Assembly: GCA_017654735.1 (NCBI GenBank)
Contig: JADPYG010000091.1
Location: 248,001-312,000, forward strand
Direction of reading: 5' to 3'
DNA from: Vishniacozyma victoriae
Taxonomy: Eukaryota > Basidiomycota > Tremellomycetes > Tremellales > Bulleribasidiaceae
DNA length: 64,000 bases
In this document: positions 1 through 64,000 of the stretch, piece after piece
Numbering within the stretch: the stretch's first letter is position 1
How the letters are laid out: the number at the start of each line of letters is the position of its first letter
Notes under the pieces: generated by a model
What the model was told of the DNA's origin: nothing
Databases searched by the model: none
Seen by the model: the letters and a program-made list of their open reading frames with translations, nothing else
Translations under genes and position numbers: made by a program

Positions 1-849
1 GCCATTCCTAAGATTGGGATTAAGAATGTGCGGATGGGGTGATAATCAAATCAAATATTACTTATTGGGTACCCCTATTATTTGGTACTTTTCGACCATA
101 TCCTTGGGGCTTGCTTTGGGAGTTGTGTTTTGGTATACCGCCAGAGCTCAGAGGAGTTATAAAGATTGGGCTCCTGGTATGTAGGCCGTCAGGCCGTCCC
201 TGTCATAGAGACAAGGAAGAAACTGACGAAATAGGACAATTTGAACACTTTTTATATGTTGGGAAAATCGCTTTGGCAGGTTGGGCATTCCATTATCGTA
301 TGTCCCCTTCTGCAATACCAGGTTTGAGCTGATGGATAGTACCATTCTTGATAATGGGCCGAGTCACCTATTTGCACCACTACGTAAGTCTCTCTCCATT
401 TTCCCTTACCTATACTCATTACCCTCGCTTCTTCTTTTCACTCGCCCTACCTTGCATCCGCACTCACACTCCCACTCCGTGGTTTCGCACTCACACTCGC
501 ACTATCGCGCTCATGGTCGCTAACAAACAGCTCCCTACCCTATGGTTCGCAGTCCTAATGGCAGGCCATGTCCTCAATCACCTAATATTCGATTCTCAAC
601 GTCTATCCCCAGGCGCGAGGTTCATCTGGTTCATCATCTGGACAGGCAGTGTGATTGTGAACTTCTGGTGGTTCAAGGACTTTGCACTTGGGATTTACGG
701 ACCTGTGAATGATCATAAAGGGTGGTTATGGAGGGGTAGCTGGAATGTGAGTCAAGCCAGAGAGCCCATTAGGGCGACCTTTGGGCGGGTAGCTCTGTGC
801 TGCCTAGGTTTAGAGAACGGAGCTGATGTAATAGGTTTACAATACATAG
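1..849 (+). CDS. Protein O-mannosyltransferase (PMT family), C-terminal part
   Basis: The window opens inside this gene. Exons 2-176, 235-297, 340-383, 531-746 and 835-849 join in frame and give the last 170 residues, ending in a five-residue exon before TAG. The segments [27 protein letters not shown] and [12 protein letters not shown], with several hydrophobic stretches, match the C-terminal multi-spanning domain of dolichyl-phosphate-mannose protein mannosyltransferases. These ER enzymes start O-mannosylation of secreted and wall proteins. The LRMCGW region looks closer to the PMT1/PMT2 classes than to PMT4, but I cannot settle the class. Reading through the introns gives a longer open frame to about 1016, which loses the family match. 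The intron donors (GTATGT, GTAAGT, GTGAGT) and the GCTGAT near each acceptor support the spliced model. The catalytic N-terminal half lies outside the window. Confidence 0.9.
181..199. repeat. AGGCCG direct-repeat element in PMT intron
   Basis: Within the first visible intron, AGGCCGTC occurs twice in a row. This is one of six copies of an AGGCCGNYAGGCCG element in the window. Confidence 0.55.
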
Positions 850-1221
850 ACGACCCTTTCGGAGTTGGAGAAGGAGAAAATCATGATGATCATGTTACAT
901 CGTCGATATTAAAGAGAATCTTACGACACACTAGATTATCAATCTTAAAGATAGATCATTTGCATGTGCTATATGTCCTATTCTCATTCTTATCTAATCG
1001 TATCAGCCTATCCTGACTCTGACTACTAGACTGATCAGCTTCGGCTGGGTATCATGTGCGAAGAGGGAAGCTAAAACAGCTCAAGTGGTATATAATGCAA
1101 TACATCTCGCCAGCTAAATGACTATTATTCGCTGAGATACCCAGCGCTCGGTAATCATGCCCACCCTCGAGCAGCTCGACGTTCCTTCTCGACTTGGATC
1201 ACTTTTCAAGCTACTCGCTCC
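850..1221. other. Convergent 3' intergenic region, no gene seen
   Basis: This stretch lies between two convergent stop codons (PMT and DHFR). I see no coding potential or repeat in it. It should hold the two 3' untranslated regions. Confidence 0.6.
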
Positions 1222-1996
<775 letters not shown>

Positions 1997-2022
1997 CTTG
2001 ACCTTGAACATATATATACCTT

Positions 2023-2057
2023 ACGCGTAGGAAGGTTAATTCAACCTACAGACGCGT
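2023..2057. promoter_or_regulatory. Two ACGCGT boxes (MCB-like) between DHFR and ARPC3
   Basis: The palindrome ACGCGT occurs at 2023-2028 and 2052-2057, inside the 168 bp between the divergent DHFR and ARPC3 starts. ACGCGT is the MluI cell-cycle box bound by MBF, which drives S-phase genes including nucleotide synthesis genes in model yeasts. That it works this way here is inference. Confidence 0.6.
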
Positions 2058-2164
2058 GAAGATACTAAGGGGGAGGATCATTTAGATAACTTGGATGTGC
2101 CATGACGTTGTCAACTCACCCACCCACTCTCACTCTCACTCTAGTAGTTGTACAATACACCACA

Positions 2165-3164
2165 ATGCCAGTACGTTCACGCACAAGTCAGAGGTGTGAG
2201 CTGATGACAGGCATACCATTCTGCATTCAATGATGATCCCTCAATTCGACAAATTGGGAATATGGCTGTACTTCCTATTAATACAAAGATAAGGGGTCCT
2301 GCTCCTATTTCATGTGAGTCACCGACCGAAGGGAGGAGCTACAATCTCGACCTGGAGAGAGTATCTGCTCAAGGATACCTGGACGATCAAGAGTATCGAG
2401 GGATCTGGGTTTGAGAGATGAGAAAGGGAGATAGAGCTCGAGGGACAAGGGAGGAGGAGACGGGACAAGGAGCTGATTTATAGCCGACCCTGATGGAGAT
2501 ATCATCGAGGAAGCACTTGATCTATTCAGGGCGAACTGCTTGTTCAGAAATTTTGAAATTAAAGGTAAGTCTGGAGCACGGACTGCGGAGGAGCTGAAGG
2601 AGGAATAAGAGAGATGAAGGAGCTAACAACCAGGACCCGCAGACCGACTTCTAATCTATTTGATTCTGTACATCTCTGAATGCCTAACTCGCCTCGCTCC
2701 AAGCCCTGGTAAACCCTCTCCGGCATTTAATGAAGCTGGAAAGTTACTTGCTACGCTCGCTGTGGACAACTTTGCTTTACCGGGAGATGCTGCTTTTCCT
2801 TTGAATTCGTTGTATCATGCTCCTGCTTCCAGGCCTGATGCTGGTGAGTTCTCCTTACTCTTCATCTCCTACTTCTCTTCTGTGTCCATCTCCTAATCTA
2901 CTTTTGTATCCGATTCTCGCATATCACCTTCTCCCTGCCCCTACGTCCATAAGCTACCCCTTCGGCCGGCTAATAGCAGACGCGCTTCGATCATACCTTA
3001 CCCAAACCCGATCTGAACTCTCCCAACGCTTGGTCGACAGACTATACCCTACCGAGCAGGAAATCGGGGCTGATGGGAACCCAACTGGGCAAACTGGGGC
3101 TAGGGCTACGAAACCTAGTAAATGGTGGATGTCGTTTCAGAAGAGGAGGTACGTTGGGCCGTAG
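2165..3164 (+). CDS. ARC18: Arp2/3 complex subunit 3 (p21-Arc)
   Basis: Subunit of the seven-protein Arp2/3 complex, which nucleates branched actin at cortical patches and supports endocytosis. The first exon codes only ATGCCA. Introns at 2171-2210, 2314-2483, 2565-2633 and 2844-2979 are removed in frame to give 194 residues, close to the family's usual 175-185. Landmarks are the N-terminal MPAYHSAFND, then IGNMAVLPI and RGPAP, the central YISECLTRL, the FPLN motif before SLYHAPA, and the C-terminal KPSKWWMSFQKR. Each aligns by eye with ARPC3 in order. The stop codon TAG is itself the first part of an AGGCCG repeat element. Confidence 0.95.
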
Positions 3165-3199
3165 GCCGTCACCCTCAAGAGAGGCCGATAGGCCGACTT
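3162..3199. repeat. AGGCCG repeat elements at the ARPC3 stop
   Basis: TAGGCCGTC begins with the ARPC3 stop codon, and GAGGCCGATAGGCCGAC follows 10 bases later. Confidence 0.55.
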
Positions 3200-3536
3200 G
3201 GCTCTTCAGTCGAGAGGAAAGTCACTGATAGATAGGTTCATGGGAAGGAGTCTTGGTGCTTAAACCCCCCTCTTACTCGAAGATGAGGGCAAGAAGGTAG
3301 AACGTGTTAGGCTGTAGGAAATAAGATGAAAGGATGTATGACCTTTGTGTTGACCCTCTCCTCTCCTTCCCCTTTACATGTTACGCATGTGAAAGTGGAT
3401 CATGAATGGAGGCAGAAGGGGTGGAGCGCTTCCTTCCATCATGATCAGGTATATATGGTCTGTATCCCCCTCTTGATCCTAACACACTAACATATCACTT
3501 ACCACCCCATCGATATTACAACTCAAACCAAACACG
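3165..3536. other. Intergenic region with TATA box
   Basis: Holds the ARPC3 3' UTR and the promoter of the next gene. A TATATA run lies at about 3450-3456, some 85 bp before the ATG at 3537. No coding region is seen. Confidence 0.5.
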
Positions 3537-4091
3537 ATGTCATCAAACCCAAGTAAGATAAACGATTACAACCCTATTCCAACTTCTCCTCCTCATATTC
3601 ACCTTACCGCCCCCACTCTACCCCGCTTACAACACCTCCCAACCCCACCTACAACCCCAAAACCAATCCTCAAAACCCGAACTTCAACCACTCCAATCTC
3701 TCCCATCTCCCTCAACTTCTCCCCTCCAACTCCACCTTCAGACCCGCGAAACCCCCATCCATCCCTCCAATACCCACTCACACGACACCTTGCTCTCCTC
3801 CACCCCCAGACTCCTGGGGATATCGTCAACTTTTGCGCTATTAGGTTATTATCGACCGATAGACCTTATGGACATGTAGGGGAATGGGTACCTGTTTGGA
3901 AAGAACATGATGGGGTTGCTATTGATTTAGCTGATGCTGGGATTGCATTTGATGCTCCTAGATCATATAGAGATAGGAAGAGAGGGGGATGTAGAGGTGA
4001 AGAAGTGGATAAGAGGTTGGAAGGGATGTATACTGCTGCTAGGGAGAGTTGGGGGTTGTTGGAGATCAAGGGGAGTGGGAAAGGCGAGTGA
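3537..4091 (+). CDS. Small hypothetical protein with Pro/Thr-rich N terminus
   Basis: A single open frame of 184 residues without introns, which is unusual among its neighbours. Residues 1-90 are rich in Pro, Thr and Ser and contain KPILKTRTS. The C-terminal half is ordered in composition, with DIVNFCAIRLL, HVGEWVPVWK and VAIDLADAGIAFDAP. I do not recognise a family. The ATG follows a TATA-like run by 85 bp in the typical ACAAGATG-like context (ACGATGTC), so expression is plausible. No signal peptide or membrane segment is visible. It may be a lineage-specific protein; the function is unknown. Confidence 0.65.
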   Translation: MSSNPSKINDYNPIPTSPPHIHLTAPTLPRLQHLPTPPTTPKPILKTRTSTTPISPISLNFSPPTPPSDPRNPHPSLQYPLTRHLALLHPQTPGDIVNFCAIRLLSTDRPYGHVGEWVPVWKEHDGVAIDLADAGIAFDAPRSYRDRKRGGCRGEEVDKRLEGMYTAARESWGLLEIKGSGKGE

Positions 4092-4862
4092 GGATCAGGG
4101 GGCGTGAGTTGATAAATGTACTTGAGTAGATAGTTCTCGATGAGAGACGAGATGTAGAGGGGAGTGAATCATGTACTTGCTTCTGCAGTAGGGGCCGGGA
4201 TTAGCGTGGCATGTGCACCTACGATTATCAAACTTACTCATCGAATCCATCGAAGTACATGCATGCATATATATAGATCAGAAGACAATATGAACCACCT
4301 CACTGTCACATTGTTTGCATACACTCCCTACATATACTGCATACACGACTAATGATCGACACAATAAGTCCCCTCTATGATATATATCGTAATAGTACAA
4401 GGTCTAAGTTCTAAATTGGTGCCTCGTTGACGCGGTTCACTCAATCGACCCTAACGTTACTCTACTCGACCTACTACTAGAACTTATCTATCTCTATATA
4501 TCCCTTACACTCTCCCTCATACTCTCCAGCCAACTGTACTCGAGATACCTCTCGCCGACACTTGACTCGACTCAAGTGAGGTTGACACGAAAGGGATACG
4601 CCTCGGTGACGCGACGATAATTCGACCGACTACGACTGCGCCGAAAGGACGGATGAATTAGGATGACGCTTGGATTATAATCCACTGTATCCGTACTACA
4701 TGCAATAGGAATAGGGTATCAAAGGTAAGTACTTATCCCTGCAACATCCTGATTAAGCCAGCATGACCAAGCACATGAACCCTTTGTCCTTTGCAATACT
4801 AGCTGACTAGTAGATCATTCTCATTACATTACACAAATTGAAAGTGACATTATACGGACACG
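4092..4862. other. BCK1 upstream region with likely 5' UTR intron
   Basis: No coding gene is supported here. A GTAAGT donor at 4725 and an AGCTGACTAG acceptor ending near 4810-4813 look like an intron in the 5' leader of BCK1, about 50 bp before its ATG. The rest is probably promoter. Confidence 0.45.
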
Positions 4863-7800
4863 ATGGTAAACTCCAGACCATCATCACAGGGAAATGGGGC
4901 TATCCCTCGATTATCAGTATCAACAGCCCCTTCACCCTCTACTTCCCAAAGTCAAGCTGGTCCTTCATCTCAAATTGGTTCAATCGGCCGACGACCTTTA
5001 GGAGCTAGGAAAAGAGGTGTAGCAGCTGGTTTGTACGTTGCAAACCCCGATAATTCAGATGATGATGGTTCGCCCGTTCAGGGGCAATCCAACTCACCGA
5101 TTCGAACTCAATCATCTCCTACTGCGACTGGAACTGGACGTACTAGTTATGAAGGCGAATATAGGGGATTACCAAATATACCTACACCTCATCAATCTAC
5201 TCCTCCGCTTCCGCCTCCTCAACCTGATCGACATAATCAGAGTCATACTGCCAGGCGGGCATTTACTACACCACCCGAAGCCCCTCAAATACCACAAAGA
5301 CCACATGATACTAGGCATTCATCCCTCTCCGCCCAGGGACAAGGACAAGGTCAATCAAACGTCCCTCCACCTTCTCCATCAAGATTATCACGACACGCAT
5401 TACCGTCTCCTCCTAATCAATCTAGTCCTCCTACTCAAGAGTCTAGGCGATTACCACAACCTAATCCGAATATCCGAATGTCTAGCCCTGAAGAAGGGAT
5501 TAGTCCTGTCGTAGAAGGTGGGAGTGGATTTAGGGCCAGAACTGGATCGTTCAATACAAGTGCAAAGAGGTTATTGCAGGTTACTACGGATAATGAGCAA
5601 TTCACGCTGGTTGATATCACGGGGATGAATACTGCGGAAGCCATTAGGGATAGGATCTTTTCAAAGGTATATCCTCCTTCTACTTCTGGTCTAATGCTGA
5701 TGAATAGTTACGATTCCGAGATGACGAATACTCCAACCTTTCCCTGCAACAGACTGAATATGGAGAAGACCCAGATCCAAATACCCTCTCTCACGATCAA
5801 CTCTGTCAACTCTGTCTATCTCGTGGCGATTCCAAAGCATCCCTAAAATTCCTGGTCATCCAGGGCGTACCTTCCTCGTCCGCTGCCGTCGTCCCACCAG
5901 CCGATATATCCAGGGAACGACCAATCGTCTCTCCAATCCGTACCGACCTACCTAAACAACATTCACATTCTGGATCTATAGGTTCAGAAAGTGATGTTGA
6001 AGCTCGACGTATTTCCCAATTCCGAAAATCCCAAGCTTCCTCCACTAGATCACCTCATACCTCTTCTATATCATCTTCATCATTTATTCCAACCCCTCCA
6101 CCTCCTCATGTTGAATTACCGGATCATACGCCCGTCCCATCATTCACTCCAGCTCCAGCCTACGCTTCTTCTTCAGCTGGACCTAGTCGTCCTAGCGGTA
6201 GTGGAGGAGGTAGTGGTAGTGGGTGGGGATTAGGGTTGGATACACAGGATGAGATGGATCCAGAGACTGCTGCGTTGATTGCTCAGTTACAGTTGGAAGA
6301 TCAAGAGGAGAGGCAGAGGGAAGATGAGAGGAGGAGGCAGTTGCAGGCTGATGAGGAACTCGCTAGGAAGGAGCAACAGAGTGAGGCACAGGAATGGCAG
6401 GCTCATCAACATGAGCAGGAACAGCGGGTACGGCAGCAGAGGGAGCAGATCATCCGTGATGAGTCCAGAGCCGTAAGTCAAACTCTCTGCGGTAGCCACG
6501 CAGGAAACGAGAATAGTATTGATCAATAGCGCGAGATTGCAGCAGAGGAGAGACGAATCGAACAGGAAGGGACATTCCGGAGTGAAAGTACATATCGCGG
6601 CCCAAGCGATCGAAGGGGGACCTACGACCGCGCTGAAGAATTCGCAAATGATCGCCGTAATCGACGTGAACAGTGGTCTGCCACTGGCCGAATGGCTCGC
6701 GGAAGTGGGGAAATCGACGACTGGGCTCGGGATACGGGTTCTCATCAATATCCCTCTGTCAACCCTTTATTCCAGTCTGGGACATATCAATCTCCACCTA
6801 CTCAATATACACCCGAAGTACCTACTCCTGCTTATCGATCGGATGTACCTCCCAACGGATTCAATCGGGGTTATAGCGAGACTGCCCATGCTCAGGGTAG
6901 ATTGAATGATCAGTCTCTCCAGGAAGTCCAAGGACGACGGGGTACACCTGCGAATGCCAATGCGAATGCACCTCGAAGACAGGGATTGCACCCATACGCA
7001 TACTCTCAAGAAGCTGCTAGGTCGGTTGATAATCTACGCCCATACACCCCTCAACCTCAATCGAGACCGTACAATGTCGCCCCTCCTCGCCCATCTGCTA
7101 CACCTCAACCTGACCGTACTTTCCCCCAGCCGAACATATATCGAACGCCATCTGCAGAACATGCTCAGGATGGAAGATACCCCGATCCAGCTAGAACGAA
7201 TAGTATCCCCTTCCCATCGCCTCAGCCTAGAGGATCATTCCATGAGGTCTCGCCGCCTACCACTGGGCTGCGCCGACCAACAAGCAGGCCCTCGTCATTG
7301 CATGACTCGCCTCCCCTTGGTTCTTCCTCGTCTCTACTGCCCAGGAGGCCGAATACGTTACACGATCATTCACCTCCTGATTCCGCCAAACCCCAATCGC
7401 AATCGCAAGATGAGTACTATCGACCCGATTGGCAACCTCGCGCTGCATCTGCCGGAACACAATCATATCGAGATTTATCACCTACAGATCGTGGACCCGA
7501 ACGTCTACCATACGAACGAGCGTCACATACTGAAGGCTGGCTTTCTGTTCCTGGACGACATGATTCTGGTGATACGGCCAGTTCATCTGGAATGTCTGAA
7601 GCGACCGAAGTTCAACGTTCTGTCGAAGATGAGAATTCCAATGATACGGCCCGACAAAAGGATTGGACGGCAATCATGGGTGATTTAATTGGGAATGCGA
7701 AAGGTCCAGCGGCTGGTATTGCAGGTGGAACCGGTCCTGTTGAAGATGAAGAGGAAGCTACGTTGTTCTTGCCTTCCTCTACTCAAAACTCTTTGTCGAG

Positions 7801-9566
7801 GAGACAGATCGTTAGGTCACCACCCTCGAAACCACATCTTACGGTTGATACGCGCACCAATTCGCCTTCGCAACCTGCTACCGATTCTGCTACGGATTCC
7901 GAAACGGAAACTACTGGTGGCGGGCGGGTACAGAGGGGTAAATCGTTTGCAAGGCCTGAACCGGGTCAATGGCATACCAGGCCTGAACCTGAGCAGCTGT
8001 ATGATCGATTGGACAAGTACTTTCCCAAAGTCGATCTCGATCAGCCTATCGTCGAAAATCCAGCATCTACACCTTCGACACCTGGTGAATCACCTCTTGC
8101 CTCTTCTAGTGGAGTTCCTCCACCTCCCATCCATCCCTCCAGAACCCCAAATACGACCACTTACGAACCGAATCAGATGATCTCGCCTAGGACCGAAAAT
8201 ATACCGAGAGCTCCACCGATGCATCCTGCTAGAAGCGCTTTCAATAAGGCTGAAAATCGAAAGAGTATTAGGGTCATGGCGGATTATAAACGTAAAACCC
8301 TCCAAAAGGACCATCAACCCAAAGAAACTAGTACGATCGCCGCCAAGGAGAAGGATGAGATGAAATTGTCAAGGAGAATGAGCATGTGGGGTCATCGAGT
8401 CGTTGAAGTTACTGCCTCCAAGCTCAACCTTGGTCAAATCCCATTCTCGACACCCGAGTCACCTGCCGAAACTGAAGACACGTCTAAGCCTCAAACTCTA
8501 AATTGGGTCAAAGGTGAACTTATCGGTAAAGGATCCTATGGACGGGTTTATATCGCTTTAAATATCTCTACGGGTGATATGATGGCTGTTAAACAAGTCG
8601 AGCTACCTGCTACGGAACGTGATCGAAATGATCGGAAACAGTTGGGTCAGATTGAATCGCTGAGGGTGGAAATTGCGTTGTTGAAGGATATGTATCATCC
8701 GAATATCGTTGCTTATCTCGGATTCGAGACTAGTCCCGAGTACCTCTCTATGTAAGTCAAGTCTAATAAGATCAAGAAAGGGACACAGGCTGATTCCAGT
8801 TTCCTGGAATACGTACCTGGAGGAACGATCGCTACAATCTACCGAACTCCCAACCAAGCTCGATTCGAAGCCGACCTAGTCAAATACTTTACTGAACAAA
8901 TCCTAGAAGGATTAGAGTACCTACACCGTAAACACATTTGGCACCGTGATCTCAAAGGCGATAATATCTTGGTCGACTTGAATGGAATTTGCAAGATTTC
9001 CGATTTCGGAATTTCGAAACAAACTGCCGACGCATATGATTCATTTGGTCAGGCTACCAATATGAAGGGATCGGTATTTTGGATGGCACCGGAAGTACTA
9101 CATACTGTGCATAATGATCGAAGTTATTCTGGTAAAGTCGATATTTGGAGTCTTGGGTGTGTTGTTATTGAAATGTGGTCTGGGAAGAGGCCTTGGGGGG
9201 ATTTGGAGCAGATTCCAGCTATGATGCAGGTACGTCAGGCGAAGTCGACCGTAAGGTCGGCTGTAGCCCTTGTTTGGACCAACTCAGACTGACAAACAGT
9301 TGTTCAAGCGAGAAAAACCACCATTACCCAACGACGTCCACTTGGATGACAACTCGTTAGATTTCCTAAACACCCAATGCCTGGCTCTCGACCCGAAAGA
9401 TCGACCCACAGCTTCGGAACTACTTCATCATCCTTTCATTACTTCCAGGAACCCGAAATGGAGTTTCAAAGATAGTAAAATTGGTAGGAATGTGGCTAAT
9501 ACTACACCAAAGACTATGAGTACTACTACTACCTCTTCTGCCGGTAGTTCGACGCTTAGACCTTGA
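4863..9566 (+). CDS. BCK1: MAP kinase kinase kinase, Bck1-like (cell wall integrity pathway)
   Basis: Ser/Thr kinase that would phosphorylate an Mkk-type MAPKK downstream of Pkc1. Five exons with introns 5667-5707, 6473-6529, 8752-8799 and 9230-9299 give about 1495 residues, matching Bck1 length. Residues about 1-230 are Ser/Pro-rich and disordered. A ubiquitin/RA-like segment follows near 235-320 (FTLVDITGMNTAEAIRDRIF). A charged Gln/Glu/Arg coiled coil lies near 455-550, then another long disordered region. The kinase domain is C-terminal (about 1180-1455): GKGSYGRVY glycine loop, MAVKQVELP lysine, HRDLKGDNIL catalytic loop, DFGISK, and MAPEVL after the activation segment. The Bck1/Ste11-type SIFLEYVPGG spans the third intron. 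All catalytic residues are present. Confidence 0.95.
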
Positions 9567-10108
9567 ATTCTGTTTGTTTATTAGATTTTGTATATGATCA
9601 TCAATGCATTTGATACGATATGTTATAGACGGGAGTGGGGTGAAATACATGAGTAGCGGAGTCTGAATTGTAAGTTTAAGTTGAGATGGATTGAGATCCT
9701 TGTCCTGCCAAGGTACCTTTCGGGTCTGAAAGCGGATTGAGGAATGGCTGATTGATTGAAACGGGCGTGAAGCTAAACGCATATGTTACATCCTGTGTTG
9801 CTAGGTTACAGAGATGGTCTATGGTCTAGATTGCAGACTGACCCCCTTGACCCCCTTGCTGCGGGAGCGGGGTAATCCGGTGTTCCCGGCCGAAGCCGAT
9901 CGCGCGCCGAATTACCATGTTGAGTAATTACCGGTTACCAGGCTAGGCTCTATCGCGACACCAAGCGCCTTATCGCCTCTTGCGATAGATAGGGGTATAT
10001 ATACTGTCAATCGAGTCACTCTCATATCATCACTTGCTCATATACATCCATCCCCACCTTACGCATACCATCACACACTCTCCGTGATACACCAGCCAAA
10101 TATACATC
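9567..10108. other. BCK1 3' end and fungalysin promoter
   Basis: No coding region is seen. Towards the right end lie several GATA-type sites (CTTATCGC, GCGATAGATAG near 9965-9990) and a TATATATA run at about 9996-10003, roughly 105 bp before the protease ATG. Confidence 0.5.
9996..10003 (+). promoter_or_regulatory. TATA box of the fungalysin gene
   Basis: TATATATA about 105 bp upstream of the ATG at 10109, preceded by GATA-like sites. The position fits a TATA element; its function is inferred. Confidence 0.5.
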
Positions 10109-12803
10109 ATGCGCACAAGCGCACTTATCCCCCTCCTCCCGCTCCTAGTAGCCGGGATCGCCACCGCCCATCCCCACCCCCACTCCCATCACGGTCTTCA
10201 ACAGACTCAGAGGAAATCCCTCTCCTACGGCCCATCCCATCCTCACAAGACATTCGAAGCTGTTGATCAGTTCAGAATTACTCAGGAGTATGATGGGGAT
10301 TGGAAGTCTGTTACCAAGGCTTTCTTGGGAGATAAGGTCGGGGAATGGTATATCCGAGATGATGTGAGTCTTCCCTCATACGAAATGGGTTAAAGCTGAT
10401 GGTAGTCCTATACCGACTCTCGAACTGGTTTGACTCATGTCTATGTTCGACAATTGATCAACGGTTTGGAAGTTTCTGATGGAGATATCAATCTCAACAT
10501 CGATTCAGAAGGTCGTGTGATCAGCTGGGGAAACTCTTTCCATCCCTCCACTACCGATCAACCTACTCCGTTCACTCGATCCGAGGGAATGGCAAACGCT
10601 GCCGCATGCGAGGATATCTCTGCCGCTGGTATCGCCGCCAAAGAGTATATCGCCGAGTCGATGCCTACTACTTCTGGCCCATGGGGATTAGTCAAGTCAG
10701 CCGCCAAAGCAGCTTTCGGTCTAGGTGGTGAGGAAGTTGGTGAAGTCTCTGAAGAGGTTGTAAACGCAAAGAACACTCTTCGAAAAGCCGAATACCATTA
10801 TTCTGCTCTTTGCGCAACCCCCCTATCTGGCGAAGAGATCTTGACCCCTACCCAGGCTCTCGCTCATCTCCTCCCCAAACTCCAAACTACCGAGAACTTG
10901 ATCCCGATCTCGGCCGATGATCTCGAGTCTCATCCCGAACACACTTTCGCTCCCAAGCCCGCCTCTGCCGAACCCCCTACCGAGCGAATCACTGGTAGAG
11001 GTCTCGATATTTCGGGCGTAGTCAACCCCGTCCCTGCTAGGTTGATGTACACTCAGGTCGATGCTGGTGTACCCAGGATGGTATGGAAGTTTGAGATTGA
11101 AATGAAGGAGAATTGGTACGAGGCTTATGTTGATGTCTACTCTGGCGAATTGGTTAGGATTGTCGACTGGGCCAACGACGTTTCTTGGGGATCGCAGGAG
11201 AGGGATGGATTGAAGGGTGGAAAGCAAACGCCACTTCCTTCTCCTCACAAGGAATACAAGCCTTATTCCTACAATGTCTTCCCATGGGGTAAGTCCTCAA
11301 TCCGTCTACTCGAGACTCCGTACTGATGATAGGTATCAACGACCCATCCATCGGAAACACCTCTATCGAGGTCAAGCCTTGGGATACCACAGCCTCCCCT
11401 CTCGGATGGCACGAGATCCCAACCTCCGCCAACCCATGGCCAGAGCTCAAGGGATCCAACTCTACCAAGAACGCAACCACCTTCTACACTACTGCTGGAA
11501 ACAACGTAATCGCCCATGAAGATTGGGAAGGTCAATCCAATTACATCCACAATTACCGACCTATCAACGAGTCCATGGTCTTCGTGTACGATTACGAGGA
11601 GCCTCTCGGATTGGCACCAAAGGAATATGTCGACTTTGTGGTTACTCAGTTGTTCTATACTAGTAACATGTACCACGATCTTCTACATCGAGTTGGATTC
11701 GATGAGCAGAGTGGAAATTTCCAGGCCTACAACTTTGGTAAAGGTGGAAAGGGAGGTGATCCCGTTATCACTAATGCCCAAGGTACGCTATGTTCTCCGA
11801 GTTCAGGAAATAGCTGACGTATAGATGGCTCTGGCTTCAACAATGCCAATTTCATGACTCCTCCTGATGGAACTATGCCAAGGATGAGGATGTAAGTTGT
11901 CTCTGCGCGCGATTCCGAGAATCCACTGACGATCAGGTACGTCTGGGATGTCGCTACCCCCTGGAGGGATGGTGATCTCGAAGCCGGTATTGTTATCCAC
12001 GAGTACAGGTAAGCTTGCCGACCCTTCTAGTTGGAGGAAGCTAACAGGCAGTCACGGTCTCTCTACCCGACTTACTGGTGGTCCAGCCAACTCTGGATGT
12101 CTCGGATTCGGCGAGGCTGGAGGTATGGGTGAAGGATGGGGAGATGCTATCGCCACCTTGATCAGGCAGATTGAGGAGCATCACAAGTTCAAGTACGTCC
12201 CCCTTCACTCTTTCGAGGGCAATTGCTAATGACAGGAACGGATCCGACGTCTACACCATGGGCGCATGGGCTGCCAACAATGTCCGAGGAATCCGAAACT
12301 TCCCATACTCTACCAACTCCACCATCAACCCCTCCACATACAAGACCCTCGATAAACCCGGATACTGGGGTGTTCACGCCATTGGAGAAGTGTGGGCTCA
12401 ATTCCTCTTCACAATGTCTCAAAACCTCGTTTCCGAATACGGTTTCTCCGAGACCCTCTTCCCACCTACCAACGTATCGGAGCCAAACGACTACTACACC
12501 CATACCTTTGATTCCGCCAAGCCTACCCCGCTTGTACCCAAGCATGGAAATACTCTCGCTCTCCAGCTCATTGTGGATGGAATGAAGTTGCAGCCTTGCA
12601 GGCCTTCCTTCTTTGACGCTAGGGATGCTATTATCCAAGCCGACAAGTTGAGGACTGGAGGTGTTAATGCCTGTACCATCTGGAAATCCTTCGCTTCCGT
12701 CGGATTAGGATCGGATGCTAGGGTTATTGGACAGACTCCATGGGGTGGTGGAGTTAGGACTGATGGTCATCAATTCCCATCTGGGATCTGTAAGAAGAAG
12801 TAG
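10109..12803 (+). CDS. MPR1: Secreted fungalysin metalloprotease (peptidase M36)
   Basis: Zinc endopeptidase of the fungalysin family, secreted with a propeptide. Introns at 10364-10405, 11289-11332, 11783-11824, 11892-11936, 12009-12051 and 12193-12235 give 811 residues, a little longer than typical 600-800 residue fungalysins. Residues 1-20 form a signal peptide (hydrophobic run ending ATAHP). The FTP-type propeptide follows, with [17 protein letters not shown]. The mature domain contains the zinc motif HEYSHG near residue 572, whose codons are split by the fifth intron, and GMGEGWGDA carrying the third zinc ligand Glu. The C terminus has the conserved [13 protein letters not shown] and DARDAI segments. 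The Cryptococcus homologue Mpr1 is a known secreted protease; that name is used here by family, not by proven orthology. TATA and GATA-like sites lie upstream. Confidence 0.95.
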
Positions 12804-12821
12804 GAAGTAGGCAGTAGAAAG

Positions 12822-12838
12822 TAGGCCGATAGGCGGCG
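12822..12838. repeat. AGGCCG element after the fungalysin stop
   Basis: GTAGGCCGATAGGCGGC lies 18 bases after the TAG stop, in a run of GTAG-containing units. Confidence 0.45.
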
Positions 12839-13031
12839 TAGCGTGAATCATACCATCAGTTTTCATCACCTCCTGTATATAAGTCAGAGGTTGTATAGTG
12901 TTTTCAGCCCGGTGCAGTAGCATGTATATGAAATGAAGTCAGTCTCGTCCCGATTGGAGTCAACAGGGTGCAGGTCCGTGACAAGATACATCTACATCAT
13001 ACAACGCAATGACTCTATGTTCTAACAGAAT

Positions 13032-14560
13032 TTACAGCTCGTCCCTCTCTGCTTTATCACCCTCCTCGTCACGCTTTGGTTTATCTTTCCTCCTTAAATA
13101 CTCCTTGACCAGCTTGAGTATCGTCTCTTTATCGATCCCATTTCCACCAGCATCTCCTTCCCCGCCAATGATATCTGTCTGCAGAATTACCTGTTCATCC
13201 CCCTCTTCTAGTGTTATCAACATTACCTCCCCCTCTTCTCCTTCTACTGCTCCTCCTTCTAGTAATTGACTCAAGGCGTCCTTGAGTCCGGTTACTGATA
13301 CTCCATCTTCCATTTGGATTTCTTGGTAGAGCCCCTTGTCCCCGACCGGACGCTCGATCATTCCCCCTAATCTACCATCGCTACCCTCGCCTAGCCCAGA
13401 CTTGTCTCCTCCATCTACCACTTCCACCTCACCCAACCCCTTTCCAATAGTCAAGAATGGCATGACTACTTCTTCCCCACTCACCCACTTTTCAAACTCA
13501 GAATCACTAATAACCTCCCTACACCTGATTTTTGCCATTTCAACATCACTATGATCCGCCCTAAATCCAGGTAAACCACATAAATGCGGACTATGTATGA
13601 TCATGACATAATTACATATACTCGTTTCTTTGATTAAATAAATCGAATCGGTAGTAGTCATTGAACAATGGATTTGAACTTCGATTTCACGGGGTTTACC
13701 GTTTAACTCGCATTTCGTACCGTCTTGCCATCTTTGGACTAGGTATCGTGAGGAAGGTTGAAGTCCGTAAGAGACGGCGTTATCTTTGTTTAGGCGATCT
13801 ATTGAGGTTCCTCCGTGAGAAGAGGATTTGGAGTCGAGGAGGTTCTTCCGTTTAGCATTGGGTGGCTTTTCGGGATGGGCTCGACCTAGAGTATATGCGT
13901 CGTAGCGGGGGTCTTCTTCTGGGATAAATCCACCTGGAGGATGAGGGTGTTTGTGTGGTCCTTGGCGGAATTGTCGAATGTGGTCGTTGTGGCAGTACCT
14001 ATCATTAGCCCTGTCGAATGCGGGTGGTAGATATAACAAAGGGGGCTTACGAGTAGGTGAACCAATAGCCTTGTTGGGTATACAGACATTTTCCCTCCAG
14101 ATGACTTAAAGCCGCCCATCCCTGAGCTGGATCCACTTCCTCATGATCATCCTCTTTTGCCGACTGCGCTGCGGTACTATTCTCCGAAGGCATCAAGCAG
14201 AGATAATCATGTTGAAGTGATTCGTCCAAGGAGGGTAGTTTCATGGGTACTATTTCCAACTACCATCAGCTCCTCGTCACAACACCCCAGACTCACTTTC
14301 ACACCCTCCTCTCCTTGACTGTCATTTCCAGAAACATGTTTCCTTCCCTCAAATCTCGTCTGCGTGAAATCATTCTCGTATTCAACGCCATCTCGCAGAC
14401 ATGCCTTAGCGTCCGATGACGACAAAGGTAATTCATTCAGGTAATCGATTTGGTATTTTGGAAAAGCGAGGAGGTCCCGGAGTTGATGAGATCCATGCCG
14501 GAGTGCGTTTGACGGTAGTAGGGTTGCAAGAGCGCTTAAGTAGATGGAGAGGTTGCGCAT
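13032..14560 (-). CDS. YOS9: ER lectin Yos9/OS-9 homologue
   Basis: Lectin of ER-associated degradation that recognises trimmed N-glycans on misfolded proteins and delivers them to the Hrd1 ligase. Three exons (14560-14297, 14259-14051, 13998-13032) give 479 residues. Residues 1-20 look like a signal peptide (LSIYLSALATLLPSNA). The mannose-6-phosphate-receptor-homology domain runs from about residue 145 (GKCLYTQQGYWFTYSYCHND) through YLVQRWQDGTKCELNGKPRE to CGLPGF, with the Gln-Trp and Cys pattern of the family. The C terminus ends in RDEL, a KDEL/HDEL-like ER retrieval signal, after an acidic tail. The gene is divergent from the SNF2-RING gene, and a GTCACGTGAC palindrome lies about 60 bp upstream of its ATG. 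Confidence 0.93.
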
Positions 14561-14947
14561 TGCTGTATATGGGTAGTAATCAGATAGGTGAGTGAGCTGG
14601 AAGGGGGTTGACTCAGTGAGGTCACGTGACTAGAATTCCCCTCTTGTGTGTTCACAACCGCCCACCACAACAGCTACGTATGCGTGCATATCAGATGAAG
14701 ACCCAGGATGCGAGATCGGCCAGCCCGATGTATACTAGACAGATGATATGATGCATAGGTTATCGATGTTGATGATGTAAGCCTGTATACCTGGTAATGG
14801 GATCTTTTTACAACTAGTAATGACTAAGCATTTTGCCTGACTACCATCATCATTGTGTCGAGTATTTCATTACATCTATCACACTTCATACATCAATCCC
14901 TTGTACATTCTTGTATGACTCCCTCGACACGGCATCGATAATTCACA
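14561..14947. other. Divergent promoter region YOS9 / SNF2-RING
   Basis: 387 bp between two divergent starts, with no coding region. Apart from the CACGTG palindrome I see no clear element. Confidence 0.5.
14621..14630. promoter_or_regulatory. GTCACGTGAC palindrome (E-box)
   Basis: A perfect 10-bp palindrome with a CACGTG core, about 60 bp upstream of the YOS9 start. CACGTG cores bind bHLH factors such as Cbf1. The factor used here is unknown. Confidence 0.5.
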
Positions 14948-17900
14948 ATGGAGGATCAACCTTCGATCTTGCCCGAAAACGAGCCTCAAGTCCAGCCCGA
15001 GCCCCAGCCAGAAGTTGAAGCAGGATTATCGATACCTTCCTTGCCACACCCAACCCATGATTCTATCGATCTTACCGGTGATTCGGACGATGGAGGGGAC
15101 AATACGCCTACTGAATTCGATGGTTCATCTCGACCCGCGCAGAATGGAGGGCAAGTGGGTTTGAATGGGTTCTCGGGTGGTCCGAGCGTCATGAATGGGA
15201 ATGGGAATGGAATTGCGAATGGACATCAAGCTGGACCAAGCACGCAACAACAATCATATCCCTCGTTCTATAGTAAAGGCCCTCTTCGACCACCTTCTTT
15301 CGGATCACCGTCCTTCAGTACGCACCCACCCAACGGACAAGGCAATATACACCCTCCACCAAATTACTTTCAAACAAGTTTCCAATCGAATCTAAACCTA
15401 AGCAACAACACCAACGGTTCCCATTTTCAAAACCCTTACAATCAATCATCGAACATATACTCTCCTCGTCAACCGGTAGCTGGACCTTCGAATGATGGAT
15501 TCTCATCATCGTCAGCCATTGATTTAACGTCCAATATGCCTTCACCCGTCACTCCTCATAACCCAAAGAAACCGATCTTTATCGGAGCGATCACGACCGA
15601 TTTATTCATGCTCTATCCTAGCCCTATTGTGTATATTGGCGCTCAGAGTCCGGATGATAAGGAACGGTTGGAAGTGGTTCAGTACAGAGGAGCGGAGTTC
15701 TTGAAAGTCAAGCTCAAGGTTTGTTTCTCTTTGAGAATGATGGGGAGTGGAGCTAATGATAGTACCGCCAAGCTGGAGCCGTACCTAAGAAAACGGATCA
15801 GTGGTTGACTCCCAGTAGGGATGTTGTGCAGGTCATGACTCCCGGGATGACTCAGTATATTGGAGAACTCAATCCTCAAATGACGGATCTTCTCGTTTCA
15901 CACTTGTCAAGGGGTCTACTGAGGCTGGAGGGATTCGCAATGAGGATACAACATGATGCGGTAGGTTATGTTTCTATCATCTCAAGAGAGAATGCTGATG
16001 GGCAGCAATCATTCAGTCTCCGAATGAACGTCATGATGTTCACCCTCCCCGCCAATGTCAACTACATCTCCTCAACTCTACTCGCCAACAATCTATACCT
16101 CCTAGATCCAATCCCACCATACGACCCCTACCGCCACGCCGATGCACCACCCTACCAGAACCCACATGGAGGAGGGCATATTTCAGCAGCAGCGGCTCAG
16201 AGGGCACAAGCGTTATTAGCAGGTGGATATGGTGGGAACTACATTCCTCAAGAGAGAACGAATCAGGTGGAAGTCCAACGTCGGCAGGTCGATGAGGTTT
16301 ATACGACATTGGAGATGGGTGGGGAATTGGAACAAAGTGATCCTGGACCACTCATCAAGACGGAACTTTTCCCACATCAGCGAAAAGCTCTCACCTTTTT
16401 GCTTCAGAGGGAACAAGATTGGTCATCTCTCAAAAGGGCTAGAAAGTACTACGATAAAGCCCAAAAGAAAAAGATGAAGAATCTAAGTAAGGTGAAAGGG
16501 AAGGAGGCGGAAGTAGGAAGTGCAGAAGCGGAGGCCAAGAATGGGGAAGATAAGGATGTGGAAGATGGGGCGGAAGGGACAGAGGGGACGAAAGAAAGTA
16601 CCCCGGCTGCAGAGGAGGAGGACAAGGGAAAAGCTAGAGATATCTCGAGGTCATTATGGGAACCTCACAAGGATGAGAAGGGAAAGATTAAGATGTGGAA
16701 GAACAAGATCACTGCAGAGGAGATCAAAGTGAAGAAAGGGGATAAACCACCAGATTGCAAAGGTGCCATTCTCGCTGACGATGTAAGCTTTGGATAATTG
16801 TTGAAGTGGTAAAGCTGATGAATAGATGGGTCTAGGTAAAACACTTTCGATCGTCTCGCTAATTGCCGCGACCCGCCGAGCAGCAAAGAAGTTCCAGAAA
16901 TCCGAACTCGTCAGTCCCTCTTCTCCAGTCGAAAAGAAACCGGAACTCGACCCGTCAATCATGAAGACCAAGGTGTTCGGTATGCCCGATGTACCCGATC
17001 TTAATGATGGTAAAAAGCGAAAGAGGGATCTGGAAGAAGTGAAAACATCCGTACCGGTACTGAAATCGAGGGGAACTTTACTCGTCTGCCCCATGTCTAC
17101 GATCACGAATTGGGAAGATCAAATCCGAGAGCACTGGAATGGGGATGTTCAAGTCGTCGGAGGAGCTTCAGGCCAGATGCTCAAGCCACCAGAAAAGAAA
17201 TGGAAAGTCCCTAAACGGACCAACGGATCTTCTTCGGACGAGGACGATGAATTTGACGCTCTTAAAATATACGTTTACCATGGACCTAGTCGATGTTCTG
17301 ATCCGGCAATAATTGCCGACTTTGATATCGTCATTACCAGTTACAATACCCTTGCCAATGAGTATTCGAAATCAAATGCGAATTGTGAAGATACGCCGGT
17401 AGATACCGCCAATAATAGTGACGAGGAGTTTGGCGACACCTCCACCAACCCTAGGGCGGTCAAGCCAGAGGTCGAAGCTGAGATCAAGGCAAATGAGGTG
17501 GCTGATGCGATGCGAAAGAAGAAGAAGGGTAAAGGCTCTTTGATGGCCAAGACACCTGAAAAGAGCCCACTCCAGTCAATTCAGTGGTTCCGGGTCGCTC
17601 TTGATGAGGCTCAGTGAGTTTACCTGGAGGAGTATGGGCTAACGATAGTTATATCAAGACTGCCGCTACTGTCGCATCCCGAGCAGCATGTGCTGTAGAT
17701 GCCGACCGACGAATCGCATTGACCGGTACACCTATCCAGAACAAGATTGAAGATATCTGGGCATTATTCAAATTCCTCCGCCTTAAACCGATTGATGAAA
17801 AGGAACAATTCACCAAATACATCTCGGCACCATGCAAGATCGGTAATCAAGTTGGTGTGGCCCGTCTTCAGCTGGTTATGCGATGTTGTACCCTTCGACG

Positions 17901-19383
17901 AACCAAGGACTCGACCGCCGACGATGGACGTAGAATTCTAAATCTTCCTCCTAGGAAGGAATCGCAAATGTGGCTTGAACTCCGTGAAGACGAACGGGCG
18001 ATATACGATGCTCGACATGCCCAAGGGAAAGCCGAACTTGAGAATTTCCAACAAGAAGAGGTTGGATCGAGAAACTATGCCCATGTCCTCCAACAGATTC
18101 TGAGATTGAGGCAGACATGTAATCATGTTGATCTTGCTCAGATGGATCCTGTGGAAGAAGATTATGATGGGACGATCATGGATTATGAAGTTGCTGTTGC
18201 TGGGATTCAGGCACATGGGTTGAATCAGAATAGGGGAGTCTCGGTGGTCTGTTTCATGAAAGATGGGGAAGGGGCGAATTGTGCGGAATGTAATTACGAT
18301 TACAATGATTACTTCCCATCAATGGCCACGGCGGAGTTGGAAGATTCGAAATTGAAAAAGAAGATGCCAACCCCCCTTCTCCTTACCAAATGTCTACATA
18401 TCTACTGTGAGTTTCTACCCTCTTTACCACATACTGAGACTGATTTGATAGGTCCGAAATGCTTCAAAGGCTCAGTTCATCCGGGATATTCAAAGAGAAT
18501 GAAAGAACAAGCAGCAAGGGCATGTGGGATATGTCAAACAATGTTACGACTCCCTTATGACGTTACGGAAATCGTACCCCCCGACTCGGCCGAAGCGCAA
18601 GTACCAGCCGACCAACCAAAACGAAAGAGGAAGCGATACATTCGACCCCCAGGGGAGAAACCGAATTTATCGACAAAAATGCAGTTCTTGTATGAAGAAC
18701 TCATGGCTGCATCCAAGAAGAATCCGAATTCAAAGAACTATGATCCATTCGCTTTACCTATAGGTGATGAGATTGAGGAGTTGGATGAAGCTGGAAGACC
18801 GTATATCGTCAAGAGTGTTGTCTTGTATGTCCCCTCCCTCCTATCTCTTTTATTTAAGCTAACGGACAGCTCACAATGGACGACAATGCTGGATCGAATA
18901 GGAGACATGTTGGAAGAAGCTCAAATCCGATACGCAAGGCTCGATGGAACAATGACAAGAGAAGATCGAGCGAAAGCATGTGATGATCTGAAATTCAATA
19001 AGAAAGTCGAGATCTTGCTGGTTTCCACGAGAGCTGGTGGGGTTGGATTGAACTTGACGGCGGCTTCTAGGTGTTTCTTGGTGGATCCTTATTGGAATCC
19101 GAGTGTTGAAGCTCAGGCTATTGATCGTATCGTGAGTCTTTCTCCCTTTGTCATATTCGTCTCCTTCTTCTGCAAACACTTGATCGATGCTGATGACCAG
19201 CACCGAATGGGTCAGACGAGACCTGTTATCGCTATCAAGTTGATGATCAACAACTCGGTAGAGCAGAGATTACATAAACTACAACAAAAGAAGGCGAATC
19301 TTGCCCAAATCTCCTTGAATAAGTTATCGAGAAAGGATCTGATGGCTCAGAAAGCCGAGGAACTGGCTGAGTTGTTCAAGTAG
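14948..19383 (+). CDS. SNF2-family helicase with internal RING (Rad5/HLTF/Uls1 type)
   Basis: DNA-dependent ATPase translocase with an embedded ubiquitin-ligase RING. Introns 15719-15762, 15961-16005, 16783-16825, 17614-17648, 18407-18451, 18825-18869 and 19132-19200 give about 1369 residues. The second intron is 45 nt and frame-neutral, so it could be retained. The N terminus is disordered and holds SIDLTGDSDDG and AIDLTS, which resemble SUMO-interacting motifs. A KPIFIGAITT segment may be HIRAN-like. Helicase motifs: DDMGLGKT (I), LDEAH (II, split by an intron), ALTGTPIQNK (III), VVFSQWTTMLD (IV), STRAGGVGLNLTAA (V) and QAIDRI plus HRMGQTRPV (VI). Between them a C3HC4 RING reads CAEC...KCLHIYCPKC...CGIC. 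This order is that of Rad5, HLTF and Uls1. Which of these is the orthologue is not settled. Confidence 0.9.
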
Positions 19384-19462
19384 AAGTGAAGTAGAAGTGA
19401 ATTCTGAATGTCTCCGGCATATACATCATATTATTATAGATCATACATGTATACAACTGTTG

Positions 19463-20666
19463 TTACAGCTTCGCTTTATCTCCCACCCAATCACTCAACA
19501 GACCATCCGCTTCGACTGCTCTGCGTAAGGCTCCCGCCCCATTACGGATTTCCCATTCTATCCGTTCCGTCATACTTCTCTGACCTGGTGCTAGCCTCTC
19601 GAATGTCGGTTCTTGATCATACCCCACCATAGCGGCATGTATGAGAATCGCCCTTTCATCAGCTCCTTCCTTGACGCTCGAAGGGGGACATACGCAGTAA
19701 GTCCATAAACGGGTTTAACCCCTCCTCCCTCTCTTCCAGTAAGGAACCGATGCATCCTCACTTTCTGTCCCGATTCGCCCCATGATACATCCCTATATTG
19801 ATAATACCGTCCATCACCTCCTCCTATCTCTTCCTCTCGGAGATCAAGGGATCGATTAGCATAAGGGACCATCGGAGGTGGACCAATCGTTCCGAGGGAA
19901 GTATCGATACGGTCGGAACGGAATTGCCAACCTGGTATTTGTGAGGGACGATGGTGGAGGAATGAAGCTAGTGGCATTGAGAATAAGTGAGATACTTCGG
20001 CAGGATTCAGGATTGGGTTGATGGAAGTATCGATCACTAGGAAGATTACCCTTCTCGTCAGCTCTGAAAAGGGAGAGGACGTACGGTGTGACAATTAGGG
20101 AATTACCGGCCAGATATGGAGGGAGATTGCATAGTCTCCTCACTTTTTCGGGGTCAATCGGTAGCCCGATCTTCCATTAGCGGCTTCATATACAAAAATC
20201 AGGCGAGAGATACCTCTTCATAAGCTTCTCGTCTCTGTTGATCAGCGACGACTTTTCGAAAGATGAGTGTCATACCGCAGTCCCTTCCGCATCGATGTCT
20301 CCCTTCTCATACTTTCCACCAGGTAATGCAGTATCCTGAGCATACGTCCTCATATCTCCAGCTCGTCTACTCATCAGCTTTACCTGATTTATAGACTTAC
20401 GTAGAAAGTAACACATATAAATCCCCTAACCTACCGACGAATATACTACCCATCAGCTGCTTTCAGAAAGGTAGACGTACATAACAGCGACGGCAGCGCA
20501 TCTCTTCTTGGGGTACCTCCTCTGCTCCATAGGTGGTTCATATTGCATAAAGCGATGTAGACATCTACCATGAGCGCAGAATCAGAGTAGGGGGAGGGAC
20601 GAACTGTAAAGACTCAGGCTTGAGAGGTAGCAGTAGCGATTCGAGAGGTCTTGGATTACGTGACAT
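19463..20666 (-). CDS. PCD1: Nudix hydrolase, peroxisomal coenzyme A diphosphatase-like
   Basis: Splits CoA and its oxidised forms to phosphopantetheine and 3',5'-ADP. Eight exons (20666-20605, 20564-20481, 20445-20401, 20366-20276, 20234-20214, 20170-20085, 20050-19694, 19652-19463) join to 311 residues. The Nudix box is ALPGGKYEKGD then REAYEEIGLP. REAYEE is encoded by a 21-nt exon. Further family marks are CAAVAVIIFVGRLGDLYVLL before the box, LNPAEVSHLFSMPL after it and PVYGLTA near the C terminus. The first intron uses GTTCGT as donor. It joins SL-Q-CLHRF, which is why I take ATG 20666. No clear C-terminal PTS1 is seen (ends KAKL, weakly SKL-like). The stop lies only 79 bp from the convergent SNF2-RING stop. 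Confidence 0.88.
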
Positions 20667-21264
20667 CCTGACTTGACCGTAGCATACCGCTACTACGGTA
20701 AGCTTGTTGGTGAGATATCTCAAGAATAAGACTGGCTATATGATTGACGGTTGACGAGTTGATCCACCTTAACCGGGTTACCGGCGATGACCGATCCTGA
20801 TTGAAACACTATAGTTTGCCCCATTGCTCATGCTACCCCACTCCTGGATCGAGACTCTTGGGCGTTACACAGCCCTGGTGTTCTTGACCATTCCGAGCCG
20901 CTAAACCCATGCAAGATACATAGTATGCTTGCAAGATGACGATCCAAAGCATTGGTTGAGATTATTCAACCTAAAGTACTTGCAATATCAGGCGCGTCAT
21001 CTTTACGAAGATCAACGGTTCAACTCTTGATGTTGCTATTCACCTTTTGTCACTCCTCCTCCCGAACCTGTCCTTCTCAACCAGTCCTTTCAAACGTATT
21101 ATTCTTTACCTGTCATTCCCGACGAGTCGTTCCCACCTTGTCATTCCCACCTGTCACTGTGAAACCGTCAATCCCAATCGGTCAACGCCTACTCAGCCCC
21201 CACCTCGCTGCCACGACCTATCATCCCCTGCCCGAGCTTCTCAGTATGAAGCCAACGATCCCCG
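20667..21264. other. Intergenic region upstream of the paralogue triplet
   Basis: No gene is recognised. A CTTGATGTTGCTATTCACC stretch at about 21026 resembles stretches found 69 bp before the starts of the two downstream paralogues. It is followed by imperfect CCTGTCATTCCC-type repeats (21060-21170). The latter half stays open in more than one frame, so a longer first exon for the next gene is possible. Confidence 0.4.
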
Positions 21265-22560
21265 ATGCCCGGTTTGGGCCGACACATCTGGTACATACCA
21301 GGATCACAGCATACCTCGCCATCTTCGGAGCAGACCGAGCTCCCGGCTATCGACAGCCCATTTCCAACGTCCTCGCCGGGTTCCCAGGTATCACTCGGGC
21401 GCACAAGCGGGCCAAGAGCGATCCAACTCGCCATCTACCACGCCTATCTTCATTTGGCCAGGACCTTTGATCCGACATTTCGGTCATACCTCCATAACGG
21501 GGAACCCTGGGCCGAGCTGGGCGAAGCGTTGGAAATACTGGTGAGACACGGACGTGAAGCCTTGGTGTTCAATGGATTGTTGGGTAAGTACACCCCATCT
21601 TGCAACCGTTGTTGGAGCTTATAATATAGATCCTCTTCTTTTGATATTGCGATATGAGGTTATCCCGACCGCGGAATCGAAACGGGATCGTGACGACTCA
21701 TCTGCTCGGGACGCTCGCGGAGTCGCAATCGTCTTGAACCAGTGGCGTGCTTTGTCTGATCATGTCGTTGTGCTAGGGGTATGTTGGCTCTGCAAGGGTC
21801 CGCTGATCGGTAGGAGGAAGATACAAAGACATTGTTCTCGACCGATACATGGATTCTATGGAGCTTCTTGTCGTACGCTCTAGAGCCGCGAGGGACCCTC
21901 TGTTTGGAGGAGATGCCTTGTGGATCAATGTCTACACCTGAAGAGCTGGACTTTCCGCTATACATCGAGCTGTTCAAGATCCCCGCTTTCTCGGTCTCGA
22001 AACTGGATCTAAGCGGAAACAGACTTGATCGTAAGTCAAACCTGAAAATCTAGCTGACTGAAGGTCTGCCCGTTCAATGGATCTCGGGCTTTCCTCGATT
22101 GAGGATCCTCAATATCACCGGTTGCGGCTTGTCGTGCTTGCCGATCTACTGGCTTCGAACCAAGTTTCGTGTAGATGGAAATGTCGCTTTTCGCAGAACC
22201 CCAATGGGCGGACATGTCATCGCTCACACGATCCCAATAACCGGTCGGTCTCGCCAAATCCCATCGTTAGTGGTGTACTGCTTGATGCATCTCCGCCGTT
22301 CGTCTAATTCCAAGTCGAATTTGTCGAAGATGACAACAAATTACCGCGCCCACCGCGCCGAAGAACTCATCCAACGTTCCTACATTTGCGAATTGTGTGA
22401 TACAGAGTGTGCCACACGGATACAGGATTGGATGGACAAAACCATGCTGTATGAAATCACCCATCATCAGGGAGGAGTCAGGTATCTCGCGCTGGATGGA
22501 CGGATATGTCGACCTTGTTTCGAGTTCTTGACGACTCCTCCGCCGGTAGAGCTAGTTTAG
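21265..22560 (+). CDS. Tandem paralogue 1: leucine-rich segment + CELC/CRPC putative zinc module
   Basis: Four exons (21265-21583, 21630-21778, 21814-22030, 22064-22560) give 393 residues with intron phases 1, 0, 1. The first 55 residues are low-complexity. A helical region follows (AIQLAIYHAYLHLARTF), then a leucine-rich part with KLDLSGNRLD and LRILNITGCGLSCLP, typical of LRR asparagine/leucine spacing. The C-terminal module reads SYICELC, then DWMDK, then GRICRPCFEFL, four cysteines spaced like a treble clef or zinc ribbon. The two following genes share exon structure and this module. I do not know the function. Fungal LRR proteins with a terminal CxxC...CxxC exist, so this is probably a diverged branch of that group. 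The start is uncertain: a stop in frame at 21247 makes 21265 the first usable ATG unless an upstream exon exists. Confidence 0.72.
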
Positions 22561-22788
22561 AATTCTGACCTTGACACCAGTACCTTAGACTGTTAGCTTA
22601 GATGTACTCTGATATTGTATATAACTTAGCATGTAGATGACCGCAGGTTGCGCTCATTATTCCCCGACCAACGAGTACCCGCACACTCGCCCGGTCTACC
22701 GGCCACAGTCCTTGCTGATCTTGACTTTGCTTTCCATCCGTCATTTGTGTCTTTTATCGATCCAGCCAGCAAAGCATGCTATGCGCCA

Positions 22789-24127
22789 ATGCAAGCTCCC
22801 AATCTCGGTCGTGGCGAGTCTACCGATCAGTCGGGCGACGCGACAAGACCAACCTCGCAAAGAACGTACATTTCTGAAAGTCGTTCAACTACAAGCCCGT
22901 TGTTTCGGTTCGTCGGTGACAACATAGAATCGAAAGTCTTTGCCGTTCAACAAGCCTTCATCTCGGCTTATCGACGCGTGACTACGATCGTGGAGCCGGA
23001 ACCCGAGATGAGGTCAATGGGATGGGTCGCGTTGAGCAGGACTGTCGAGATTCTAAGGAGGCATGCGAATTCCAGTAGAGTTCGAGAGGTTTTTGACATG
23101 GACGTTCTTCATGGTAAGTCTTGTTAGAGATCGCTGGCATTGTGCGAATGCTTCGCTAATAGTACAGGTACCTTGTTGCGTATTATGTACCGTGATATCA
23201 TCCCACTGGCGAGTTCGGAGGAATATTTGGAAGAGATTAGCACAGAGGATTTCCGAGCCATGCGTCCATTAATGACCGAGTGTGCTATCCTTGCATCCGC
23301 GGGCTTGACGAGGGTAAGACCCTATCCAATCCAGATCAGTTTAACCCTGTTGATCCGCAGACTGAAGGTTCGGCAATACTTCTCTCGACCTCGAAATGGG
23401 TCCTGTATCGGTGCTTGGAACAAGGCATTCAACGCAAAAATATCATCGATCTCTCGTACCTCGGTCTCACAACAGCAGCAGACCTGGATCAGGTTGCGCG
23501 AGTCATGAAGATGTTCAAGCCTCCGTTCCACGGAGTAAGATCGATAGACCTGTCCAACAATAATCTCACCTGTATGATACTCCGTCTCAGGCGGTTCCAG
23601 CAGCTGACGCTATTGTATAGGTATTTCCTCTTTCTTCCTGTCTGTGTTCCCCCAACTGTTTGACCTGAACGTTACTGGTAATCCGATTACGACGTTTCCC
23701 ATCTCTATCATCAAGTCGCCCTCGATCGTTATTACATGGACAGACAAAGTCGGCAAATCCATCCCAACAGTGATAAGAGACCGCCTTCAATCTTCCAACG
23801 ACCTTCTCCCTCGGCCTCGCCAAACACTGTTTCAATGCTGTTTCAAGGTCTTACATCGATATTCCCCCAAGATCGATCTCTTGAAGTTAAACATGCCGCC
23901 CAAAAGTCCGAGATTTGATCGCTCAGTTGTACAGGTGTGAGTTGTGTGGTGAGGCTCCGGGGACTAAGGGTGAGAACTGGATGAGGGGGGTGGTAGTGTG
24001 GCATGGACAGCCTGCCATCCAGTTTCTTGGTCATCTGTGCGTTCCGTGTAGGACCTTCTTGGCGACAGGGAAGAGTTTGAGGAGAAGCGACCATCTCTCA
24101 ATATACAAGTACAAGTGTCCGCCGTGA
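22789..24127 (+). pseudogene. Tandem paralogue 2: frameshifted copy
   Basis: Exons 22789-23113, 23168-23313, 23361-23571 and 23621 onward match paralogues 1 and 3 in order and phase (1, 0, 1). The leucine-rich part is clear (SIDLSNNNLT, DLNVTGNPITTFP). In the last exon the upstream frame runs to a stop at 23940 without the cysteine module. The module itself (LIAQLYRCELCGE ... HLCVPCRTFL) lies in the next frame, open from 23891 to 24127. The switch must fall in 23891-23911, which contains CCCAAAAG, and no GT-AG intron of suitable phase fits. One base too many explains it. It is therefore a recent pseudogene or a sequence error. The copy is otherwise undamaged, which argues that the break is young. 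Confidence 0.7.
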
Positions 24128-24403
24128 ATTGACTACTTATGATGCAATTACACTATATATGTACCCGATTAGCTCAAACACTTCTCGTTCTCTGGCATGA
24201 TGATAGGAAACTCTCGAGGGGCGTTTATGGCTCAAGGCTCAACGCGCCTCTCCACTAAAGAGATCTATTGGCATGACGTGCAATCTCGGCAATCGTCGCG
24301 GAAACGCACCGGCGAAAGCCGATCCAATTCAACACTTGACATCACTTTCCACCTCTCGCATCTTTGTCCCACCGCGATAGCATGCGGCCATTGGGTACCA
24401 CGA

Positions 24404-25769
24404 ATGTTTCACGGAAGTGGACGCTACAGAGCCCCTGTCGATTCAGATGATTCATACACCTCATCCTCGGGAGAGGAATCGCTATCCGACAGCCCCAAAC
24501 GAGAGTCGCCGGATCGATACGTGGACGATACTACAGAATCTCATAAAGTCAGATCAGTTCGAAGTGCTCTCGATACCGCTTATCGATCTGTGGCTGTGAT
24601 CGAAGCACCACGGAAAGATATCAGTCAGGAAGGTCAGACGCCATGGAGGGATCTAGGGCAGGCGTTAAAGACGATAACGGATAATGGAAGTGATGCTAGA
24701 GTGCGAGCTGCAATGGATGTAGATACGCTATCGCGTGAGTAGACTGGTGCATGTCCACGCTGACGAACCAGTCCCCCTGAAGTTGGTCATCCAACACGAT
24801 ATCGCTCCGCTGGGAACCAACAAGCAGTACACTAGGTCGTTATCAAAAGAGGAAGCCCGGGCGACCTACTTGGTGAGGAGACGTTGGCCGGACCTATGCC
24901 CGCATACGAAAGAAATTGATGTTCAGGTATGACCGCTTTAATTCTCCCGTGAATTGAGTGCCGCTAATGACAGCAACAATCACCCTCAACCCCCAAATGG
25001 ATGCTCCTCCAGCTGTTCCGATTCAGCCTGACCTCAAAAGACGTCCTTTCCTTCGCACTTCTATGCAAGGAAACCATGAGGGAAGCCAAAACGCTGAATC
25101 TTGCTTTATCTTGTAGACTGCTCAAGATACCGGGTGAATCAGTCTTACGCTTGGATATCACTGGAAATCGTCCAACTTCATGTGAGTCCACGGCTCATCC
25201 TGCAATATAAAGTCACGGCTGACGTCTCAGCTCACATCATCGAGATTCTCTCCACTTTCCCCCTCCTGAAAGAGCTCAACTTGTCAGAAACCTTCATTGA
25301 CTGGCTTCCTCTCTTGATCCTCAAACATCCACTCGATCGCTTGATAGGAAGCAATTATGATTGGCGATTCCCCGAATCTTTTCCTCGAATCGGAGATATA
25401 CCCAAACTCGCCGAGCACCCTCGACCACCACGACATCGATCGTTGATCCAATACACTTTATTGGCTCTGAAACGATCATCAACCCTCGACTCGAGGCTTC
25501 TCGACTTGGGGCTATTACCGCGTATTGCGGAGCTTATCACCGAATCGTACGAGTGCGAGCTATGTGGCGAGATGTGTGCGATCCGCAGTGATGACTGGAT
25601 GCAGAAACAGAGACTCCAATGGGAATCACCTGGGTCTGGCTGGTGGAGAGTGGAGGGAAGGCTGTGTCGTTCCTGTTTCGTGTTTTTGACCGACGGGACG
25701 CCTAGCGTGGAACTCTCGGACTCCAGTACATCAGACATGTCGATCAGCGATTCTGATTCTGATATGTGA
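24404..25769 (+). CDS. Tandem paralogue 3: leucine-rich segment + CELC/CRSC putative zinc module
   Basis: Exons 24404-24734, 24772-24926, 24974-25181 and 25231-25769 give 410 residues with the same phases (1, 0, 1) as its neighbours. The N terminus is Ser/Asp-rich. A helix with SVRSALDTAYRSVAVIE follows, then an F-box-like or LRR-flanking stretch (WMLLQLFRFSLTSKDVLSFA), then VLRLDITGNRP and LLKELNLSETFIDWLP. The C-terminal module is SYECELCGE, DDWMQ, GRLCRSCFVFL, followed by an acidic Ser/Asp tail. An earlier in-frame ATG at 24197 would add 69 residues. I prefer 24404 because the copy 2 start also lies exactly 69 bp after a CTTGAC...TTTCCA stretch. Both readings keep the same frame. The function is unknown. 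Confidence 0.72.
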
Positions 25770-27900
25770 TGATCGTTCCACTTGAGGTTTATACTAGGTC
25801 ACAATGATGTACGTCGATCTGATGTTGACCGACCAACGCACACCAGCCTGCTTCCACAATAAGCCATTGATACTTACCATAACCTACTCAAATCAACACA
25901 ACCTCTATGGTGTATCGACACTGATCCTCTCGATTACGATCTGCTAATGCTTGAAATGAGGTCAACATCGGTCTGCGTGTCCGGCTTTGAGTAGCAACAG
26001 GCAAAGGAACGTGATATCGGGCTGACTCGATGGTGCTCGGAATCGACGCGAGTCGCGGACCATTTGGGGCTCTTCGGGCTCGAAAATAGCTCCACTAAGG
26101 TCCTGAAGAGTATCTCGCGTCGGTCAAGATCTCGGAGAACGCGCGTAGGCTCGTCGTTCCTTTCCCGCTCCAATTCTCGCGACATCTATTCCTGATTAGT
26201 GGGAGATTATCTTGTTCTTGTCGAAGGTAGGACACCCCGGAAAGACGACTATGGTAAAGCTAGGTTGACGGCACACGAGCCTGCTCCACAAAACTCCCAA
26301 GGCGGTGTGAGTCCCAAGATTTTACGTTTTCGCGTCAGCAAAGTGCTGCTACCGAAGGATGATGTGGCCCGACCTATGCAAGCACAGATGCAATATATGC
26401 ATGGTTAAAGAGATCAAGTCCGCCCTTTTCCTACTCCTTCGTAAACCTCATAACAACAACACAGCTCCTCACCTCCCGACATCTGGGTTGATGTGGGCGC
26501 AATCACTCAACGGCTCGAGGGGCTGTCAAAGTCGCTTGCGCACCATTAGTGCCCAATGAATGGTGATTGGTACTTGGGACGGAACTGAGCCTCTGAGACA
26601 GAGCAGTGGACTTTGCAATATCAAAATCAGCCTCCTGTAGGGCTGTTGGTCAGGTCTCTGCTTATGGTGGAGCGTACCTGTCATGAGATCCTTCTCGTCA
26701 CCTTCAGCTGGATCATGATGGGTCACAGTATGGTAAGCCTCTTGGCACACCGGCCCACGCCAAATCTTCGAAGTGTGTTCTTTGTATTTATCGATTCGGG
26801 GATCGGTCTAGCAGTGCTCTCAGCTGGATGATTGCTTTATAGGGTTCACTCACAGGACACTTTTCAGAGTAGATATTCATCCCCTGAAATTCCGGTAGAA
26901 GTTGATATTTATCCCTGCTGGCCAATATCTGGCTCTCTTTTACATATGCTTGCAATCCGAAAAGTGTCCACTGAACTCGTTTGGAGGTCAGATGCACTGA
27001 TCTGGCCCTGTCGCTATTTTGATTCGACTTGTTAGAGTGCGAGTGGCGAGGTCCAGAAATCGCTGATACAGGGGATCTTGAGAGTTGTGACATGTCTGCA
27101 GGTACATGGAAGTCAGTGAGAGGGTGAAATTGTGAATGAGAGATGGAGCGGTTCTTATCTGAGATACGCTTCAATCAGTCCTTTCACCAACCGCACCACA
27201 GTGGTCTTGGCCCGAATAGAAGCCCCACTTTCCCACTCCAGGAGCGCTGCGGAGCCCGAGGCAGAAGACCCTACGGCATACGCTCATACACCTAGTGCAA
27301 TGCTGAATCCGTGATTCTCACAGTCGTACAAAAACGCAGAACCACAAGAATCAACCTGACATTCGCATCACTTCTCCACTTTGAAACAGAGACTGCGCGC
27401 TGGTTGGTGTCCAGAGTGTGTTTATAGGTGCAACCTCATCTCATCATGTATTCACCTGTATACAGCAAACATCCCTTGTGCTAGAGCGTGAGAGCCCCTG
27501 ATTGATCCCTTCATCATGTTAGCATAATATTATCAGGACGCCGTCACTCGGGTTTCGCGCCGCATCGCCTCAGTATCGCTGTGAGGGGCGAGCGATTGTT
27601 CGAGAGCATGGGGTTTCAGGCTGATCTGCGATTCTGCCACCTTATCAGCACTGCACTACTGGTCCTCAACACATGGCGCATCTGAAGTCGCGGCTAGATA
27701 TCCGTCGTCAAGGTTGCCACCCAGATCCTTTGATTGAAAGTACAGAAAATTACCTAATCTAGTAATATTACTCAAAAGTCGTTCGATGAATCGTCTCATC
27801 GTCCCATTACACTCAAAGCAGTGTTAAACCCATCTAACAAAGACCATGTATACATGACAACACCCATCTATACTTCATACCATACACAATAGCCTCCATC
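25770..27900. other. Gene-poor region after the paralogue triplet
   Basis: About 2.1 kb with only short open frames lacking splice support. Around 26330-26400 the translation VLLPKDDVARPMQ resembles the second exon of paralogue 2 (STEDFRAMRPLM), and DNA at 26361-26385 resembles that of paralogue 3 near 24888. This may be a decayed fourth copy, but the evidence is weak. The right end should hold the SRE1 promoter and 5' UTR. No transposon features are seen. Confidence 0.4.
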
Positions 27901-30554
27901 ATGTCATCATTCGACGACCCAAATTACTTTACCAATACAATGTACCCATATTCCTATGATCCGAACCATCTCGCGCCAACCCAGGAATATATGGCACGAC
28001 CACGCCATTCAATCTCTTCTACTTCCGACATCTTCCCACTTCTCTCGCCCTCCTCACATGCCGCTCCTTCTTTACATCAATCATCTGGATCAAGTCAATC
28101 GCCCAGAAGTTCTGCTAGTCCACATTCGAATGGGTATTATGAGAATAATAGCGTTTCGGAGAATGAATTGAATGATCTGCTGGATATGAGTGGAGAGATG
28201 AATTTCGACTTCGATCAGAAACCACAGATGATCAATGGGAATATACAGCCTCAGAATTTGTTCTTACCCAACTCTGGATTTGGGACTATGGGAGGTGGAG
28301 GAGGAGGAGCGTCATATGATTTCGGGAAATTACAAGCGGATCAACTTGCTGCCATGCTTTTTCAACAACAGCAACAACAAACGATGGCACCTCAGTGGAT
28401 GCAGATTCAGCAGGAGGTTGTGAAGCAGCAGCAGCAGGCTCAGTTCTCGCAGATTCCTCAAAACCGTACGTCCCCCCTTTCCAAAACAGCATGAGCTGAC
28501 AAGTAGTGTTCGATTTCCAGAATGCTAAACCCCTTCCTACCGATTCTACCACACTGCCAACCAAGACTAAGCCCGTCACTAAAGCCGCGACTCGACGAGG
28601 TCCCAAGGCAAAGGATAACGACGAGAACGCTCCCCTAGGTCCAAGTGGAGGGAAACACAACAAGACTGAAAGGCGATATCGACAAAAAGTGCAAGCTGCC
28701 CAAACTGAACTACGAGATTCAGTCCCCGCCCTCCGAGTACTCTATGGTACATCGACTGAAGAACAGCGTCAAACTACCGATATCAAACTGGCGGACGGAT
28801 CTGTAGATGGATTAGGCGAAATCACTAGGCCGAATGCTAGTGCAAAGACTACCATCTTTGTTGGTGCGAAACTCTACATTGAGTTATTGCAAGAGAGGGT
28901 AGCGGGATTACAACGACAAGTCGAGGAACTCGAGAATTATCGATCGGCAGTAGGGGGTCAGGAAGATCTGGATAGCTGGAAAGCCGATTTCAATCAACGT
29001 GAGAAACAGAGGCGGGAGATGAAGGAATTGGCCGATCAGTTGAGACAGGCAGAGGAGAGTGGGACAGATCTAGAGGATGATGATGAGGAAGAAGAGGAGG
29101 TTGTGGTTAAGAGGAAGAAGGCTAGGAAGACCCCTGTCAAGAAGGAAGATACATCCTCGACTGTGGTCAGGACATTCGCTGCTTTCGCCATGACCTTTTC
29201 ATTCCTCCCCTCCGCCGGCGAGACGTTCACTTCGATCCCCGTCGATTCGAGTTTACCCTTTGCCAACCCAACTACAGGAGAAATTATTTCGAGATTACCA
29301 ATAATCACTGCTGAACATGCTTCCCGACTTCTCGCTAGGGGTCTACCTCCGTCATCGGTTCCTCATCCCACTACGCTAGTTGAATGGGGCTGGCGAATCC
29401 TTGTAGCTATTGTCGTCGCTGCTGTCCTCGGCCCGATCTTCCGTCGATTGTCGAGAATGACTCAACCTGGCCTCTCTACTACCGTCAAGGAAGCTGGTAA
29501 ATACGCATTACGAGTGGAAGGCCGAACCAATCCCACGACTCTCACATACGCCGCTGGTATTGTTGGTGGCATTGTCGCTCCTTCGAGATTATCATACTGG
29601 TACACGATCATGCACCTTAACCGAACTTGCTCCGATTCCCACACACTCGCTATCCTCGCTTTACTGCAACCTAAGATCCGATTCTTGCCATCTTCCGAAT
29701 CACTCTGGAAGCTCGCAAGGGCTAGTATCGATGAATCGACCCCTTCCTCCCTCGTTGCCGTATTGGATACTCCACTTTTCGAAGCTGCCCAGTATCTATC
29801 TTTACCAACTTCCGACCCTATTGGTTCGATCGCGGATCAATTGAATTTGGTACACCTCAACGACCTTTACACGAGGATGTTCACCAAACTCGTTCTAGCA
29901 TCTACAAACCAAAACGGACCCCTCCCCAACTCGACAAGCGCATTACTCGAGAACTTGGACAAAGCGACCGTAGGAAAAGATCTCCGATCATCTTCGTTCG
30001 ATCTTGAGATCCGATCAACCATCCAGTCTACCGCCAAGGGCACACCATCACATGCTCTTGGCCTCGTCTTGATTGGCTTATGGGGTATCTTTACCGGTCC
30101 CACCCCCTCATCCCAAGCTGCTCTCGTTTCGGCTCTAGCAGCCGAGGAAATGCAGGATGCCGGATTATCTTCGACTTCAGCCATGCTCAATCTCCTCTAC
30201 CCTGGTTCATCGAATGCCACTCCAGTTACAACGAATGGAAATGCAGCGGCAATCGATAGGTTGGCACTGGTCTGTATTGAGTACCTTCGACTCCTCCTCT
30301 CCTCTACCAGCGTATCCAAGTCGGAGAGAATAGAACATTCCAAACAGATTGGTCGAGTCTCCAATGACTTGAGACTGGCCCTTACGCAGACTGAATTTGT
30401 CGGGCTGAAAGGAGTGGAGACGGACGATGAGGCGTTCATCGGGGCTAAAGAGAGATTGGTCGGTGTGTTGAGTGCGCTTGGAAGAAGAGCTAGGGGAAGG
30501 GTAGTCAGTAGCGGTATTGATTCTGGATTAGAGGCGGAAATTGATGAGCTTTGA
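27901..30554 (+). CDS. SRE1: SREBP-type membrane-bound bHLH transcription factor
   Basis: Sterol- and oxygen-responsive factor held in the ER membrane and released by proteolysis; in Cryptococcus it controls ergosterol genes and hypoxic growth. Two exons (intron 28466-28506) give 870 residues. The N-terminal 190 residues are acidic, Ser-rich and Gln-rich, including a six-Gln run, as in an activation domain. The bHLH starts near residue 238 with HNKTERRYRQKV; the Tyr after ERR is the SREBP-specific residue allowing SRE binding. The loop is long (about 35 residues), as in fungal Sre1 proteins, and helix 2 plus leucine zipper follow (YIELLQERVAGLQRQVEELE). A basic KRKKARKTPVKK stretch lies before the first hydrophobic segment (near 409). 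A second is WGWRILVAIVVAAVLGPIF (near 482). The long C-terminal domain would be luminal or cytosolic regulatory. Confidence 0.94.
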
Positions 30555-30844
30555 GTGATATTTGTTTATAATTACTAGTATTGTATCTATTGTACCCCCC
30601 TCTAATGTATCTGGGTACCAATCATTGTATAAGGATATGGGATGTACAGATCAAAACACGATGACTACAAAGAGTCGCGTGTTTTAAGGCACGACGGATT
30701 ACCCCGCGACCGGTGCAACGCATAGATGACCCCCTTTGCTAAGTACTCTAGCTTCTTATTATTCCCTCTTATACATCACATCCACCTTACTCTAGTCATA
30801 CACCCAGCTGACGATCTTGGAAGACGGATAATAGGGAGCACAAA

Positions 30845-33696
30845 ATGGGTATCGGAGGCTTGGACCGTGAGTCACTCTTGGTCAATCCTATTAAATCCAG
30901 AGTGCACCGCACTGACCTCTAGAATATGTCGCGGAGCGTAAGCTCTCCCAGACTGCCCCTCTCTCCGCCTTGTCCGGTGCACGACTCGGAGTAGACGCCA
31001 AGGAATACATCAACCAACTCCTCAACCACTCTGATTCGAAGGAACCATTCGTTCAAGCTACAGGTGGTGTTCCACAGTCCATCTCGCAACGTATCGAGAA
31101 CGATTTCAAGACATTTACTAGGTTCAAGATTACACCTGTCTTTATCTTTTCTGGACTACCTACTCAATCACTTGGTCCGCCCAAGACATGGATACAACAG
31201 GACGGGGAGGATTCAAAGTCTAGGGAAGGCGCTTTTGATATATACGAGCAGGGTTTGGCGGATGAGGCTATTGCTACTTTTGCAAAGATCAAAGGAGATG
31301 GGGAAGTTTGGAGGGATTGTTTCAGAATGGTATTGAGGGCTATGAAGAATAGGATGATTGAGTATATCGTCTGTCCCTACCTTGAACATTCGCAGGTATG
31401 TCCAATTCTTAAGACGGGAGTTATGGCTGATGCTTAGTTGAACTACCTATTGAATCATCCCAATGGATATATCCACGCGATCTACTCTACCAATGAAGCT
31501 CTACTATGGCCTGTCGACAAAGTCATCACTTCTATCGAATTCCCATCGTCATTCACATTCATTGAAAAGTCTAAATTATTGCTAGACTTGCAATTCAATC
31601 CCGACCAATTCCTAGATCTAGGTATCCTCGTCGGATCGTCATTGTCCAACCTCCTACCCATCATCATCTCCGTACCTACCGAACACCTCGTCAAGAGCGC
31701 AGCCGACATCATCAGGTCCCATCAATCAGGCTTAGGAGCTATCGATTACCTCACCGCCAGAGATCCACGAGGAATGGGAAATTATCGCGAAGAATTCATC
31801 AGGGCCAGAACAGCAATTCGACATGGATTCATCTTAACTACCGAAGGAACAGTCATTCCTTTACCACTTGCGATTTCGAAACGAATGCAACCCGCCGACG
31901 TACCTGGCGATATTGATTCCATCTTTTCACAAAGATTGCCGGACGATCTATATTATTACATGTGTAAAGGGATGGTATCACCTACTGTCGTTGGATGGTT
32001 GACTACGGGTCATGTGATTGATCATATCCCTCTGTCAGATTGTGGGAATTACCGAAAATACCTCAAGACGAAAATCACTGAATCGGAAACTTCCCAACGA
32101 GTACTATGTCTTGCTATTCTCCAAGATGCTCTTCATCCTCAATGGAAGGAACGTCGTGTTGTATGTTCTTTCTACTTTTCAAGGTCTTTCTAGCTGATAA
32201 TAGGCTTCTCATTACTACTTTGATCAAAGACCATCCGGAAACGCACTGGTACTCGATAAATCAGAGACGTTGGACTTAGTAAAATCGCTATCAACATGGG
32301 CAGTACCCTTATCCTATCTGAAAGACGAGTTACGAAGGCAAAATGTAAGTCCAGCCACAGAGGACTCCGGCTGACCCTAGGCATCAACTGTTGATGTTTG
32401 TTTATGTATTGGAGCCATGTCCAACGCCGGCATGATTCAGAAGAGTACACAAAAATACGATAAACCTCTGGACAAAAAGGATGAATTCGTCTCGAATGCT
32501 ATTTGGCGTTATCTCACCGTCAGAAAGTAGGTCCTCTCCCTCTAATTTTGATTACGACTGATGGTATTCAGGTTCATCAATGCCGATCATACATTATCGA
32601 AATATGGTCAGGGATTACATACCGCCCTGACCCACTCGAGGGGGAACGACCGATTCCATGAACCCCTCACTGTTATTATTGAACTCCTCCGATCAGGGGC
32701 ATTATACGGATACACGTACGATGGGGAGTACAGATCAGGTGGACCGATAGGGGAAGATGAACAGACCATGAATAGCTCAATGTTGATTTTGAGGTGTTTG
32801 AGTATTTTACCATTGAATCTAAGGGTATGTTCTTTTTCATGTTATTTGAATTGGAGGAGGAAGAAAACTGATGAATAGCCTCAACAATGGGTTGGACCTG
32901 TATCCCGTGAATTACTTGTTTTCAACTCTTTCGCCAAGGCGATCCAGAAATCTTCGAGGCAGTTGATGGAGGTTGTTTGTACGCACATGTTCCTCACTGG
33001 AGCAGCCAAGAGGCAGAGGGATGATTGGCAAGAGATCCTCCTCAGTATGTCTCTTCTTCGTATCTTGCCTCCTTCTTTGCCCTCCCCTCTTCCCTCTTCG
33101 TGCCCCTCTCGCCCATCCCCTAGTTGTCATCTTCGCCTCACATCGATGCATGATCACGCATGAGAAACTGACAAACAGGCCTACCATTCCAATCAGATTG
33201 CAACACCGGATTCGGTATTGTCTTTAGTTATTACCTCAACGTGACTCTCTACAATTATCGAGAATCAACAAAGGAGACGACTCCCCAAAGTCCAGATTCG
33301 GTAGATTCAGAGACGAACGCTATAACCGAATCGAATAAAGATTCAGATATTGTAAAGCAAGCCAAGGAGGATGCTTTGAAGGCTGTGGAGGTCACTTTTG
33401 AGAGTGTTAAAGGTGCCAGGCAGGAGGTTGAGAGAGGGTTCAGGTTTTGGGATGCGGTACGTCTTTTCTCTATACCACCAACCCCTTCCCCTTTTCTTTC
33501 ATTTATTCATTCGTATTGGTCATCAATCGTGAATGCTGATCATTAGGTGCTGGTCGCGGTTCGAACCATCTCTAAACTCCGGCTTGACGCTACAGATGCC
33601 GTATCGGATAAAGAGGAGCAAAGTTTGTCGGATGTCGAGTGTACTTTGGGCGAGTTTGAAAGTGCAGACAAGTGGTTACAGCCTTTGAGGCCCTAG
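30845..33696 (+). CDS. MKT1: Mkt1 homologue (XPG-like, post-transcriptional regulator)
   Basis: Mkt1 works with Pbp1 on mRNA translation and stability in yeast. Nine exons (introns 30867-30922, 31396-31437, 32161-32203, 32345-32380, 32527-32571, 32825-32878, 33045-33178, 33457-33546) give 783 residues. The N-terminal nuclease-like fold reads GARLGVDAKEYINQLL, GGVPQSI, FKITPVFIFSGL, LNYLLNHPNGYIHAIYS and DKVITSIEF. These match the XPG N and I regions in order, but the usual acidic catalytic set is reduced, as in Mkt1. The C-terminal Mkt1-specific domains follow, with YDGEYRSGGPI and LNVTLYNYRE. The C terminus is Glu/Ser-rich. No signal or membrane segment is seen. The start ATG 30845 is supported by joining to the XPG N segment through the first intron. 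Confidence 0.92.
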
Positions 33697-33887
33697 GTTG
33701 TCTCATCGCGGCCGAGCCGTTTGGGATGGTACATGGTAGTGTACGAATTGGCCAGTGGGGTTTTAGGTAGAGACTATCTTAACCTATCTTATCCTATCGT
33801 CTTTATGAAGCATGCACATTAGCTGTCTACTTCCTTCATATTTCTGATACATGGTCGTTATCATACACATTGATCTGATACAACTAT

Positions 33888-35253
33888 CTATAATACACCA
33901 GCAGCAGCTCTACCTGCCATGGCTGGATCCACAGTCTCTCCGAGGGGAGTATTGAATAACCTCGTCTTGATGATTTGGGTAGTTATCCCGTTATGAGCTT
34001 CCGTAGCAATTCGAGCGCTATCATCAGCGACACCTCCTTGTATGCACTTACGAATCCTTTGCAGCTTTATTTAATTCAGTCTGTTCATCTTCGACACCGG
34101 TAAATGTCTTTGATTTGCTTTTCCCCTTGGACGCATTCTCGGTAGTTGGTTTATCGACTAATTTGAGATGTGGAGTTGTACGTGATGAGAGATTGTTGGC
34201 GGCATGTTTGATCTTGTCGTTTAGACTAATGATCTGGTCTGTGGCGTATGATTGATTCTATCATCAGCCCCTTTCATTGCAACGAGACGTACAGAGAGGA
34301 TAAGTGACTGAGATAAAGTGGCGACCCAGTATTTATTCCAGAGTAATTCCAATAATCTTTCATCCGTCTTCGTCTTGTAGATCTCAACTTTGATTTGATA
34401 GTATGCATCGGCATGTACACCGAAATCCTCAATTTTGTTCATTGGGATCGATTGATATTCGCTCGAAGACCCATTAGGGGGTCTGTAGCCCTGCCCATTA
34501 GCTTACATCCCTTCAAGGGAGACGAACTGACTTCGGGGTAGGTTCTGAATGCTCCTATCTCCACCTTTCCTGCTGAGACTGTTCGATTCGGATCAATCAC
34601 GACGGCGAGGTAGGGGTCATTGAATTTCTGATTGTTTTGCTGGGTGTTTACGTCGATGCCAGATAACCAGCAGCCGTATCCAGGGTGTCTATCATTAATC
34701 CTCATCTGAAGATGAAAGAGGGGACATACGAATGATACCACCCTCTCAACATTTCACTCTTTCCCACAAGCCCACTTGTTTCCTGATATTGAACCATATA
34801 CTCCTGAGCTTGATACCCAGCATTCACCCTCGTCTCTGTCCCCTCTACAGGTAGGGCAGCGGCATCCATGATCCAAAATACCCCATCTCTGACTTTACCA
34901 TACATGACTCCCATGATCTCGTAATCACCTCCTGAGCGAGCGTGTATTACCTGTCGTCAGCATCACAGTGTAAGTTAGGCATACCATTTTGACGAGAGCC
35001 ACAGCTGAAATCTTGACGGTGTGGAAGTATGTTGGACTATCATCAGCTTTAATCGTGTCATTGTGTCCGAAGGAGCATACTCTGTTGCCCATGGTTCCTG
35101 ATCGGCTAGGACCTTCTCTTCCTCCTTCGAATATAGGTAGAGTGAGTCAACAGGGTCGATCTCCTTGACCGTCAGCTTTATCTTTGAGTGAAGATGTTCA
35201 AAACTCACCTTGACCCCGTTATTGATCTCGAAAGTCTTTCTAGCTGTCTCCAT
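33888..35253 (-). CDS. CSN5: COP9 signalosome subunit 5 (JAMM deneddylase)
   Basis: Catalytic subunit that removes Nedd8 from cullins. Eight exons (35253-35209, 35163-35081, 35036-34985, 34950-34730, 34688-34532, 34490-34293, 34257-34052, 34017-33888) give 363 residues, close to the family's 330-350. The MPN domain holds the upstream Glu in [13 protein letters not shown] and the JAMM zinc motif [14 protein letters not shown] near residues 132-145, split by the fourth intron after HS. Further signature segments are [21 protein letters not shown] and [11 protein letters not shown]. The fifth intron uses GTCAGT as donor. All metal ligands (Glu, His, His, Asp) are present, so the protein should be active. 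It shares a 197-bp divergent promoter with SEC31. Confidence 0.95.
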
Positions 35254-35450
35254 ATCGTTCTATAATGAAGAGAAGCTATAGTGATACAATCAGAGTGAGC
35301 ACAGACATCAAGAGTGGAGGTACATTTAGGTTAGGCACACCGCCACGTCGATTTATCCGCGCCTATCTTACTCTTCCGGTTCCAGCGTAGCGTCATGTCC
35401 CCCCTCCCAACACCCCACCCTTTACTCATTCACATTCACCTATACATACA

Positions 35451-38400
35451 ATGAAGCTCAAAGATATCGCCCGCACAGCGACTTTCGCTTGGGATCAGAC
35501 TTCTTCGTCTTCCCCTCTACTTGTAACTGGTGCGGTTGCTGGTGCGTTGGATGAGAGCTTTAGTAATGAATCACAACTCGAGATTTGGGCTCCCTCCTTC
35601 TCTGACATCGAGGGTCTGAAGATGGGCGGTGCGGATGGAAAAGGCCCAGAGGGCAGTATCACTGTATCATCAAGGTATGCTGCTCTGCAATATTGGGACT
35701 TGCGCTGATGATAGATTCAATCGATTGGCATGGGGCGCTCCTTCCTCTGCTCATCCCAAGGGGCTTATTGCGGCTGGTATGGAGACTGGGGAAGTACATG
35801 TCTATGACCCAGAGAAAATCATGGCTGGCAAGAGGTATGTCAATAGTGTAAAGGGCATGGCTAATGCAAGTGCCGATGAATCCCGGATATATACCTCTCA
35901 CAAACACACGGGCCCAGTTCGAGGTCTAGATTTCAACCCAATCCAAAAGAACCTTCTTGCAAGTGGTGCCGTTAATGCTGAAGTGAGCTCCCCGCCTGTA
36001 GCTTGATCTCTAAGCTGACAACAGATTTACATCTACGACCTAAACAACCCAACCAAAGACCCCGTCACACCCGGTCCAGTATCCAACAAACTCGGCGAGA
36101 TCACTTCATTACAGTGGAACCCTACCGTAGCACGTATCCTCGCTGCATCCTCCTCATCGGGATACACTTCCGTATGGGATTTGAAAGCTGGTAAAGAGAT
36201 TGTCAGTCTGCAATATGGTGGTGGAGCTGCCAAGGGACGGGATGCTGTTGCTGGAGGTGCTGGATTACAGGTCGGAAAGAGGAGGGGAATGAGTGATGTT
36301 TGCTGGCATCCAGAGCAGGTAGGTCAGCTGTCACTCACCTGATGTGTGAGCTGACAAGTAGTCTACGAGGCTGATCACTTCGTCCGAAGATGACGAAAGT
36401 CCGATTATCATGCTTTGGGATCTGAGAAATACTCGAGCTCCCGAGAGGGTAAGTCAATTCTCGAGGATGTTTTCCGAGCCGAACTGACAGGCAGATCCTC
36501 AGTGGACACTCGAAAGGAGTTTTATCCGTCTCTTGGTGCCGACAAGATGCCGATCTCCTCCTGTCTTGTGGAAAAGATAACCGAACTCTATGCTGGAACC
36601 CCCAAACTGGCGAGATCATCGGTGAACTCCCAGCCACCAACGACTGGGCCTTCCAGACCACTTGGTGTGCACGAAACCCAGACCTACTCGCTACGGCCTC
36701 TTTCGACGGTCATATCGGTATTCATTCCCTTCAAACTACCCACATCCCCGAGCAAGCCGGTCCAAGCATCAGCGAGACTGCTACTGCCGACGATGTCTTT
36801 GGTGCGCTTGGTAGTCAGGAACCTACCGAGGATAATTCGAATGTGTTGTCGCTCAAGCAACCTCCTAAGTGGTTGAGAAGGCCTGTATCCGCTACTTTCG
36901 GATACGGTGGTCTACTCGCTACTACCTCGAACCTACCCGGTGCTTCCGGTAAACATCAGAGTGGTGTCGTTCATTTGAGGAACATCGTCACTGAACAATC
37001 CATCATTGATCGTGCTCAAGCTTTGGATCAGGCTGGTGGAGACAAGGAGAAATTGGCGGAATTATGTACCAAGAAAGTCGATGAGGATGCTGCTTGGAAG
37101 ACGCTCTCTACGTTATTCAAGGCCGACTCGAGGGACGAATTGATCAAGATGCTAGGATTCTCCAAAGACGATGTCGCTCGACAAGTTCAAGAGGCAATCA
37201 AGCAATTCCCAGCCGACCGAATCCCAACCGTTACTTTCGCCGAGCCCGAGGCGGAGCAAGAGAACGGAAATGAGGAAGTTGAGACGCCCAAGGAATCGGA
37301 AATGAGGGGTACTCCATCCGAAGTCAGCCTTACTTCCGACACCACCAAACGAACCGAAGCTACCGAAGTCACTGAACAATCATTGTTTGACGACGAAGCA
37401 CCAGCCGCTGGTGGTGGTGCCGATTTCTTTTCGTCGATGGCATCTGGGACTACCCCACTCCGAAACCCGTTGATTGACGGTATCGTACCCCACAAACAGG
37501 GTGCTGCATCATCTGTGGCTGCCACAGTTGGATCTCGAGCTTCATCTGTCCGATCCGAGACTATCAAAGATAACAATTTCCGAATCTACCCATCTGGAGA
37601 AAGCGATGTAGACCGACTCGTCACTCAAGCCCTCGTTCTTGGTGATTTCAAGTCGGCCGTCGATCTTTGTCTTGCTTCCGAGCGATTCGCCGATGCTTTG
37701 CTCCTTGCCGTCAGGGGTGGACCCGAATTGCTAGCTTCGACCCAGAAAGCTTATTTCAATCGACGAACTACCTCTCTTCCCTTCCTTCGAGTCTTCCAAT
37801 CGATCGTTACGGAAGATTTGGCAGATATTGTCCAAAATGCCGATCTGGCCGAATGGAAGGTCGTTTTCGTTGTCCTATGTACTTTTGCCAAGGATGCCGA
37901 TTTCAACAATCTAGCGGAACAACTTGGTCAGAGACTTCAATTCCGATCTCGAGTCTTCTCGAACTCTGATAGTCCCGAAGCACAGGTTTCCGCCAAAGAA
38001 GCTAGGGGAGATGCTACACTCTGTTACCTCGCTGCTAGGCGTTTGGAGAAGGTTGTTGGAATTTGGATCGATGAGATGAGGGAAGAAGAGGAATCATCTC
38101 AGTCGACTAGATATTCCGCCCATGCCCATGCTCTTCAATCATTCATTGAAAAGGTAGCCGTATTCCAAGCTGCAACCGGGTACACCGACCAGGACTTGGC
38201 TCATCCAACCGAATCTGCCGAAGCTGCCGAGACTGGTGCTAGATCATACAAGCTTGCTGGGTTATATGATCGATTCTACGAATACGCCGACCTACTCGCT
38301 ACCCAAGGTCAAGTCGATATGGCCGCCAAGTACGTTCAGATGACTCCTTCCGACTACAAGGGCACTGGGGCTGGTGGATCTGAATTGGATAAAGCTAGGG

Positions 38401-40252
38401 ATAGATTGTTTAGGGCTGCGGGGATTAGTGAGGGATCAGTACAAGCTGGGCTTAATGCTGCTTTTGCCAAAGTCTCGATCGCTTCTTCGTCTACCTCAAA
38501 GGCCCCCGCTCAGACTTATGGCGGATATCAACCTCAACCCCAGGCTCAGGCTCAACCAACTGCATACGCTCCGCAATCAGCTCAGCCTACTGGGTACGCT
38601 CCCGCTCCTGTTTCCGCTACTCCGGCTTCATCAAACAACAACGTATACGCCCCTCCGTCGTCCTCTTACGGTGGATACTCTGATCAATCTGCTTATGCGC
38701 CTCAGCAATCGCAGCCTCAGCAGGGTTATCAGCCTTCATACGGATCGAATGGGTACCCCGGTGATCCTCAGCCTCAGGGGTACGGTGGTGGATACGCTCC
38801 CAACCAGCAACCTCAGCAACAAGCATACGGTATGCCTCCTCAACAGCAGCAACAATCTTACGGCGCACCTCCCACTCAAACCCTCGCTCCTCCTCCTCGA
38901 GCTATCAACTCCAACTCTACCTCTACTCCACCACCTGTCCCTGCCGCTCAAAGACGGGATATGCCAGGATGGAATGATGCTCCTTCTTTTGCTCCTCCAC
39001 CCAAAAGACCTCAATCAGCAGCTAAAGAACATAAACCGGCACCTATCATGTCGCCCTTTCCCAATTCGACCCCTGATCCAATGGCACAAGCTGGTATGGC
39101 GATTCAAGGACAAGGACCACCAAGGGCAACTCCACCTCCACCCAGGAACCAACCTGGTGTCTTGCCGCCTCCACCCAAGGGAGCTCCGAGACCACCATCA
39201 GCTCAGGCAGTAGCTCGACAGACTCTAGGTGGACCACCTCCTCAACAAGGCGGACCTCCCCCTCCTCAACAAGGTGGACCACCTCCTCAGTCCAGGCCAA
39301 CTCCTCCACCCGCCAGGGCTGGTCCTCCTCCAGGCACATTCGCTGGACCGCCTCCATTAGGTAATATGGCGGGTGGACCCCCTCCTAGGGCTTTATCACC
39401 ATTAGGACCAGGCCGAGCAGCTCAACAAGCTCCATCGATCTCTTCTGGATTCCGACCTACCCCACCTCCTTCCCAAACTCAGGGTGGACCTAAACCTGGA
39501 TTATCCCCACCTCAGGGATCTCAAGCTAGGATGGGAGGCCCTCCACCTCCTGGACGACCAGCTGGAGGACCTCCTCCACCTACCAAGTCTGCTTCGCCTG
39601 CTCCTGCTCCTCGACCTACCTCTGTCCCACCCAAGGCCTCTCATCGTATGTCTTCATCTTGCTTTTCGGTCGAGAGCTAATGTGATAGCACAAGGAGACA
39701 GGACTCATATCCCTGCGTCATCTAAGCCTATTTACGATATCCTATCCTCTGAATTAGGTCGGGTCAAACAGGCTTCTCATCCTGTATGTCCTCCCTTCCT
39801 CATTTCTTCCCTCCTCATGCTTTGCTTCCTCAAATACGGTAGAAATTAAAGATGGACTAATGCCCAGGCTCCAATCCAGAGGATCGTGGATGATACGGAA
39901 AGACGATTGAACATACTCTTTGAGGGATTGAACAATGAGACGGTACCAAAATCGGCTATTGACAAGATGCACGAGATCGCAAGGGGTGAGTCTCTTTCTC
40001 TCTCCCTTCACGTCACACGACATTCTATCTCTCTCGATAACCCTCCTCCATCGCGCACCCTTGTCCCGCCACATGAGCTGATGAATAGCAATGGTCAATA
40101 AAGATGCAAACACGGCACTCAACCTTCACGTTCAATTATTGACAAACTCAATCGGGGAAATGACTACCTGGGCTGTAAGTCTTGCTATTTTAGTAAAGGG
40201 TGAAGCTGATGTATAGCCTGGAGTCAAACAATTGATTAGGTTGGGTTTGTGA
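35451..40252 (+). CDS. SEC31: COPII outer coat protein Sec31
   Basis: Forms the outer cage of COPII vesicles with Sec13 and stimulates Sar1 GTPase. Introns 35675-35714, 35983-36024, 36319-36361, 36449-36494, 39646-39688, 39784-39867, 39986-40088 and 40175-40216 give about 1452 residues. The N-terminal WD40 domain is clear (MKLKDIARTATFAWD, FNRLAWG, RGLDFNPIQKNLLASG, SGHSKGVLSVSWC, TGEIIGELPATNDWAF). An alpha-solenoid follows (about 480-900), with ACE1-type DFKSAVDLCL. Residues about 950-1340 are Gln/Tyr- then Pro/Gly-rich (repeated QGGPPPP and AYGMPPQQQ-like units), the Sec23/24-binding region. The C-terminal helical domain ends NSIGEMTTWAPGVKQLI. All parts appear in the order known for Sec31. 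Confidence 0.95.
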
Positions 40253-40502
40253 TTTGATGGCTGGGTTGAGAAATGTGAATGAGAATGATGAGGATGTTTG
40301 AGAGTACGGGTAGAGTAGATGATTTGGAACGAATGCGAATGAATGCAAAGATTTGATATTAGTGGCAGTAAAACATGCGATACGATATGATATGGCATCT
40401 GCATACTGACACGACAATACCTACAGTAGACATCGAAATACATTACAATGTGGGTACAAGACCCAATCCACACCCATCCTCGTTCGCACCAAGAATCCAG
40501 AT

Positions 40503-42047
40503 TCATACCGGCCATCCAATACCCTTCATGAAATCACGAAATTCGTTAGGGGGTCCACCAGGTGGTGGGACCCACATTAGCGGGGATCGCCTCCGAGGTG
40601 GCGGTTCGACAATCGTAGGATCGATAGGAGTATCCGGGCGGGCAGGCTTTGGAACGATAGGGCTTTCACGTCCTTTGGCGAGAGGACCAGTGACTGGATA
40701 ATCGTATTCGAAAGAAGGTGGTGGTCTCCGCCTAGTCATGGGTATACATCGAGTACCTTTCTCCCAATCTTTGATTCGCGCTCGATCTGATGGAGTAAGG
40801 GATGAACGACGATATTTGTCTCGGGAAGGTTCGACTTTGACTTTCACAGGTTCGGGTTTCGGTTGTTGTCGTAAATGTAAAAGTGTTCCGCATTTCCGGA
40901 TAATCTTCTTTGGACTGGTAATGATAGCTTTAGAAGCTTGATCGCATCTCTTGATGATTCCTTTCCGACGTGTTTCGAGTGCATGGCCAGATCTAGGTAG
41001 GGGGTACTAAATTCTAACCTTGTCCATTGTCGCTGCAATCTTCCAGGAGTGGTCAAGATAGCTTTGAACGCTGCTCCGGGACTGGCGAGGACGGCTTTGA
41101 AAGCTACGCCGGGATAGGTCTTTAATTTAGGAAGCGGATTTCGGCTTCGTCGACGTCGTTCCCGCTGTTGAACGTTCCTGATTCGACGTCCATCCCTCTC
41201 TTCCTCTGTTGATTGACGTTCGGTCCTGGGATATCGTTTCAAAACGTGTGTGAGCTCGGCCGGTTGAGGTTCAGGTTCGACTTCGACTTCCTCTTCTTGG
41301 CTCGTTCTCCTATTTTCTGATACATCGTGTGCTTGACCCGGGTCGGGTTCACGTTGACGTTGATGATGTAACCATCCCCCGAACATGCGAGAAAATCGAC
41401 TCTCCCCACTCGAGGGAGATGATGCGATCCCACGCTCTGGGAGGGGGATGGGAGATGGAATTAAAGTCTCTGGTACTTGGATGGAACGTAGGTATTCAAG
41501 CCGGAGATTACGTCTTGGATAATGCGGTTCGGGAGGAATGAGGTTTCTATATCGCTCTCGAGTTTGGGAGTTTGACGAGGGAGAGGGAGAGGGGGTTTGT
41601 TCCTATACTATCAGCTTTATTGTTTCAGACGTATGAGGGACGTACTTTGACACGTTTGATGAAGTTTTCGATACAATCCATTAATTCCATTATATCATAC
41701 ATTCCATTCCAACCACTTCCAACTGTGATCCCAGTGATGGTTTTGAAAGAATCAATGAATCCCTCGTCGTATTGTGCGAAGACATGGGCGAAGGCGGTTT
41801 TATATTCAAATCTCCATGTTCCCTCATTTTCGGGGAAGAGGGGTGGTTTGTAGACTTCCCAATGATTTGGGTTGATTATTGGGATGAACCAATCGGCTAG
41901 GTTTGGTGGGATTGAGGAGAGGAGGTCGGATCGCCATGTTTGGGAGATAGTTTGGATGGAGGCGAGGAGTCGGGATTGAGGTCGGGGGAGGATGTATGAT
42001 GGGAGAGGTTTGATTTTGAGGTCTGTTGGTTGGGGGGGAGGGGGCAT
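40503..42047 (-). CDS. Hypothetical protein, Pro/Arg-rich, with internal repeats
   Basis: Three exons (42047-41646, 41602-41019, 40947-40503) join to 476 residues. The first acceptor is the second AG of CTGATAGTATAG; using the first gives a quick stop. The second donor, GTTAGA, is weak but restores a frame in which the repeats continue. Residues 1-135 look folded (LADWFIPIINPNHWEVY, WRFEYKTAFAHVFAQYDEGF, SGWNGMYDIMELMDCIENF). The middle is Arg/Glu-rich, and a short repeat of the form FKAVLASPG / FKAILTTPG / SKAIITSPK occurs near residues 285-345. The C terminus is Pro-rich, with PPPRRRSPLMWVPPPGGPP. I do not recognise a family. No signal peptide or membrane segment is evident. It could be a cortical or RNA-related scaffold, but nothing shown decides this. 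Confidence 0.65.
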
Positions 42048-42668
42048 TGTAAGTTGTAAGTTGACAAGGGTTATTGGTATAGGTTACTTCAGTCAAGGTA
42101 CAAGAACGAGAAGATGGTATGTACAGGTCACGGGAGAGATGAGTAGGATACTAGAGATGGGCAGGTCTAATCTCATTCCAGAGTCGGGTTGATGTGAGAG
42201 GTGGGGTTGAATCAACTTCACCATTAACATATCCTGATTGTTACTTCCTAGCCAGAACTCTGAGCTACAGCAACCCACTTCATTGACATCCATGGATCTA
42301 GACCATCGCGAGCTAGCGTGGATTCCGGAACTCGGTCGAGGAAACTTGCGGTTGATAAACATGGCCTGACTTTACTGGGACGTCATGAGGCGCGAAAGCG
42401 TAATACCTTTCAAGGCCGCAAATATTGGAAGTCGCACCTGGAAACGTCTCCCACAATGTGAAGGGACTCTAGGATCCCATCAACCACCGCCTCACACCTA
42501 CCCACCCCAACTTGACGTTCAGAGCATGTAGAGTACATGAATAGACGTCGAATGATGATACTTGTTTTAACTTGATTACCCCACTCCGTGCCTGTGGAAT
42601 CGATCGATATCAAGTCAAGTCAACTTGTCATCTCTTGTGTGTTATCTCTTCTTGTCCATCTATCACAA
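42048..42668. other. Divergent intergenic region
   Basis: 621 bp between the divergent hypothetical gene and the P450. Contains CAAGTCAAGTCAACTTG near 42603-42625. No coding region is supported. Confidence 0.4.
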
Positions 42669-45023
42669 ATGCTATCTCTATCCCTCTTCCTACTCCTCCC
42701 ACCTCTCTTCTATATCCTTTGGCCCCGGCTTCGAGCTCTCCTGATCCCGCCGGGAATAAAAGGAATACCAGCTTTGAAAAGTGGTGTACCGATATGGGGT
42801 GATTTACCCCTCATGGGTAAGGCTATTGGGGATCATGATTCATTTAGTTGGTTCTTTGATTGGCTTGGGAAGGAACTTGGAGCGATAGGGCAGGTTAGGG
42901 TAGGGTGGTTCTTCAAGTGAGTCATTCCCCCAGCCTTATCAAATCTCAACCCGTTTATATGCGTAAGGACGATCGGTAATCGTGATGACGGAAACATGAA
43001 TATACAGACAACGTCTCATCGAATCCAGCTGCTGATCAATAGTATAGTAGTAATTACCGATGTTGAAGCGACCCATCAAATCCTCTCATCGCCAATAGGT
43101 ACATTCGACAGATCAGCAGATATCCAAAAATCATTCGGTCAAATCATCCCTTCCGCATTATTAACACTCCCAACAAACGATACCTACAAACATCATCGCC
43201 GGATCATAGGAACTGCCATGACCTCGAAATATATCGCTAGAGCTACCCCCAAAGCGTACGAATCAGCGAAGGAATTGGTAGGGCTTTGGAGAGCTAAGAT
43301 GGATCGTACGGAGGGCGCTTTCGAGGCTGAAGGGGATTTACAAGCTGCTACTATGGTGAGTATCCCTCCTGAGTATCTTGTTCAAGGGCTGATTGCTAGG
43401 ATGCCATCTGTAGGTCTCTACGAATCAACAGGGCAGGTGAATACAGAGCTGATCCTCAGCGGCAATGGCATTTGGAGAATCGTTCGGTTCAGTCTTAGAT
43501 CGTACTTCCCAAGTTGAACGTCAAAAGAACTGGCCAATCGGTAAATTAGGAGAAACGGTATTCGAAACAACCGATTCACCCGTTGCTGTTTCGATATTGT
43601 ACATTTTCGAAGTGAGTCCTTTTCTTTTCTTCATGATAGGTATCAAGTGACTGGTACTGATGACCAGACCCTCCCCCTTAAATCATTCTTCCCCTCCGTA
43701 TCACATTTCTTTACGAGATTAGGACCGACTTATCGACGACATACGAATGTCCTGGACGGGTTCTTGAAGGATAAGCTCGCTTCTTCGAGAGCTAAGGCTA
43801 AGACACTTGGTATGTCCGCTACATCCTTCAAGGTTCGAGGATCCTTTGGTCAGATAGAGAAGGCGGAGGGAAATGAAGAAGGGTTGGAGAGAGCGAGGAG
43901 AAAGAGCTGATGATTCAGGAGCTGATAATGCTGCTGATTTAGCGGATAATACGCTCGATATGATGGTCGGTCGGGAATTGAAGGGTGATGATTTCATGAG
44001 CGTCAATGAAATGAGGGATGAGCTATATCAATGTCAGTCCCCCATTCCCGCACCGACTTGAGAAGTATCGCAAGATTTGGAGCTGACGAGCAGATCTACT
44101 AGCCGGGACCGAAACCTCAGCTACCACTCTTTCATGGGTACGCCACCGTGACCGTATCTGGGAGGTGCTAATGAGCAGTGGGTAAAATATATGACTGTCT
44201 TCCCGGACATTCAGAGGAAATTACGAAAACACATTCTGGAATCTATGCCGGAATTGCAAGATCGCCCACCTACCCTTGAAGATCTCACTCCGGGAAAGCT
44301 TCCTTATCTCGAGGCTGTAGTTCAGGAGACGTTGAGATTGAGTAGGACTGCTGGTGGATATTCCCGAGATGGTGAGTCTTTTTCCCTTAGATCCTGACTC
44401 ACGTACTTGATGGAATGAGTATGACGCTGATGATCAGTGATCAAGGATACTACAATCCTAGGTCACTTCGTGCCCAAGGGAACCATGATTGTTATGACTA
44501 CGAATACGGCTTATGAGGACGAATCGACACCCATGCACACGGTTGGACCCATTACAGGCGAGGTCCCTAGTAGTGGCCACAGCGGCAACACCGTAGCATC
44601 AACAACGAGAAACGAAGATGTCAACGATATCAAGGAGAAGAGTCATGGAACGGAAGAGAATGAGAAAAAGACTGGAACATGGGCAGCGGGAACTGGTCGG
44701 CAATTCGATCCAGAGAGATGGTTACGCCCCGGTGGATCTTTTGATGCCAACGCTGGACCATCATTACCATTTTCATTAGGGCAGAGGGGATGTTTTGGAA
44801 AGTCCTTGGCTGTAAGTCACAGCGACAGGGTAGTAAAAGATGACGAGCTGATGAGAAGTTAATGGAGTTACGGATGTTCTGCTTGATCTTGAATCAAGCG
44901 TTCTTCTTCGTACCCGTTGAACCTGTTCAGAACGGTTTCCAGCGAAAAGAAACAGTTACATCTCATCCTATATACTGTTATGTTGAACCACAGCAATGGT
45001 CCTCTTCACCTACTGGTATGTAG
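42669..45023 (+). CDS. Cytochrome P450 monooxygenase
   Basis: Heme-thiolate monooxygenase anchored in the ER by the N-terminal LSLFLLLPPLFYILW. Ten exons (introns 42917-43042, 43356-43399, 43410-43459, 43612-43667, 43810-43918, 44033-44093, 44138-44178, 44372-44437, 44812-44858) give 584 residues. The exon at 43400-43409 has only 10 nt and is needed to join ATMDAISAMAFGESFG. Motifs: I-helix YLLAGTETSATTL, K-helix ETLR in VVQETLRLSR, PERW in RQFDPERWL, and heme loop FSLGQRGCFG with the Cys ligand. About 55 hydrophilic residues are inserted between NTAYEDES and the PERW region, longer than usual. The family and substrate cannot be told. The first acceptor is uncertain (43042, or an extra short exon before it). 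The I6 donor is GTCAGT. Confidence 0.88.
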
Positions 45024-45314
45024 TAGAAGGTGCCACATTGTAACTGCCACATGTATAACGCCGCGGCTTTACGGCGATGACGGGATATCCGAAAGTAGTA
45101 ATTCTACTAGATAGAGTAATGTATCCTTTGTAGTCGAGTCAGGGTCAAATTCAAATTTGCTCCCGTTGGTTTCACATCCCCTTGTTCGCTCCACATCGTC
45201 TACTTGTATTATAAACAATACCTCTCACCTGTCAATATCACACCCTACACTCATTACTATCGAGCAGCTCGACATCGACTACGACATTGACAATAACGAC
45301 GACATCTTCGACAA

Positions 45315-45361
45315 ACAACAACAACAACATCGACACGACACGACACGACAACGACAACAGG
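45315..45361. repeat. CAA / CGACA simple repeat
   Basis: Runs of CAACAA followed by four CGACA-type units and more CAACGA units. The tract is low-complexity and not inside a supported gene. Confidence 0.6.
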
Positions 45362-47006
45362 TACGACAACATTCGCCACCCTAACATGGACTAACGGTCC
45401 ATCACCTGTCTTTTCAATTCACCTACACTCAAGGCTAGCTAGTCTAACCTCGTCTCCATCCGGCAATGGCTCCTAACTGCTCTGTACTCATGTGCATCAG
45501 TCGACTTCTTGGCCCAATAACGTAAGTTACCCATTATAATCAAACAACTTCTGAAATCGATGGTCTTCCTTTTCGAGACTTGCAGTTTTGATTAGGTCTA
45601 TCAATCTCGATCCCTCATCTATTCTCTTAATATCCCTACAAGTTGATTTGATCCTAACGCGAATAGGTGAGGAAACTTGAACACTGCTCTACTCTACTTG
45701 CTCGCATTCGCTGCTTTGCCCGGTTGCATTGCACCACCATCCCTTTTCGCGACCACCTCTTTATGAGGCTATCGGATATGTTCGAAATTGGGATTGGTTA
45801 TTTTCGGGATTGGATATTTCGGTCACACACTATCATTGTTCGCCCAAGCATCAGAGTCAGTTGTCAGCTTCTTTTCCGTCACACCTATTCCAAAAGGAGA
45901 CATCTATTACCCAAATTACGCGTGAACCGCCTTCCCCCGCCTCGTCTGTGCTGAAGGGTACATTGTACCTGGAAGATTAAACAGCGAGGTCTTAAAAAGT
46001 CCGTACACACTGGTACAACTTAAAGTGGCGTTGGGGTTCATTTGCGATCGACTAAACCTAGAGGCATTCCCTTTATGGGGGACGATTACTATTCCGAATT
46101 CACAACATCACCTTTCACTAAAACAAACTCGACTTGACTTTCACCTTCGTTTCAACCCCTCTTAATCCTTTGTTTCTTATCTTTCGTTTACCTTGGGGTC
46201 CAATAGGCACATCGCGCGTCTGGTCTTTTTCGTTTATCGATCGATTGTTTCATTGTTTGGGGTTGTTGGGTTGGTTTTTTTGGCTTGGCGGGGATTGGGA
46301 TGTTTTTGTTTGGTTGGTCCTAGTCTCTTGGTTTGTTCGACAAACAGCAAGATCACTCAAAAGTGGTCTCTCGATTTCGGATTGGATTTCAAATGAGGTT
46401 TATATCTGTAAGCTCAGTGCCGGCACGACGCTTCACCCTCACTTTAACTTTCACGCTACGTTCGCTGGATCGACGCTTTTGTTACGAAACAATCATACTG
46501 GTTATTCAAATACGGAAGTGATTTATTCGGTGGCTGGTTCTTTTCATTTGGTAACAAGGGGATAAAAGGAGGCGGTGGTGACGTTGAGAGGTGTCTTGAT
46601 ACCGTGATTGGATCTCAACATCTAACTTCAGAACCCTTCCCTCTTTTCCCTCTTTCATTCGCGCACGAGTACAAAGCAAGCAAGCACGAGCACTAGTTGC
46701 AAAAAGGATTGGTCTGGTCCTCTACTACTACTGGTTCGTATCAACTCCCCCGGTATCAGGAGCTTTAAATAAAGAAGGGAACATTCGTTGACACTGTTTT
46801 TCCCCTATGCCGCCTATTGCTCTACCATACTATACTACACTCGATTCGAATGCTTGCCGACTTTGCTCCTCCTCCTCTCATATTCCCTTACCCTTCCTTC
46901 TCTCCTCCTTACATATCATATAAACGATATGCTTCATTCTTATATCTCTCTTTTCTCGACAGACTTTCGTTTCCTCCGGGAATGGCTGATTGTCGATTGT
47001 GAAATT

Positions 47007-47042
47007 GCCCACCTCTACCTTCGGGTAGGGGTGGGCTTTTTT
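47007..47042 (+). terminator. Perfect-stem UUCG hairpin followed by T6
   Basis: GCCCACCTCTACC, TTCG, GGTAGGGGTGGGC: 13 paired positions (one T-G wobble) closed by a C(UUCG)G tetraloop and followed directly by TTTTTT. In form it is an intrinsic terminator. In a fungal nucleus it could end a Pol III transcript or be an RNA processing element. No upstream Pol III gene was recognised. Confidence 0.5.
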
Positions 47043-47061
47043 GCGTTAGGTCATTTTCAAG

Positions 47062-47080
47062 TCAGGCCGTCAGGCCGTCT
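47062..47080. repeat. AGGCCG direct-repeat element
   Basis: CAGGCCGTCAGGCCGTC, 20 bases after the hairpin T run. The same repeat unit sits in the PMT intron. Confidence 0.55.
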
Positions 47081-47377
47081 ACCCGCCATGCATAGGGTGT
47101 TGTCAGTATCATGAGAAGACTCTTATGTATGGGATAATCGTCATACATGCATGCTATGGAGTGGGAACTTGAGGGATGAAAGGATGATGACGTAGAAGAT
47201 GAATCAACTATTGCATCCTTTAGTGTGTGCTGTGTATAACGTTCATTGGGGGAATTGGGATGAGATGGGGCGATAATATTGATATCTTCTTACTCAGTCA
47301 CTCTCACTTCATTGATATAACGATACCTCTTGACAAGTACACATAGATACTTGATTGCTTGACAACAGATACACAAG

Positions 47378-48704
47378 ATGGCACCAACCCTCCCAGCTAA
47401 ATCACCTCGAATGTCACCCCATAAACTCCAACATGAACATCCGGTCATTCCGGTAACTCGACCACAACAGGAGATTATCATTGATCAACACCAGGAGAAT
47501 GGGGGGGAGGTTGTGGGGATCGTATATCATCCACTTGGGAAAGGTTCAAATTCGAATTCGGAGAGAAAAGAGAGGGAGAGGTTTAGGAATAATGAGGGAC
47601 CGGAAGAAGGGGCGGGATGGGGGCGACCTGATGCTAAAGGTCCCCATGGACTTGAGAAGGGATATACTAAGCAGGTCATAGTAGGACAAGGGGGAGGTCA
47701 AGGAGGAAGCCACGAAGAGAGAGGAGGAAATGAATTGGCTCGACAACCCCATCGAGATATCCAAGAAACAGGACCTTCACCACTCCCCCTCCCAGCTGCT
47801 TTTACTGCAAATCATCATCCATCCGCGAACCATCATCATTCCTCTCACCACCCTCAATCCCATGTGAACACGACAGAGGGACCTAGATTATTTATTCAAC
47901 CGCCTACTCCTGATGATCCATCACCTTCCCCTGCGTTACAATCTCGAAGTCTCAATACCCCGCCCAATAACACTGTGCAAGTCAACATCGGCTCCATGTC
48001 GCAGAACGAAGGTCTACACTCGAAGTTGAAAGTAGAAGGAGAAGGTCTTGTCAATGAGGGAGGAGGGATAATGAGTCGATTCAAAACTACTTTCCTCTCT
48101 AAAAATAAAGGTCCAATGTCTAAAACCTGGGCTCGGAAATCTTATCTAGATGAACTTGAAAGTATGGCTCCGACGTCACCTAGGGGCACCATCTCATTCT
48201 GCTTCGGCGCCTGTTAGTCCGGTGGCAGGACCTGGGGGGGATTTGGAAAGTGGTCGACAAGGGATGAGGAGGATCACGTTAGTTCCTTTTTTCTCTCCCT
48301 TCCTCGCTGTCTTCTCCATATCTCTCCAAATAAACGGGTGATGCGAAGTGATGCCGGATCAGATATTTTGATAGCAGGGAAATGTGTAGATGAGAGTAGT
48401 GACTGATATCCAGAAGGGATCAGAGGGAATTACCAAGGGCTAGATCGGTTTACGCGAGTCCAATCGCATTAGCTCAGTTCAAGTAGGTCCCCTCCCCCTC
48501 CCCTTCCCCTCTCCCTCCCTCTCTCCATGCTCATCTACTACCATCTCCTCCTCTTCTTATACCTTCTCTCTCTCTACTGTCCAGCCTTTCTTCCCATCCC
48601 TATCTACATGCGCTAGCTCCCTCTCTCATGTTATGGAAATGCTGATAAGTAGGGCTCTACCTCCTATGAATCCCCAGGGAGAGGCGATGGTAGCTCCGAG
48701 ATAA
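47378..48704 (+). CDS. Hypothetical disordered protein (gene model uncertain)
   Basis: The ATG in ACAAGATGG context opens a frame rich in Gly, Glu, His, Pro and Asn (EVVGIVYHPLGKGSNSNSER, ANHHPSANHHHSSHH). It carries SMSQNEGLHSKLKVEGEGL and SRFKTTFLSKNKG near residue 230. After residue 260 the frame stops at 48217, but a second frame continues as APSHSASAPVSPVAGPGGDL. That frame joins through introns 48278-48416 and 48483-48652 to end at TAA 48704 with KALPPMNPQGEAMVAPR. The switch needs removal of 3n+1 bases. A 22-nt GT-AG segment (48162-48183), a 52-nt one with a weak donor (48111-48162) or a one-base error would each do. I do not recognise a family; no membrane segment is seen. Confidence 0.5.
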
Positions 48705-49053
48705 TTACCGGAATAGACACCTAGGGAGACCCGAGGCACGAAGGACGATATTCATGAGAGAAGACACATGCTGGATTTTGGGGTTGGAGTTGACATGTTA
48801 GACTGGATTTGGTTTTCGGATGGAGAGGAGAATAAACGAATATTAGCTATGGACAAATGCATGTTGTAACAGACCTGACAAATATCATTCGGATACTTGT
48901 TCATTCGACAGAATGGTATAAATCAGTTTACGAGATACAGACAGCAATGCATCGTCATGTACATATATGACTCTTAATACACTACCAACAGTATTATATA
49001 CATTTGAATAGATCGTTCCTTTGATCCAAGATCTAACAAGACCGGGATCAGGA
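48705..49053. other. Convergent 3' intergenic region
   Basis: No gene is seen; AT-rich 3' UTR-like sequence between two convergent stops. Confidence 0.5.
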
Positions 49054-51076
49054 TCACAACCAAGCAGGTTTCAATTCTTCCTTCTGCGCCTTTGATTCAG
49101 GACCTGGGGTTGGAGATTTCGTATCGCTCTCGAGGGGGATTTGGTCTTGGATATTGGCCATTAATTCTGATGCTGCTTTTTGGGATCCGAGCTGGCTGTC
49201 AGCGAGCGTCCGAGCGGGGCGGATGTGTAAAGGAGGAGAGGAGGATAGGAGTGCGGCGAGCGGCGGGAGACGTTGGGCGAATTGTGACTTGTACTCAGGA
49301 AGAGGGAGGATGAAATCAAGAGATATGAGGATGGAAAGAAGAAAAGGAGAGAGGAGAACATACCCTAAACGTAACTAGCCGCCTTTCGCCATCTTCAAAT
49401 ACGGTCGATCTAACGTGTTTCCCATCTTCAATCAAAGTCATGCCGACATATAAAGAGACATTGAGCATCAATCTCAATACTCCTTCGGCTCGCATTACTG
49501 ATTATCAGCTTGACATCTCAGGAGCGATATTGATGGACAGGAAAGATCACTTCTCCGCTTGTCATGCCAGCTCCAAAGAAAAGGGCAGTCAGGAGGGGAG
49601 GGATGTAGAGGTCTGGAGTCGAGGAGATTAAGAAGACGTACCAAGCCTTGGAGATTTCCCATCTGCAGATCTCACATTCAATTTCAATGCTCCCACACCC
49701 CTCTCTTTCCATCCTCCATCTGCTTGCATGACATATAATTTCGCTCGGCATTGATAGACTGTTTCTTCCCCTTCTTCTCCCGTGTGAACTATCATTAGCG
49801 CCGATCACGAATATCCTTGAAGATTGAGGCGAAGGAGGGATGTTTGAGAGAAATATCAAGAGGGATTTGGCATTGAGGAAGAAGGGGAGACATACCATCC
49901 TTTTCTGTCATTTGAACTTTCTCATTATCATCCCCTTCATCCGCTTTAGACTCTTTCAAGATATCACCAAAAGTATTTCCACTCTTTTCTGGTTTCTCGG
50001 TAGTGGTTGCATCGACCTCCTTTTTCTCCTCCTTATCAACAGGAGTAGCAGTGGCGTCGGTCGAAGCGAAAGCGGGTGGTTTCCTCGCAAAAGGCGATGA
50101 GGTTGACGAGTAATTTCCAAATGCTGAGCCTGTAGAGAGGGGTTTGGAAGTTGATGCGAATGGGGATGCAGAGGAGGTAGATGCGAATGGAGAGGCTGAA
50201 GATGAAAATGCTCCGAATGTAGATTGGGGTTTCTTGGTTGGTACCACTGGAGCGGGTGCTGCTGGTTTCTCAGTTTCAGGTGGTGGCTGCACATCAGTTC
50301 ATGATCCCAAACGAGACGAGTCAAGGACATACCGATGGCGTCTCCTTAATCCTCTTTGGAGAGAGTGGTTCGAGGATACTACTTTCGTTCCTATCCAATG
50401 ATTTCCTTTTTAAATCTTTCCCTCCCTCCTCATCACCATGCTCAACTCTCTTCTCCCCCACCTCCTCCTTGCCCTTGACAGGAGAAGTAGCTACATCCTC
50501 CCTCTCCTTCTGGTCGGGTTTCGGCTGACCTTCTTTCCAAGTCATTTCCTGCACCTTTCTCCTGACTTCCCCGACGTTATTCGTTTCCTTCTCTTTTGAA
50601 GATATATCTCGAGTAGGTAATTCCCCCTTCTGTTCAGGGGATTGATCAACGTCTACTCCTTGATCTTGATCCTGATCTTGGTCGGGTGATGGGTCTGGGG
50701 ACGGATCTTGATCTTGATCTTGATCTTGTTCGGTGGTACTTGCTAATCGATTCTTTTTAGTTGCTAATGGTGTAGAAATTGGATTTGGGGTTGGTTCCTA
50801 TATATCAATGTTTATTCTTGGGTCCATTGTGATTGAAGGAATGGTGATTTTCGCGTGTTTCAGGCTGGGAACAATAGACATGGAAGGGGGCACTTACGAG
50901 TGAAGCTTCCCTCGTTCTCTTTGTTCCTGTGTGTTCTGTTCATTAGATCGAATCAATCGATGATTGAGGCGAGGGGACTGACCTCTGACATGGTTCAAAG
51001 CGGGGGCAGGGTCATCACTGCCCTTGTCTTGAGCTCTGGTCGTTACACCACTACCACTATCCTTTGCGGGTGGCAT
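49054..51076 (-). CDS. Ran-binding protein, RanBP3/Yrb2/Hba1-like
   Basis: Nuclear Ran-binding cofactor of export. Seven exons (51076-50983, 50926-50898, 50797-50333, 50286-49896, 49788-49642, 49497-49364, 49191-49054) give 465 residues. The N terminus is charged and includes a DQDQDQDQ run from a GATCTT-type DNA repeat. The middle has phenylalanine repeats (STFGAF, SPFAST twice, GSAFGNY, SPFARK), as in nuclear pore-interacting proteins. The C-terminal Ran-binding domain reads VHTGEEGEETVYQCRAKLYV, WKERGVGALKLNV, RLVMRAEGVLRLMLNVSLY and LGSQKAASELMANI, matching the RanBD strand order. The last acceptor must be GCCAG (after 49192) to keep the domain in frame. Nup2/Nup50-like is an alternative name. 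Confidence 0.88.
50640..50735. repeat. TGATCT hexamer-like tandem repeat in coding sequence
   Basis: Two runs of a GATCTT/GATCCT unit separated by about 30 bases encode repeated Asp-Gln in the RanBP3-like protein. Such tracts vary in length by slippage. Confidence 0.65.
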
Positions 51077-51316
51077 GTTTATTGTAAATCTCTCGGTGAT
51101 GATGAAGCTCTCTCGGTATAGATGCGTTATCGGTATCTCTATCAAGAGGTAGTAGACTGTATTATATAATCCAAACAGACCAGTAGACATCCCTACCCTA
51201 CACCCCCTTGCTACCGTCACGCTTAACCATATTTGATTCCGTCAATTCATCACCCCCTCACTCTCACTCATCCGGTCCGATTCATCCACACTCTCCTATA
51301 CTATACATCATACAAG

Positions 51317-52473
51317 ATGGGATACTACTTGACATACTCTCTTGCTTCTACTACATCTATAGCTATAGTAGTAGGGCTCTACCTCCTCTTCACAGGTCAG
51401 CACTTGTTTCCTCCATTTCGGCTGGACACAGCTGACAATTAGGACAAGGAGAGAGTTTCAATGTTGGACGATTCCTAGCCGAGACTTCACCTTATGCTTG
51501 GGCATTACTCGGTATTGGACTCTGCATTGGTCTAAGTGTAGCTGGTGCTGGATGGTGAGTCAAGCCGAGCAAAGCGAGAGTTCAGTCTTGGGGAGGAGAT
51601 TGGATCTTGCTCGAGTTAAGTGGAGGGATACTGATGGTAGGGGTATCTTCATCACTGGCGCTTCGATCCTAGGAGGTGGTGTCCGAGCACCTAGAATTAG
51701 GACAAAGAACTTGATCTCGTACGTCGCCCCATGTTCAACCTCGCGTTCAATTTAGTAAGGAAAGGGCTGACGGGTAGTATCATTTTCTGTGAAGTAGTAG
51801 CTATCTACGGTACGACAACGTCACGAAGTAGGAAACTAAGATGTTGACTAATGGTTAGGTGTTATCATGGCTATTGTCTTCTCTGCCAAGATTGCCGATT
51901 CAACCAATGAATACACGATCAGTAACTATTATACCGGTATGTCCAATCCCCCACCCTCCCCTGCCTCCCCCTGAACCTCCTGCTGTTTGTCACCTGGATT
52001 CTTTGCCGCTCTCTCGATGTCCGCTGTAATAGCAGCTCTCTGTATCTTCAGCTGATAGGCAGGCTACTCGTTGTTCTGGGGAGGATTAACCGTAGGACTC
52101 TGTAACCTGCTTTGTGGAGTGTCGGTAGGGATCACAGGTTCCACTGCTGCATTGGCAGATGCTGCGGATCCACAATTATTCGTCAAGATCCTGATTGTTG
52201 AAGTAAGTCTACTGGCGAGAGAACGTGTCCAGCTCCACAATACTACATGTGGTAGTGGAATACTGGAAACGAAGAGTAGAAATGGAACTGATGATAGATT
52301 TTCGGATCGGTACTTGGTCTTTTTGGATTAATTGGTATGTCCCCCCACATACCTGAATTTGAATGATGCTGACAATCCAGTCGGTCTACTTGTCGTGAGT
52401 CCCAGAGACCGCTTCGCGGTTCGCGTGCATTGGCTGACCGAGGCAGTCTCAAAAAGGCGAGGAATTTTCATAA
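51317..52473 (+). CDS. VMA16: V-type ATPase proteolipid subunit c''
   Basis: Proton-carrying membrane ring subunit of the vacuolar ATPase. Nine exons (introns 51396-51442, 51555-51640, 51719-51777, 51810-51858, 51937-52062, 52203-52297, 52335-52380, 52395-52446) give 198 residues, near the usual 213. Hydrophobic helices are evident. The signature [20 protein letters not shown] and the helix [18 protein letters not shown] carry the essential Glu; [20 protein letters not shown] carries the second. The last coding exon is only 27 nt and ends SQKGEEFS, which fits known C termini better than reading through the final intron. It shares a 240-bp divergent promoter with the RanBP3-like gene. Confidence 0.94.
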
Positions 52474-52650
52474 TCTGGAATCTTAACCCAGATATGTTTA
52501 TTCATTTGAATTCGATCATCTAAGAATGCATGATATGTCGTTAGCATGCGCTGGTCTAATTCCTATTGTACAACTACAATCAAGTCCCAAGTCTGACTGC
52601 CCCTCTCTTTCTTTGACTTCTTTGCTCTTACCCTGACTCGGATGACCAGG

Positions 52651-53540
52651 TCATAGGCTTCGCTTGGCACATGCCCTCACTCTGGCATCGAATGCTGGGG
52701 ATCGTATTGGTGTGTTGACAGTGTGGAAAGGGTTCAGAGATGCCTGGCATTAGCGTTCGTCCACGGGCTTCAGTAAGACTGATGGGCTAGCGTCCGACAA
52801 AGGCTCAACAAGGACGGGCGATAAGAAAACGGAGCAGTGGAAGAGGAGAATTGAGGGAGACAAGGCACAGGGACATACCTTGACATATAATTCCCAGAGG
52901 TCTAGGAAGAAAGTCCGGATCCCATCATCATTCTTTTGATCGTGGAGTAGAACGAATTTTACTGTTTGTCAGCTTCGACTTTAGATTGAATCATTCCATC
53001 GCGAATCCCAAATGGTCTTCCTCGTGTTACTGTTGTCTGGACCGAGAGAAGATGAGGTGGTTCTAGGGGAAGGGACATACCGCTGGTAGCTATAAATGCG
53101 AATGCCGTATATTGATTATGACGATCCACGCTTTTCAGATATCTATCATCAGCACACCTTCATACATAGCACCTTCAATCTTGATCCCGTATGACAGCAA
53201 GAAGGAGCAACTGGGAGTAGGAGAAGAAGAGATAAAGAGTAGGACGAGGAAGGACATACAAATTCCCAGTACCCTCCAATAATTCATCCACCGAATCCAA
53301 ACTCGCAAAAGCAATCATCTGAGCTAAATGCCTTTCAATCCCAGGTCCATGCGTATTAACCCCTTGTCCTTGTACTGGCGGTTTCTCTTCATTCAGATCC
53401 CCTCCTGAGGGAGTAGTGAATGATGACCATGATGGGAATCCGTTTGATGTAGGAGTAGATGAAGAGGTTGATTGGGATTGAAATTGGATTTCGTAAAGTG
53501 GGATATCTAGTGGTGAGACTATTGCTAGGTAGTATGACAT
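52651..53540 (-). CDS. TRS20: TRAPP complex subunit 2 (sedlin, Trs20)
   Basis: Subunit of the TRAPP tethering complex acting on Ypt1/Rab1 in ER-Golgi transport. Four exons (53540-53260, 53142-53081, 52961-52879, 52743-52651) give 172 residues, slightly longer than sedlin's 140 because of a Ser/Thr/Gly-rich insert after FQSQ. The N terminus SYYLAIVSPLDIPLYEIQF, the middle SLDSVDELL and NLYLKSVDRHNQYTAFAFI, then KFVLLHDQKNDDGIRTFF and the final LNPFHTVNTPIRSPAFDARV all follow the family order. No cofactors are expected. It is divergent from ORT1 across 215 bp. Confidence 0.94.
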
Positions 53541-53755
53541 CTTGTCGTTGGTTCGTCTTTGTTGCTTGGTCGAAGAGTCGAACAGTCGAAGACGAGTGGA
53601 AGAGGACGGAGATGGACGTGACTTGAGAAGTTATAGTCTTTGTGCCTGAATCAATCTTGCTTCTGTACTATCTACAATCTACTATCTACTATCTATACTC
53701 TTTACATTTCCTCACACTTCATACATCAAAGCGGGACTAGAAACTTCAAGACAAG

Positions 53756-55284
53756 ATGGGTGGAGATACAGGATTAGCGGATATGACTTTTGGTTCTGTA
53801 AGCCCCTTTTCTGTTTACAGGAAATCGCTAATGATAGATGGCTGGGATGGTTGCTAAAATATTTGAACATCCATTTGATCTAGGTTCGTACTTTTCCTCC
53901 TTATCAACTTATCAAAGTGATCAACTCCTCCCCGTCATTCTCCATTTTGTGATGAGACTGTGAGCGACAAAGAGGAAAATGGAGACAAAAGACAAGCGGA
54001 ACGCTGATAATCAGTCAAGGTTAGATTGCAATCACAACCTACCGACCGACCATTATCATTCACAGGTCCATTCGATTGTTTCAGTCAGACATTCAAGAAA
54101 GAGGGTGTGAGGGGTTTGTACAGGGTACGTCATCTCCACTACATCCCCTCAACTCTGTCTGTGGAAGTTTCATTCGACAAGAGAATATCAAGAAACGTGA
54201 TTCATTCGCTGATGAAGTAGGGAATATCAGCACCTATAATAGGAGCAGCAGCGGAGAACGCTTCTTTATTCATGGTCTATGGGAAATGTCAAGAAGCGAT
54301 TACGCATTTTAAACCAACCTCACCGGATGTTGGGGTAGGTGGGAAGTTGGGGATTGGGGAATTAATGTTGGCTGGTGCCGGGGCTGGGGCTGTTACCAGT
54401 TTCGTCCTGTACGTTTCCTTTCCTTCCTCTCATCTTCTTTCCCCCCGTTTTGTCTTGCCCTTTGTCTTTCTCTCTCTCCGATTCCCGAGATGGTCCACTC
54501 CATTTGCTCTCTCGTCCCCTTAGCTTAATACTCCCATTGCACTGCTTGATCATGATATCAACAGCGGCTGATATTCAGAACACCAATCGAATTGATCAAA
54601 TGTAGGATGCAAGTCCAAATGTTGACACGCGAAGGATCCCTCACCGCCACACCGGCACCTTCTTCTTCCACACCTCCAACAACATCAACATCCACACCAT
54701 CAAGACCATTCTCAACTTCCTCGATCCTCCGTCAAACCCCAACTCCTGCAGCAACAAGGATGGCACCTCCAATGGGCCCATTCGCATTGATATCCGATAC
54801 ACTCCGTCGGCAAGGTCTTAAAGGTCTATGGCTAGGTCAAACCGGTACATTACTCCGCGAAACTGGAGGTTCAGCAGCATGGTTCGGAGCCTACGAAACT
54901 TCCACCCGATTCTTTATTCGTACTTATAATTACAAATCAAAATCGGAACTAGCAGCATGGCAATTAATGTCTTCCGGCGCATTAGCTGGGGTATCATACA
55001 ACGTCATCCTCTTCCCTGCCGACTCTATCAAGAGCAACATGCAGACTTTTGCTGAATTAAACCCGGGCGTTAAACAGAGTAGTTTTGTTGGGACTGGGAA
55101 GGAAATCTTCAGGACGAGGGGGTTGAGAGGTTTGTATGCTGGTTGTGGACTTACTTGTCTAAGGAGTGGACCTAGTAGTGCCATGATCTTTTTCTTGTTT
55201 CAAAGGTTGGAACAGAATTTCGGATATATCTTTGGGTTGGACGGTAGTGAAGTTAATGGGGACAGGTCTGAGAAGGTCGAGTAA
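53756..55284 (+). CDS. ORT1: Mitochondrial carrier, ornithine/arginine transporter type
   Basis: Inner-membrane antiporter linking mitochondrial ornithine synthesis to cytosolic arginine synthesis. Five exons (introns 53798-53837, 53884-54014, 54125-54220, 54409-54578) give 363 residues, longer than the usual 300 because of a Ser/Thr/Pro insert (about 40 residues) in the matrix loop of repeat two. The three carrier signatures are visible: HPFDLVKVRLQ (split by the second intron), TPIELIKCRMQ (split by the fourth) and FPADSIKSNMQT. The middle GISAPIIGAAAENASLF and RETGGSAAWFGAYE match ORT-type carriers. Substrate assignment is by family resemblance; a related basic-amino-acid or carnitine carrier is the main alternative. 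Confidence 0.87.
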
Positions 55285-55785
55285 GAGGGGTCTAGTCAAT
55301 GAAACATCAATCATCCCCGTTCAAAATTGTAAAAAAATCATGTCACTGCATAAATTAGAAAATCTTGTACATTAGAATACAAATATGTATACACCAAAGA
55401 TGCATACTTATGCAATTATGTATATGATTCTGTCTAAAGCTACATTTACATTTGTATACGAAAACAACGCTATTATAAGAAATCCAGATTGTCCTTGTGT
55501 AGCAGTAGCAAGAGCGTATTGAGACAGTGGTGGTGTTTTAGAATCGACAATATAGACATCTCTCTCTATTCATTGATAGTTGGTGATTGGACTGAGGCGC
55601 TGTAGACCCAGTCAGGTCGGTTTGGTGGGTACCGAAGCCGATTCGAGGATAGTAGCAGGGGCTTGTCCCGGATAACTTCGTATGTAGGTCGGTCTCGGTA
55701 AATCTCGATGCGAGTCTAAAGATCGATCCTTCGAGATCTGGCCCAGGTCAGATTTGACTTTCACCTCGCAATCCAAATTCACATC
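55285..55785. other. Convergent 3' intergenic region
   Basis: 501 bp between ORT1 and GPCR stops. The left half is AT-rich with several TATAC-type runs and fits 3' UTR. No gene is seen. Confidence 0.5.
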
Positions 55786-58334
55786 CTACATCCCATCCTT
55801 CTCACCCTCAATCTTTTTCCCATCCGAAGTAGCAACACTTCCCTTCCTACTATCATCAAACCCAGTAGTATCCAATTCCAATTCCTGCATAATACTAGGA
55901 TATCCCAATCGAGAGGGTACTCCCAATTGACTATCTTGTCCGTACCCTCCCTGTCGGGACTGTCGGGACTGAGTTTGTGATTGAGAATGAGTGGGATCAT
56001 TTTTCGATTTTTTAAATCCAGACATTGCTCTTATAGCTGAACCAATACCGGATGCTTGATTTCCACCGAATGAACCTCCTGTACGGGATTGACCAGGTGT
56101 CATGGCTCCTTTACGGAGTCTACGGCGAACTACTCTTTTGGTACTATTCATCAGCTGAGCCCCCGAGTGAAACGAGGAAAGAGACTTACTGCCATTCTAC
56201 TAATCCATAGATTACTGCATCTAGTACACCCTGGGCGAAAACAAACCATCTCGACATGGCACGTAAGACTGTTGGTGGTTGACCTGCGAAATCGTAGATG
56301 ACTCGAATTAGGGATATTGAGAATAACATTACGTACTGTCATTAGCGACCGACCGACCGAAGGGAGGTTCGTTGCTCATCGATAAATGGGATGGAATGGA
56401 TGAGGAATTATTTGATGGGATGGAGAAGACTTACACCTAGTGGGAACCACAACATCAACAATGCTGTTTTTCGATTGAGGTAGCTGGCCATAGACTCTGG
56501 GACTAATTCGTATTCGTCCCTAGATCCCCTTCGTTGTTGATCGACAGGTTCACTATCCTGAGCCAACATCCTCATTAAATCCATTTCACCATCACTCTCT
56601 TCCTCCTCATCTTCTTCCTCTTCTCGAGAACGTCGATCTTCTTCATCCCCCCCTCTATCTGATCGAGATCGAAGGAAATCTTCATTATCTATCTCCATAA
56701 CTGGACTAGCGAGTGGTGGAGCTGCTGATGGTCTTCGAGAGTTGACGTAATTCAATCCATTGCCTTGGTTCGAATTTAGGTGACTGTAATTTGTCGAAGA
56801 AGTGTTGGAAGCGGTAGTCATCATGGATGTTTTCCTAGTCCTCTCTTTATCCGTATGTCGATCGCTCACCAACGTAGTCTCGCTGGAAGGTTGTCTAGAT
56901 CGAGTCGTCTCTGTTCCATCCGATCCTCTAGTATTATGATGACTAATTGATCCTCTTGGAAAAGGCATCGGCATTGGAGTCTGTGGATTTGATCCTGTTG
57001 AATTCGCAGTCGAAGGCCTCTTTTTCGAAGTCATCCCTTTCCATCCACCAAACATTTCCGCTCTCGTTGATGCAGATGGTCCTCCATACCTCTGTCCATC
57101 GACCTGGAAGATTGGGAGTTCAATTCGTTCCCAAGGAGGGATCTCCGACATGGGTGAAACGGGTGCGGAGGGGGGTCTGTAGCTACTTTCGGGGAATTTG
57201 GTAGATGATAAACTAGAGTTGAAGACGGGTCTGTTGTCTCGACTAAATTCACTTGGCTTGGGGCTTTGATCAGGCTGGGCGATTGGGTTCGAATTGGCGA
57301 AATCGACTACTCCTACTCCTGTTCCTTCCCCATGTCCTCCGTTATTTCTAGTCCCAGTCCCTTCACCTTTTTCCACTGGGGAATCTTTTTCTCCACTGAA
57401 TTTTCGAAGGAAACCGGTAGCTTTCTTCTTGTAAGACGAATCATAACTCTGGCCAGTGGGCGAGTTGGAGTATGGCGACCTGATTTTATCGGGTCGTTTC
57501 AGGAATACGTATAATCGAGCGTATAGTAAAGTGATACAGATGAATACCATCGCCCTAGATATCAGCCTATGATGTTGTGAGAATGGGAGAGACTGACCTT
57601 GGGATGAATTGCATGAGCTCCCCATATAATCCTGCTGACTGGGCGTAATAACAGATTCCACCTGACGGCGTGAATCCATATACTGTTTGGGTAATTGTAG
57701 CAATGATGATAGCAAATACCCAGACCAATGCCCAGAGCCAGATCCAATGTTTCTCAAGCATGAGTGTCATGGTATGGAGTGGCTGTCATCAGCTCTGCCT
57801 CTATGAGATGGAGAGGGGACGTACGTGGATGAGGATAAGGTATGTTCCAACAGCAAGACATAATGTCCACACGTGTTCAGTCCATAATACCGTGATCAAC
57901 ATGAACCCAAGTCCATCACATGTTGCCGTACCCGCTGTGAGATGGTGTCCAGGGGTTATCTCCAACACATTCCCAATAAGTCCAACGATTCTATCATCAG
58001 TATCAGATCGTTTAACGAAGCGAAGATGGAAGCGAGATAGAAAAAACATAAACATACCCAAGGACCAAATCACTCAATACCAAAGCCTGGACCAACCTTG
58101 TCCTAGTCGTTGATGATCTGCCCCTATATTCCAACCAGGCCATAGAACATAGGATCATTAAAGCTCCAGCGATGGTGAGTGCCTATTTTTATGATTAGCT
58201 TTTATATCAGGCACAAAGGATGTTGTTGATCAACATACAAGTAGGACGATTGATGGGATCACGACCCAGTTTAGAGCTTCTACACGGGTCGCTTCTGGTG
58301 CTACCGCATGGATATTGATGTCAATCGATTCCAT
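55786..58334 (-). CDS. G protein-coupled receptor with long third cytoplasmic loop
   Basis: Seven-helix receptor. Seven exons (58334-58239, 58182-58058, 57990-57825, 57782-57598, 57554-56435, 56335-56190, 56143-55786) give 731 residues. Helices are visible: WVVIPSIVLL joined to ALTIAGALMILCSMAW (TM1), LVQALVLSDLVLGIVGLIG (TM2), VLWTEHVWTLCLAVGTYLIL (TM3), WIWLWALVWVFAIIIATI (TM4) and PRAMVFICITLLYARLYVF (TM5). A loop of about 330 residues rich in Ser, Gly and acidic residues follows, then ALLMLWFPLGYVMLFSISLI (TM6) and FVFAQGVLDAVIYGLVE (TM7), and a cytoplasmic Arg-rich tail. The layout resembles Git3/Gpr4-type and cAMP-receptor-like fungal GPCRs that feed the cAMP pathway. Ligand and class are not proven. 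Confidence 0.85.
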
Positions 58335-59364
58335 CCTGATTATTCGAGTCGTAACCTGGGAACAGGAAGCGTATGACTGGGATACGTGGACGCGAGATTG
58401 AATTAACGGGGTATCGAAGTTTGCTGGTGTATACACATGGTCTCAGGTTATTTGATTGTCGACAAAGTAATGATATCCACAATTCAAGTATACTATACTA
58501 CAGAAATGATAAGAAATAGTATATGCACAGAATAAACAAAGATAGAAGGGTCACTCGTGGCTCGTCCCAAGTTAGTCGTCGCTGAATATCGATTTTGTTC
58601 CTCTCGCTTCTTTTCCCTTGAACCCTTTTACCCTTTATAAAACCCTGGATATGTAAGCAACAGCGATCAGAGACAACAACTGGAACACCTTGGCACTAGT
58701 TCCAGCGGACCACGGTGCAGAAGGTTAATTAGGGCATAGTCATCGCGTGTTCACTTAATTAAGTTGGCCTAGCCAAGGTACAAAAGACACCCAATGCGGC
58801 CTCAAAACAAGCGACTATTAGTGGGACAAGTATTCTGGCTCACTAGGACAAGAATAGTCTGGGTATTGACGGAAGTGACGCCCGGCGCGCCAAGCCGGCC
58901 GAGTCAGTTGTTGGTCTGAAGGCGTTTGCATACATCCGTGTCCCGAAACATGAGGCTGGAGGCGTTCGGCAGTCGTGCTGATGCATGATAATTGGGGTTG
59001 CAGGTACGGGTATTTTTGTATATGTCTGTGTGTGTGATCGACAGAGAAGGACCACCGTCGTCATTCAGTAGGGATGTTACGGCACACTACACCCTGCGCT
59101 GCACCTCTTCCGGATCGGTGGGACAGGATGTTGCTTACATGAATAAGTGGTAAGCATGGGTGGATGCAATCAATCAACAGTTTAGAGATACGCTGCGAAT
59201 AGTCTGGCAGTTGGCCAGGGCCGAAAGCGCTATGACCCGTATCAAAGAGTAGATACCACATAAGAGGCCCATTATACAGTTGAATATAGGTGGTCGATGT
59301 AGCTGGATCGTAACGCATCGTAGACACAGCTAGCCTATAGCAAATCGCACTCTCGCGCCTAATT
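58335..59364. other. Intergenic region, no gene recognised
   Basis: About 1 kb. The left part should be the GPCR promoter. Short minus-strand open frames from 58843 to 59327 have no splice support or family match. A GC-rich patch (GGCGCGCCAAGCCGGCC) lies near 58882. Confidence 0.4.
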
Positions 59365-59982
59365 TTAGGATGTATTCACTATCTGCCTAGATAGAAGTAA
59401 CAAAGCCAGGAGCATGTCCGATGAGACAGACCCAGTCACCGCGACCAGCACAGAGGTCTCAATGTACTGGTACAACCTCGTAGAGCGGATCGTGTGCGCA
59501 GCGATCGCGAGGCGTACGAAAGGGTGTCGGGGTAGAGGAGTCGAGGATCTCAGAAAGGGAGTAGGCGGGTAGCGCGTTGCAAGTCGGACTTTGAGACTGT
59601 ATGAAGTTAGCATGAGATATTCGAATGAAGTCACTCACAGATCAAAGGCACCATCAAGGTCCTCTAATGTGAAAAACTGATTCGCTACGGGATCGGGATA
59701 TGGATCATGAGAAGACATTGTAAACAGCCCTTCGGACATCTCGCCTTTACTCCAATTCAAGGCCCAGGCTAACTGAGAAGTGCTGATGGGCCGTGGTATC
59801 TCATTGGGTGTTTCGACAAGAGCGGACCCGAACCGAATGCTTCTCACTGGTGTCGTAGAATGGTCCCCTCTCTGTGATTGAACCTGCAGCAGCCCCTTTC
59901 TAACATCCGCCAGTTCATTCTCGAGGGCGCGCAAACGGCAGAGCATCATACTTTTTGGAGATTGCGGGCAGCCCCTGGCATT
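59365..59982 (-). CDS. Possible fragment of a transcription-factor-like gene
   Basis: Two segments join in frame: 59982-about 59640, then an intron with donor GTGAGT and a TGCTAACTTCATACAG acceptor, then about 59579-59365. The product has CRLRALENELADVRKGLL, a coiled-coil stretch like those following Zn2Cys6 clusters, and later TPFLRSSTPLPRHPFVRLAI and VLVAVTGSVSSDMLLALLLL, a hydrophobic helix pattern. No zinc cluster is found upstream on this strand. The first in-frame ATG (59982) overlaps what looks like a splice acceptor (GCTGATGAATGCCAG). I think the N terminus is missing, so this may be a relic. I am not sure of the family. Confidence 0.35.
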
Positions 59983-59997
59983 CATCAGCTGATATGT

Positions 59998-60553
59998 GTT
60001 AGCTCTATTCGACCTACCAAAATTCTGGAGATCACCCAATGAGCCAACCGAAGCCGATGGCGTAAAAGAAGGGTTCCGCTCCGGCGGTCTCGATTTCTAT
60101 CGCGGTTTCCGAGATGGGCTCGGCGGGTTCGTCTTGACTCCATGGAAGCGTTACAAGGAAGCTGTAAGTCCCAAGAGCAAACCTGAATGCTTACGGCTCC
60201 AGGGTTGGCTCGGTCTGTTTCTTGGTATTCTGCAATCTTGGCTTGACTATGTCATCAAGGGTTTTGGCGGTTGTTTCCGTCTATGTGCGCAACCTGTCAA
60301 GGGTATGGTGTTCGCTGCGAGGCGTAGGGATTGGAACAAGGGGCATGCGTGGTTGGGCCCAGCGAGAGAACTTGGCAAGAAAGAGCTGCGGAACGTTAGT
60401 CAGGCTCAAAGACAGGAGCTCGTCAAATTATTCAGGGCATCGGAATCCTCAATCGAAGAACGTCGTCAGGAATTCAAAGAGATGAAGGCGGAACGGATAA
60501 AGTCCAAGAGGAAAGAGCAATCTGACTTACCTCAGTGGATAGGCCGTCGTTAG
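59998..60553 (+). pseudogene. 5'-truncated fragment resembling a glycosyltransferase C-terminal tail
   Basis: Exon to 60163, intron 60164-60202 (39 nt, GTAAGT donor), exon 60203-60553. The joined product reads GGLDFYRGFRDGLGGFVLTP, RYKEAGWLGLFLGIL, GFGGCFRLCAQPVKGMV, then a basic helical tail ending LPQWIGRR. From memory this pattern of Gly-rich amphipathic repeats occurs at the C terminus of basidiomycete family-1 glycosyltransferases. No ATG precedes it in frame (TGA at 59990), and no transferase domain is seen upstream on this strand. It therefore appears to have lost its 5' part. An upstream exon ending at GTTAG near 60001 cannot be excluded. Confidence 0.45.
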
Positions 60554-60945
60554 TCACATATTCTGTGTAGCGATGTGTCTATTGCGGCGCTTTGCATCAT
60601 ATAATCAGCCCTGCATTAACCTCTCGGATCCTCTCTACCCTACATGGTATCTGGTGATGCATTCGCCAAGAGAATCTGACCGCATGCAGTATGCCTAACC
60701 TCAAACAACGGCGAAAAGATGCCGCGCCTATCTTGTAAATCAGGCACGCCGGAAACTCTCCGAATTCTTATTGTTCTCTTGAAATCGTCTTTTGTCCTCT
60801 CTTGCTCAGTTTTCAAATGGGACAAGAGGGAGAGGACAATAAGCATGGCGATATTTGAACGATGTATCAGCTTGAGTAATCATCTCATGTTCATCTACAT
60901 CTCATCACTCCACTCATCACTCTTTCGATAAAGATATAGATAAAG
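60554..60945. other. Intergenic region before the CFEM gene
   Basis: 392 bp, no supported gene. An upstream signal-peptide exon for the next gene was sought here and not found. Confidence 0.4.
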
Positions 60946-62175
60946 ATGCCTTCGTTTTATGAGAGACAAGCTACTATCTCGCCGTGTGTTGCTACATGGT
61001 ACGTCCCCTCTGCTGCTCTCCCCATTCCATGTTCGCTGCTCTTCAGATACATGTGGGACAGGATACTGACGAATAGTATCTCCTCGGGAGACTTGGATGG
61101 ATGTTCAAGTTTACTAGAATACGCATGTATCTGTAGATCAGCAGCATATCAATCATCAGTAGCTGTAAGTCCCCTTAGACCGATAGGTGTGACCTGGCGA
61201 TAGGGACGTCTGCTGATAACTAGTTATGTTGGGAAGGATGTGCTCCTGAGGAAGTAGAGATTGGACAATTGTTCTCACAACAGCGATGTGCTGCAGTTGT
61301 ATGTGCCCTTCTCCATCCTTTCCACTCTTCTTTTTACTCGTGGTATCAATACTAACGCATAGGGAGTAACGATCTCCACATCCGCCATCTCAAACATTGC
61401 CGGACCAACACCTACCGGATCCACCCCTGCATCCATCACATCAGTAACCATAACTGGAACACCTGAATCATGGACCGAAGCTCCTTTATTATATAAACAG
61501 ACTCTGGTCAATATTCAAGCTATCGTACGTTTGTTCTTCTCCTTCACCCCTCGCCCCTTGCAGTGATGGGCCGATGATTCAGAGATACAAACGAGCTGAT
61601 TATTAGATGTCTGCAATTTGCGCTTCTTTATTCATTTTGGCTATCATCCTTGGAGTCTTGTCTTGTAGGAATAGGATCAAACGAGAGAGAGGTCAGACCG
61701 CATCGTACGTTTCTCATCCTGCTAAACCTTCGTCATTCCCAATTCTAAAACACCTTTGCTGAACACTCGTCCTTGCCAGGACGATGCTGACAGCAGTCAA
61801 TGGTCAGCAGGAGGTACATTCGGAGATCAAACGAAACACGACCCAACCTCGTCCCGATTCACAGCCGCAGGAACCCGTCAACAAAGGGGACAGACAGATA
61901 CGTTCATGTCAGGTCTATCAGATTATCGACAAACAGTTTCTTTCTCCGCCCCTACCAATGGTATCGATAGACCGAGGTTCACGAATCGAATGGCAGTTGA
62001 AGAAGAAGAAGAGGAAGAATGGGAGATGAATGATCGAAAAACCAGCGGTGGGGATGATTTGGAAGAAGTTAAAACTCCTACTACTGCTACTAGCTCTCAT
62101 CATTATAGTGAAGAGGGGACGGGGAGTACTGTTCATTTGAATGAGGTTAATGTTTTGGATAAAGGGAGGATTTAG
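60946..62175 (+). CDS. CFEM-domain protein with one membrane helix
   Basis: Six exons (introns 60999-61076, 61165-61223, 61299-61362, 61525-61606, 61705-61796) give 284 residues. Residues about 10-70 form a CFEM domain: SPCVATCISSGDLDGC, YACICRS, VALCWEGCAP and QRCAAV, with eight cysteines in the family order. CFEM proteins bind heme or act at the cell surface. A Ser/Thr/Pro/Gly linker follows (residues 75-125), then one hydrophobic helix (CASLFILAIILGVLSC) flanked by Arg/Lys, and an acidic cytoplasmic tail with a six-Glu run. The layout is a single-pass surface protein, but the ATG used gives no signal peptide before the CFEM domain. The stop TAG begins an AGGCCG repeat. Confidence 0.8.
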
Positions 62176-62194
62176 GCCGACAGGCCGACAGGCG
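62173..62194. repeat. AGGCCG triple-unit element at the CFEM stop
   Basis: TAGGCCGACAGGCCGACAGGCG; the first TAG is the stop codon of the CFEM gene. Confidence 0.55.
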
Positions 62195-62371
62195 AGAGCG
62201 AAGGTGATTGCCAAGTGAAGGATAGGAGAGGGACGGAGGATGTGAGAATGAAGAATCGCCGAATTAGTCATGTTCTGTTCCGTTTTTGGGTCAGGGAGCT
62301 ACGTGTATTATAGATTGTTCTGATATTGGAGTATGCAAGGAATATACAAATCAAATCTACGCGCACAGCAT

Positions 62372-64000
62372 TCAAAGCCTCCGGCTCCTCTCCCTACCCC
62401 TCTCCTCCTCTTCCTCCTTATGTCTACTCCCACCTCCACCTCCATCTCCACCCTCTCTAGTAGCAAGCAAGACCTGAGCCTCCCTATCCCCTTTCGCAAG
62501 TACCTCGAAATCCTCATCACTAAGCCCACAACTACAATTCCTCCTCCCTACCTCTCCAGCTGGGAAAAGAGATTCGGCACATAGACGACATACACCTTCT
62601 TTATTACCTACTAACTTCTTATCCATGTCGTGTCGAACGTGTGTGGGGATTGTGGCTGGGCAGGAGGTGCAGACTTTGTCTTCGATTCTGGTGTGACAGA
62701 GTGGACAGGGGGTGTTGGGGGACGCGTATTTGTCCATTGGATGTGTTGGGTCTGGGGTCAATTTGAAGTATCTGAATTCTACCTTGACAGAGTGATTGAA
62801 AGGCACGGTGAAGGGGTTTGCGGGGATGGTTTTGAAGTAGCTGGGGTCGGAGATGGAGTATTGGAGGGCAAGGTGGAGAGAGAGAGAACTTACAAGCTGG
62901 TAAACTGAATACCTGCGGTAGGATGGGGCAGGCGGGGAGTACAACCCCCCTAACGATCCTCAACCTCCTCTGGTCCCCCGGTCCTTTAATATTCTGTCCA
63001 AAAGCATCCTCGCCCCATATACTAAAAACAACCTCAACGCCCAACTGATGAGTAACCCTCAAGGGGGTAATCAATCCTTCACAAGTAGAAGGCCTGGCTT
63101 CTCTATCTCTAGGCATCCTTCCTTTCCCTTCATAACCCCATATTTTCTCATCATGCCCATGTGCTATGGTACCTCGGAAGAGGGATTTGTATTCTTTTGG
63201 AGGGCGATGTAAATCTGGATTTGGCCTTTTACCGATCTTTAGGATTGGGAAGATGTGATGTGTTTCTTTTGGGGTACTGCTGGGATGCCGGGGGGAGGTG
63301 ATGTGGATCGTTTGAATTAGGTTTATACGGTATTCGAATATCGTACATGTCGGTGGAAGGTTGTTGAATTTGAAAGAACATGAGAGCAGGGAGCCGACTG
63401 TCCACTGTACATCAGCTTCATCGTCCTTTTTCTCAATGAATGAAGCCAAGATGAGGAGAGCACACAGAAAGAGTACTCACGACAGGAGCCCTAAACATCA
63501 ATTCATATCCCCCCAATCCAGGCGCGTCACCCACACTTCTCTCTTCTAATGAATTAATCCCCCCAGTTGGATGGGGATTATAACAAAGCTTAACTGCCCT
63601 GACAACTTTGAATGTACCCTCCAACCACGTCCCATCATGCTCATCATGTATCTCATGATGTGGGTGGGAAACATCATATTCAGATTGATCATATGTCGGC
63701 ACAGGGGGCAGGGTATTGACTTGTTGTATCAAAGATATACTAGGTGGTTCAGACATAGTAGCAGATGACAAAAACGAGTTCTCGCCTCTAGCTGGTGATT
63801 GCGCTCGAGATGCTGGGCGAGTGGAGTTGGGGGAAATGTGCCTTGATGCCGCTGGGGATTGATGTCGTGATTTTGATTTTGAGCGTTTACCACCTGCAGG
63901 AGATTGTGCGCGGTGGAAGAATGAGAAATGTGACGAGGGGATTCCTTCAATTTCAGCATAGAGGTCATGTCGGATCGTTCCTTCGGGGTGCCAGTCGTGG
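62372..64000 (-). CDS. Alpha-arrestin-like protein with C-terminal cysteine cluster (5' end outside window)
   Basis: Adaptor-type protein; alpha-arrestins recruit Rsp5-type ubiquitin ligases to membrane transporters. The visible part begins in the N-terminal arrestin fold (HDWHPEGTIRHDLYAEIEG) and is interrupted by a Ser/Pro/Arg insert. It resumes with GTWLEGTFKVVRAVKLCYNP and GYELMFRAPV, then after an intron with donor GTGAGT at about 63479 continues as SLLSCSFKFNNLPPTCTIFE, HQLGVEVVFSIWGEDAFG and RRLRIVRG. The last splice, between about 62970 and 62870, is not resolved. The final exon reads FTVPFNHSVKVEFRYFKL, followed by CPLC, CTSC, CRLC and CSC motifs and a Glu/Arg-rich tail. Such a cysteine cluster is not a usual arrestin feature. 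Confidence 0.75.

What the first reader, a model, noticed from the sequence alone, without database searches (positions are those of the whole stretch)
21265..25769. Tandem triplet of undescribed LRR genes with a shared C-terminal CELC...CxxCxxFL module
Three adjacent same-strand genes have the same four exons and intron phases (1, 0, 1), similar length (about 390-410 residues) and the same architecture: variable Ser-rich N terminus, helical region, one or two leucine-rich units and a Y-x-CELC-(x)n-WM-(x)n-G-x-(I/L)-C-x-x-C-x-x-FL module. Sequence identity is low outside these marks, which suggests old duplication with fast divergence. Tandem, rapidly diverging LRR genes next to a gene-poor stretch are typical of lineage-specific or recognition-type families. 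The function is unknown.
Basis: partly seen in the sequence, partly recalled or inferred. Interest (0 to 1): 0.75.

Follow-up and report, generated by a model that had tools for sequence, protein, structure and literature searches.

The report
Three related fungal LRR–zinc-finger-like genes
A fungus carries three old, neighbouring copies of an apparently undescribed gene whose protein joins a short leucine-rich repeat to a four-cysteine, probably zinc-binding tail; relatives of each copy turn up in environmental DNA, but what the proteins do is not known.

Summary
Three same-strand genes (g1 21265-22560, g2 22789-24127, g3 24404-25769) share four exons and intron phases 1,0,1. They are homologous along their length: 26% identity over exons 1-3, 33-36% in exon 4. 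Correction: g2 has a one-base frame break near 23905 before its CELC module; a metagenome relative, P0012, is open there. Searches of the window's genome found no fourth copy. An exon-4 profile found 19 ORFs, each nearest to one paralogue: 1 for g1, 4 for g2, 14 for g3, so the triplication is older than their split. The four module cysteines are invariant in 21 of 21 covering rows. A modest-confidence model has treble-clef order; structural matches are very weak. No Pfam model passes its cut-off in g1-g3. The recognition idea is weakly supported: no signal or membrane segment by hydropathy, and the LRR part is about as conserved as the module among g3 relatives. Best reading: narrowly spread intracellular LRR plus zinc-module adaptors; the role is inferred.

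The parts
21265..22560 (+). gene g1, exons 21265-21583, 21630-21778, 21814-22030, 22064-22560; 393 aa
   Evidence: splice consensus, phases 1,0,1, homology to g2 and g3; relative P0010 87% over 153 aa of exon 4
22789..24127 (+). gene g2, exons 22789-23113, 23168-23313, 23361-23571, 23621-24127, with a one-base frame break near 23905 in exon 4
   Evidence: relative P0012 is open across the same place; genome match falls in two frames
24404..25769 (+). gene g3, exons 24404-24734, 24772-24926, 24974-25181, 25231-25769; 410 aa
   Evidence: splice consensus, phases 1,0,1; 14 metagenome ORFs nearest to it, P0002 94% over 158 aa
21994..22164 (+). g1 two LRR-like units (split by intron 3)
   Evidence: consensus scan; Pfam LRR_8 21 bits, below the 27-bit cut-off; coordinates worked out by hand, approximate
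23535..23718 (+). g2 two LRR-like units (split by intron 3)
   Evidence: consensus scan; Pfam LRR_8 20.4 bits, below cut-off; coordinates worked out by hand, approximate
25142..25334 (+). g3 two LRR-like units (split by intron 3)
   Evidence: consensus scan; no Pfam hit; coordinates worked out by hand, approximate
22387..22530 (+). g1 four-cysteine module CELC...CRPCFEFL
   Evidence: cysteine columns invariant in 21 of 21 covering rows of A4
23936..24061 (+). g2 four-cysteine module CELC...CVPCRTFL, in the frame after the break
25554..25688 (+). g3 four-cysteine module CELC...CRSCFVFL
   Evidence: AlphaFold model of 25419-25715, mean pLDDT 58.8

Best explanation
The three genes are old tandem paralogues of one small, narrowly spread fungal protein family. 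Each protein has a Ser-rich, probably disordered start, a helical part, a short LRR of two units and a C-terminal four-cysteine module with treble-clef order. Shown: gene structure, homology, invariance of the four cysteines in the rows found, and metagenome relatives of each paralogue type. Inferred: the cysteines bind one zinc ion and build a treble-clef domain; the proteins are intracellular; the short LRR plus zinc module act as a non-enzymatic docking surface, so that each paralogue is an adaptor for a different partner, by analogy with other intracellular fungal LRR proteins such as the septation scaffold. Partner and pathway are unknown.
Confidence: 0.5

Rival explanations
1. They are fast-evolving recognition (self/non-self or microbe-sensing) LRR proteins.
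For: Tandem, strongly diverged LRR-bearing paralogues; sensing of bacterial products by the LRR of a cytoplasmic fungal adenylate cyclase is reported (PMC2939053, abstract and passages).
Against: Only three copies found in the held genome (lower bounds). Among the nine longer g3 relatives (P0002-P0009, P0011) the exon-4 LRR part is 70-92% and the module 69-92% identical to g3, so no LRR-specific acceleration (one LRR unit, protein level, no dN/dS). No NACHT or NB-ARC model listed by Pfam.
Confidence: 0.12
2. They are diverged paralogues of a broader fungal LRR protein with a cysteine-bearing C terminus, the gene at C14 from about 504.4 kb (L037, minus strand) being the conserved relative.
For: Similar order: LRR, spacer, Y..C, a stretch that looks like strands, then GCSPGCLDFLEHG against LCRSCFVFLTDG; hhalign places these together. 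I recall such an LRR family in many fungi; no call shows it.
Against: hhalign probability 1%, P 0.055 and P 0.045; 3 of 200 shuffles of the L037 C terminus reach its score of 17.3, the best with 24.0, and the reversed sequence gives 15.3. By eye the intron in its LRR has another phase. Only one L037 sequence was available.
Confidence: 0.25
3. The locus is decaying: g2 is a pseudogene and the family is being lost.
For: Frame break in g2 exon 4.
Against: P0012 is open there; g2 is 91% identical to it over 87 aa before and 95% over 75 aa after the break, as expected for an assembly error or a very recent change; g1 and g3 are open throughout.
Confidence: 0.13

Closest known systems
Intracellular LRR proteins of fungi (adenylate cyclase, PP1 regulatory subunit, septation scaffold, glucose-repressible ADH effector)
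   Same: LRR proteins without receptor features; PMC2939053 (abstract and passages seen) names these as fungal LRR genes
   Different: Two LRR-like units only and a C-terminal four-cysteine module; no cyclase, nuclease or kinase model listed
Treble-clef zinc domains (FYVE, RBR and others; weak structural rows)
   Same: CxxC, beta-hairpin, helix starting at CxxC in the model (the fold's definition is my own knowledge)
Fungal NLR receptors (PMC4986451, passages seen)
   Same: Repeat-bearing and without a membrane segment
   Different: No NACHT or NB-ARC model listed; that paper reports finding no NLR-related genes in tremellomycetes
F-box/LRR protein FcLRR1 of Fusarium circinatum (PMC13117327, passages seen)
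   Same: Fungal LRR protein
   Different: [quoted passage not shown] no F-box model listed here

Membership tests
Leucine-rich repeat proteins | LRR consensus units, Pfam LRR over cut-off | tested here: inconclusive
   Two consensus units per protein but Pfam LRR_8 bits 21 and 20.4 against 27, and none for g3
Treble-clef zinc domain | knuckle CxxC, beta-hairpin, helix with CxxC in its first turn | tested here: inconclusive
   Order matches in a model of mean pLDDT 58.8; structural rows very weak
Treble-clef zinc domain | four ligands meet and bind zinc | not testable with these tools
   No coordinates returned; cysteine positions invariant in 21 of 21 covering rows
Fungal NLR | NACHT or NB-ARC domain | tested here: not met
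   Pfam scan of three proteins, E up to 10, none listed
LRR receptor (pattern recognition) | signal peptide and transmembrane helix | tested here: not met
   Hydropathy only: N-terminal maxima -0.25, -0.39 and -0.91; overall maxima 1.5, 1.2 and 0.98; no dedicated predictor was available
F-box/LRR proteins | F-box domain | tested here: not met
   No F-box model in the Pfam scan, E up to 10; a weak resemblance by eye in g3 remains
L037-type fungal LRR protein | significant profile match of the C-terminal module | tested here: inconclusive
   P 0.045-0.055; 3 of 200 shuffles reach the score

The most novel reading that the evidence does not exclude
Probability: 0.25. Interest if true: 0.5.

Novelty: new variant of a known kind. 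Interest (0 to 1): 0.33.

Why it matters
It adds an unannotated protein family with a clear cysteine signature and ready relatives, in a kingdom reported to have fewer LRR genes than other eukaryotes sampled (PMC2939053, passages). The signature would let gene callers and family libraries recover it, and the four cysteines give a simple mutational test. It is of modest general interest until a phenotype or partner is known.

Tried and rejected
Full-length queries against the 5.8-billion protein set gave nothing useful: g3 alone none at E <= 1 among 5567 candidates; the three-protein profile A2 one LRR protein at E 0.25 (P0001), taken as chance. The exon-4 profile worked. PDB sequence searches: none for g3; 13 rows at E 0.77 or worse for A3; 43 rows for A4, the best (E 0.00056 to 0.02) mostly LRR chains. 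Viral contigs and genome contigs: 47 and 35 pattern matches, none confirmed by tblastn. An exon-1 query of g3 in the own genome found g3 itself and a weak match (E 0.35) to g2 exon 1 only. The first structure model (A3) was too poor to use. VIA-align 2 and Foldseek gave no match that stands out. An intron replacing the g2 break was considered by eye: one possible intron of about 49 nt would remove the conserved Y-x before CELC, and P0012 reads straight through, so I rejected it. An F-box-like look of g3 in exon 3 was considered; Pfam does not support it. Other LRR genes of the genome: one search gave 22 matches at 7 places; ORFs of 8 of the 22 loci, touching all 7 places, were read. They look like adenylate cyclase, Ccr4, a Sog2-like protein and others (names from my own knowledge); no CELC module was seen, and one search finds that pattern only at the triplet.

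Paper searches behind the novelty statement: 2 papers; 3; 19; 4; 1; 15 of 28 listed; 0. Listings and abstract starts were seen; passages in PMC10960036, PMC13117327, PMC4986451 and PMC2939053 (abstract and outline in 73).

Full report
What is there. Window 21265-25769 holds three genes on the + strand. Splice sites are GT...AG, introns 33-54 nt, phases 1,0,1 in each. The gaps between genes are 228 and 276 bases. g1 and g3 give 393 and 410 residues; g2 gives 396 only if read across a one-base frame break near 23905. The window is G000:C14:248001-312000 of a held genome of 11.58 Mb in 17 contigs. Neighbour ORFs match SNF2 helicase, fungalysin propeptide, HLH, MKT1_N, protein kinase and WD40-type models; one of the 8 ORFs scanned matched nothing, and the WD40-type matches stay below their cut-offs. 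This fits a fungus.

More than chance. Exons 1-3, which hold no module, align at 26% identity with blastp E of 2e-14 to 1.5e-18 (in a database of the three sequences) and z of 27-28 against 500 shuffles, none reaching the score in any of 3 pairs. Exon 4 of g1 and g3 is 36% identical over 166 columns; the g2 module is 33% identical to each of the others over 60 or 61 columns. The loose four-cysteine pattern occurs nowhere else in six frames of the window, and the Y-x-CELC-G DNA pattern only here in the held genome (3 hits; backward control 2). Protein searches of that genome with exon-4 sequences of g3, g1 and P0012 return only this locus; the tool notes that counts are lower bounds.

Relatives. 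The exon-4 profile (A3: g3, g1, g2 module) found 19 ORFs at E <= 1 among 855 candidates. By best blastp match 14 go with g3 (P0002-P0009, P0011, P0014, P0015, P0017, P0018, P0020; 67-94%), 4 with g2 (P0012, P0013, P0016, P0019; 66-95%) and 1 with g1 (P0010, 87%). No tree was built. So the paralogues are older than the split from these relatives, and each type exists outside this genome. That one relative holds all three was not shown. None of the 19 stood apart as a fourth type. The sources gave no organism names.

Constraint. Over the rows of A4 that cover them, Y106, C108, E109, C111, W122, G142, C145, C148, F151 and L152 (g3 exon-4 numbering) are invariant in 21 of 21; L110 is L in 18 and I in 3; the next most frequent cysteine column is 16 of 21. 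The rows were gathered with a profile that holds these residues and most are close g3 relatives, so this is weaker than it looks. Among the nine longer g3 relatives the exon-4 LRR part is 70-92% identical to g3, the linker 48-100%, the helices 79-97% and the module 69-92%. So the LRR part is not the fast part. This speaks mildly against a recognition repertoire; it covers one of two LRR units and is not dN/dS.

What it works like. No signal peptide or membrane segment appears by hydropathy, and no NACHT, NB-ARC, F-box or plausible enzyme model is listed; the sub-threshold rows are LRR models, CorA and Desulfoferrod_N. [quoted passage not shown] I therefore commit to an intracellular docking or adaptor role, about 50%, with structure and localisation inferred.

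A possible parent. One other LRR gene of the genome (L037, C14 from about 504.4 kb, minus strand, gene extent not modelled) also ends in a cysteine-bearing segment with a C-x3-C-x2-FL end. The profile match is not significant, so I do not file the family there.

The g2 break. In this assembly g2 changes frame in a short homopolymer stretch near 23905. P0012 is open there and close on both sides (91% and 95%). An assembly error and a very recent mutation are both possible; reads would decide.

Verdict. The finding is a real, apparently undescribed paralogue cluster with a conserved four-cysteine module. The recognition reading is weak. Interest is modest.

Noticed in passing
window 23891-23920: One-base frame break inside g2 exon 4, in a short homopolymer stretch; metagenome relative P0012 is open there.
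   Followed up: partly
window 21108-21156: Short tandem repeat (period 14, 3.6 copies, unit ACCTGTCATTCCC) about 110 bases upstream of g1.
   Followed up: no
L037:1413-2153 (minus), genome C14 from about 504.4 kb: Another LRR gene with a cysteine-bearing C terminus of similar order; weak, non-significant profile match to the module.
   Followed up: partly
L016/L022, genome C13 about 369 kb: A 414-residue ORF that joins leucine-rich repeats to an alpha/beta-hydrolase-like stretch (HGGG and GGSAGG motifs, from my own knowledge); not examined further.
   Followed up: no
window 24173-24404: g3 has in-frame ATGs upstream (24197, 24200, 24227), so its N terminus could be 59-69 residues longer.
   Followed up: no
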